Below are positions 1 through 37,878 of a DNA stretch of 37,878 nucleotides, piece by piece. Position 1 is the first letter of the stretch. Every line of letters starts with the position of its first letter. The translations under genes were made by a program, and so were the position numbers. Origin of the DNA: a virus; IMG/VR virus record IMGVR_UViG_3300033145_001334, positions 1 to 37,878 of that record; one strand, 5' to 3'. Under the pieces are notes generated by a model that worked only from the letters and a program-made list of their open reading frames with translations, did not search any database and was not told where the DNA came from.

Positions 1-1776
1 GATGCTGCAAACATAGCTTCTTCAATTCACGGTGTATCTGCAAAAACCACTCCCGTTGATGCCGATGAAGTGGGGTTGATAGACAGTGCTGTTTCATGGG
101 TATTAAAGAAACTTACCTGGTCTAATATTAAGGCAACTTTAAAAGCTTATTTTGATGACGTATATGGAGCAGGTAATTCGTATTTTTCAGATTATAATGA
201 AACCGACCAGGGAGCAACAGGAAATGGTAAGTCTGCAAAAGCCTACATAGATACTATCGGCACTGATTCAGCCACTTTAGTTTTTCGGCACAATTCAGGT
301 TCAGCCACTACAACATACACTTTTTCAACCAACGAGACAATTCCTTCCAATATCAATGTAATAATTGAAAAGGGTGCAATCCTCTCCATTGATACTGGCG
401 TAACCCTTACCATCAACGGCCCTTTTGAAGCTGGACTTTATCAGGTGTTTAGTGGAGATGGGAGTGTAGCTTTTGGAAATGGAGCTGTTAAGGAGGTTTA
501 TCCTCAGTGGTGGGGGGCAAAAGGTGATGGAACAACCGATGATACGACTGCGATACAAGCTGCTATAGATGCTGCTGAAGTCAATGGAGGAGAAGTTGTT
601 TTTCCAGCTGGAACTTATTTAGTAAGTAACTTGGTAGTAGATAGTGATAATGTTGCTCTTGAAGGTGTAGGTATGCGGGTCACTTGGTTAAAAGCGAAAA
701 GTGGTACTACGGGTTCAATTCTTTCTTTTAGTGGAGTAGATTTAGCTAATCATATAAAATTTAATAGGATAAAAGACCTTACAATTTGGGGTAACAGCGA
801 GAATGTTAAAGGATTAAATTTAAATCATGTTTCACTTTTCAGATTTGATAAAGTAGAAATTACAGGATGTCTTGACGATGCTTTATACTGTGACGAAGTT
901 TTTGATAGCGTATTTATTCAATTAGTCGGTCGTAACAATGGAGCTTCGGGGAAAGGGGCTATTCACATATATGATGGGAATGAGGACAACTCAAACAATT
1001 TAAGATTTTATGCTCCTCACCTCGAATCAAATACTGGTTATGATATTTATATAGATTCAAGTGGAAATAATGGAAATAATAATAACATTCTTTTTCATAA
1101 TGCAAAAATAGAAGAATCTTCTGGTTCAGGAACAAAAGCTGTTTATGTAAGTGGGGGCGGGTCGAATGACGAAATAATTTTTCAATCATGCAGATTTATA
1201 AATTACAACGATGGTAATGCAATTCACTGGGACTCACCAGGTCATAGCCAAATATTAAATTGTAACTTCTGGAATTCTACACTGGGGGGAACGGGTATAG
1301 ATTTAGATAATGGCAGACATCAAATTTTTGGCAATCTTTTCTATAATTGGTCCAAAGAAATAGATTACAGCGGAGTTGGTAACGAGAAAGATGTATGGAT
1401 GTGGGGGAACAGGCGGCAATCCGCAGATGGTAGATTGAATATAGTCAAGAGTGATGGTAGTTCAGTTTGGAGGAAAGATATTGTTCATCGAGGGGTAGTA
1501 ACGTTTGCTGATGGTGATACTACTCCCTCTGTCAAGTTGGGTTCTCTATTTCTTACACAAAATACTGTGGCGACAACAATAACAGGATTTGATGATGGAA
1601 GTATGGGTGAAACTATAAAAATAATATTTGATGATAACAATACTACTATAGACTTTACTGGCACAAACCTAAAAGGCAATACTGGTGCTGATTGGACTCC
1701 GTCAGCAGGTGACCATATGACCTGTGTATTTGACGGAACTAATTGGTATTGTAATGTAAGTGATAATACAGTTTGA
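1..1776 (+). CDS. Tailspike / pectate-lyase-fold tail fibre protein, 5'-truncated by window edge
   Basis: The frame is open from base 1, so the GTG at 70 is probably internal and the gene begins outside the window. The visible N-terminal part (SAVSWVLKKLTWSNIKATL) resembles the short linker found in many phage tail proteins. A pectate-lyase-3 type beta-helix follows, marked by YPQWWGAKGDGTTDDTTAIQ and GGEVVFPAGTY, the usual entry to phage depolymerase or tailspike beta-helices. Asn/Gly-rich strands continue to about residue 450. The C-terminal 90 residues look like a compact tail-tip domain (GETIKIIFDDNNTTIDF, then a terminal Trp-Tyr-Cys strand). It probably binds or cleaves a surface polysaccharide; no catalytic residues can be assigned. 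It lies directly upstream of the lysis genes. Confidence 0.85.
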   Translation, partial: DAANIASSIHGVSAKTTPVDADEVGLIDSAVSWVLKKLTWSNIKATLKAYFDDVYGAGNSYFSDYNETDQGATGNGKSAKAYIDTIGTDSATLVFRHNSGSATTTYTFSTNETIPSNINVIIEKGAILSIDTGVTLTINGPFEAGLYQVFSGDGSVAFGNGAVKEVYPQWWGAKGDGTTDDTTAIQAAIDAAEVNGGEVVFPAGTYLVSNLVVDSDNVALEGVGMRVTWLKAKSGTTGSILSFSGVDLANHIKFNRIKDLTIWGNSENVKGLNLNHVSLFRFDKVEITGCLDDALYCDEVFDSVFIQLVGRNNGASGKGAIHIYDGNEDNSNNLRFYAPHLESNTGYDIYIDSSGNNGNNNNILFHNAKIEESSGSGTKAVYVSGGGSNDEIIFQSCRFINYNDGNAIHWDSPGHSQILNCNFWNSTLGGTGIDLDNGRHQIFGNLFYNWSKEIDYSGVGNEKDVWMWGNRRQSADGRLNIVKSDGSSVWRKDIVHRGVVTFADGDTTPSVKLGSLFLTQNTVATTITGFDDGSMGETIKIIFDDNNTTIDFTGTNLKGNTGADWTPSAGDHMTCVFDGTNWYCNVSDNTV

Positions 1777-1840
1777 AAGACATTCAATGAGACAATGAAT
1801 TAGATTATGAGAAGCTTGCAGATAATTATCTTGGCAATTT

Positions 1841-1969
1841 ATGGACTCTCAATTAACTAAAATACTATCAGCCTGTTCAATGAGCACAAGGATGACTGCT
1901 CTAACTTTCTTTCCTGAGCGTTTTCATCTGCCTTTTGCTGATAATGTTCATGGGAAGATATTTAAGTGA
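1841..1969 (+). pseudogene. 42-codon fragment resembling the N-terminus of a phage large terminase subunit
   Basis: An ATG opens a 42-codon frame ending in TGA. Its residues 14-42 (MSTRMTALTFFPERFHLPF, then HGKIFK) resemble, from memory, the N-terminus of a family of phage TerL proteins, whose next segment would be the ATPase domain. Here the frame stops before any Walker motif. The ATG overlaps the stop of another open stretch (1797-1856, ending LGNLWTLN) that has no start codon, like the coupling of a small to a large terminase gene. The intact TerL is 1.2 kb downstream and does not share this N-terminus. No convincing ribosome binding site is seen. It could be chance coding; the family assignment is recollection, not a search. 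Confidence 0.3.
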
Positions 1970-1999
1970 TAGTGTGAGTAAAAAGGAAGAAACGATGAT

Positions 2000-2368
2000 A
2001 TGAGTTATTGGGACAGGATAAAATATTTTACTCCCGAAGAGATGGGTGCTGAGGACATGGATTTTGTGTTGATGAATAAGCTAAATATATTCGCAGCACT
2101 AATAAGATACCCAGTTATTATTCACTGTGGTTATGAAACCTCTGGCCATGCCCCAGATTCATACCATTATCGAAAAATGGCAGCGGATTTTCATGTTAAG
2201 GATCACCCCAATTATGATAAACAATTTCGTATTCTTATGGATTTGAGGTTTAACGGTATTGGCTGGTATCCCGAATGGAACAACCCTGGCTGGCATGTAG
2301 ATGTTAGGCCCGAAAATCTTTTTTCAATATGGAAAAAAGTTGGTGGGAAATATATCTATTTTAGATAG
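2000..2368 (+). CDS. Peptidase M15-type endolysin (L,D- or D,D-peptidase)
   Basis: A 122-residue single-domain protein with the zinc-site pattern of the M15_3 / D-Ala-D-Ala carboxypeptidase-like fold: H56 and D63 in SYHYRKMAADFH, and H99-x-D101 in NPGWHVDVR, with GIGWYPEWN before it. Members cut the stem peptide of peptidoglycan. The compact size without a cell-wall-binding domain is normal for a phage endolysin. The start has AAGGAAG upstream. The next gene encodes a membrane protein with a coiled coil, so the two form a lysis pair placed between tailspike and terminase. No signal peptide is visible, so release should depend on a holin. Confidence 0.85.
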   Translation: MSYWDRIKYFTPEEMGAEDMDFVLMNKLNIFAALIRYPVIIHCGYETSGHAPDSYHYRKMAADFHVKDHPNYDKQFRILMDLRFNGIGWYPEWNNPGWHVDVRPENLFSIWKKVGGKYIYFR

Positions 2369-2378
2369 GAGTAATATA

Positions 2379-2645
2379 ATGGCAGAACCTCATAACTCGT
2401 TTATTACGTTAAGGCAGTTGGCGGTGTTAATCAGTCTTCTTTTTCTCTTTGGTGCTGGCGGTGGGGTATTGGCAACGAAGGCTGACAAAGCAGAAGTTGT
2501 TAGATTAGAGGAACGCATGAACAAAAAAATTCAAATGATTCAGAAAGATTTAAAAGAAGACATACAAGACATTAAGAGGGTCCAGGACAAGATGGACGCA
2601 AAACAAGATGAAATATATAAATTAATTCTTGCGCTTAAAAAGTGA
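2379..2645 (+). CDS. Small membrane protein with coiled coil, holin or spanin-like
   Basis: The ATG at 2379 is chosen because TAGGAG lies just upstream, giving 88 residues. Residues 11-33 (RQLAVLISLLFLFGAGGGVL) form one hydrophobic segment. The rest is a highly charged heptad-like helix (about residues 38-85) rich in Lys, Glu, Asp and Met, ending in LILALKK. One N-terminal transmembrane helix plus a coiled coil, next to an endolysin, suggests a holin or other lysis accessory protein. Topology and holin function are inferred; an inner-membrane spanin is an alternative. It starts 10 bp after the endolysin stop. Confidence 0.6.
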   Translation: MAEPHNSFITLRQLAVLISLLFLFGAGGGVLATKADKAEVVRLEERMNKKIQMIQKDLKEDIQDIKRVQDKMDAKQDEIYKLILALKK

Positions 2646-2646
2646 A

Positions 2647-3153
2647 ATGAATAATTTAGCATTATCAAACGATAACATTTTAGAAGAAAATGAAAAATTT
2701 GTTGATTCTTCTCTAAAATTGTTTAGGAAGAAAAATTCTATTGTAAAGAAACCATTATCTTTTTTGTCCGCTTCTATGGGGTTAACGGTAGAAGAACTGT
2801 ATAACAAATTTATTCCGTTAATTTCAGAAGAAAAAGACATAAGAGAGCTTGCTTTATATGCTGATATGGGAATTGAGATTTTACAATTTACAGATAAAAA
2901 TGTTTGGAGATCAGATTTACCCGAACAGTACTTTTTTGTTCTTGATAGAGTTGTTGGTGCAGTAAAAGAAGTGGGCAAACAAAAAGAGGGTTGGTTAAAA
3001 CGTAAGGCATTAAAAATGCACATGCGACTTACAGATGTTCAGGCGGAGAAAAGAAGATTTATTGAACAGGTTGTTATAGAAGATAAACTCAAAGAAATTG
3101 AAAATTGTATTAAAAAACAGAAAGAGTTGGAAAATGAAATAATAGATATTTAA
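2647..3153 (+). CDS. Hypothetical protein upstream of TerL, candidate small terminase subunit
   Basis: A 168-residue, largely helical and charged protein. The start at 2647 is chosen because it follows the previous stop by one base; a slightly longer frame would overlap the membrane protein gene. No domain is recognised. Its C-terminal 50 residues (AEKRRFIEQVVIEDKLKEIE onward) look like a coiled coil. Position directly before TerL (2 bp gap) and size match a small terminase subunit, which would bind phage DNA at the packaging start. No helix-turn-helix is evident. The function is therefore a positional inference. Confidence 0.5.
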   Translation: MNNLALSNDNILEENEKFVDSSLKLFRKKNSIVKKPLSFLSASMGLTVEELYNKFIPLISEEKDIRELALYADMGIEILQFTDKNVWRSDLPEQYFFVLDRVVGAVKEVGKQKEGWLKRKALKMHMRLTDVQAEKRRFIEQVVIEDKLKEIENCIKKQKELENEIIDI

Positions 3154-3155
3154 AA

Positions 3156-4709
3156 ATGGGTGATTATTACAAAGAAAAAGAAAATATTACCAGGAATAAA
3201 TATAAATCTAATTTATATTTGTTGGCGAAAGATTTGCTTGGTTATAAAGATTTAACCGCTGGTTTTCATTATAAATATATTTGTAAGAAAATAGACGAAC
3301 CAAGGCAAAAACCGATTAGAATGTGGTTAATACCACGTGGTTTTTTTAAAACTACTATATTAACGATTTCTCGCAGTATTCAATTACAATTAAATAATCC
3401 TGGGATTAGAATATTGATTGTATCTGGTGTTTTGGCGAACGCAAAATCAATGGTAACGGCAATCGGTAACCATTATTTAACAAATAAAAGATTTAGAATA
3501 TGGTTTCCGCAATTCTGTCCACAAAATGTAAAGTCTCCAGAAACAAAATGGACTACAGAAGAAATACATATTCCAAATAGATTTAATTATGGTGGTGTTC
3601 CGGTGATGGAAGGAACGTTTGAAGCGTTTGGCCCAGAGGTAACGATAACTTCTCGACATTATGATCAGTTAATTTTAGACGACCTGGTTACCAGGGAAAA
3701 TAGCACAACAAAAGAACAAATGGACAAAATAAAAGATTTTTATAAAGCTATTTTCCCATTAAAAAATAACCCAGCAACACCCCTGGACGTGGTTGGGACA
3801 CGCTGGGGCGACTATGATTTGTATGGAGACTTAGAAAACGATGAAGATGTTGAAGTTATAAAAATTCCTGCTATACAAAATGGAAAATCTGTATTTCCGG
3901 AAAGGTATTCTCTTGAATATTTGGAATCGCTAAAAAAGAGTAAAAAAGTTGGCACATTTTTGTTTAATTCGCTTTATATGCTTGATCCAATTTCTGATGA
4001 AAATGCTATATTTAAAAATGCTTGGTTTAGATACTTTAAATTGAGTTTTGATAATAAGTCGATGATAAGAGAAGACGACAAAAAGGAAATTCCCGTTGGA
4101 AATACTTTTATGACGGTGGATGGGGCTGTAACTGAGGGGAAAAATGATTATTCCGCAATAGTTGTAACCACTACTGATTCAGAGAACAATATATATGTTA
4201 TTGAAACCTGGAGAAAACAGGTTGATCCTATGACTCTAACAGCTAAGATTGTCGAATTATATTTTAAATGGAATTGTATAAAATGCGGAATGCAAAAAAC
4301 TGTTCTTGAAAAAATGTTGATGTTTTATTTAAAAGAAAAAATGAAAAAAGATCGTTTTTATATGAATTTAGTTCCGCTTAAAATGGATACAAGAACAAGC
4401 AAAGAATATAAAATTAAAAGTTTGCAGCCATTTTATGAAAGTCAATGTATATACCATCGTCGTGGTTTAAGTGATTTAGAAGATGAGTTGCTTCGTTTTC
4501 CTAAAGCAAAATCAGACGATCTTGTGGATGCTCTTCAAATGCAGCAAGACCTTGTGATGCCGTCATCTGGGAAAAAAGTTGTCAGGCAAGAAGAACCAGG
4601 TTCTTTGATTTCATGGAAGAAAAAACTGAAAGTGTTGTTTGAGCCAAAACCGTTTCATGTTGGGCAAGACGATGATAGTGTGGTTATTAATGAAGCTTTT
4701 TATGGATAA
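3156..4709 (+). CDS. terL: Terminase large subunit (ATPase-nuclease)
   Basis: This 517-residue protein has both halves of a DNA-packaging motor. The ATPase half has the terminase-type Walker A IPRGFFKTT (residues about 59-67), an adenine-site region, and Walker B QLILDDL. The RNase H-like nuclease half starts near residue 310, with MTVDGAVTEGKNDYSAIVV supplying the first acidic residue and FPKAKSDDLVDALQM the last acidic pair. It should translocate DNA into the prohead and cut concatemers. The length is normal. The start follows the preceding gene by 2 bp and has little Shine-Dalgarno sequence, which suggests translational coupling. The portal gene follows 5 bp after its stop. Confidence 0.93.
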   Translation: MGDYYKEKENITRNKYKSNLYLLAKDLLGYKDLTAGFHYKYICKKIDEPRQKPIRMWLIPRGFFKTTILTISRSIQLQLNNPGIRILIVSGVLANAKSMVTAIGNHYLTNKRFRIWFPQFCPQNVKSPETKWTTEEIHIPNRFNYGGVPVMEGTFEAFGPEVTITSRHYDQLILDDLVTRENSTTKEQMDKIKDFYKAIFPLKNNPATPLDVVGTRWGDYDLYGDLENDEDVEVIKIPAIQNGKSVFPERYSLEYLESLKKSKKVGTFLFNSLYMLDPISDENAIFKNAWFRYFKLSFDNKSMIREDDKKEIPVGNTFMTVDGAVTEGKNDYSAIVVTTTDSENNIYVIETWRKQVDPMTLTAKIVELYFKWNCIKCGMQKTVLEKMLMFYLKEKMKKDRFYMNLVPLKMDTRTSKEYKIKSLQPFYESQCIYHRRGLSDLEDELLRFPKAKSDDLVDALQMQQDLVMPSSGKKVVRQEEPGSLISWKKKLKVLFEPKPFHVGQDDDSVVINEAFYG

Positions 4710-4714
4710 ATGAG

Positions 4715-6460
4715 ATGCCAACACCAACCAAAGAAAAACGGCTAAATATCTGGATAGACAGAGTTGAAAGAGCTGCGAAAAAACGTAAAGCTTATTTTAA
4801 AACAATTAAAAAATACAAAAAGTTTTACGATGGCGAGCAATGGGGCGACAAGAAGGTTACATTAAAAGACAAAACAACTGTCAACTTGATTTTCGCTCAT
4901 ATTAAATCTCAAATTCCATTTTTGTATTTCCAAAACCCGAAATGGTATGTGCGTCCAAAGGGCATACATAAAGCTCAGTTTGCTGAAAATGCCAGATTAG
5001 CGGAAATGATGTTAAATTATTATGTGGAAGAAAATTTAAGAATTTCTTTAAAAAAACAAATAAGGCTTGCAATTTTAGATGCTTTTTTTGCTTTTGGCGT
5101 TATTAAGACTGGATATATTGCCGATTTTGAAACGAATAAAAACTTTGGGCAACCAAAAGTTTTGGGGGAAGATGAGGCGGGCAAACCTATTTACGATGTT
5201 TCTGAAAGTGGAGAAATGATTATTGATGAAGAAGAAGAAATAGTTACAAATGAAGCATTTTATGCCCGTAGAGTTTCTCCGGCCCAAATGCTTTTCGACC
5301 CAGAATGTGAAAATTATTTTGAAGATGGAAGATGGATTGGACAAGAAATAATAAAATCTTATCATGATGTTAAAAACAGTAAATTATATAAAAATACAAG
5401 CACTCTTGAGCCGAGTTATTTTGCAAAGACTGGATATCCTTTAGATAAAACTGATGGGGCTTATTGGGAGGATGGGGTTCCAGAAGTTAAAGAAGATGTT
5501 AGCAGGATTAAACTTTATGAAGTTTATGATCTTGAACATGATAAATTAATCGTTTTTGCAGAAGGACACGACAAGTTTCTTCGATATGAAGATATACCAG
5601 ATGGAATAGACGGAAGTCCATTTTCCTTTTTAAGGTTCAATGAGTCTCCAGATGAAATGTATCCGTTATCTGACATAAAATCCTTGAAACCTATTCAAGA
5701 GGAATATAATGTTGGACGAGCAATGATTTTAACTCATGCTAAAAGATTTGCGAGAAAATATGGATATATCCTTGAAAAATTTGCGGGAGACGACCCAGGA
5801 AAAGAGATTGAAAAATTAAAAGACCCTGAAGATGGTGCATTGTTTCAAGTTAACGAGTTGCCATTAAAGGGGGTAATTGAACCATTAAACGATGCTCCCC
5901 TTGACTCCGCTGTATATGCTAATTTTGAACAAACCAAACAAGATTTTCGTGAAGTGGGAGGGGCAACAGAACATGAAAGAGGACTTGTTGAAAGAAGAAA
6001 AACAGCTTATGAAGCGTCTAAAATCGCTGGAGCTGCAAGCATTAGAAAACAAGATCGAGGTAGTCTTGTTGAAGATTTTTGTTCAGAAATTGGAACAAAA
6101 TTATTGCAATCTATGCAAGCAAACTTAACGTTAGGAATGGTCGTTGAAATAGTAGGAGAAGAGGGTGTTAAACAATGGCAAACTGTTTCAAGGGAAGATA
6201 TTGTTGGAGAATATAATGTAGGCGTTACTGTTGGGACTTCTGCCCCAAGAACACCTGAGTTTGAAAAACGAGATTTATTGGAACTTATACAGGTTTTAGC
6301 ACAACTCCCCAGAGAAGTAATTTTACCGAAAATTAATGTTGGAGGACTTATTCAAGAGATGTTAAAGCTCTATCCTTTGGTGGATGCACGGGCCATTATA
6401 AATACCCCAGAAGAAGAACAAGCAATGGAACAAAAAATAAGAATGGAACAAGGAGAGTGA
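4715..6460 (+). CDS. Portal (head-tail connector) protein
   Basis: A 581-residue protein immediately after TerL. The N-terminal region (KKYKKFYDGEQWGDKKVTLK, then VNLIFAHIKSQIPFLYFQNP) is typical of podovirus-type portals: a YxGxQW-like opening followed by a short stretch predicting the wing. A middle part with the RRVSPAQMLFDPECENY segment and a helical C-terminal half (ERGLVERRKTAYEAS onward) also fit. It would form the dodecameric ring through which DNA enters and leaves the head and on which the terminase docks. Family assignment rests on order, size and these segments. Confidence 0.87.
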   Translation: MPTPTKEKRLNIWIDRVERAAKKRKAYFKTIKKYKKFYDGEQWGDKKVTLKDKTTVNLIFAHIKSQIPFLYFQNPKWYVRPKGIHKAQFAENARLAEMMLNYYVEENLRISLKKQIRLAILDAFFAFGVIKTGYIADFETNKNFGQPKVLGEDEAGKPIYDVSESGEMIIDEEEEIVTNEAFYARRVSPAQMLFDPECENYFEDGRWIGQEIIKSYHDVKNSKLYKNTSTLEPSYFAKTGYPLDKTDGAYWEDGVPEVKEDVSRIKLYEVYDLEHDKLIVFAEGHDKFLRYEDIPDGIDGSPFSFLRFNESPDEMYPLSDIKSLKPIQEEYNVGRAMILTHAKRFARKYGYILEKFAGDDPGKEIEKLKDPEDGALFQVNELPLKGVIEPLNDAPLDSAVYANFEQTKQDFREVGGATEHERGLVERRKTAYEASKIAGAASIRKQDRGSLVEDFCSEIGTKLLQSMQANLTLGMVVEIVGEEGVKQWQTVSREDIVGEYNVGVTVGTSAPRTPEFEKRDLLELIQVLAQLPREVILPKINVGGLIQEMLKLYPLVDARAIINTPEEEQAMEQKIRMEQGE

Positions 6461-6461
6461 A

Positions 6462-6734
6462 ATGAGTCCCCTTTATGATTATGAATGCTTGGATTGCAAA
6501 CATGTATTTGATGCTTACAATAAGATAGATGAGAGGATGGAAGCGGAGTGTCCTGAATGTGGCGGAAGATGTAAGCAATTAATCACTGCGTTTAATTTTA
6601 AAGTTTTTAAGCCTTATATTGAAGAAAATATAAGAGATAAACCGACCTTGATTACGTCGTCACAACAACTTAAGGATGAGATGCTTAAAAGAGAAGACGA
6701 GACTAAAGGAGTTGAAAGATTGGTTGCAGATTAA
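6462..6734 (+). CDS. FmdB-type zinc-ribbon protein
   Basis: The first 40 residues follow the FmdB zinc-ribbon pattern: YDYECLDCKHVFD then AECPECGGRCKQL, giving C9, C12, C30 and C33 as the likely zinc ligands. The remaining 50 residues are charged and end without a recognised domain. It starts one base after the portal stop, so it is translated with it. FmdB-like ribbons are frequent small genes in phage head modules; whether this one is regulatory or structural is unknown. Confidence 0.8.
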   Translation: MSPLYDYECLDCKHVFDAYNKIDERMEAECPECGGRCKQLITAFNFKVFKPYIEENIRDKPTLITSSQQLKDEMLKREDETKGVERLVAD

Positions 6735-6763
6735 ATTTAAATTTAAACAAGAGGAGATAAACA

Positions 6764-6904
6764 ATGCCAAGACGTGATGGAACTGGCCCACCGAAAAATT
6801 CGAGAGGGCCAAGAGATGGTAGGGGCAGGGGACAAGGAAATTTTAGTCGAAAAAGTTCTGGTGCTGGAAAAAAGACTGGTGGGAAAAAGGGACCATGCAA
6901 ATAG
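6764..6904 (+). CDS. Tiny Gly/Arg/Lys-rich basic protein
   Basis: A 46-codon gene with a strong GAGGAG site upstream. It begins MPRRDGTGPPKNSRGPRDGR and continues as Gly, Arg, Ser and Lys to PCK. It is strongly basic, predicted disordered, and could bind nucleic acid. Similar short proteins opening with MPRRDGTGPP recur beside head genes in many phages, so it is taken as real despite its size. Function unknown. Confidence 0.7.
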   Translation: MPRRDGTGPPKNSRGPRDGRGRGQGNFSRKSSGAGKKTGGKKGPCK

Positions 6905-6913
6905 GAGATAAAA

Positions 6914-7081
6914 ATGCCTTTAACGAAAACTGGGAAAAAGGTATTGGCGGCAATGCGTAAAAGATATGGAAAAAAGAAAGGAGAAGAAATTTTTTATGCC
7001 TCTATTAACAAGGGGCTTCCTGGTTCTGGAGAGTGGCATGGGAAAAAGACAAAAAAAATAAAAAAATTGTGGGATAAATGA
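6914..7081 (+). CDS. Small conserved basic head-module protein
   Basis: A 55-codon gene with AGGAGATAAAA before its ATG. The sequence starts MPLTKTGKKVLAAMRKRYG, then has EEIFYASINKG, and ends in a Lys-rich tail. Short proteins with an opening M-P-L-T-K and the FYAS-x-NKG core are familiar between portal and scaffold genes in diverse podoviruses. No function can be given. It lies 9 bp after the previous small gene and 12 bp before the scaffold gene. Confidence 0.75.
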   Translation: MPLTKTGKKVLAAMRKRYGKKKGEEIFYASINKGLPGSGEWHGKKTKKIKKLWDK

Positions 7082-7093
7082 GGAGGTATAATT

Positions 7094-7927
7094 ATGGAAA
7101 ACACTGAAAATGTAGAAACTGATCTTGGTTTAAGTGAAGATTTTTCCAAGTTTACAGTTCTACGGGATGACTCAGAACTCGGTGATGTTGTTGATGATAA
7201 AGATGTTGTTAATGACGACACCGAACAATCTGAAGAAAACGAAGATGAAGATAATGATACTTTTTTTGATTTATCGACATTTTCGGAAGAAGAACAAAAA
7301 GTTCTTGGCCCAGCATATAAAAAAATGCAGGTTGCGTTTACTAAAAAAATGCAGAGTATAGCCGATTTAGAAAAAAAGGCTCAGTTGGCAGACATTCTTT
7401 TGGAAAGAAGAGATGCTGGAGTATCAGAAGAAAATCCCTCTGGTGAGGAACAAAAAAAATCACAGAAGAAACTTCTTGATTACAGCGAGTTTGGCTTCCA
7501 GGAGAATGATTATTATGCTCCGTCTTTTAAAAAACTTGCCGATGCAATTAATTCTATTTCGGAGTCTATTGAAAGTGGATTGAGTTCGATAAAGAAGGAA
7601 ACCACTGTCAATAGAATAAAAACTTTTTTTGAGAATAACCCGAGTGCTATTAAGTATATGAAAAAGATGGACGAGATAGGAAGAGAAACTCCAGGTTTGT
7701 ATAATAATTTACCAAGATTGTTAAAACTTGCCAAACTTGAAAGTGGTGAAACTATTGGGCCAGTTAAAAAATCTAAAAGAGATGTAACTGTTCCGAGAAC
7801 AAAATCACCAGGAATAAAAAGAATGGTTGAGAATAAAAATCTTGGTGGTGGTGGAAAATCAGAACCTAAGATTGAAACCATTAAAGATGCCTGGAAATTG
7901 GCTGAAGAACAATTAACTGAAGAATAA
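7094..7927 (+). CDS. Scaffolding protein (putative)
   Basis: A 277-residue acidic protein just upstream of the capsid gene, the standard position of a scaffold. The N-terminal 80 residues are very acidic (an Asp/Glu-rich stretch around residues 28-65). A helical centre (about residues 85-105 and 145-190) follows, and the C-terminus is basic and then mixed (VKKSKRDVTVPRTKSPGIKR), similar to the coat-binding basic tail of known scaffolds. It would guide prohead assembly and leave before packaging. GAGGTATAATT precedes the ATG. No sequence motif proves it. Confidence 0.72.
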   Translation: MENTENVETDLGLSEDFSKFTVLRDDSELGDVVDDKDVVNDDTEQSEENEDEDNDTFFDLSTFSEEEQKVLGPAYKKMQVAFTKKMQSIADLEKKAQLADILLERRDAGVSEENPSGEEQKKSQKKLLDYSEFGFQENDYYAPSFKKLADAINSISESIESGLSSIKKETTVNRIKTFFENNPSAIKYMKKMDEIGRETPGLYNNLPRLLKLAKLESGETIGPVKKSKRDVTVPRTKSPGIKRMVENKNLGGGGKSEPKIETIKDAWKLAEEQLTEE

Positions 7928-7942
7928 AATAGGAGAATTGAT

Positions 7943-9034
7943 ATGGCTGTTATTAGTATTACTTATGAATTTGACTCGATTCTCTCCACTACATTAATGA
8001 ATTATCGTAAGAAACTTTACGATAATGTGTTCAACGCAATTCCATTTTATTATTGGATACATGCCAATAATAGAAAGAGAATAGAGGATGGTGGGGAGAG
8101 AATTGTAATCCCGTTGGAATACGGAAGAAACTCAACAATTAAACCAATGGAGGGTTATGATGTAGTTGACACGACTCCCCAAGATCCATTAACCGCTTGT
8201 TATTGGGAATGGAAAGAAATCGCTGGTTCTATTTCTTTTAACAATAGAGAACTTGTTCAAAATTCTGGCAAAAGTAAAGTCATCGATCTTCTCGCTGCAA
8301 AGATAAGAAATACGGAGATGTCAATGGCTGAAGAAATGGAAGTCATGTTGCTTGGGCCATTATATCCCAAAAGTGGTGGAAAAGCATTTGAAACCTTAAA
8401 CAGGATAATTCAGAAAGACCCAACTTCATCTACCGCTACCATTAAAACAGTGGGAGGAATTGATCAGTCAACTTCTGATCATTCTTGGTGGAGAAATCAA
8501 AAATTACAGTCGTCAACACCGTCCACTACTACCTGGGCTCAATTCTTTTCTGAAATGGCTAAACTTTACAATATGTGTTCTAAGGGCGGTGCTGGTGGAA
8601 AACGGGCACATCCTGATTTGATTTTATGTGATGCTCGTTATTATGAAACTTATGAGGATGGTTGTAGGGATAAAACCAGACTTTATAATGAAAAAGTTGC
8701 TGACCTTGGTTATGGTGGAATAAAATTTAAGGGTTGCACCATGATGTGGGATGAATATGTAATCGATGTTGAAGCTGGAACTGAAATGACTATTGAGACA
8801 TTGGATAGTTATTGGACAGACCAGTCAACAGATTATAGTTCTGCATATTTTATCAACTCTGATTTTGTTGAGCTTGTTATGGCAAAAGGTCAGGACATTG
8901 TTACTGGTCCGTTTATCCAACCCGAAAATCAAAAGGCAAAAACAGCATTAATTTATGGAATGGGTAACCTTGTATGTTCTAACAGAAGAAAACAAGGTGT
9001 TCATTATAAGGTTGATCAGCAAATTGCGTCATAA
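7943..9034 (+). CDS. Major capsid protein
   Basis: A 363-residue protein following the scaffold, of normal length for an HK97-fold coat protein. Features include NAIPFYYWIHANNRKRIEDG, an extended-loop-like segment ERIVIPLEYGRNSTIKPMEG, and SMAEEMEVMLLGPLYPKSGG before the A-domain-like C-terminal part with HPDLILCDARYYETYEDG. It has a strong TAGGAG site, 15 bp after the scaffold stop, and a stable hairpin just after its own stop, as expected for a highly expressed structural gene. Assigned by order, size and overall pattern. Confidence 0.85.
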   Translation: MAVISITYEFDSILSTTLMNYRKKLYDNVFNAIPFYYWIHANNRKRIEDGGERIVIPLEYGRNSTIKPMEGYDVVDTTPQDPLTACYWEWKEIAGSISFNNRELVQNSGKSKVIDLLAAKIRNTEMSMAEEMEVMLLGPLYPKSGGKAFETLNRIIQKDPTSSTATIKTVGGIDQSTSDHSWWRNQKLQSSTPSTTTWAQFFSEMAKLYNMCSKGGAGGKRAHPDLILCDARYYETYEDGCRDKTRLYNEKVADLGYGGIKFKGCTMMWDEYVIDVEAGTEMTIETLDSYWTDQSTDYSSAYFINSDFVELVMAKGQDIVTGPFIQPENQKAKTALIYGMGNLVCSNRRKQGVHYKVDQQIAS

Positions 9035-9043
9035 CTTAAACTT

Positions 9044-9072
9044 AGTATTGGCGGGAGTTCCCCGCTAATACT
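9044..9072 (+). terminator. Stable hairpin after the capsid gene (attenuator or processing site)
   Basis: A 12-bp stem (9044-9055 with 9061-9072, one G-T wobble) encloses a 5-base loop, starting 10 bases after the capsid stop. There is no run of T after it, so it is not a classical intrinsic terminator. It may protect the capsid mRNA 3' end, be an RNase site, or lower expression of downstream genes. Confidence 0.6.
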
Positions 9073-9101
9073 ACTAACAGAGTAAATGGAGGTATAGAAC
9101 T

Positions 9102-9545
9102 ATGTTAATTCAGAGAATAAACAGAACGAACCCCGAAAAAGTCTTTATTGTGGTAAAGGCTGGAGAAAATCTTTTAGCCGGTCGTCCTTGTTGTCCTGCT
9201 TTTAGCGGAACAGATGATGGGTTGCTGGCAATGTTGTGTGATGAGGCTTATCAAACCACAATGGCTCTCGGTATTGTGGATGAAGCGATTGCTTCTGGTA
9301 ATTATGGACTCGTGCAGTGTTACGGGTATAGGTCTGCTGCGAAAATGGTAAACGCTTCAGACATCGCTGCTCACGGTGCTGGTGCCGCTCTTGCTGTTGT
9401 TTCTGGTTCAAGTGGGCATTTAGCACTGAAGGTTTCGATTGGAGCTTCTACCGCTGTTCAGCCGACCTTTATTGCCGCTAACAGCGCAAGTAAAACCGTT
9501 TCCACAACGATTTACGACGGAGCTATTTTTATCCGTGCAATGTAA
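9102..9545 (+). CDS. Putative capsid decoration (cement) protein
   Basis: This 147-residue protein directly follows the capsid gene. It is Ala/Gly/Ser-rich and predicted to be beta-structured, with segments such as VFIVVKAGENLLAGRPCCPA, GLVQCYGYRSAAKMV and TTIYDGAIFIRAM. This layout (an N-terminal 'value' strand, then 'decay or replaced' Ala-rich strands) is familiar from DUF2190-like head decoration proteins. It has a GGAGG site. Position beside the coat gene supports an outer-capsid role; the family link is tentative. Confidence 0.55.
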   Translation: MLIQRINRTNPEKVFIVVKAGENLLAGRPCCPAFSGTDDGLLAMLCDEAYQTTMALGIVDEAIASGNYGLVQCYGYRSAAKMVNASDIAAHGAGAALAVVSGSSGHLALKVSIGASTAVQPTFIAANSASKTVSTTIYDGAIFIRAM

Positions 9546-9557
9546 GGAGTTAACCTT

Positions 9558-9728
9558 TTGAAAAAAGAAGCTGTTACTATATACCGTTGTGATGATTGTA
9601 AAAAAATCAGAACTATGCGGGATATAGAGAAAAACGGGAGATGCCCACGGTGCGGCGGACGTCGTGTCCGTGGTGCTTCTCCGAGCTTCTTTGAAATGTT
9701 GCTGATACAACTAAGGATTATCAAATAA
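9558..9728 (+). CDS. Small zinc-ribbon protein (TTG start)
   Basis: A 56-codon gene whose TTG start has AAGGAG 8 bases upstream; no ATG is available in a useful position. The sequence has IYRCDDCKKIR and GRCPRCGGRRVRG, four cysteines in two CxxC pairs, followed by a C-terminal hydrophobic helix (FFEMLLIQLRII). It may be a rubredoxin-like or ribbon protein, perhaps DNA- or RNA-binding. It ends 11 bp before the glycosyltransferase. Function unknown. Confidence 0.7.
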   Translation: MKKEAVTIYRCDDCKKIRTMRDIEKNGRCPRCGGRRVRGASPSFFEMLLIQLRIIK

Positions 9729-9739
9729 AGGAGGAAGTC

Positions 9740-10504
9740 TTGAATAAAATATGTGTTGCTACGAATATTTATCAAATTGACCCCCTTGTTTATGCTTCTC
9801 ATCTTTCAGCATTTTATAGAATTGGGAAAAATTTACCTGATTGGCAACTTGAATTTGTTGGCCCTTGGAGGTATTCGATAGACGTTGGTAGAAATTTTGC
9901 AGCAGAAGCAGCCCTTAACTTGGAAAGCAGATATTTATTGTTTTATGATGATGATATGTTTCTTCATCCTGATTTGGTGCAACGGCTTGTTGAGAGAATG
10001 GAAAATACAGATGCTCATATTGTTATGGCAAAATGCTATATTCGAGGTTATCCTTATGAACCAATGATTTTTAAATTTACAGATGAAGAGAAAACAGAAC
10101 TTGACAGATATAGTTATAAATCAGAAGATGTCGATGAGAGAGGACTTGTAAGGGTTGATGCGGTTGGTTGCCCATGCACTATTATTGATGTTGAGTTATT
10201 TAAAAAAATTCCTAAGCCTTGGTTCCTTACAGGGCAATTACATACAGAAGATGTCTATTTTTGTTTGAAGGCAAAGGAGCACATTGAAAATCTCAAAATT
10301 TATATGGATAATACTTTTGATTGTGGACATCTTTTGGATAGAAGAATTTTAAACAGCGAAACAAGGCAAAATTTAATAGAGGATCATAAAAGAGGATATG
10401 ATCAATTTGGACTGCCAAGTAAGATTATAAAAAAGGAAAATGATGATACAAAAGAGGGAAAAGTTTTTGACAACCCCTTAAAAAAGGAGCTTGAAAATGG
10501 CTGA
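9740..10504 (+). CDS. GT-A fold glycosyltransferase-like protein
   Basis: A 254-residue protein with a TTG start preceded by AAAGGAGGAAG. A family-2-like core is visible: VGRNFAAEAALNLESRYLLF then the metal-binding D70-D71-D72 in FYDDDMFLHPDL, and later GQLHTEDVYFCLKAKE, which fits the acceptor-side catalytic motif. A pattern of CGH near residue 190 may also contact metal. It would transfer a sugar from a nucleotide-sugar donor. Lying inside the virion operon, it might glycosylate a capsid or tail protein, or be cargo that alters the host surface. Target unknown. Confidence 0.78.
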   Translation: MNKICVATNIYQIDPLVYASHLSAFYRIGKNLPDWQLEFVGPWRYSIDVGRNFAAEAALNLESRYLLFYDDDMFLHPDLVQRLVERMENTDAHIVMAKCYIRGYPYEPMIFKFTDEEKTELDRYSYKSEDVDERGLVRVDAVGCPCTIIDVELFKKIPKPWFLTGQLHTEDVYFCLKAKEHIENLKIYMDNTFDCGHLLDRRILNSETRQNLIEDHKRGYDQFGLPSKIIKKENDDTKEGKVFDNPLKKELENG

Positions 10505-10754
10505 TGAATTAAAAATAATTATAACCCCTATTTTGACTAAGGACATAAAGAATGATGGTGGCGAACAGTTGTATAAGGATTATGGATTTAGTTACGTTTC
10601 TATTAACAATGTTGGTGGGGTAATGTTCTCTGGAGATTATTTAATTAATGATAATATCCCAAACGATAATCCTGGAGATAATGTTTATTATACTGCTCCA
10701 GCGGTTAGAAATACAAATTCTTGGAAACCGGAAGAAGGTTTTGGGTTTGTATAA
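10497..10754 (+). CDS. Hypothetical small protein
   Basis: An 85-residue protein; the ATG at 10497 is preferred because AAAAGGAGC sits 7 bases upstream, within the end of the glycosyltransferase gene. Its stop overlaps the next gene's start as TAATG. The sequence is mixed, with SYVSINNVGGVMFSGDY and many Asn/Asp, and suggests a small beta-rich domain. No family is recognised. Tight coupling on both sides ties it to the transferase and methyltransferase. Confidence 0.65.
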   Translation: MADELKIIITPILTKDIKNDGGEQLYKDYGFSYVSINNVGGVMFSGDYLINDNIPNDNPGDNVYYTAPAVRNTNSWKPEEGFGFV

Positions 10755-11281
10755 TGTCTAAAAAAAGATATTTACAGGTTGGTTGTGGCGGAGTAAGGTT
10801 TAAAGATACCATAAATCTTGATATTTCTAAAAACCCAGCAGTTCTTGCTGATGTTATCGCTGATTGTGGGATTATTCCATTTGAAGACGAAACCTTTGAT
10901 GGTATAATAGCATTGCATGTTCTTGAACATACGCTCAGAGAACGTCATGAAAGTATATTGTCAGAATGGTGGCGAGTTCTTAAACCAGGGGGAAAATTGC
11001 TTTTTGAATGTCCTGATTTTGAAAAATGCTTAAAAGCATATTTAGACAATTATAAAGGTTTAAGAGATACATATTGGTATATAACTATTTTTGGAATGGG
11101 AAGAAATGATATTGGGGAATCGGACAGACATGTTTCTGGAATAACTGTTCAATATATAACGGATTTATTGTTTAAGGTTGGGTTTTGTGATTTAGACTGG
11201 AAAGAGTCTCCAGAAAGTTGTAATCATAATATTAAATTAGTTGCAACAAAAGGAGAAATCCCGTCTTGGCAGCATTTATAA
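10754..11281 (+). CDS. Class I SAM-dependent methyltransferase
   Basis: The ATG at 10754 overlaps the preceding stop and gives 175 residues. Motif I is YLQVGCGGVRFKDTINLDI (the SAM glycine loop and the acidic residue after strand 2). FDGIIALHVLEHTL and WWRVLKPGGKLLFECPDF are the motif IV and V region of Methyltransf_11 proteins. The small size and absence of a target-recognition domain argue for a small molecule or sugar substrate. Placement next to a glycosyltransferase suggests the two modify the same glycan or surface group; that is inference. Confidence 0.82.
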   Translation: MSKKRYLQVGCGGVRFKDTINLDISKNPAVLADVIADCGIIPFEDETFDGIIALHVLEHTLRERHESILSEWWRVLKPGGKLLFECPDFEKCLKAYLDNYKGLRDTYWYITIFGMGRNDIGESDRHVSGITVQYITDLLFKVGFCDLDWKESPESCNHNIKLVATKGEIPSWQHL

Positions 11282-11282
11282 A

Positions 11283-11336
11283 TAAGATATTATTTTTATC
11301 TAAGATATTATTTTTATCTAAGATATTATTTTTATC
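11283..11336 (+). repeat. Three perfect 18-bp tandem repeats
   Basis: The unit taagatattatttttatc occurs three times without a mismatch (11283-11300, 11301-11318, 11319-11336), then a partial TAA. Each unit holds a weak GATA...TATC dyad. The array lies between the methyltransferase stop and the adaptor gene's ribosome binding site. It could be a protein-binding array, an AT-rich promoter element, or slippage expansion. Confidence 0.95.
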
Positions 11337-11350
11337 TAAAGGAAAATATA

Positions 11351-12052
11351 ATGTCGAATTTAGTAGAAGAGGCAGAATCAATTTTACAAAAACTCGAAGA
11401 AGAAGCCGGAAGCGAGGCATACTGGACTGAAGCAGAAATAAAATCCTGGTATAATGATTTATATGTAGAAACTTGTAGAGAAGCTAAATTTTTAGCTAAA
11501 ACGGTTGAAGATACAAGTGTTGCTGGAAAGGATGATTATGACCTACCAGATAAAACTATTCATGTAGTCCATGTAACTTATGACAATAAACCGATTTACC
11601 CGACAACGATAATGGAACTGGATTCAAAATCAAGAACATGGAGGTCATTGGGTAATAGTATTCCTTATTGGTGGTATTTTGCAGAAGGAGAAGAATATAC
11701 CAAAATTAGATTGTATAGAACTCCGAATGCAGATGGAAAGGTTATCGCGATAACTGTAAATTATATTCCCGAAAGGCTTGAAGATGACGAGTCTCCGAAA
11801 TACCCACTTTTAAATAGTTTGGTTTTACAAAACGGAGTTATTGCAATAGCTCTATGGAAAGCTGGCCCAGGCAGAGATGTTGAAAGGGGAAATTATTATT
11901 GGAATCTTTTTCAAGCAGGTCTTTATTCTTTAATTGGTGAAACAAAAAATAAACAAGACAGGGCGCATGTTTTAAGGAGTATAGAGGATGTTGGCATTGT
12001 AAGGGGGCCAAGGTTGCCTTCAAATTATCCAACTTATCCATCTTTTGATTAA
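11351..12052 (+). CDS. Head-tail adaptor protein (gp4-like position)
   Basis: A 233-residue protein with AAAGGAAAATATA before its ATG. It has a helical N-terminus (VEEAESILQKLEEEAGSEAY), WYNDLYVETCREAKFLAK, and a beta-rich middle with KDDYDLPDKTIHVVHVTYDN, as in phage adaptor proteins that bind below the portal (compare P22 gp4 and T7 gp11 in position and general pattern). A helical C-terminal part follows. It begins the tail-assembly set. Assignment by pattern and order; the first residue of the family domain is not certain. Confidence 0.7.
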   Translation: MSNLVEEAESILQKLEEEAGSEAYWTEAEIKSWYNDLYVETCREAKFLAKTVEDTSVAGKDDYDLPDKTIHVVHVTYDNKPIYPTTIMELDSKSRTWRSLGNSIPYWWYFAEGEEYTKIRLYRTPNADGKVIAITVNYIPERLEDDESPKYPLLNSLVLQNGVIAIALWKAGPGRDVERGNYYWNLFQAGLYSLIGETKNKQDRAHVLRSIEDVGIVRGPRLPSNYPTYPSFD

Positions 12053-12067
12053 TGTAGGAGTAAAAAA

Positions 12068-12841
12068 ATGACACATAGTATAAATTGGGATGCTAACTTT
12101 GAAGCTTCTCCAGATAACGATAATTACGGCTATGAGATAGACGACTTTAATAGAGAACTAAAGATGGCTGTCCGTGAAAGAATGGAACAGGAGCATTATT
12201 GGAAAGAAAGCATGACAAAAGATGGTGAACATATTCCAGGGGAATGCAAAATAATTTATGTCGGTGCTAAATCAACATTTCCAACTGCTAAAGCAGGTTG
12301 TGCAGCAATTGCAACGGATGAACAAAATAAGTTTTATTTTTGTACTGAAGCTGGGACATGGACAGAGTTGGAAATATTTACTATTTCTAATGATGTAATC
12401 GTTGCCGAAGGGAAAAAAATTGATAATGTTGATATTTCTGCACATGCTGAGGGGACTGCAAAAGAGCAGCATGCTGCGGGGGTTGGAGATCATACCCATA
12501 AAAGTGAGGGGGCAGAGGGAGGAAACCTTAGCCTGGACGCTTTAACCCATTATGACAGTGGTTGGTTTGCTGTTGGACAGAATACAACTTATACAAAGGC
12601 ACATGGTTTGGAAGCTGTCCCAAGAATGGTTCAAATTTTTATTGCTCAAAACAGCAATGGGAGCGGATGGTGCACTCTTCATAATGTAAATCTCCCAGAT
12701 GACCAACAGCTTACCTTGGTAGAATTAACTTCGGTAAACGTTGTATTAAGGTCTTATACTTATATATGTAATTTTCGAGACAAAAATGATGTTCACTATA
12801 GGCCAACAGCCGGTTATTGTAGAATTATAGCAATAAAATAA
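12068..12841 (+). CDS. Fibre-like virion protein with His/Gly repeat region
   Basis: A 257-residue protein. The N-terminal third begins MTHSINWDANFEASPDNDNY and has charged helices. The middle (residues 70-150) is Gly/Ala/His-rich (DISAHAEGTAKEQHAAGVGD, then HTHKSEGAEGG), like head-tail or fibre linker regions. The C-terminal 90 residues are beta-rich, with YDSGWFAVGQNTTYTKAHGL, a theme common in phage fibre-tip proteins. It has a TAGGAG site. It may be a tail or head fibre component; no precise family is recognised. Confidence 0.55.
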   Translation: MTHSINWDANFEASPDNDNYGYEIDDFNRELKMAVRERMEQEHYWKESMTKDGEHIPGECKIIYVGAKSTFPTAKAGCAAIATDEQNKFYFCTEAGTWTELEIFTISNDVIVAEGKKIDNVDISAHAEGTAKEQHAAGVGDHTHKSEGAEGGNLSLDALTHYDSGWFAVGQNTTYTKAHGLEAVPRMVQIFIAQNSNGSGWCTLHNVNLPDDQQLTLVELTSVNVVLRSYTYICNFRDKNDVHYRPTAGYCRIIAIK

Positions 12842-12842
12842 A

Positions 12843-13196
12843 ATGGTAGATTTAAAAACAAGACCAGAAATTTTATTACCTCCAATCCCAGAAATAGAAC
12901 TTGATGCTCCTACTGAGAAAGAAGAGAAAACATATAATTGGAGACAAGCAGTCCTTACTATTTTAAAACAAATAGTGGGTAATGCCTATTATGATCTTGT
13001 AGGGGTTCAAGGAGCTGTTAATTCTTATACCACAGCAGAATTAGAGCAAGATACCAGTGTTGCAAATACAGTAAGAAAATTTGCGGGGTTGTGGGTTTTA
13101 AACTCAACTTCTGGTCGTATGGTTTATGCCAGCGGGAGTCTTCCTACTGATGTTTGGAAATTTCCCGATGGCACAACGGCACATACTCCTGTATAG
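12843..13196 (+). CDS. Hypothetical structural protein
   Basis: A 117-residue protein starting one base after the previous stop. It has a Pro/Glu-rich N-terminus (RPEILLPPIPEIELDAPTE), a helix (YNWRQAVLTILKQIVGNAYY), and a C-terminal part with SGRMVYASGSLPTDVWKFPD. It lies between the fibre-like and tail-hub genes and is probably a small tail accessory protein. No family recognised. Confidence 0.6.
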   Translation: MVDLKTRPEILLPPIPEIELDAPTEKEEKTYNWRQAVLTILKQIVGNAYYDLVGVQGAVNSYTTAELEQDTSVANTVRKFAGLWVLNSTSGRMVYASGSLPTDVWKFPDGTTAHTPV

Positions 13197-13201
13197 AAAA
13201 A

Positions 13202-14893
13202 ATGTTACTTCCATTTAAAACAAGAAGAAAAAGATTTAAACCTGGAGACGAAACAGAAGAATATCTGTTAAGTCGTCTTGTTTATAATCCAACCCTTGGT
13301 TTAAATTATAGTCTCCCAGCAATGGAGATAGACGACAGGGCTGTATCTGGTTGTAAAAATGTAAGATTCTATGTTGGAGAAATATGGAAAAGGAAGGGGT
13401 ATAAAACCCTTGGGGGAAATTTACCCCTTGGTGGTGGACGGATAATGGGTTTTGACCAGTTTTTTGATTATGCTGGTAAGGAACATTTAGTTTGTTATTC
13501 GCTAACAAAAGCATATTGTTATAATACAACTATTAAAAATTGGGATGATATAACACAAACTGGGGCTGATTTTTCTGGGGACGAAGACAATTTTTTTCTT
13601 TCTGAAAATATGTATGATGATAGCAGTGGAAGCATGAAATATTTTATTACCAACGGTGCAGATGCTCCACAAGTATGGACTGGTTCTGGAAAATTAGCTG
13701 ACGCAACTGTTCCGACTGGATTGACAAAATCAGATAAGGTTACAAATTTTCAACACCATTTGTTATATTTAGGAAATACAATAAGCGGCAATAATTATCC
13801 CCAAAGAATAGATTGGTCTGCACAGGGAAAACCTGAAGATTTTACATCTTCTGGCTCTGGGAATAATAATTTAGCAAAAAGCACTGATTGGATTACTGGA
13901 AGTGAGATATTAAAAAATAGTCTTATTGTATTTAAAGAACGTTCAATAACGATGGTTCATTACGTTGGTGGGGTTAATCCGTTTATTTTTGAAGAAAACA
14001 AAATAGACGGCATTGGTTGTTCCGCTGGCAAAACAATAGGTGCTCTTGGTTCTTCATTAGTTTTTCTTGGATGGGATAATGTTTATGAATATAATGGATT
14101 TAATGTTACTGCTGTTGGAGATAAAATACAAAAAGAGCTCATAAACAAAATAAATCCTGAATACATAAACAGGTCTCATGCAATTATTGTTGAAGAACTT
14201 AATTTATATTTGTTGTTCGTTCCAACTGTTGGTTCTGATAGCTGTAATGCTGTTTGGGTATGGGATTATCTTGAAGATAATTGGTCTTACTGGGAATTTG
14301 AAGATGCAATTTGTTCAACAGGATATTATCAAAGCTCTGGTGCTTTAACAATTGGACAACTTACAGATAGAATAAAAGATTTAGACTGGAGATTTGGAGA
14401 TAGAACGATTACCTCGATTTCTCCAATTACCCTTTTAGGAGATGATGCTGGGAATGTATATGAATTTAATTTGTTAGAACTTAATGACAATGATGTTGCT
14501 ATTGATGGAGAAATTAAAACTAAAAACTTTTTTCTTAACAATACCGGTAAATATGCACGTGTTTGCCAATTTTGGATTTATGCAATAGGAGACAGCATTG
14601 ATTTATATTATAGTATAGACAATGGTTTAACCTGGATATTTGTTGAAACCCTTGAACTTGATGGATCTACTTATGGCCCAGTTATCAGCAGAGATTTAGA
14701 AATTACTTCTGAAAGAATAATGTTTAAAATGAAAAACAATACACTTAATGAAACATTTAAAATACGTGGGTGGGATATAAAATATATTAAAAAAGGTAAT
14801 GTTTTAAGAAGTGAGCATTTGTTTAGAGTAAAAACAAATAAATTAATTAATATAAAAGACAATGATTTTGACCAAATTTATGTAGAGGGCTAA
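13202..14893 (+). CDS. Tail hub/nozzle-like protein (beta-propeller stabilisation type)
   Basis: The ATG at 13202 (just after the previous stop at 13196) gives 563 residues. The protein is beta-rich with repeated Trp-containing blades (QVWTGSGKLADA, YPQRIDWSAQGKPEDFTSSG, FLGWDNVYEYNGFN, CNAVWVWDYLEDNWSYWEF), as in propeller-type tail proteins that occupy the position of P22 gp10 or T7 gp12. It would extend the tail tube below the adaptor and help retain packaged DNA. The assignment is by length, blade pattern and order; I cannot tell which podovirus family it matches best. Confidence 0.68.
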   Translation: MLLPFKTRRKRFKPGDETEEYLLSRLVYNPTLGLNYSLPAMEIDDRAVSGCKNVRFYVGEIWKRKGYKTLGGNLPLGGGRIMGFDQFFDYAGKEHLVCYSLTKAYCYNTTIKNWDDITQTGADFSGDEDNFFLSENMYDDSSGSMKYFITNGADAPQVWTGSGKLADATVPTGLTKSDKVTNFQHHLLYLGNTISGNNYPQRIDWSAQGKPEDFTSSGSGNNNLAKSTDWITGSEILKNSLIVFKERSITMVHYVGGVNPFIFEENKIDGIGCSAGKTIGALGSSLVFLGWDNVYEYNGFNVTAVGDKIQKELINKINPEYINRSHAIIVEELNLYLLFVPTVGSDSCNAVWVWDYLEDNWSYWEFEDAICSTGYYQSSGALTIGQLTDRIKDLDWRFGDRTITSISPITLLGDDAGNVYEFNLLELNDNDVAIDGEIKTKNFFLNNTGKYARVCQFWIYAIGDSIDLYYSIDNGLTWIFVETLELDGSTYGPVISRDLEITSERIMFKMKNNTLNETFKIRGWDIKYIKKGNVLRSEHLFRVKTNKLINIKDNDFDQIYVEG

Positions 14894-14913
14894 TTTGAGG
14901 AGATTGTAAACAA

Positions 14914-15192
14914 ATGAAATTGCACAAGAACCTTCAGGGCGACGATCTTCACGATCCTAAACAACATCGCACAAGTCATGAAAGTGGTGGTGCCGATGAA
15001 ATATCTGTCGAAGGGTTATCTGGACAGTTAGCAGGTGAACAAAACGCTGGTTTTGAAAATTTTCCAAACGATGTAACTGCTCTCCCTGGGGATGTCATTT
15101 CTTTATTAAGGGAGTTAACATTTATTTTAAGTAGTCTTGAAACTAAAGTTGATCTTCTTGCCCAAGAAGCAGGTATAACTTTTCCCGTTTAA
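14914..15192 (+). CDS. Small fibre-associated protein with HxSGGADEI motif
   Basis: A 92-residue protein with GAGGAG before its ATG. The motif HRTSHESGGADEISVEGLSG belongs to a repeat found in many phage tail fibre and appendage proteins. The C-terminal 35 residues look like a helical, perhaps trimeric, coiled coil (ISLLRELTFILSSLETKVDL). It probably is a short fibre, tail-plug or adaptor component. The function is inferred from the motif and position. Confidence 0.62.
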   Translation: MKLHKNLQGDDLHDPKQHRTSHESGGADEISVEGLSGQLAGEQNAGFENFPNDVTALPGDVISLLRELTFILSSLETKVDLLAQEAGITFPV

Positions 15193-15215
15193 TGGTTTAA
15201 TTATTTAGATACAAA

Positions 15216-15671
15216 ATGAGATGTTCGATAGTTAAAACAAAAGACCCAGAAATTATAAAATTTTTAATTCCAATGATTAAAGAATTAATAAGAAAAAATG
15301 CTATAGAAGATTATACTGTGGAAGATTTTGCGAAATGGCTAAGATGGCATTTAAAAAGTCCTTATCTTGGTTTATGGGTTGCCATTCAGGAAGGCAATAC
15401 ATTGTTAAAAGAAAGTAAAAAGTTAGTTGGTTATGTTGTTGCTGGAATACAGGAATTTGTTTGTAGTGAACAAGTTTTTGTTTATCATTTATATTCAAAT
15501 GCTAAAAATAGAAAAGTTGCCCAAGATTTGTATAAAAAGGTAGAAAAGTGGGCAAAAGAAAATGGAATAAATAGGTTAATAGCCTTAACAAACAGAGAGA
15601 AAGGTTTATCTAAACTTTTTGGTGCTAAAAAACAAGGCACTGTTATTGTAAAGGAGATACAATATGAGTAG
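15216..15671 (+). CDS. GNAT-like acetyltransferase-fold protein
   Basis: A 151-residue protein with features of the GNAT fold: a central strand pair (KLVGYVVAGIQEFVCSEQVF), then VYHLYSNAKNRKVAQDLYKK, where the usual acetyl-CoA pyrophosphate loop would sit, then KVEKWAKENGINRLIALTNR and a terminal strand. The canonical R/Q-x-x-G-x-G/A loop is not clear (the loop reads KNRKVAQDL), so it may bind poorly or be structural. Podoviruses often carry a small GNAT-like gene just before the ejection proteins; it could acetylate or simply be a virion component. Confidence 0.6.
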   Translation: MRCSIVKTKDPEIIKFLIPMIKELIRKNAIEDYTVEDFAKWLRWHLKSPYLGLWVAIQEGNTLLKESKKLVGYVVAGIQEFVCSEQVFVYHLYSNAKNRKVAQDLYKKVEKWAKENGINRLIALTNREKGLSKLFGAKKQGTVIVKEIQYE

Positions 15672-16353
15672 TGTGTTCGGTGGAAGCAAATCAAGTTCAA
15701 AACCAAGATCAACTCTTACAAAAACACAAAAAGAAGTAGAAGTTCCTTTCGGTTCTTATTTAAAAGAATGGATTGGTAAACCATTGCCTCGTTATAAAGG
15801 GCAATTATCAGCAACCCTTGGGCCAGAATATGGCGCAACTCAGGATTATTTGTCAAGCGTTGTTGGTGGTAAGTATATGTCCCCAGAATATCTTGAGCCA
15901 TACTATAAAACAAACATAAAAGACCCATTAATGGAAACCTGGATGGAAGATATTTTACCAGAGATTGGTGGCGCAGCCGGAAGAGGCGGATATTTTTATG
16001 GTTCGGGTAGAGAAAGAATGGAAAGAGAGTCAGCGGAAGATTTACTTGAAACCCTTGCAGCAGAAAGAAGTAAACTTTATTGGGGGGCAGAACAAGCAGA
16101 AAGGACAAGGCAACAAGAAGCGGCTGGCATGTCTTTACAAGCAGCGATGGGTGAAACTGCCGTTGAACAAGGAGCTTTAACAAGAGAACAAGAAGAATGG
16201 TTAAGAACACAACCAGAATACAGCCACATGCTGCAACTAATTCTTGCTTATCTTGGTAGTCCGTATATGCAAATGGGACAAAGTTCAAGAGGGCCAGGGT
16301 TTTTAACTTCTGTTTTAAGTGGATTTGCTGAAGGGTTTGGTTCAACTCTTTGA
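15664..16353 (+). CDS. Putative DNA-ejection (internal virion) protein 1
   Basis: A 229-residue protein whose start overlaps the preceding stop by 8 bp and has AAAGGAGATAC upstream. A Ser-rich head (MSSVFGGSKSSSKPRSTLTK) leads into a helical, Glu-rich middle (RESAEDLLETLAAERSKLYW, then GAEQAERTRQQEAAG) and a Gly-rich end. Short helical proteins of this kind precede the larger ejection proteins in P22-like and related podoviruses. It may be packed in the capsid and released into the cell envelope. No enzyme motif. Confidence 0.55.
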   Translation: MSSVFGGSKSSSKPRSTLTKTQKEVEVPFGSYLKEWIGKPLPRYKGQLSATLGPEYGATQDYLSSVVGGKYMSPEYLEPYYKTNIKDPLMETWMEDILPEIGGAAGRGGYFYGSGRERMERESAEDLLETLAAERSKLYWGAEQAERTRQQEAAGMSLQAAMGETAVEQGALTREQEEWLRTQPEYSHMLQLILAYLGSPYMQMGQSSRGPGFLTSVLSGFAEGFGSTL

Positions 16354-16364
16354 GGAGATAAAGA

Positions 16365-17801
16365 ATGGCTGACATAACAAGTTTAGCTCAAACAATAGCG
16401 GGGACAAGGGCAGTGCCCCCTAAAATGTCTTTTCCCGTTGGTAGGAGAGGTTATGGTGGAAGAATGCCAATAGACCACAAAGAAGGATATGGGCAAATCG
16501 GGGAAGCAATAGGTTTGATTGGTGCTGCATTATATGGTAAAAAATTAAAAGAAAAAAGAAAAATAGAAGAAACAGAAAGAACTTTTATATTAAATTCTTT
16601 AATTGAAGGATGGACTGGAGATAAAGAAGATTTTCATGAAGATTTTGGCCTTTTATGGAAGGGTGATAGAAAAAAATCTGATAGAAATTTTAAGTTATTT
16701 TCCAGACAATTTGGAGTTACAGATGATAAATTATTAGTAATTCCGCCTAAAGAACAGAGAGAACAAAGGCAACAAACCGTTGGTAGATTAAGAGGTGAAG
16801 AACAAGTTGCTGAAGAACGTGCCCCAGCAGAAAGAGAACGAGAAAGGCTTGCAATATTGTCCAAAGCAGGAGCAGAAGAAGAAGCATTGCAAACAACCTT
16901 TTCAGGTAGAAGAGAACGGGCAAGACTTACTCAAGAAGATATAAGTAATATTATAAAAGATAGAGAAGAAAGTTTAAAACTTCTTGATGAAGAAATACGA
17001 AAACGAGAAGAACAAAGACTGCAGAAAGACCCCAGATATCTTGCTGATTTAAAAAGACTCGAAATTGCAGAACAGAAAACAAGATATGAATTAAATCAAC
17101 TAAAACAAACAGATTCAAGCTATCAGGAATATACGGAAAATGTAAACAAAGCACTTAAAGAGGTAAGAAAACTGAAAAATATAGAAACCGATGAAGCTGG
17201 TAACATTAAAATTAATTTAAAAGATTATGATACAAAATATCAAATTGATTCGATATTTAGAGCAGGGAATGTTGTTCCACAATTCGACAGAGAACGTATC
17301 CCGTGGGCAGGAGATAAATGGGTATTAAGGGTTCAACCTTATACTGGTCAAAGACTTGTAACTCCTGCTAAAAAAGAAAGTGTAAAAAAAGTTGTTCTTA
17401 CAGATGAACAACAAAAAACTTTTGATGCGCTCAAGAAAGAAATACCAGATTTAACAGAAGAAGAATTTTTGGAAGAGCTTGAATTGTCTGGTGGACTCCG
17501 GGAAACAAAAAAAGAAATTACCCCAGCAACAAAACCCATTACAACCAAAAAAACAACGGATGTTCGCACAGCGATAAATCAAATTGGTAAAGTTATTCGT
17601 GCACGTAATCCAGATTTATCAAACAAAGAAGTTGCACAACAAGCAAAAGAAGCATACGAAAGATATACGAAAGGTGGTAAAGAAATAAAAATACCTGTTA
17701 AGGAAATTATTGAAAAAGCCTTTAAACAACCAGCCGGAGTAAAAGCACTTCAAGAAAAGAGAAAAGAAGCTGTAATAGATTATTATTCTCTTATTAAATA
17801 A
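16365..17801 (+). CDS. Putative ejection protein 2, coiled-coil rich
   Basis: A 478-residue protein. An N-terminal Gly-rich stretch with a hydrophobic helix (GYGQIGEAIGLIGAALYGKK) is followed by long charged coiled-coil segments (about residues 55-120, 130-245 and 350-385) rich in Glu, Arg, Lys and Gln. The C-terminal part has several short helices with Lys. The ribosome site GAGGAG overlaps the previous stop. With the genes on each side it fits the three-protein ejection set that builds a channel through the envelope. Role inferred from order and helical content. Confidence 0.58.
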   Translation: MADITSLAQTIAGTRAVPPKMSFPVGRRGYGGRMPIDHKEGYGQIGEAIGLIGAALYGKKLKEKRKIEETERTFILNSLIEGWTGDKEDFHEDFGLLWKGDRKKSDRNFKLFSRQFGVTDDKLLVIPPKEQREQRQQTVGRLRGEEQVAEERAPAERERERLAILSKAGAEEEALQTTFSGRRERARLTQEDISNIIKDREESLKLLDEEIRKREEQRLQKDPRYLADLKRLEIAEQKTRYELNQLKQTDSSYQEYTENVNKALKEVRKLKNIETDEAGNIKINLKDYDTKYQIDSIFRAGNVVPQFDRERIPWAGDKWVLRVQPYTGQRLVTPAKKESVKKVVLTDEQQKTFDALKKEIPDLTEEEFLEELELSGGLRETKKEITPATKPITTKKTTDVRTAINQIGKVIRARNPDLSNKEVAQQAKEAYERYTKGGKEIKIPVKEIIEKAFKQPAGVKALQEKRKEAVIDYYSLIK

Positions 17802-17816
17802 GAGGGGAATTTTAAA

Positions 17817-20800
17817 ATGAGTGAAATGGCAGAACGTATCCTGGAAAGAAGGAGACAACGAGCAAATGAAAAAATTGAAAAAATTGATGATATTTCAAAA
17901 TTAAGTCCATTGGCTCAACGTATTTTAGCCAGAAGAAAAGAAAGAGGAATTACAAAACCCACAGAAGAACCATCTTTTCTTGATATAGCTGTCCCAGCCT
18001 TCCTTCACGGTGCTACAGTCGGCGCATATACTCCCGAAAATTATAAACAATTAGTAAAAGAACATCCCTGGATAACAGGCATATCTGACTTTGCTGGTGC
18101 TACTGTTCCTATTGCTGCATTAAGTATTATTGCCTCACCAATTGTTGGCTTAGGTGCCAGAACTGCATTTGGAGCAAGAGCATTAACAACTGGTGGACGG
18201 TTAGCCAGAGCTGGAGCAACTGGTGCCGTAATAGGTGCTCCTTATGGTGCTGCTGAAAAATACTTTGAAGGTGGAACTCCTGGTGAAATAGTCAAAGCAG
18301 GACTAAAAACGGGAGCAATATTTGGAGCATTAGAGCCTGCTGTTGTTGGAACAGGAATGGTTATTAAGGGATGGCGTGGCGCTAAAGTTTCTAAAGAAAT
18401 TGGAAATGATTTAAAAGCAAAGGTAGATGAAATACGTGGAAATATTATAGAACAGTTTAAAATTGCTTACAGGAATGGAGACCAAGCAACAATGGAAAGA
18501 CTGCGTGCGGAGTTAGACAAGTATCCTACTTTTGATGCTGGTGCAATTCCTACTGGTGAAGCCATTCCAATGCCAGCTCCTGGCGTATCTTTAAGAACAG
18601 ATATTGTTAAATGGAAACCACAAGAAGCATTAGGAGAAAGTAAGCCGAAAACTGTTGAAACCGAAGCAGGAACAAAACTTCTTGAAACAAAATCAAACAT
18701 AACCGAAGCTCAAAGAGAGTTTAAGAATCGGTCGTCTAAAGCCTTTTTTGCTTTATACGACACAGAAACCAAACAACTTTCAGATGCGGTTACGGACGAA
18801 ACTATTAAAGCAACTGGTAAGAACATTAAAGTTATGGTTGATAATGGAAAAGTCAAAATAATAGAAATCGGTAAAGGTGTAACCAAAGCAGACGAAAGAA
18901 AGACAATTATAGAGGCAATAGGTGAGACTCGTAACAAATTTCTGAAAACTGAACTTTATAAAGAAATGTCTCCAGAAGAGGAATTTTTATCTCTTGATAT
19001 AGATGGTGGTGTTGAAGCTGCAATTAAAGATGTTGCTGAAGAGGTAATACATCCGTCAGGTAAAGTTGTAACGATGAGCGGTTTAAAAAAACTGGCAGAA
19101 ACCAAAGGCTTAAAATATGAACAGTTAATAAGAAATGATGGTGGGTTTGAATTTAAAATTTTAACAAAAGATGGTAGAACTGAAGCAATATTTCAGGATA
19201 TGTATTCGGTGGACAAATTTTTAAACGAGTATAAAATCGGAACAAAGATAGAAAAATTAGAAAATAAAATTGGATTAAAAAGCATTGAAAGAGCGCCAGA
19301 ACTTGTTTCTGACAAATATAAATTTGAAAGTCCCAGGGTTATAAAATCTTATAAAAGAATTTTAGAATATGAAAGGATGTATCAGGGAGAAAGTTTACCA
19401 GATTTTGTTTCAATAATAAATGTATTGGGAAAAAGTGGAGCATATAGTGCCCGTAGAGATATTAATCTTCTTCAAAAATTTCAACCAATGAAAAATGCGT
19501 TGCAGGCAGCAGAAAGAAAATCTTATATTCCTGTTTATAATGAGGGATATTTACCAATGGAAAAAGCAATGCAAGAAGAAGGGGACTGGTTATTTCCACA
19601 AATGAAAATAATCAGAGAATCGTTTAGGGGAATTAAAAGAGCACGCAGAGAAAATATTGTTGGGAAAGTTCTTGAAACAAAAGGAGTTATACGATTAAAT
19701 AGAAACTACTCAGAAACAATGAAATTAATAAATGCTGACCCAACATTAAAAGAAATGTTTGGAAGCATGACTGAAAACGAATTTAGAGCTGCTAAGTTTT
19801 CAAGAGAAAAATATGATGAGTTTTTTAGTTTTTTTGATGTAGAGGCTGAAAGATATTTGGAAGATTATCTTCCAAGAATGAGAAAAATGGGAACAGATTT
19901 TACCGAAAAATTAATTAACGAGTTTAATATGCCGAAGGGTTATTATGTATTTTTTAAACACCAAAGAACTGGTGGATATTTTCCAAGGGAAAAAGACCCC
20001 CTTAGATTGCTTAGTGCTTATGCAAGAATTGGAGCAAATGAAAAATTTCTTGAACCGTCATACCAAAAATTTGTTAAGATGCTGGAGGCTTACAAAAAAG
20101 AGGGTATGCTTCTACCTGGAGTAGAAGCTCTTGCAAAAAAATATTTAGGAGAGGTTAGAAGTTTTAAAACCGGTTCTGGATATGCTTTAGATCAAACAAT
20201 CAGAGACGTGGCAACCTTTTTTAGCAAGATGTTGAAAAAAGCTGGAATGAAAGAATGGGAAAAAGAAGATATTGAAAGAATAGTGAGCAAATTAGTATCT
20301 TATGAACTAAACCTAACTTATGCTGGTGCAATGGGATTTCGTCCATATACTTGTATAAGAAATGTATTTCAAACTCTTCTTACAACATTACCAAAGCTTG
20401 GGCCAAAATATACGCTTCTTGGAATTAAGGATGCTTTAACAAAAGAAGCGTGGAATGAAGCAAGAGCAGCCGGACATTTGGTAGAAAGGTATTCCCCTGT
20501 TCCTTTTGGAGAAGAAGTTGTTGGTGGCGCAATAGAAAAAACAGCCAAAGCTTCTTTATGGGCATATAGGAAAGCAGATAGTTTTAACAGAGTTGTTGCA
20601 TATCGTGGTGCAAAAAGAATGATAGAAAACTATACAAAGCTACTTGAAAAAGATTTAAAGGGGCTAATACGAAAAAGAGACCAAAAATTAATCGACAAAA
20701 GATTGAAAAAATTTAATAGACAGGTAGAATGGGACTGGGTTGATCCTGTTGTAATGACTGGAGAATTTAAACCTTTATTGGAAACTGGAAGATTTAAAGA

Positions 20801-21311
20801 ATTGGGTGAAAGATTTGCAAGACACATGGTTGAAGATACTCAATGGATTTACAGAAGGGCAAATGCTCCTTATTGGATGAGAGGAAATGTTGGAAAACTA
20901 TGTGGTCAATTTGGAATATGGCCTACATATTTTGCTCAATATGGTCGTTCTCTCACAAGGGGAGATCCGATAAATGTTGCGAAACGACTGTCAAGATTTG
21001 CTGCTATTAGTTCATTAACAGCTTTTGTTGGAGCAAATGTTTTTGGAGTAGATATAAAAAAATGGGTATGGTATCATCCACTAATGTGGGGTGGCCCGCC
21101 ATCAGTGGGGGCAATAAATGCCCTTAGAAAATCAATTCCAGGTGTTAGTTCTGAATATGAACAAGCGGTTGCTGAAAATACTTTAAAAAGTTATGCTAAG
21201 ATCCATATTCCGAGTTATCTTGCTGCCCGAGGAATAGTCCAGGCTATCGAGGAAACTGATGAAGAAGATAGACTAAAAAAGCTTTTAGGGTTCAAGCCGG
21301 TTGAGGACTAA
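17817..21311 (+). CDS. Very large internal virion (ejection) protein
   Basis: At 1164 residues this is the longest protein in the window. The N-terminus is basic and helical (MSEMAERILERRRQRANEKI). A Gly/Ala-rich hydrophobic region near residues 50-185 (IAALSIIASPIVGLG, ATGAVIGAPYGAAEKYFEGG) could insert in a membrane. Long mixed segments follow, and the C-terminal 400 residues hold several amphipathic helices (WRAYRKADSF-like pattern around SLWAYRKADSFNRVVAYRGA). No lytic transglycosylase motif is seen at the N-terminus, unlike T7 gp16. The size, order and helix content suggest the main ejection protein. It ends the ejection set. Confidence 0.65.
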   Translation: MSEMAERILERRRQRANEKIEKIDDISKLSPLAQRILARRKERGITKPTEEPSFLDIAVPAFLHGATVGAYTPENYKQLVKEHPWITGISDFAGATVPIAALSIIASPIVGLGARTAFGARALTTGGRLARAGATGAVIGAPYGAAEKYFEGGTPGEIVKAGLKTGAIFGALEPAVVGTGMVIKGWRGAKVSKEIGNDLKAKVDEIRGNIIEQFKIAYRNGDQATMERLRAELDKYPTFDAGAIPTGEAIPMPAPGVSLRTDIVKWKPQEALGESKPKTVETEAGTKLLETKSNITEAQREFKNRSSKAFFALYDTETKQLSDAVTDETIKATGKNIKVMVDNGKVKIIEIGKGVTKADERKTIIEAIGETRNKFLKTELYKEMSPEEEFLSLDIDGGVEAAIKDVAEEVIHPSGKVVTMSGLKKLAETKGLKYEQLIRNDGGFEFKILTKDGRTEAIFQDMYSVDKFLNEYKIGTKIEKLENKIGLKSIERAPELVSDKYKFESPRVIKSYKRILEYERMYQGESLPDFVSIINVLGKSGAYSARRDINLLQKFQPMKNALQAAERKSYIPVYNEGYLPMEKAMQEEGDWLFPQMKIIRESFRGIKRARRENIVGKVLETKGVIRLNRNYSETMKLINADPTLKEMFGSMTENEFRAAKFSREKYDEFFSFFDVEAERYLEDYLPRMRKMGTDFTEKLINEFNMPKGYYVFFKHQRTGGYFPREKDPLRLLSAYARIGANEKFLEPSYQKFVKMLEAYKKEGMLLPGVEALAKKYLGEVRSFKTGSGYALDQTIRDVATFFSKMLKKAGMKEWEKEDIERIVSKLVSYELNLTYAGAMGFRPYTCIRNVFQTLLTTLPKLGPKYTLLGIKDALTKEAWNEARAAGHLVERYSPVPFGEEVVGGAIEKTAKASLWAYRKADSFNRVVAYRGAKRMIENYTKLLEKDLKGLIRKRDQKLIDKRLKKFNRQVEWDWVDPVVMTGEFKPLLETGRFKELGERFARHMVEDTQWIYRRANAPYWMRGNVGKLCGQFGIWPTYFAQYGRSLTRGDPINVAKRLSRFAAISSLTAFVGANVFGVDIKKWVWYHPLMWGGPPSVGAINALRKSIPGVSSEYEQAVAENTLKSYAKIHIPSYLAARGIVQAIEETDEEDRLKKLLGFKPVED

Positions 21312-21487
21312 TCGAGGGGTAGAACTAATCAGGGGCCTTAAAAGAAGCTAAATTAGCCCCGAAGTTTCTCCCTAAAGGTCTAAAAAAAGTTATTAATAGA
21401 GGTTTACCTTTATAAAAATTGACCGCCTTAAAAAGGAAATATGAAGGCAGGAGGTTAAAAGGCTTTTAAAATCAATAGGTTGCTTCT
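21312..21487 (+). other. Gap with an interrupted, start-less reading frame
   Basis: One frame reads through 21329-21469 with a single in-frame TAA at 21413-21415; the two parts read SGALKEAKLAPKFLPKGLKK and KLTALKRKYEGRRLKGF, both protein-like and basic. There is no ATG, GTG or TTG near the front. It may be a decayed small gene or chance. GGGGC (21332-21336) and GCCCC (21356-21360) can pair, but no terminator T-run follows. Confidence 0.35.
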
Positions 21488-22753
21488 ATGAAATTCTTAT
21501 TTTTTTCAAAAAACGGTGATACTGCAGAACTTTGCCGACGAGTGATAAGAGAGGGACATACAGCATCTTTATATATAGACGAACCTGAATTTAAAGAAAT
21601 TTTTAATGGGATCGTTCCTAAAGTTGACAAATGGGAAAAAGCTGTTAACAAAGACGTAGTAACAGTTTTTGATATGGTTGGTTATGGAGAGATAGCCGAT
21701 GATCTTATTAAAAAAGGTTTTCTTATCTTTGGTGCTGGAACCATAAACGATAAATTAGAATTAGATCGAGAATATGGGATAAAAGTTATGCAAGAAGCGG
21801 GGATAAAAACTCCTAACGCTGAAGAATTTAAAAGCTTTAGTTCTGCATATAACTATATAGCTCGTAACAAAAACAAAAGATTGGTTTTTAAACCATCTGG
21901 CAACCTTAATTTAGATTGGACATTTGTATCTGCCAATACAGAAGAATTAATAGATAAGATGGAATTTTTTAAAACTGAATGGCCACCTGAAAAACCAGTT
22001 GAATTTATTTTAGAAGAATTTATAGACGGTATTGAGGTAAGCACAGAAGGTTGGTTTAATGGAAAAGGTTTTGTCAACATAAATTCTACTATGGAAGAAA
22101 AAAAGTTATGCACCGGTGATCTTGGTGTAAACGTTGGTTGTTCTGGTAGTATTGTTTGGAATTACAGTCGGCCTCCGTTGTTGTTCAATAAAACTTTGAG
22201 AGGTTTATTTTCCTCCTTACTCTCAAAGTATAAATTTCGGGGGCCGATTGATATAAATTGCATTGTTAGCAACGAAACACATGAACCGTATGGATTAGAA
22301 TTTACAAGCAGATTTGGTTATTCAGCATTGCAAGCATGGGCAGAGGGGTTAAAAACCGGACTTGGCGAAATATTATATGGGATTGCCAATGGAAGCATTA
22401 GACAAATAAAAACAACTAATGATTTTTTATCCGCTGTTAGAGTTTCCATAAAACCATACCCCTACGATAGCGCCAAAGAAAGAAAAGGAGATATTATACA
22501 GACATCTCCACTCGATATGAAACATTATTGGTTTTGTGATGTAATGATGGATAAAAAAGATTTGGTTGTTGCTGGGACCGATGGTGTTATCTGTGAAGTC
22601 TCGGGTAGTGGCAAAACAATAGAGAATGCTATCGCCGACGTCTATAAAAATGTTAAAAAAATAAAAACTCCATCTGATTTGTTTTATAGAACAGATATTG
22701 GAGAAAGAGTAAAAAAAGAATATAATGTTTTACAAAAATGGGGATTGTTATAG
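21488..22753 (+). CDS. PurD-like ATP-grasp protein (divergent GAR synthetase family)
   Basis: A 421-residue protein with the domain order of phosphoribosylamine-glycine ligase. It has a Rossmann-like N-terminal domain, then LIFGAGTINDKLELDREYGI (PurD's FGP...LE-S-K linker), EEFIDGIEVSTEGWFNGKGF, CTGDLGVNVGCSGSI (PurD's GDKGPNTGGMG) and PYGLEFTSRFGYSALQ (PurD's EFNARFGDPE). The ATP glycine loop (K-A-D-G-L-A-x-G-K-G in true PurD) is replaced by FKPSGNLNLDWTFVSAN. It therefore probably joins a carboxylate to an amine, but with altered substrates. It is the last late gene, meeting the early operon head to head. There is no strong Shine-Dalgarno sequence. Confidence 0.8.
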   Translation: MKFLFFSKNGDTAELCRRVIREGHTASLYIDEPEFKEIFNGIVPKVDKWEKAVNKDVVTVFDMVGYGEIADDLIKKGFLIFGAGTINDKLELDREYGIKVMQEAGIKTPNAEEFKSFSSAYNYIARNKNKRLVFKPSGNLNLDWTFVSANTEELIDKMEFFKTEWPPEKPVEFILEEFIDGIEVSTEGWFNGKGFVNINSTMEEKKLCTGDLGVNVGCSGSIVWNYSRPPLLFNKTLRGLFSSLLSKYKFRGPIDINCIVSNETHEPYGLEFTSRFGYSALQAWAEGLKTGLGEILYGIANGSIRQIKTTNDFLSAVRVSIKPYPYDSAKERKGDIIQTSPLDMKHYWFCDVMMDKKDLVVAGTDGVICEVSGSGKTIENAIADVYKNVKKIKTPSDLFYRTDIGERVKKEYNVLQKWGLL

Positions 22754-22756
22754 TTC

Positions 22757-23131
22757 TTATTCTGATATAATTAAGTTTTTTTTCACTTCAAAACATTCCT
22801 CACAAAAAAAATCGACAGCTTTTTTTATCGTGTTGAAAGAATGTTTAAGCACTCCATATTTTTCCTGCTTATTATGATACCATACTATAACGGGAAATCC
22901 TCCAGCATTATGTATTTCTTCTAAAGTATGTTGTTGATATGGTGTTATTTTCATTTGAAAGTCCCTGATTATTTTAAATTCAATTCCGACAAATATTCCA
23001 TAAAAACATAAAATAATATCTGGAATACCCCTTACTTGCATGGGCTGGCCGTGGGACTTGAAAAACCAGCAAGAAGGATGTTTCTTTTTTACTTCTTCCA
23101 TAAACTTTTTGATTAGGTTTTTTTCTAACAT
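22757..23131 (-). CDS. VRR-NUC family nuclease
   Basis: A 124-residue single-domain protein matching the small phage VRR-NUC pattern of the PD-(D/E)xK superfamily: SHGQPMQVRGIPDIILCFYG (G-x-PD), FVGIEFKI (the E-x-K pair) and TPYQQHTLEEIHNAGGFPVI (the Q and AGG). Such stand-alone enzymes act as structure-specific nucleases, often on branched DNA. Its stop is 3 bp from the opposite-strand PurD-like stop. Its start overlaps the stop of the primase gene by one base, so it is translated with it. It may resolve replication or recombination intermediates. Confidence 0.85.
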   Translation of the reverse strand: MLEKNLIKKFMEEVKKKHPSCWFFKSHGQPMQVRGIPDIILCFYGIFVGIEFKIIRDFQMKITPYQQHTLEEIHNAGGFPVIVWYHNKQEKYGVLKHSFNTIKKAVDFFCEECFEVKKNLIISE

Positions 23132-25926
23132 TACATTAAGCCTCCTTTCCTATAATGATCCTCTAATTTCTTCAACAACGATACAAACTGGGGCTGAAGC
23201 ACATACCAACTTTTAATTCTTTTAATACAATTGTGTTCTACCAAAAACCTTTTAAATGCTTTTGCGCTTTCTCTGTCTTGGTCCGTATAATCCATTATAT
23301 CCTCAAATAATATTTCTCTTGCTGCCAATATTTTTTCTACAAATCTTTTTGGGTTTGATAAACCCATTATATATGCCTTAACTTCATTTGCTTTTTGAAT
23401 GGTTTGATCTTTCTTACTTATAATACTATAATTATCATAACCAAAATACTTACTATCATAAATATTCTCAAGAAAACTAACAACAACCTCTACATGCTCT
23501 GGCCTAACCATTACATTAATTCCATTTTCTGTTGAAAACATCCTACATGCCAAAGCAACACAAAGTTTTGCAAGTCTTATTCTTTGGACGCTTCTTTGAA
23601 CAAGGGGGATGGTGTCTGTATATTTTTCTGCCATTGCTTCTGCTTTTTCTAATATCTTTCTTTTTCCCTCATTAGTAAACACAATATGGTGTGGCTTTCT
23701 ACTCCACGCCCATTGTAATAACCAACTGTTTAGTTCGGAGGTGTAAATATGTTCTACTGTATGATGATACGATTCTTCTCTGTTTAATATGTGGGGGTCT
23801 ATATCTTTTTGTGTTATTATTATGGCAAAATCAAATCTTGCTATGTCTTCGTTTTTTCCTATTAAATCTTTTATTGCTTCAACACCACTGGTATAATGTT
23901 CAATTCTTTTACCATACGATCTTGGATTAGACAATACAATTATTCTTACTCTTGCCAATGTTTTTCTCGTAGAACCAACAACTGTTCGTTCTGCTATTCC
24001 GGTATCTCTTATTGATGAAAGATTGGCCCATCCTTCTTTGTCTAATGCGTTTCCTTCGTCTAAAACAACAAGATGACCATCGTTTAAAGGAAGCGCTCCC
24101 CATCCAAAAAATTTTTCATTACCAAGTTGTGCCACACCACCGATTAGTCCTGGTATAGACGCCCCTTCTAATGTTCTATAGTCTCCTGCTTTATAATGAC
24201 TAATTAGTTTTTGAACTGTTTTTGTTTTCCCTGTTCTTTCATCACCAAGGATAAGAACTTCTGTCCATCCTTTTGTAACTTTTGCATTTAAGAAATTAAA
24301 ACTTAGCACCGAAAAGAAAACTAAATCGCAACAAAACATTAGATCTTCTCTTTTAATAATTTTTTCCTGATCTTTAATGTTGAAAGTAAAATCAGTATAT
24401 ATGTCTTTTAATTTTTGTGCTATTGACCGCGGATTATTTTCTATTGGATTAAATATTTTTAAAGCAGTTTTTTGCTCTTCTGATAACTCAAAATTGTATA
24501 AGTCTGCTATTTCAGGCTTTTGCCTTGGGAAAATATTAGTTAATTGCTGACTTCGTGGATCATTAATAGTTTTTCCATAAAAAGAATAAATTTTATTTGT
24601 TACTAAATTATCTGAAACTGTAAATACTTTCCGTGTAACAAACTGTTGTTCCATTAAATTAATATCTATTTCAGGACATATAATTATTTCTTCAATGGAA
24701 CGTATTGTTGCTTTTACTTTATAAAAATTACATTTTTGATAAATCCCGCTTATTCTTTTAAGTTTCCTTCTTTGTTCTTCATTTGAACAGTTTATTAATT
24801 CAAGAGAGTCTATTAAATCTATTTTTACATCAGTTGTTCCTCCCGAAAAAAACAAAGGGCAGCCCTTACAACTATCTCCACACTCAAAATTACAGGTTAG
24901 GGTTGCCTTCTCAGGTGCAGCATAAGAAGCGACTCCCTTTCCAACAACGTGAGCCTTAAAGTAAATGTTCTTTCCAAAAAATTCGCTTTTTGTTGCTTCG
25001 TGGAATGTTGTTTTTATATATTCTTCTTCCTCTTCTTCCTCTTTTTCTACTTTCTCTGCTAATGAGACCAATTGATTCCATATAGTATTGAATTGTTTAC
25101 CTTTGTCAAGAGATGAAAAAAATAAATCTGTAAAATCTGCGTTTTTTAATTCTTTTGGAAAAATTTCTTTAGGCAAATGAATTATAAAAGTTTCTTTAGC
25201 ATGTGAAACAAGATTTTGACCTAAAATTTTTGCTGATTTTTTACCAATGTCATCTATATCATAACAAATATATACTTTTTTATCTTTAAATAGTGGCAAT
25301 AATGCTCTATTAAAAGAGCCTTCACCACCAGTAAAAGTAATTCCAGGTAAACCCAGTTGGTTTGCTAAAATTGTATCTGGTTCACCAGCAAAAAGGATAA
25401 TTGTTTCTTTTCCTAAGTTTTCTATTGGAAATAATGTTATTCCACCATGTCCTTTTACGTTTCTAAACTTTTGTTTTGTTTTATGAAATAAATCATATTT
25501 TCTAATATTTATTAAATTATTATCTTTATCATAAATTGGTATTGTTATAAAATTGTTTATCCAGCCAAGTTTAAATTTCCTAATAATGGAATCGTCCCAT
25601 CCCCTTTTTATTTTTACAGCTTTAAGTAAATGTTCTGAAGTTATTAACAAATTGTTAGCAAAAATTACTTCGGCATTAGACAGAATATCCATTCTTTCGC
25701 TTCCAAGAATCGCTGCTTTAGCTTTAGGAAACGAAACTTTATGGTAATCCATATAAAACTGAAAAACATCTCCACCTTTTTGACAGGCATGACAAAACCA
25801 TTTTCCCGTATCAAGGTCAAGAGAAAGAGATGGCGTTTTATCGTCATGAAATGCACAGTTTACATTTTGCTTTGGAATTGGTTTTAAGTCTGGGAAATAT
25901 TTAAGGTAAAAATCATAATATTGCAT
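23131..25926 (-). CDS. CHC2/TOPRIM primase fused to MCM-like AAA+ helicase
   Basis: A 931-residue protein. The N-terminus has a CHC2 zinc finger (C24, H27, C45, C48). A TOPRIM domain follows (E182 in LFAGEPDT; D223 and D225 in YICYDIDDIG). An acidic linker (about residues 293-303) leads to a region with four cysteines (C345, C349, C353, C356) that may be an OB/zinc unit. The C-terminal motor has Walker A GDERTGKT (561-568), Walker B HLVVLDEGNAL (D623, E624), a sensor-like RIIVLSNPR and ARFD (R697), which resemble MCM proteins rather than a DnaB or T7 gp4 RecA-type motor. It should prime and unwind DNA at the phage fork. Confidence 0.85.
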   Translation of the reverse strand: MQYYDFYLKYFPDLKPIPKQNVNCAFHDDKTPSLSLDLDTGKWFCHACQKGGDVFQFYMDYHKVSFPKAKAAILGSERMDILSNAEVIFANNLLITSEHLLKAVKIKRGWDDSIIRKFKLGWINNFITIPIYDKDNNLINIRKYDLFHKTKQKFRNVKGHGGITLFPIENLGKETIILFAGEPDTILANQLGLPGITFTGGEGSFNRALLPLFKDKKVYICYDIDDIGKKSAKILGQNLVSHAKETFIIHLPKEIFPKELKNADFTDLFFSSLDKGKQFNTIWNQLVSLAEKVEKEEEEEEEYIKTTFHEATKSEFFGKNIYFKAHVVGKGVASYAAPEKATLTCNFECGDSCKGCPLFFSGGTTDVKIDLIDSLELINCSNEEQRRKLKRISGIYQKCNFYKVKATIRSIEEIIICPEIDINLMEQQFVTRKVFTVSDNLVTNKIYSFYGKTINDPRSQQLTNIFPRQKPEIADLYNFELSEEQKTALKIFNPIENNPRSIAQKLKDIYTDFTFNIKDQEKIIKREDLMFCCDLVFFSVLSFNFLNAKVTKGWTEVLILGDERTGKTKTVQKLISHYKAGDYRTLEGASIPGLIGGVAQLGNEKFFGWGALPLNDGHLVVLDEGNALDKEGWANLSSIRDTGIAERTVVGSTRKTLARVRIIVLSNPRSYGKRIEHYTSGVEAIKDLIGKNEDIARFDFAIIITQKDIDPHILNREESYHHTVEHIYTSELNSWLLQWAWSRKPHHIVFTNEGKRKILEKAEAMAEKYTDTIPLVQRSVQRIRLAKLCVALACRMFSTENGINVMVRPEHVEVVVSFLENIYDSKYFGYDNYSIISKKDQTIQKANEVKAYIMGLSNPKRFVEKILAAREILFEDIMDYTDQDRESAKAFKRFLVEHNCIKRIKSWYVLQPQFVSLLKKLEDHYRKGGLM

Positions 25927-25965
25927 ATATTTATTCTTCCATATATTTTTCCATGTATTTACTTT
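25927..25965 (-). promoter_or_regulatory. Repeated leader with 7-codon mini-ORF before the primase gene
   Basis: Positions 25927-25950 repeat exactly at 26351-26374, across the stop/start junction before the first methyltransferase. Here the copy forms a complete mini-ORF (25931-25954, MEKYMEE) that ends just before the primase ATG; GGAAG in it can serve as the ribosome site. It seems to be a duplicated 3' end of the upstream deoxyribosyltransferase-like gene reused as a translation leader. Confidence 0.55.
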
Positions 25966-26352
25966 TTATTTAAAAATAATTATTGCGCTTGGAAATGGTG
26001 CGCTATTTATTGCCCCTTTAAATTTTAATCTTCCTTTAATGAAACGTATTTCTGTAGCCTTCATTACATATTCATGCCACCATTTTGTATCTGTTCTACT
26101 TGGAATTAAAAAAACTACTGTTTTTCCTTTTTTCCATTCTTTAAAACCTTTTTTTAACCATTTTCCAATTTCACGACCATAGGGTGGATTAACAAAATTA
26201 CTTTCCCCCCAATCAACGTCTAATCCATTAAATGTTGGGTTGCATGGACATGGATCAAAATCAAAATTAAACTCCTGATTTAATTTGTTATAAACGGCTG
26301 TTGGGGTTTGCCAATCTAAACGCAAACTTGAAAACATAACATTTGTATTCAT
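25966..26352 (-). CDS. Phage-type DNA N6-adenine methyltransferase (PF05869-like Dam)
   Basis: A 128-residue protein of the short phage Dam family: DWQTPTAVYNKLNQEF, then FDFDPCPCNPTFNG, the catalytic NPPYG at residues 55-59, and VVFLIPSRTDTKWWHEYVMK. Members transfer a methyl group from SAM to adenine N6. It is shorter than typical family members (about 150-180 residues) but has the core motifs. A different, D12-class adenine methylase sits 375 bp upstream. It may protect phage DNA from host restriction or mark it. Confidence 0.85.
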   Translation of the reverse strand: MNTNVMFSSLRLDWQTPTAVYNKLNQEFNFDFDPCPCNPTFNGLDVDWGESNFVNPPYGREIGKWLKKGFKEWKKGKTVVFLIPSRTDTKWWHEYVMKATEIRFIKGRLKFKGAINSAPFPSAIIIFK

Positions 26353-26354
26353 AT

Positions 26355-26714
26355 TTATTCTTCCATATATTTTTTGCTTTTCTCCTCATACATTTTCATA
26401 ACGTTCGCAAAGGTTTTCTTTTCAAGATAAATAATTTTAATCGGTTTAGATAAAGCAAAACATATTCCAAGATCAAACAGTGTTCCCATTGAACGCTGAT
26501 CCCAAAAAACATGGATTTCATCTGCTTCTTTTATTCGGGCATTGTTGTATAAACAAATTTGTAACTCATCAAAAGAGGAAGAATCAAAAGCCGGCATAAA
26601 AACTCTAACAAATTTGTTTTCGTGTTCTAATTGTTCCTTATGTCTTAACATTTTTTCATAATATTGACTGCTTCCTATTATTGTTATTGTTTTTGTTGTC
26701 TTTTCTTCATACAT
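26355..26714 (-). CDS. Nucleoside deoxyribosyltransferase-like protein
   Basis: A 119-residue protein with the compact Rossmann-like pattern of the N-deoxyribosyltransferase/RCL superfamily: an N-terminal TITIIGSSQYYEKML strand-helix, ADEIHVFWDQRSMGTLFDLG and CFALSKPIKIIYLEKK. The SxGTxFDLGxAxAL signature is where these enzymes bind nucleoside 5' or base. It may handle nucleotides or modified bases; the standard catalytic Glu cannot be placed with confidence. It lies between two adenine methylases, ending 2 bp before one and 12 bp after the other, so a link to DNA modification is plausible. Confidence 0.6.
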   Translation of the reverse strand: MYEEKTTKTITIIGSSQYYEKMLRHKEQLEHENKFVRVFMPAFDSSSFDELQICLYNNARIKEADEIHVFWDQRSMGTLFDLGICFALSKPIKIIYLEKKTFANVMKMYEEKSKKYMEE

Positions 26715-26726
26715 TTTGTTTTCCTC

Positions 26727-27527
26727 CTAAAATAGTTCCTTTTGTTTTTGTTTTAATTCAAAATTAGAAATAAGCAGTTCGGAAACTTTGTCCTTCTCTT
26801 TTTTTGTAGAAGAAACAATGCTTACTTGTGGTGTTTTTGTAATATAAAAATTTTTATAAAAATTTCTTACTTCTTCGGTATTCTCATACGATAAAATAAA
26901 TTTCCCTTTTATTTTAGTGCAAAGTTCTCTCAATAACTTATGTTCTTCTTGCGTAAAGACATATTCATAGTATTTCGTGTTGTTTGCGACAAAATAAGGA
27001 GGATCAAGATAAAACAATGTTGTTGGGGTATCATATTGGGGAATAATTTTTTCAAAACTTGCATTTTCAATAACAACATTGTTTAACCTTTTTCTAATTC
27101 TTCCCAACGATTGAACAAATTTTGTATTCCATGACGGAGTTTTTGTTGGGCCAGCGGAATAACCGGAGACCAACTGACCACTGAAACTGTTTTTGAGACA
27201 ATACAAAAACCGAACAGCTCTTTCTATATCGTCAAGGCTGTCCGGTTTAAATGCTAAATATTTTTTATATAATTCTCTCGAAGATGGTAACCAGAAACAT
27301 TTTTTTTGAAGCTCCCTTAGATTGTTTTTTATTTGAAGAAATAAATTAACAAGTTCTCCATTAATATCATTATATATTTCTGTTTCAGAAATTATTGGAG
27401 ACTTGTCAAATAAACACCACGCCGCCCCACCAAACACTTCACAATAACAGGAATGTTTTGGAAAAAACGAAACAATAAAGGGAGCTAAGTATTTTTTTCC
27501 TCCCATATAATTTAAAAAACTGTTCAT
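26727..27527 (-). CDS. D12-class DNA adenine methylase (Dam-like)
   Basis: A 266-residue protein with full D12-class order: NYMGGKKYLAPFIVSFFP (the N-terminal SAM loop), CEVFGGAAWCLF (motif I equivalent of FVGGG), a central target region with LVSGYSAGPTKTPSWN, and the catalytic DPPY at residues 175-178 in LFYLDPPYF. Dam and M.DpnII-like enzymes methylate adenine in short palindromes such as GATC, but this target is not known. Its start abuts the stop of the ssDNA-binding-like gene. Together with the small phage Dam gene it gives this phage two unrelated adenine methylases. Confidence 0.88.
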   Translation of the reverse strand: MNSFLNYMGGKKYLAPFIVSFFPKHSCYCEVFGGAAWCLFDKSPIISETEIYNDINGELVNLFLQIKNNLRELQKKCFWLPSSRELYKKYLAFKPDSLDDIERAVRFLYCLKNSFSGQLVSGYSAGPTKTPSWNTKFVQSLGRIRKRLNNVVIENASFEKIIPQYDTPTTLFYLDPPYFVANNTKYYEYVFTQEEHKLLRELCTKIKGKFILSYENTEEVRNFYKNFYITKTPQVSIVSSTKKEKDKVSELLISNFELKQKQKELF

Positions 27528-27983
27528 TTAAAATGGTACATCTTCGTCTGCGCTATCTTTTATGCTACCTTTTATTGGCTCAATTTCTCTTTGAATATAA
27601 ACGTTCTGATAACCATTTTTTGTTTTTAGCTCAATTTCATAATATTTATCAATTATGCCAATAAATTTTTCGACTACGTTTGACCACTTAAATTGTTTAA
27701 TCCCAAGAACTCTTAAATCTCTCGTTAAATAGTCAAGGTTTTCTGCTGTTTCCATCCCACAATATTTTCTAATATACGCACCCCTTTCTTCTCCAGTTTC
27801 GACCATAAACTCCATTACGGTTTGAAGTCTATTTGACGCTTTTGACCTGGTTATTCTTATACTACTTAAACTAACCTGATAAACACCATCTGGTAAATTT
27901 TCCCCAAACGTCAATTCAACATTGTCTGGATTGTGGATTTCATCTAATTGTTCCACATCATCTTTGTATTCATAATTAACCAT
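27528..27983 (-). CDS. DUF669-like, ssDNA-binding-type protein
   Basis: A 151-residue protein with an OB-fold-like pattern (ENLPDGVYQVSLSSIRITRS, YYEIELKTKNGYQNVYIQ) and a C-terminal acidic tip ADEDVPF, the partner-binding tail used by SSB proteins. DUF669 proteins usually lie next to AAA_24/Sak4-like ATPases, as here. It probably coats single strands during annealing and recombination. A GGAGGG site precedes the ATG. Confidence 0.7.
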   Translation of the reverse strand: MVNYEYKDDVEQLDEIHNPDNVELTFGENLPDGVYQVSLSSIRITRSKASNRLQTVMEFMVETGEERGAYIRKYCGMETAENLDYLTRDLRVLGIKQFKWSNVVEKFIGIIDKYYEIELKTKNGYQNVYIQREIEPIKGSIKDSADEDVPF

Positions 27984-28001
27984 TTTTTTGCCCTCCTTAT
28001 A

Positions 28002-28700
28002 TTATTTGTTTTCAAACACCTTTTTTAAAGCATTCCAATTCATATCAATTTCTTGAACCCTTAAAAGTCTTCTTGTTCTGTCCCCTGCAATCCAATTTTC
28101 AGAAGGAGCGGTTTTTATTACTCTTTTTTCACCATCTTCTGTTATAATAGAGGTAAAATAAAGAATAATATCAACAAATCCTTCCATCTGCGTCCATATA
28201 TAATTTTGCATGGACGGGACAGCTTTTGTTATTGTTGCTATTCTCGTTTTTATTTCGATTTCTTTAGTATGAGAAATTAAAATAAGTCCATAGGGAGAAA
28301 CTGCCAGCTTTACCAATGGTCTTAAAAATTCATCCTTAACAAGCATCCAAGCCTTCCCCCAGTCTAAATCTGAGGGATGTTGTATATTATTCTTTATCAT
28401 AATATAATTTTGACATAATTTGTGTAAAATATCAGCAGTATCTATACAAAGACAAGAATAGTCATGTTCCTCTGTGGTAAATTCTTTACATAGATTTAAA
28501 AAACTGCCACTACCATTTGCCCAGCTTGACACTGGTTCTCTATACACCGAAAGAGCAGAAAGGCCGCCTTCGGTATCCGCAAACAAAACTTTGTCTATTT
28601 CAGAAACAAAAGTGGATTTTCCTATCTTTGGTGCTCCATGAATAAAAATTACATAATCGAATAAGTTTTGTTTTGGTTTACTTTTCTCTTTGGGTAACAT
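28002..28700 (-). CDS. AAA_24/Sak4-like RecA-fold ATPase
   Basis: A 232-residue protein with Walker A HGAPKIGKST at residues 21-30, a Walker B-like CLCIDTADIL, and the AAA_24 pattern VLFADTEGGLSALSVYREPV. Related Sak4 proteins anneal single strands and help phage recombination, needing a single-strand-binding partner, which would be the DUF669-like neighbour. A GGAGGATAAAA site precedes the ATG. A 90-bp leader (28701-28790) with two extra GGAGG sites but only 5-codon frames lies upstream. Confidence 0.8.
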   Translation of the reverse strand: MLPKEKSKPKQNLFDYVIFIHGAPKIGKSTFVSEIDKVLFADTEGGLSALSVYREPVSSWANGSGSFLNLCKEFTTEEHDYSCLCIDTADILHKLCQNYIMIKNNIQHPSDLDWGKAWMLVKDEFLRPLVKLAVSPYGLILISHTKEIEIKTRIATITKAVPSMQNYIWTQMEGFVDIILYFTSIITEDGEKRVIKTAPSENWIAGDRTRRLLRVQEIDMNWNALKKVFENK

Positions 28701-28790
28701 TTTTATCCTCCTTTTTTAGATTGTTATCTTTATCTTTTATTTCCCTCATAATTCACAATTCATAACACATTTTAACCCTCCTTTTTAAAA

Positions 28791-29081
28791 TTAATTGTTA
28801 TAATGGTCATAATAACCATCGTTGCGACCATTGTAATAACCATCGTAGTAACCATCATCATAACCATCATCATAATCAGGATTATAATACTTATACTTGT
28901 AATCATTTCTATGGAGAAAATCGTGGATAGCTTTTTGTTTTTCTCTTCTTTCTTGAAGTTCTTTTTTGCTTTCGCTCCAATCAAAATTATTAGCAAGCCG
29001 ATCTGTTATTCCTGCCTGCGCCGAAAACGAAAAACCGATTGTGATTAAGGAAATAGTTATTGTTGTTGCTAATTTTTTCAT
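28791..29081 (-). CDS. Secreted small protein with Tyr/Asp/Gly repeats
   Basis: A 96-residue protein with a classical Sec signal peptide: MKKL, a hydrophobic core (ATTITISLITIGFSF) and an AQA cleavage site near residue 23. The mature part has a charged helix (WSESKKELQERREKQKAIHD) and then a repeat-rich tail with DDGYDDGYYDGYYNGRNDG at residues about 71-90. No family is recognised. A phage protein exported early might act at the host envelope, for example in blocking superinfection; this is speculation. It has AAAGGAGGG before its ATG, like the replication genes around it. Confidence 0.7.
   Translation of the reverse strand: MKKLATTITISLITIGFSFSAQAGITDRLANNFDWSESKKELQERREKQKAIHDFLHRNDYKYKYYNPDYDDGYDDGYYDGYYNGRNDGYYDHYNN
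28811..28870 (-). repeat. Five imperfect 12-bp units encoding the Tyr/Asp/Gly tail
   Basis: Units of the form aataaccatcgt follow each other at 28811, 28823, 28835, 28847 and 28859 with one to four changes. Read on the minus strand, each adds four residues of the D-G-Y-x tail of the secreted protein. It is an in-frame coding repeat, prone to expansion. Confidence 0.8.
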
Positions 29082-29104
29082 TTTTAACCCTCCTTTCTAT
29101 TCTA

Positions 29105-29371
29105 TTATTCTTCGTCTAACCATATCTTGTTTAACCATTTCTTCATTTTCTCAGAAGAGCCCCAGCATGCCGATGGAACTTCATTATAAAAGAATTCAAC
29201 AATGTCAGACATTCGTTTAATATTAATATGATCTGCTCGCTTAAAACTTTCCACCAAATTATTTTGGATTACTGCTGTCAGGAAACCGCCAGGTTGAATA
29301 CGGTCTTCGACGTATGCTTTGACAGCTTTTCGTATATGTTCCGGTAATAGTTCGTAATTTCTCATTTTCAT
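29105..29371 (-). CDS. Conserved phage protein of unknown function
   Basis: An 88-residue protein beginning MKMRNYELLPEHIRKAVKAY, then IQPGGFLTAVIQNNLVESFK and EVPSACWGSSEKMKKWL. The order 'LPEH-R..., PGGFLTAV-NNL, RADH-N, FYNE-P-CWGS' is a very common pattern in small proteins of enterobacterial and other phages, usually near replication genes, with no known role. It starts inside the last bases of the Fe-S nuclease gene (overlap 29368-29371). Confidence 0.75.
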   Translation of the reverse strand: MKMRNYELLPEHIRKAVKAYVEDRIQPGGFLTAVIQNNLVESFKRADHINIKRMSDIVEFFYNEVPSACWGSSEKMKKWLNKIWLDEE

Positions 29372-30243
29372 TCCTCCTTTTCATAAAAGGTTTCTAATGT
29401 TTCTTCTGTTGGATCATTACAATACTTCAAATATGCACATTCTCCATAAATTGCACATTTTTGACCAGAACGATACCATCTTTTTGTTTTATAGGCCATT
29501 TTTATATCTTCAAAAATCTGTTCAATTTCATCAGAAAATTCTCTTAAAGCTTTTTGGTTTTTATAAATTTTTTCTTCATAAAAATAGTCATCTTTTTTCT
29601 CTACATATTCCAGCATTAATCGTTTTCTAAATTGTTCTATGTTTTCATTTCTTTTTTGTCTGATAGATGGCTTTCTAACCACTCTATATAGAACACCAAC
29701 AATCGGTTTTCTTAACCATTTTCGTAAAGCATAAAAATAACAATTCATTTGAAAATCTGTGTCTAATCTCTTTATATAGTTTTTATCAATGCTTGTCGCC
29801 GTCTTTATTTCTACAATCCAATTTTCTTTTCCTCGACGATAAAGTCCATCAAGCTCACAAAATAATCTGTGTTTCTTTCTCCCATATTTGCCAATAGGAA
29901 CAGAAATTTTGTAATGGGGTTCTATGTTTATCTGATAAAAATTATTACAATAACCATATATCATTCCCTGGGTAATAATTTTGGAATTTTCAAGATCGTC
30001 TATTTTTTCTTGAGTTGTTGCGTTCAGTAACATTTCATTATATTCTTGATCTATGGCAATCATACATTCTTCAACTGGCTTTCCTCGATGATATTCGGCA
30101 ACACTCTTATCAAAAAGAGAGCCAATGTCTATATATGTGGCAAAGGTTCGTGGTCTCCATCCCTGATTGACTTGAAGATCAAATTTTCTACGGCATTGTA
30201 AAAACGCAGCAATATTATGTTGTCTCAAAATTATTTGTTCCAT
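29368..30243 (-). CDS. Cas4/RecB-like PD-(D/E)xK nuclease with Fe-S cysteines
   Basis: A 291-residue protein with an N-terminal cysteine (C17 in FLQCRRKFDL) and three C-terminal cysteines (C263, C269, C275 in GQKCAIYGECAYLKYC), the layout of a 4Fe-4S cluster in Cas4 and AddB-type nucleases. The active-site set D132, E145 and K147 (ELDGLYRR, WIVEIKTAT) plus Q165 in DTDFQMNCYFYAL completes the RecB-family nuclease. It may resect ends or process branched DNA during recombination. Its start is 29 bp inside the end of the small zinc-protein gene. Confidence 0.85.
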   Translation of the reverse strand: MEQIILRQHNIAAFLQCRRKFDLQVNQGWRPRTFATYIDIGSLFDKSVAEYHRGKPVEECMIAIDQEYNEMLLNATTQEKIDDLENSKIITQGMIYGYCNNFYQINIEPHYKISVPIGKYGRKKHRLFCELDGLYRRGKENWIVEIKTATSIDKNYIKRLDTDFQMNCYFYALRKWLRKPIVGVLYRVVRKPSIRQKRNENIEQFRKRLMLEYVEKKDDYFYEEKIYKNQKALREFSDEIEQIFEDIKMAYKTKRWYRSGQKCAIYGECAYLKYCNDPTEETLETFYEKEE

Positions 30244-30409
30244 TCTTTCCTCCTTTAATTTCTACCTCTTTTTCGGCTTTTATAATAGGTTCAAGATAAC
30301 CATATAAACGCTTACAACAGTCAGAACAAACGCTTCCCAGTCCCCATACAATCCACAGTTTGTCGCTCTGATACATTTCTTCACAAATTTTACATTTTCC
30401 CTTTGCCAT
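30215..30409 (-). CDS. Small two-CxxC zinc protein
   Basis: The ATG at 30409 is preferred because AGGAG lies 7-11 bases upstream, giving 64 residues; a longer frame runs back into the glutaredoxin gene. Cysteines C6, C9 and C28, C31 (KCKICEEM, VCSDCCKRLYG) form a likely zinc ribbon, followed by a Lys/Glu tail. It overlaps both neighbours (the glutaredoxin end at 30390 and the nuclease start at 30243). Function unknown. Confidence 0.65.
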   Translation of the reverse strand: MAKGKCKICEEMYQSDKLWIVWGLGSVCSDCCKRLYGYLEPIIKAEKEVEIKGGKNGTNNFETT

Positions 30410-30788
30410 TTTTTTCTCCTCTTTTAACCTTAATTTTTTCTTCCATTTTCTCAACATCGGTAATTACCTCACCGTTCCAAACCAAAACAGGAACGGTCTG
30501 AATGCCGGCTTCAAGACAAATAAGTTCCGTCAATCCTTCTGGTTCTTCAACATTGTATTCTTGATAATTAATTCCCCTTTTTTCCATCATTTTTTTTATT
30601 GTTACACAATTAGGGCAAGATTTTTTTGTAAAGATAATAACCTCTTTTTCCATTGTTTCACTCCTTTCTTTGGCTGGTTGGGGGGCAGCCATATTAACAT
30701 GCCCAGCAGCCCAAGCATGAGACATTTTTCGTAGCGTTGCTTCATTTTCTTTTGGATAGTATCTTTTTGCCCACTCATTAAAAGTCAT
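30390..30788 (-). CDS. Glutaredoxin-like protein with an N-terminal extension
   Basis: The full frame gives 132 residues. Residues 46-120 are a glutaredoxin/NrdH-like domain with CPNC (C58, C61) in VIIFTKKSCPNCVTIKK and TVPVLVWNGEVI as the substrate-binding cis-Pro loop. It could reduce disulfides, for example for ribonucleotide reductase. Residues 1-45 (MTFNEWAKRYYPKENEATLR, then MSHAWAAGH) resemble a small 'FxEWW...AW-AG' phage domain known as a separate protein. A second strong start (AAAGGAGTGAAAC, ATG at 30653) would give the glutaredoxin alone. Both starts have a ribosome site. Confidence 0.8.
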   Translation of the reverse strand: MTFNEWAKRYYPKENEATLRKMSHAWAAGHVNMAAPQPAKERSETMEKEVIIFTKKSCPNCVTIKKMMEKRGINYQEYNVEEPEGLTELICLEAGIQTVPVLVWNGEVITDVEKMEEKIKVKRGEKNGKGKM

Positions 30789-31029
30789 AATTGACTCCCT
30801 TGTCTTGTCTATTGTTTATAATTTTCCTTATTTTATTTAAAGCTCTATTCAAACTGGCTATCTCTTTGTCTGTATAAACCCTTAAATTGTATTTATCTTT
30901 AAAATATTTTAAAATTTCTGCATTACCAGCCTTTGCTAAAGTATACAATACTTGTAGGTCTTCTGTCATTCCTGTAGATTTTTCCCACCAACGTTGAGAA
31001 ACATTTATTGTGTTAAACTTTTTTATCAT
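30778..31029 (-). CDS. Hypothetical small protein
   Basis: An 83-residue basic, helical protein beginning MIKKFNTINVSQRWWEKSTG, with LAKAGNAEILKYFKDKYNLR and ALNKIRKIINNRQDKG later. Its ATG overlaps the stop of the tiny membrane protein (TAATG), and its end overlaps the glutaredoxin start by 11 bp. No family is recognised. Confidence 0.6.
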   Translation of the reverse strand: MIKKFNTINVSQRWWEKSTGMTEDLQVLYTLAKAGNAEILKYFKDKYNLRVYTDKEIASLNRALNKIRKIINNRQDKGVNYDF

Positions 31030-31151
31030 TATCCTTTTCCAAAAAGCTTAATGAATATCACCATTATTCCAACCGCCCAGGGGATTGCCCACGCCAAAAG
31101 CAAGAAGAAAAATATGATCATGCTTTTAAGGTCAAGAAGCGGTTTAGTCAT
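31029..31151 (-). CDS. Tiny single-span membrane protein
   Basis: A 40-codon gene, too short to be found by length alone. After MTKPLLDLKS comes one hydrophobic helix of about 24 residues (MIIFFFLLLAWAIPWAVGIM, VIFIKL) and a short basic end. Its start overlaps the preceding stop (ATGA) and its stop overlaps the next start (TAATG). Tight coupling on both ends supports it as real. Role unknown. Confidence 0.65.
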   Translation of the reverse strand: MTKPLLDLKSMIIFFFLLLAWAIPWAVGIMVIFIKLFGKG

Positions 31152-31435
31152 TTTTTTGCCTTTTGTTCTATCAAGTCGACCACTATATCTAACAGCACTT
31201 CAATATCCCAACACAAACAATTCTCAGGACAAGTTATAAATTCAGCTTTTCTATGTTTTTCCAATTTCTTTTGAATTGCTTCTATATAATTTTTGACTTT
31301 AACGGGGCAAAGCTCTCCGTCATACTCAGCCCAAATTTCAAGTGCTTTTGGATGCCCACAAGAATAAATTGGTGCACCCTTAACCCCGGCAAAATAGTGA
31401 TCAAAAACTTTGTATTCACAATTTTCACATTCCAT
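31148..31435 (-). CDS. Cys-rich hypothetical protein
   Basis: The ATG at 31435, with GGAGGAAAT upstream, gives 95 residues. It starts MECENCEYKVFDHYFAGVKG and has YSCGHPKALEIW, DGELCPVKV and ITCPENCLCWDIEVLLDIVV: seven cysteines in all, mostly paired, which suggests metal binding. No family is recognised. It overlaps the tiny membrane protein by four bases (ATGA). Confidence 0.65.
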   Translation of the reverse strand: MECENCEYKVFDHYFAGVKGAPIYSCGHPKALEIWAEYDGELCPVKVKNYIEAIQKKLEKHRKAEFITCPENCLCWDIEVLLDIVVDLIEQKAKK

Positions 31436-31451
31436 ATTTCCTCCAAAATTT

Positions 31452-31556
31452 TTAATCTGCTTTTTGGTTATTTTTTGGATCATTTTCTTTCTCTTTAGCA
31501 TTTTTTAAGCTATCCGATAATACCGAATAGGTTGCGTTAAGGAATGGTTTAATCAT
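31452..31556 (-). CDS. Short hypothetical protein, uncertain
   Basis: A 34-codon frame that starts inside the end of the DUF5131 gene (stop 31549) and reads MIKPFLNATYSVLSDSLKNA followed by a Lys/Glu/Asn-rich tail. The ribosome site (GAGAG) is weak. Included because it fills the space between two real genes with normal codon use. Confidence 0.4.
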   Translation of the reverse strand: MIKPFLNATYSVLSDSLKNAKEKENDPKNNQKAD

Positions 31557-32313
31557 TTTTTCTCTCAAAGGTTGGTAATTTATCCCAAACAATACCCTGT
31601 AGTTTTGGCATTTTACACCAATTACCCTCATCGTCAGGGCCTTGTTTGTAGAATAACGGAACCCCGGCATACCGACATTGTTCTGCAACCTCAAAAGCCC
31701 AATCATATTTCATTGGTCTGGCTCCAGGGCCGGATTCAGCCCCCATGATTACCCAATTAATTGAATTTCGTAAATAATAAGAGATGTTTGTCCATTCCAA
31801 AAGTGGCTCAAGCGAAACAAACCTAACCATAGCCGGTATCCGAAGAAGAACCGGAATACGTTCATCGGCTCTTTTTTGATTTTCAACTGATACACCGAGC
31901 CATACATTGGACATGTAGGGTAAAAATAATTGTGCATAATCCCTACTACAATACTCTTTCATACGCTCAGGTCTTTTCGTTAAAACTATAAAGGTGTGGT
32001 GAAAAATTCCGTCGTAGCAGATTCGGTCAAACACTGAATCGAGCATCCAATCTTCAATCTCCTCATGGAACAGATCCCCCATAAACGAAACTCCTACACG
32101 AGCGGGTTTCTTAATTTTCAATGGTTCGTTTAATTTCCAAGGACAAATTGTCGGTTTAAAGGGATTATCTTTGTTATATCCCCTAACCCCCATGCCAGCT
32201 AATCGTTTTGACATGACTTTAGCCCAACAATTTTGGCAACCCTTCGAAACAGGTGAACAGCCGTGGGTAACATTCCACGTATGAGTTAAATATTCAATGT
32301 TTGTTCGATTCAT
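31549..32313 (-). CDS. Gp37/Gp68-family (DUF5131) phage protein
   Basis: A 254-residue protein whose N-terminus reads TWNVTHGCSPVSKGCQNCWA, with C19, C26 and C29 (C-x6-C-x2-C), the hallmark of Gp37/Gp68 family proteins. The strings RVGVSFMGDLFHEEIEDWML, FIVLTKRPERMKEYC, VWLGVSVENQKRADERIPVL and VIMGAESGPGARPMKYDW belong to the same family and suggest a barrel like that of radical-SAM enzymes. The three-cysteine cluster may hold an iron-sulfur centre, but the reaction is not known. Its start lies inside the end of the small gene at 32294-32455. Confidence 0.85.
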   Translation of the reverse strand: MNRTNIEYLTHTWNVTHGCSPVSKGCQNCWAKVMSKRLAGMGVRGYNKDNPFKPTICPWKLNEPLKIKKPARVGVSFMGDLFHEEIEDWMLDSVFDRICYDGIFHHTFIVLTKRPERMKEYCSRDYAQLFLPYMSNVWLGVSVENQKRADERIPVLLRIPAMVRFVSLEPLLEWTNISYYLRNSINWVIMGAESGPGARPMKYDWAFEVAEQCRYAGVPLFYKQGPDDEGNWCKMPKLQGIVWDKLPTFERKND

Positions 32314-32455
32314 CTCCCCCCTCCCTAACCTTAATTATCCCCAATTCCATTGCTTTTTTAACCAGTTCAGCAGTTAGACATTCTTCTAATTCTTGACCAT
32401 TGATTCTGATTATGCCTCTTTTAGTGAGTATTTTTATAATTTGTTTTCTGGTCAT
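32294..32455 (-). CDS. Short hypothetical protein
   Basis: A 53-codon gene reading MTRKQIIKILTKRGIIRING, QELEECLTAELVKKAMELGI and a charged end. It starts 2 bp after the SNF2 helicase stop, with GAGGGGC upstream, and overlaps the DUF5131 start by 20 bp. It is helical and basic-acidic. The spacing and clean ribosome site support it. Function unknown. Confidence 0.6.
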   Translation of the reverse strand: MTRKQIIKILTKRGIIRINGQELEECLTAELVKKAMELGIIKVREGGDESNKH

Positions 32456-32457
32456 AA

Positions 32458-34182
32458 TTAGTTGCCCCTCACTATTTGAAATAAATTATCTCTTGTAATT
32501 AAATCAGCCACATTTTTTTTCGCTTTAAGAATTTTAGAAATTCCTACATCGATAGTTTCTTTTGCAATTATATCGATGTAGGTTACCTTTTTTGTTTGAC
32601 CAGCCCTATGAACTCTGTCTTCACTCTGTAACCTATTCATGAGAGAATAATCGTTAGAGTAAAAAACCACTATATTTGCAGCAGTAAGATCTACACCAAG
32701 CCCTCCCGTTCCCTGTGTTCCGACCAAAATTCTTGCTTTTCCATCTTGAAACTCTTTTATATTTTTTGTTCTTTCGTCGATTTTGGTATCCCCATACAGT
32801 TTTACACAAGATATTTTCATTTCATTTGCTAATTTATATATTCTGTCTATGTCATGCTTAAATCTGCTCCATACTACTAATTGATTTCCATTGCTGTTCG
32901 ATTCTTCCAAAATGTCTCTTAATGCTTCAAGTTTTGGGTTTGTTTCAAAATCAACAATTTTTTCAGAACTATCAACCACAAATCCTGATGTTATTTGAGA
33001 GAGTCTCAATAATTGTGTTAAAATTATTGGAGCTGTTACTTTTTCACTGTTTTCTATCTGAGTTATACAATAGTTTACCATCTCATCATATTTTATTTTA
33101 TTGGACATCGGTAAATCTATCACTCTGTTAACATAAAGTTTTTCTGGAATATCTACACATTCCTCTTTTCTAAATCGTGTTGACCATTCATAAATTTTAT
33201 TAGATATTGTTTCAGCACTTCCACGATTTAAGAATAGTTTCCAACCATTTCTCCAAAAATATTTATTTATAAACCTGTCGTAATTAAGGCCAAAACTTCT
33301 TCCACCGTTTAAAAACAAAAATTGACTAAACAAATCATAAGCATGTTGTGTTACCGGTGTTCCTGTTAAAATCATCTTATATTCAGTCAATTCACCAAGA
33401 GACAACAATTCTTTAGTTCTTTTTGCATGCGGATTTTTAATTTTTTGACTTTCGTCTGCAACTATCATCCACCTATTATTCACTTTGTTGTGTAGTTCCT
33501 TTCTTAAACCTGCAACACTATCATAGCTCATAATATAAAAATCATAAAAATCATCATTTAATGCTTGAAGTTTATTTTTCTTTGTTCCCTTTAGGGCAAT
33601 TCCACTATAATTACTCCATTTTTCGACTTCTTCAACCCATTTGTTCACTAAAGAAAGAGGACACACAACCAGACATTTTTCCACTTCTCCTTTTTTATTA
33701 TTTAGGGTAAACCCTTCTATAGCGACACGAGTTTTGCCGGTGCCCATTTCCCATAGTAATGCGTGAGCTTTAAAATAATTTAACCATTCTAAACCTACAA
33801 ATTGGTTTCTAAATGGAGTTGGTTTTTTATGATTAATCAATCTTATTCTGTTATGAACATTATCAATTTTTATATTTTCAAGATGTTTTAATCTATTTTT
33901 TCTATATTGTGTATTTATTATTTCTTTGTGCGCTGCCATCGCAAACGCTGGGGTATATTTAATTAGAACGTCAACGCCATCAAAAATTAACTTTTTCGGA
34001 GGCAATTGGTGTAAAATTACATCCACATTTTCTTTGCTTAAAGGATAAATCTTTTGTTTTCTTTTACTCAATCCACCATACAATTCATAAATCTTCGATT
34101 GAATTACCCAAAAATTATCTGTTTCTATTACTATTTTTTTATTTACATATCCAATTTTTATCTCTATTATCTTTGAGTCCAT
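32458..34182 (-). CDS. SNF2-family DEAD-like helicase/translocase
   Basis: A 574-residue protein with the two RecA-like lobes of SNF2-type ATPases. Walker A is LLWEMGTGKT (about 142-151), motif II is IVADESQKIKNP (DESQ in place of DEAH), motif III is MILTGTPV. The second lobe has RILVGTQGTGGLGVDLTAAN (motif V) and SEDRVHRAGQTKKVTYIDII (motif VI, the QxxRxxRxGQ-like site). It probably translocates on duplex DNA or remodels protein-DNA complexes. Phage homologues are common next to replication genes. Its start overlaps the end of the next upstream gene by 16 bp. Confidence 0.88.
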   Translation of the reverse strand: MDSKIIEIKIGYVNKKIVIETDNFWVIQSKIYELYGGLSKRKQKIYPLSKENVDVILHQLPPKKLIFDGVDVLIKYTPAFAMAAHKEIINTQYRKNRLKHLENIKIDNVHNRIRLINHKKPTPFRNQFVGLEWLNYFKAHALLWEMGTGKTRVAIEGFTLNNKKGEVEKCLVVCPLSLVNKWVEEVEKWSNYSGIALKGTKKNKLQALNDDFYDFYIMSYDSVAGLRKELHNKVNNRWMIVADESQKIKNPHAKRTKELLSLGELTEYKMILTGTPVTQHAYDLFSQFLFLNGGRSFGLNYDRFINKYFWRNGWKLFLNRGSAETISNKIYEWSTRFRKEECVDIPEKLYVNRVIDLPMSNKIKYDEMVNYCITQIENSEKVTAPIILTQLLRLSQITSGFVVDSSEKIVDFETNPKLEALRDILEESNSNGNQLVVWSRFKHDIDRIYKLANEMKISCVKLYGDTKIDERTKNIKEFQDGKARILVGTQGTGGLGVDLTAANIVVFYSNDYSLMNRLQSEDRVHRAGQTKKVTYIDIIAKETIDVGISKILKAKKNVADLITRDNLFQIVRGN

Positions 34183-34610
34183 TCGTCCCCGTCCTCCGTA
34201 TTTACCTCAGAATGTAATTCACATCTTTTGTGACATATTTTACAATCTTTTTCTTCAACATCAACACCATTTATATGATAACAAGCATATTTTTTAGTTT
34301 TTTCTATTTTTTCCCACTTTTTAATCATATCAGGTGTAATTTTCTCTTTAGTGGAATAATAAGTGTTCACGAATTCTTTAATTTGTTTTTTCTTAAAAGC
34401 ATCAATAGCCTCTTTTTGCAAAGAGTCTTTTATCATCTGGTATCTTTCTTTTATTTCTTGTAACTTATTAAGTTTATCGTTCACCCCACCTAAAAGAAAG
34501 ACTATGCTGTCATAGCGTTCCTTTAATGTGTATTCGATCGCTTCTTCACCATCTTTTTTAACGTTAAACGCTATTTTTAGATATTTTTCTTCTTCATCTC
34601 TGTTTATCAT
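34167..34610 (-). CDS. Hypothetical coiled-coil protein with C-terminal cysteine cluster
   Basis: A 147-residue protein. Residues 1-60 are helical and charged (DEEEKYLKIAFNVKKDGEEA), residues 40-100 have a probable coiled coil, and the C-terminus holds YACYHINGVDVEEKDCKICHKRC, four cysteines that may bind zinc. It overlaps the SNF2 gene start by 16 bp, suggesting joint expression. No family recognised. A 62-bp C/T-rich gap on the plus strand (34611-34672) separates it from the next gene and holds no frame that I can support. Confidence 0.6.
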   Translation of the reverse strand: MINRDEEEKYLKIAFNVKKDGEEAIEYTLKERYDSIVFLLGGVNDKLNKLQEIKERYQMIKDSLQKEAIDAFKKKQIKEFVNTYYSTKEKITPDMIKKWEKIEKTKKYACYHINGVDVEEKDCKICHKRCELHSEVNTEDGDEWTQR

Positions 34611-34672
34611 CCCTCTCCCTTCCCCCCTTTTTCACACTGTTTTTGAAACCGGTTTTTATCCTTTTTCTTAAT

Positions 34673-35122
34673 TTATTCATCTTCTTCCCTCTCCCTTTCT
34701 TGCTTATTATAGTATTCTAAAGGGCATTCCTTTGGGATATAAGAAGGTATCCCTCGGAAAAGCTTTGCTTCTTTTCCTTCATGACAACCTTCATGACAAT
34801 AGAAACCTGTCTTGTAATGTGGGCAATCGTAGCAATCCCTTATTCTAATTATTCTCTCTGAGTTGTCTTCTGCTGGCCAATAATATTTAAGGCCTCTCTT
34901 TTTATTGGCCATTTTTGTTTGTTCAATTAAATCTTTCATCATCTCAGATTGAAGTTTTTCAAAATACTCCGCCAGTCGATCCTCTACTCGGCTTATAATT
35001 GCATGACAAGTAGGACAAGCTTCTTTTATTCCTTTTGGGGGATTGTTAAAACCAGTTAAAGTAAAACAACTTCCAAAACTCCCTTCTTCTGCTCCACAAA
35101 TATCACAAAATTTCCTATTCAT
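34673..35122 (-). CDS. Two-zinc-cluster hypothetical protein
   Basis: A 149-residue protein with GAGGAGGTGAAAA before its ATG. N-terminal FCDICGAEEGSFGSC and KEACPTCHAIISRVEDRL make one cysteine cluster; a second is RDCYDCPHYKTGFYCHEGCH followed by KECPLEYYNKQE. A helical linker with LQSEMMKDLIEQTKMANKKR joins them. It may bind nucleic acid. It belongs to no family I can name. Confidence 0.65.
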   Translation of the reverse strand: MNRKFCDICGAEEGSFGSCFTLTGFNNPPKGIKEACPTCHAIISRVEDRLAEYFEKLQSEMMKDLIEQTKMANKKRGLKYYWPAEDNSERIIRIRDCYDCPHYKTGFYCHEGCHEGKEAKLFRGIPSYIPKECPLEYYNKQEREREEDE

Positions 35123-35148
35123 TTCTTTTTCACCTCCTCTCGTATGTA

Positions 35149-35232
35149 TTAATCTCTATTTCCCCAATCACTATGCTCAGATTCAATCATAGCCTCAGCC
35201 TCAATCAGCTCTCGCCTCTCTATTTTATTCAT
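35149..35232 (-). CDS. 27-codon small protein, uncertain
   Basis: An acidic micro-gene reading MNKIERRELIEAEAMIESEH plus SDWGNRD, with AAAGGACAG upstream of its ATG. It starts inside the last codons of the next upstream gene (stop 35225). Strong ribosome site and overlap support it, but its size leaves doubt. Confidence 0.45.
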   Translation of the reverse strand: MNKIERRELIEAEAMIESEHSDWGNRD

Positions 35233-35509
35233 TTTCTGTCCTTTCACATTTAATTGGTCTGTAATAATAATATCTGTACGTGCAATCAAAACTATCTTGT
35301 TGGCTTCCAATACAATTCCCAATTTTAAACGCATTTGGGTCTATAGGATTACTTGCCCCGTCTCTTGTTTTCACACATAAATCACCAATCTGTGCGCCCG
35401 CATCTTCTTCTTCACTTTCAATCTCTTCAACAATCCACCATCCGCGAGGTCTATTTCCAACCGCTTCAGGGTCAACGCCAAATTTCTTCACAACTTCTTC
35501 TTTAGTCAT
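35225..35509 (-). CDS. Hypothetical protein
   Basis: A 94-residue acidic protein (MTKEEVVKKFGVDPEAVGNR, then WWIVEEIESEEEDAGAQIGD, then FDCTYRYYYYRPIKCERTE). It has three cysteines and a Tyr-rich end. It overlaps both neighbours (the 53-residue protein's end at 35502 and the micro-gene at 35232). Possibly a small DNA-mimic-like acidic protein, but only acidity supports that. A GGAGATAG site precedes its ATG. Confidence 0.6.
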   Translation of the reverse strand: MTKEEVVKKFGVDPEAVGNRPRGWWIVEEIESEEEDAGAQIGDLCVKTRDGASNPIDPNAFKIGNCIGSQQDSFDCTYRYYYYRPIKCERTENE

Positions 35510-35663
35510 TTTCTATCTCCTCTTCCTTTTTATGCTTTTCATTCCACCTATCCTCCGCTGCTCGATCAAGGCAATCCTGTATGAACCAGGCTTCCTTCTC
35601 ATTGCCAGTCTCTATGGCTGCCTTGATACGGTCAAGAGCGTTGCCTTGAAAAAATTCAATCAT
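35502..35663 (-). CDS. 53-residue hypothetical protein
   Basis: The gene reads MIEFFQGNALDRIKAAIETG, NEKEAWFIQDCLDRAAEDRW and a Lys/Glu tail. It starts 2 bp after the previous stop and ends 8 bp inside the next gene. It is helical and charged. Its opening (TAACCATGATTGAATTTTT) is matched at 36035-36066 with ATA in place of ATG, so this start exists twice in the window. Confidence 0.6.
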   Translation of the reverse strand: MIEFFQGNALDRIKAAIETGNEKEAWFIQDCLDRAAEDRWNEKHKKEEEIEND

Positions 35664-35665
35664 GG

Positions 35666-36022
35666 TTAAAATCTATCTCCGATTTTTATAAATCCGTAGG
35701 ATTGTATTTTCCCTTGTACTTTTTCAAGGACTTCCTTGGCTATTATACCCGTTGTTTTTATCAGAGCATCTTTGACTTGTTCTGTAACACCATTGATATA
35801 ATCATCCTCGGAAATTTTGATTTTACTAATTACCGCTTCTGCAACGCGTTCTGTGAATCCATCTGAATTGAGTTGTTTAACAACTCGATCAGAAACGGCC
35901 TTTGTAACGTTCCAATAATAAGAATTTTTAACTTGCTCTGATATTTTTTTTGCAATTTCTTTCTCGATAGATTTAGGGATAATGTATTCAACCTTAACAA
36001 GACTATCTTTTTTTTCACTCAT
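35666..36022 (-). CDS. Hypothetical coiled-coil-like protein
   Basis: A 118-residue protein with AAAGGAGGTAAAAC before its ATG. It reads MSEKKDSLVKVEYIIPKSIE and then several Lys/Glu/Val-rich helices (SKIKISEDDYINGVTEQVKD, LIKTTGIIAKEVLEKVQGK). Probably an oligomeric helical protein. No family or motif recognised. Confidence 0.6.
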   Translation of the reverse strand: MSEKKDSLVKVEYIIPKSIEKEIAKKISEQVKNSYYWNVTKAVSDRVVKQLNSDGFTERVAEAVISKIKISEDDYINGVTEQVKDALIKTTGIIAKEVLEKVQGKIQSYGFIKIGDRF

Positions 36023-36034
36023 GTTTTACCTCCT

Positions 36035-36066
36035 TTAGTTGCTCCTGAAAAATTCAATTATGGCTA
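36035..36066 (-). pseudogene. Second, ATA-starting copy of the start of the 53-residue gene
   Basis: Minus-strand positions 36066-36048 read TAGCCATAATTGAATTTTT, against TAACCATGATTGAATTTTT at the 35663 gene start: 17 of 19 bases agree. The start codon is ATA here, and the frame ends in TAA after 8 codons. It lies between the interrupted gene at 36064-36273 and the 36022 gene's ribosome site. Confidence 0.5.
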
Positions 36067-36273
36067 TTCTTCTCTCATTATATGTGTTTTGTTTGTGTCA
36101 ACCCCGAACGCCGACTTCATAAATCTTGCAGCCCCATCTTTAGAAACTTTATAACTTCCTCCTACATCTTATATCGTGCATGCAATATTACAGTGTCAGC
36201 CCCAGGCATAATCAGGATCTTTTTTCATCGCTTTTTTCAATGTATCAAGAGCGTTTTTTATTTCATTACTCAT
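36064..36273 (-). pseudogene. Interrupted small conserved phage gene with two in-frame stops
   Basis: From the ATG at 36273 the frame reads MSNEIKNALDTLKKAMKKDP, DYAWG, then TGA (36196-36198), HCNIACTI, then TAA (36169-36171), then DVGGSYKVSKDGAARFMKSA, FGVDTNKTHIMREE and TAG. From memory, related phage proteins read DYAWxWHCNIA and end with ...GAARFMK..F.VDT..., so TGA stands at a conserved Trp and the parts on both sides of the stops belong to one protein. The start overlaps the upstream stop (ATGA). No restart codon with a ribosome site follows the stops. Likely a decayed gene, or one read by suppression. Confidence 0.72.
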
Positions 36274-36734
36274 AATGTCTCCTTAAAGTTTCTTTTCATT
36301 ATAGTATTTACACCCTCTGGAGTTCCCCAGATATACCAACCACCCTCACTGTAAGAACTTTTCATAGGAGGATTTGAAATTACTTTAGGCTTCTCTGTTT
36401 TCCCAGTAAGAAAATCACCTAAAGTTCCTTTAAACATAATTCTTGTTTCTCCAAGACAACCTACTGGAGCAGCTATTAATGTAATATTCCTTTCGTATAA
36501 CGGATTATCTAAATCATCACAACCTATATCTTCCCCAAAAAATAAATTAACAGCATAGTATCCTTCTTTTTTAAACCCATCTAACTTGTCCTCCAACGAA
36601 ATATAATGTTCATTGATGTACTCGTTTACGTATTCATAAAAAGATAATCTTTGCCTGTTATTGTCCCATTTAAGACCCACCTTGTCTTTTGCATGTTCTA
36701 TAGCTTGGTTAATAATATATTTTTTATCTGTCAT
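36270..36734 (-). CDS. Hypothetical protein
   Basis: A 154-residue protein. The ATG at 36734 (MTDKKYIINQAIEHAKDKVG) has GAGGGC before it and overlaps the preceding micro-gene's stop as ATGA. It has a mixed N-terminal helix part and a beta part with ERNITLIAAPVGCLGETRIM and SSYSEGGWYIWGTPEGVNTI. No family is recognised. It is intact, unlike its neighbours on either side. Confidence 0.6.
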   Translation of the reverse strand: MTDKKYIINQAIEHAKDKVGLKWDNNRQRLSFYEYVNEYINEHYISLEDKLDGFKKEGYYAVNLFFGEDIGCDDLDNPLYERNITLIAAPVGCLGETRIMFKGTLGDFLTGKTEKPKVISNPPMKSSYSEGGWYIWGTPEGVNTIMKRNFKETL

Positions 36735-36805
36735 AATGCCCTCTTTTTCAGAACCAAGCGATTTGTTAGCCAAACGTTTAAATATGTTTTTATTCCATTA
36801 CTCAT
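36731..36805 (-). CDS. 24-codon micro-gene, uncertain
   Basis: It has one of the better ribosome sites here (GGGAGGAATAAA before ATG) and ends in TGA overlapping the next ATG. It reads MSNGIKTYLNVWLTNRLVLK plus KRAL. It may be a leader peptide, or the front of a frameshifted gene, since the +1 frame continues open into the next gene. Confidence 0.4.
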   Translation of the reverse strand: MSNGIKTYLNVWLTNRLVLKKRAL

Positions 36806-36829
36806 TTTATTCCTCCCTATCTCTCCCCA

Positions 36830-36925
36830 TTAAATAACCAGGCATAAAAATAAAAAGCCAATAATTGCACCTACCAAGCAAATCATAGATATAATTAGAC
36901 AGTATTTTTGAAATTTAGATTTTAT
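36830..36925 (-). pseudogene. Small membrane protein frame with ATA at the expected start
   Basis: From ATA at 36923-36925 the frame reads (I)KSKFQKYCLIISMICLVGA, IIGFLFLCLVI and TAA: one transmembrane helix, 31 residues. AGAGAGG sits 7 bases upstream, the right spacing for a start. The ATA overlaps the upstream TAA (sequence ATAA); with G in the third place it would be the standard ATGA overlap. An internal ATG at 36886 would leave only 18 residues. Confidence 0.5.
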
Positions 36926-37143
36926 TTGGTTTCCTCTCTATTTATTTCATCATTCCAGCAATTTTTTATTAATAACTGATAGATTCCCTCTGAAAGCATT
37001 TTACAGGACAATGATGTTCCACATGCATAAAAAACCCTCATTCCTTCTGTCATCGCCTTCAATGGAAGTGCATGACCACCTCCTCAAGGTGCACCACATA
37101 TAAGACAACGTGTAGGGACTCGTACGCCCAATTTTTTTACTAT
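36922..37143 (-). pseudogene. Interrupted small Cys protein gene, ATA at start and one in-frame TGA
   Basis: From ATA at 37141-37143 the frame reads (I)VKKLGVRVPTRCLICGAP, TGA (37084-37086), GGGHALPLKAMTEGMRVFYA, CGTSLSCKMLSEGIYQLLIK, NCWNDEINREETK and TAA. GAGGGG lies 7 bases before the ATA. A TTG at codon 5 is another possible start. The two sides of the TGA fit one protein with a CxxC head and further cysteines, and a Trp (TGG) at the TGA would restore it. A gene in another frame would need a long antisense-like Trp/Cys-rich peptide and is less likely. Confidence 0.6.
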
Positions 37144-37397
37144 TTATATCCCCTCTCTTTATAAGCAAATAATCTACATCGCTGCCCGTCCCGTATAAAA
37201 TACCATTCTCCATTTTTATCCCGTTCAGCATATAAAATGCCATGATACTTCATCGCCTTTTTAAGTTCTCCCCTTGTTGGCTCTGAGTTTCCCTGAATAA
37301 CCACGGTGTTTTTAGCATATTTTTTGAGATCATTAACAACAAAAAAGATCGTTGCACCTAAGATAAGAAAAAGCAAAAACATTAGTAAATTTTTCAT
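37140..37397 (-). CDS. Small membrane-anchored protein
   Basis: The ATG at 37397 gives 85 residues. Residues 3-22 (NLLMFLLFLILGATIFFVVN) form an N-terminal membrane anchor. The rest is a soluble, basic domain (ELKKAMKYHGILYAERDKNG, EWYFIRDGQRCRLFAYKERG). A longer frame from a GTG at 37454 has no ribosome site. The stop (TAG) overlaps the ATA of the interrupted gene that follows. No family recognised. Confidence 0.55.
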   Translation of the reverse strand: MKNLLMFLLFLILGATIFFVVNDLKKYAKNTVVIQGNSEPTRGELKKAMKYHGILYAERDKNGEWYFIRDGQRCRLFAYKERGYK

Positions 37398-37488
37398 TGT
37401 CTTTTTTTGAATGGGAAGCTGGAAATCATCCCCCAGGTTGATAAGGGAAGACACCTTTGGGAGACAAGGGATGACTCCAGCGTTCGGG

Positions 37489-37785
37489 TTAATCTTTCCT
37501 TTTCAGTCTAAACATAACCGAGAGCGGCTCTCCCTCAAATTCGCCACTTACAGTGAGAGACTCCCCGCCGGACACCTCGATTAAATCGATCACCTCTGCC
37601 ATGTCGACATTCTCTGTAACAGCAGAGAATATCGCATCCTTCCTTGGGCCGAGTGTCTTGCGGAAGTCCGAGATAATTGCGCTTAGCTCTCGATATTTCT
37701 CGATCATGTCCCTGGTGACACTGGCTTGACTTTCTTCTCCATTACTCATATTATCACCTCCTTTCTGTTTAGGATTTAGTTTCAT
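37489..37785 (-). CDS. Hypothetical protein with two strong in-frame starts
   Basis: The frame has an ATG at 37785 (AAAAGGAGGTTTTAAAA upstream; MKLNPKQKGGDN) and a second ATG at 37749 with AAAGGAGGTGATAAT upstream. From the second start it gives 86 residues (MSNGEESQASVTRDMIEKYR, then helical and beta parts with GGESLTVSGEFEGEPLSVMF). Both ribosome sites are well spaced. The downstream start is probably the main one, and the first may encode a leader or a longer form. It is the first gene of the leftward operon in this window. No family recognised. Confidence 0.6.
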   Translation of the reverse strand: MKLNPKQKGGDNMSNGEESQASVTRDMIEKYRELSAIISDFRKTLGPRKDAIFSAVTENVDMAEVIDLIEVSGGESLTVSGEFEGEPLSVMFRLKRKD

Positions 37786-37878
37786 TTTTAAAACCTCCTT
37801 TTTTTTTTGTTTATAAAAATTCTCCCCGTTGTTAGAAACCGTCTTTTAAGATGGCAACCCTCGCCTGAAGACTTGTCG
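37786..37878 (-). promoter_or_regulatory. Right-end leader, possible leftward promoter region
   Basis: This 93-bp piece precedes the first leftward gene. It has a TTGCCA box followed 17 bases later by TAACAA (a weak match to a -10 box), and a hairpin-like CCATCTT...AAGACGG with one mismatch. The window ends here, so the start of the operon cannot be fixed. Confidence 0.3.

Follow-up and report, generated by a model that had tools for sequence, protein, structure and literature searches.

MCM serves archaea and eukaryotes as their replicative helicase, and one gene of a virus record raises the question of whether such a motor, joined in a single chain to a bacterial primase, could serve the replication fork of a phage. 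The window analysed here is the whole 37,878-nucleotide stretch of IMG/VR record IMGVR_UViG_3300033145_001334. A first-pass annotation, made from its letters alone, had read 23131-25926 as a DnaG-type primase followed by an MCM-like AAA+ motor with the motifs HLVVLDEGNAL, RIIVLSNPR and ARFD; on the minus strand an intact ORF of 931 codons lies at exactly these positions and encodes all three motifs (residues 618-628, 661-669 and 696-699). MCM in bacterial mobile elements has been described mainly together with archaeo-eukaryotic primases (AEP) (PMC5862659, PMC4538821), and a 2018 survey, which added bacterial plasmids to a list of bacterial MCM-family helicases previously drawn from phages only, treats AEP fusions of MCM (PMC5862659). 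Our literature search, whose scope left out the main dsDNA-virus replication survey and the BcMCM papers, returned no report naming a DnaG/TOPRIM-MCM fusion, for which an earlier mention is possible, and no biochemistry for any DnaG-MCM member.

A DnaG-type primase in one chain with an MCM-type motor

The 931-aa protein is confirmed as a DnaG-type primase fused to an MCM-type AAA+ motor. When it was compared with solved structures using phmmer, its N-terminus matched Aquifex aeolicus DnaG and residues 552-772 matched Sulfolobus MCM. Full-length homologues are present in phage records and viral contigs, and the catalytic residues of both halves are kept across 67 of them, with E182, D223, D264, G566-K567, W609-G610, E624, R640, R661, N667 and R697 invariant (67/67); such conservation excludes a chance origin of the motifs. 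The two modules would be joined via a flexible linker at residues about 290-303. The gene and its primase features are as follows.

23131-25926, minus strand: primase-MCM gene, 931 aa, ATG start, no stop inside the ORF
25690..25860, minus strand: CHC2 zinc finger, residues 23-79 (C24, H27, C45, C48; Pfam PF01807, 3.2e-12)
25117..25404, minus strand: TOPRIM catalytic domain, residues about 175-270 (acids E182, D223, D225, D264, D267)

The CHC2 finger and TOPRIM domain proposed at first reading are both borne out, the latter at 0.019 in Pfam, under the cutoff, in the window protein and clearly above the cutoff in relatives, down to 1e-10. A profile built from residues 1-290 of 12 members matched A. 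aeolicus DnaG (2AU3) at 1e-28 over nearly the whole length of DnaG, and also other bacterial DnaG proteins and T7 gp4 (1e-9). The TOPRIM metal-site acids are kept in almost all of the 67 members. Among the CHC2 ligands, C24 and C45 are each found in 65/67, H27 in 55/67 and C48 in 41/67; the finger is therefore variable in the family, C48 being lost from 26/67 relatives, while that of the window protein is complete. In Krampus and Wollypog, Pfam did not detect CHC2, and fingers of the Krampus type are degenerate. An AEP-type N-terminus, as in BcMCM-type fusions, is absent from the window protein, which has CHC2-TOPRIM instead. With a CHC2 finger, an RNA-polymerase core and the TOPRIM acids (E, DxD, D) all present in the sequence, the N-terminal half is, on these grounds, a DnaG-type primase with predicted primase activity.

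Evidence that the motor is of MCM type

The features of the C-terminal part are listed in the order of the protein.

24493..25020, minus strand: beta-rich N-tier-like domain, residues 303-478 (AlphaFold secondary structure; Foldseek alignment length)
24730..24894, minus strand: predicted zinc-ligand cysteines C345, C353, C356 and C399 (conservation in 67 homologues)
23809..24360, minus strand: MCM AAA+ core, residues 523-706 (PF00493; PDB profile matches exclusively MCM)
24223..24246, minus strand: Walker A GDERTGKT, residues 561-568 (G561, D562, G566, K567 67/67)
24100..24141, minus strand: helix-2 insert hairpin, residues 596-609 (model strands; aligned to the MCM region)
24055..24072, minus strand: Walker B LVVLDE, residues 619-624 (E624 67/67)
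23956..23997, minus strand: pre-sensor-1 hairpin, residues 644-657 (model strands)
23830..23850, minus strand: arginine-finger motif EDIARFD, residues 693-699 (E693, D694, R697 67/67; aligns with MCM SRFD)
23458..23739, minus strand: AAA+ lid, residues 730-823, with sensor-2-like R782 (model helices)
23149..23394, minus strand: C-terminal winged-helix-like domain, residues about 845-926 (helix and beta-hairpin order of the model)

The ATPase set is complete, comprising Walker A and B, the sensor 1 Asn N667 (67/67), the arginine finger R697 and sensor 2 R782 (65/67). In the window protein, the Pfam MCM match (PF00493, 3.9e-5) is exactly at the gathering score, and Pfam detected neither MCM_lid nor MCM_OB. 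A motor profile of the 67 DnaG-type members, with AEP members excluded, was compared with PDB sequences: all 55 matches below 0.01 were MCM, the best at 1.6e-10, and the alignment spans the helix-2 insert region, Walker B, the pre-sensor-1 hairpin and sensor 1. Column 649, the position of the pre-sensor-1 lysine, is K in 58/67 relatives and V649 in the window protein, L016 and L017; the hairpin of the window protein and its two nearest relatives is one residue longer and bears R654-K655. The lysine is present in the family overall and lacking in the window member, which bears on function and not on kinship.

Residues 303-478 probably form an OB fold with a zinc insert, as judged from the predicted structure. 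The first-pass annotation had pointed to a four-cysteine region here and guessed at an MCM-like OB/zinc N-tier. Four conserved cysteines do exist (C345 66/67, C353 67/67, C356 66/67, C399 59/67), and these are the conserved set, C349 not being conserved; the N-tier guess agrees with the model and with the length of the structural alignments, and sequence-profile support for it is absent. The AlphaFold model of residues 300-931, built with the family alignment, has a pLDDT of 93.0 and a pTM of 0.90. Searched against the PDB with Foldseek, it returned MCM for 50 of the best 50 structural matches, with E about 1e-22 (top 8e-23), TM up to 0.62 and about 14% identity, and the full-length model likewise returned MCM for its best 50. 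These alignments cover roughly 550-690 columns and must therefore include the 303-478 domain. The modelled chain suggests a complete MCM-type module of OB/zinc N-tier, AAA+ core, lid and winged helix.

The outcomes named beforehand as contrary to an MCM motor, namely a RecA-fold or SF3 best match for the C-terminal half and a lack of the MCM hairpins, were not observed: the PDB profile matches and best folds were MCM throughout, and the model has both the helix-2 insert strands (596-601, 604-609) and the pre-sensor-1 strands (644-649, 652-657). No RecA-fold motor appeared in the PDB profile search or among the best 50 folds, nor any SF3 AAA+ motor among the best 50 structures, and both identities were rejected. 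A T7 gp4-like or SF3/D5-like primase-helicase, whose MCM-like motifs would have arisen by chance, could be proposed because such proteins are common in phages, the primase half does match T7 gp4, and the viral fold list includes, at low rank, DUF3987 and other AAA+ proteins. The fold search contradicts it, and DnaB_C, detected in 14/14 control genomes, had no match in 35 records of the family, several of them complete phage genomes; we consider this alternative extremely improbable. It is also quite unlikely, if less so, that the motor is another helix-2-insert AAA+ protein (Mg-chelatase, MoxR/RavA or dynein-like AAA_5) merely resembling MCM. PF07728 (AAA_5) does score 0.014 in L017 and 0.0068 in L043, and MoxR-like proteins stand lower down in the viral fold search; on the other hand, all the PDB sequence matches and top folds are MCM, the pre-sensor-1 hairpin, the ARFD finger, sensor 2 and the helix preceding Walker A all have aligned MCM counterparts, and the domain order is MCM-like, with a beta-rich Cys domain before the motor and a winged helix after it.

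A phage family and its AEP-MCM sister clade

The DnaG-MCM architecture is that of a widespread phage family, not a one-off. When the C-terminal 629 residues were searched against phage records by tblastn, 50 records were found, 43 of them with at least 80% query coverage, including Krampusvirus, Arthrobacter phage Wollypog, vB_BboS-125, Weizmannia phage Youna2 and a Manatee Spring phage; Bacillus phages BSTP5/8/10/12 and BSP7 matched at 77% query coverage and two Paenibacillus phages in part. A count of 505 phage records overstates the family, since most of these match the CHC2 finger only and the motor half is matched by those 50. About 277 relatives were found on viral contigs, and nearly all of the best 80 align end to end with the query, indicating that the fusion is the normal state of the family; a scan of genome contigs gave only short matches to the primase half. 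Relatives were baited by motor motifs, and the sample covers these primases only where they are joined to this motor. Most members are full-length fusions annotated merely as 'DNA primase' or 'primase/helicase'. In one of them (L041:4986-8072, IMGVR_UViG_3300025087_000016), a KhpA-like KH gene that has a GGAGG site of its own (5794-6027, PF13083 1.9e-17) interrupts the TOPRIM region immediately ahead of the third acidic motif, and the motor part apparently resumes at a GTG directly behind it; an Rfam search of the split gene gave no match, and the split may be genuine or may come from a chimeric assembly.

The same motor is also found with an AEP primase, in gp45 of Bacillus phage vB_BboS-125 (DNA_primase_S 3.9e-10; MCM 3.4e-13), whose depositors had already recorded its likeness to primase and MCM family protein, and in a 70-kb element of Bacillus velezensis (DNA_primase_S 3.4e-10; MCM 1.3e-13). 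The latter, 'plasmid p3' of strain LBY-1 (L098, NZ_CP079100.1; 70.5 kb, linear), resembles the vB_BboS-125 replication region, encodes an AEP-MCM 72% identical to that of vB_BboS-125, and probably represents a phage or a phage-plasmid. In a motor-only scan, about 33 loci were 58-100% identical to vB_BboS-125, followed by a gap and then by the DnaG-type loci at 35% or less. When all motor ORFs were classified by HMM, 123 were DnaG, 37 AEP, none both and 8 unassigned (several running off contig ends); these are counts of loci rather than of independent viruses, with some contigs counted twice. In an IQ-TREE phylogeny of 66 motors, one branch sets all AEP rows apart and another all DnaG rows, with support under this rooting of 93/70 for the DnaG-type and 69/0 for the AEP-type; a fully supported stem of 9.7 changes per column separates the phage motors from archaeal MCM. 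One exchange of primase type on a common motor accounts for both clades; long branches meet at that stem, so that the tree places the root among the phage motors with little certainty and does not show which way the exchange went. The prophage protein BcMCM, an AEP/MCM fusion for which 3'-5' helicase and, in later work, primase activity have been described (PMC4538821), is likely a member of the AEP clade, judging from its architecture and host.

Probable place at the fork and comparison with known systems

The gene lies in a minus-strand block with genes for an SF2/SNF2 helicase, a Cas4-like exonuclease, a Sak4-like protein, a probable SSB, methyltransferases and a downstream nuclease.

22757..23131, minus strand: nuclease/resolvase-like neighbour (phrog_93 endonuclease 1.7e-12; Hjc 0.041)
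27528..27983, minus strand: probable SSB (phrog_7778 SSB, weak, 0.021; positioned as SSB/DUF669 genes in relatives)
28002..28700, minus strand: Sak4-like RecA-fold annealing protein (phrog_124 8e-38; PF13479 3e-34)
29368..30243, minus strand: Cas4/RecB-like exonuclease (phrog_8097 2.8e-5; conserved position)
32458..34182, minus strand: SNF2/SF2 helicase (phrog_62 5e-118; PF00176 3e-23)

The order of the block is much alike in relatives, where PolA or DnaE is often added. Elsewhere in the window, a PurD/GARS-like ATP-grasp gene (21488-22753, plus strand; GARS_A 2.7e-13, GARS_C 7.7e-8, the latter below cutoff) adjoins the convergent replication block. The structural block holds a glycosyltransferase-like (PF00535 8e-7) and class I methyltransferase (1.6e-12) gene at 9740-11281 and a 1164-aa protein with no Pfam match at 17817-21311, both on the plus strand, and the early region has a glutaredoxin gene (30390-30788, minus strand; PF00462 9.5e-13).

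Since none of the 35 records carries a DnaB-family helicase, the primase-MCM is likely the replicative helicase. We put at roughly 0.85 the probability that it is the phage's replicative primase-helicase, a self-priming MCM ring whose hexamer, polarity, primase activity and place at the fork we infer; the 'compact replisome core' suggested by the first-pass annotation is plausible. Six copies would form an MCM ring travelling 3'-to-5' along the leading-strand template, with polarity taken from homology; the helix-2 insert and pre-sensor-1 hairpins would pull the DNA, and with the DnaG primase of each copy held on the N-tier side, the lagging strand could receive primers as it is displaced. MCM rings travel 3'-to-5' N-tier first, as established for CMG. 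A primase anchored to that tier would therefore be placed at the exit of the lagging strand from the ring; Pol alpha occupies a comparable place on CMG. T7 gp4 and DnaB have a polarity opposite to that of MCM and, to our knowledge, so does every known DnaG partner. Polarity and coupling could differ in our case, because the motor is far from cellular MCM in both identity and stem length.

Alternatively, the fusion could act in initiation, restart or repair, with the main fork run by host DnaB and DnaG. No PolA or PolIII-alpha was found in the window or its two closest relatives, G001 and G002 (37.9, 39.0 and 34.8 kb), unlike in larger relatives, and these three phages may therefore depend on the host replisome; furthermore, a role in the restart of stalled forks has been proposed for BcMCM (PMC4538821) and the SCCmec helicase Cch2 requires a specific repeat sequence (PMC7581432). 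We nevertheless hold this to be unlikely: the fusion is also present, and DnaB lacking, in relatives that encode PolA or DnaE themselves, the fusion is retained almost family-wide, and the records without polymerase genes may be incomplete, as is possible for G001 and G002 and for the window, which has no direct terminal repeat.

A broader proposal, for which we see the chances as about even, is an undescribed phage replisome lineage with DnaG on the N-tier of a 3'-to-5' MCM, reached via primase exchange on the motor common to AEP-MCM phages; if true, this would amount to a natural experiment, with one helicase served by two unrelated primases. The AEP-MCM motor lineage here carries a bacterial primase, in hundreds of phages, which shows that primase and helicase types are mixable. 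The fusion also offers a one-chain system for testing the coupling of a 3'-to-5' helicase to lagging-strand priming. PHROG 18685, now of 'unknown function', gains a function, and many 'DNA primase' annotations are sharpened.

Compared with known systems, the primase half has the CHC2 finger, RNA-polymerase core and TOPRIM acids in common with DnaG (A. aeolicus 2AU3) and the primase half of T7 gp4. Unlike DnaG, the fusion is without the C-terminal helicase-binding domain, and MCM is fused to it rather than DnaB bound; its primase is joined to MCM, whereas that of T7 gp4 is joined to a RecA-fold motor. With archaeal and eukaryotic MCM (SsoMCM, Mcm2-7) it has in common the helix-2 insert and pre-sensor-1 hairpins, arginine finger, sensor 2, an N-tier-like domain and a winged helix, and it differs from them in showing no helical domain A, in having a primase as its N-terminal part and in its very divergent sequence. 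Krampusvirus 'DNA primase/helicase' (Krampus gp47), Wollypog gp50, BSTP5 and Youna2 are full-length homologues of identical domain order, 27-30% identical, whose annotations leave the MCM motor unnamed. The AEP-MCM fusions share the Cys domain, the C-terminal winged helix and a similar gene neighbourhood; vB_BboS-125 gp45 has the same motor module (28% identity, E 3e-46 over 625 residues), but its primase is archaeo-eukaryotic, whereas that of the window protein is CHC2-TOPRIM.
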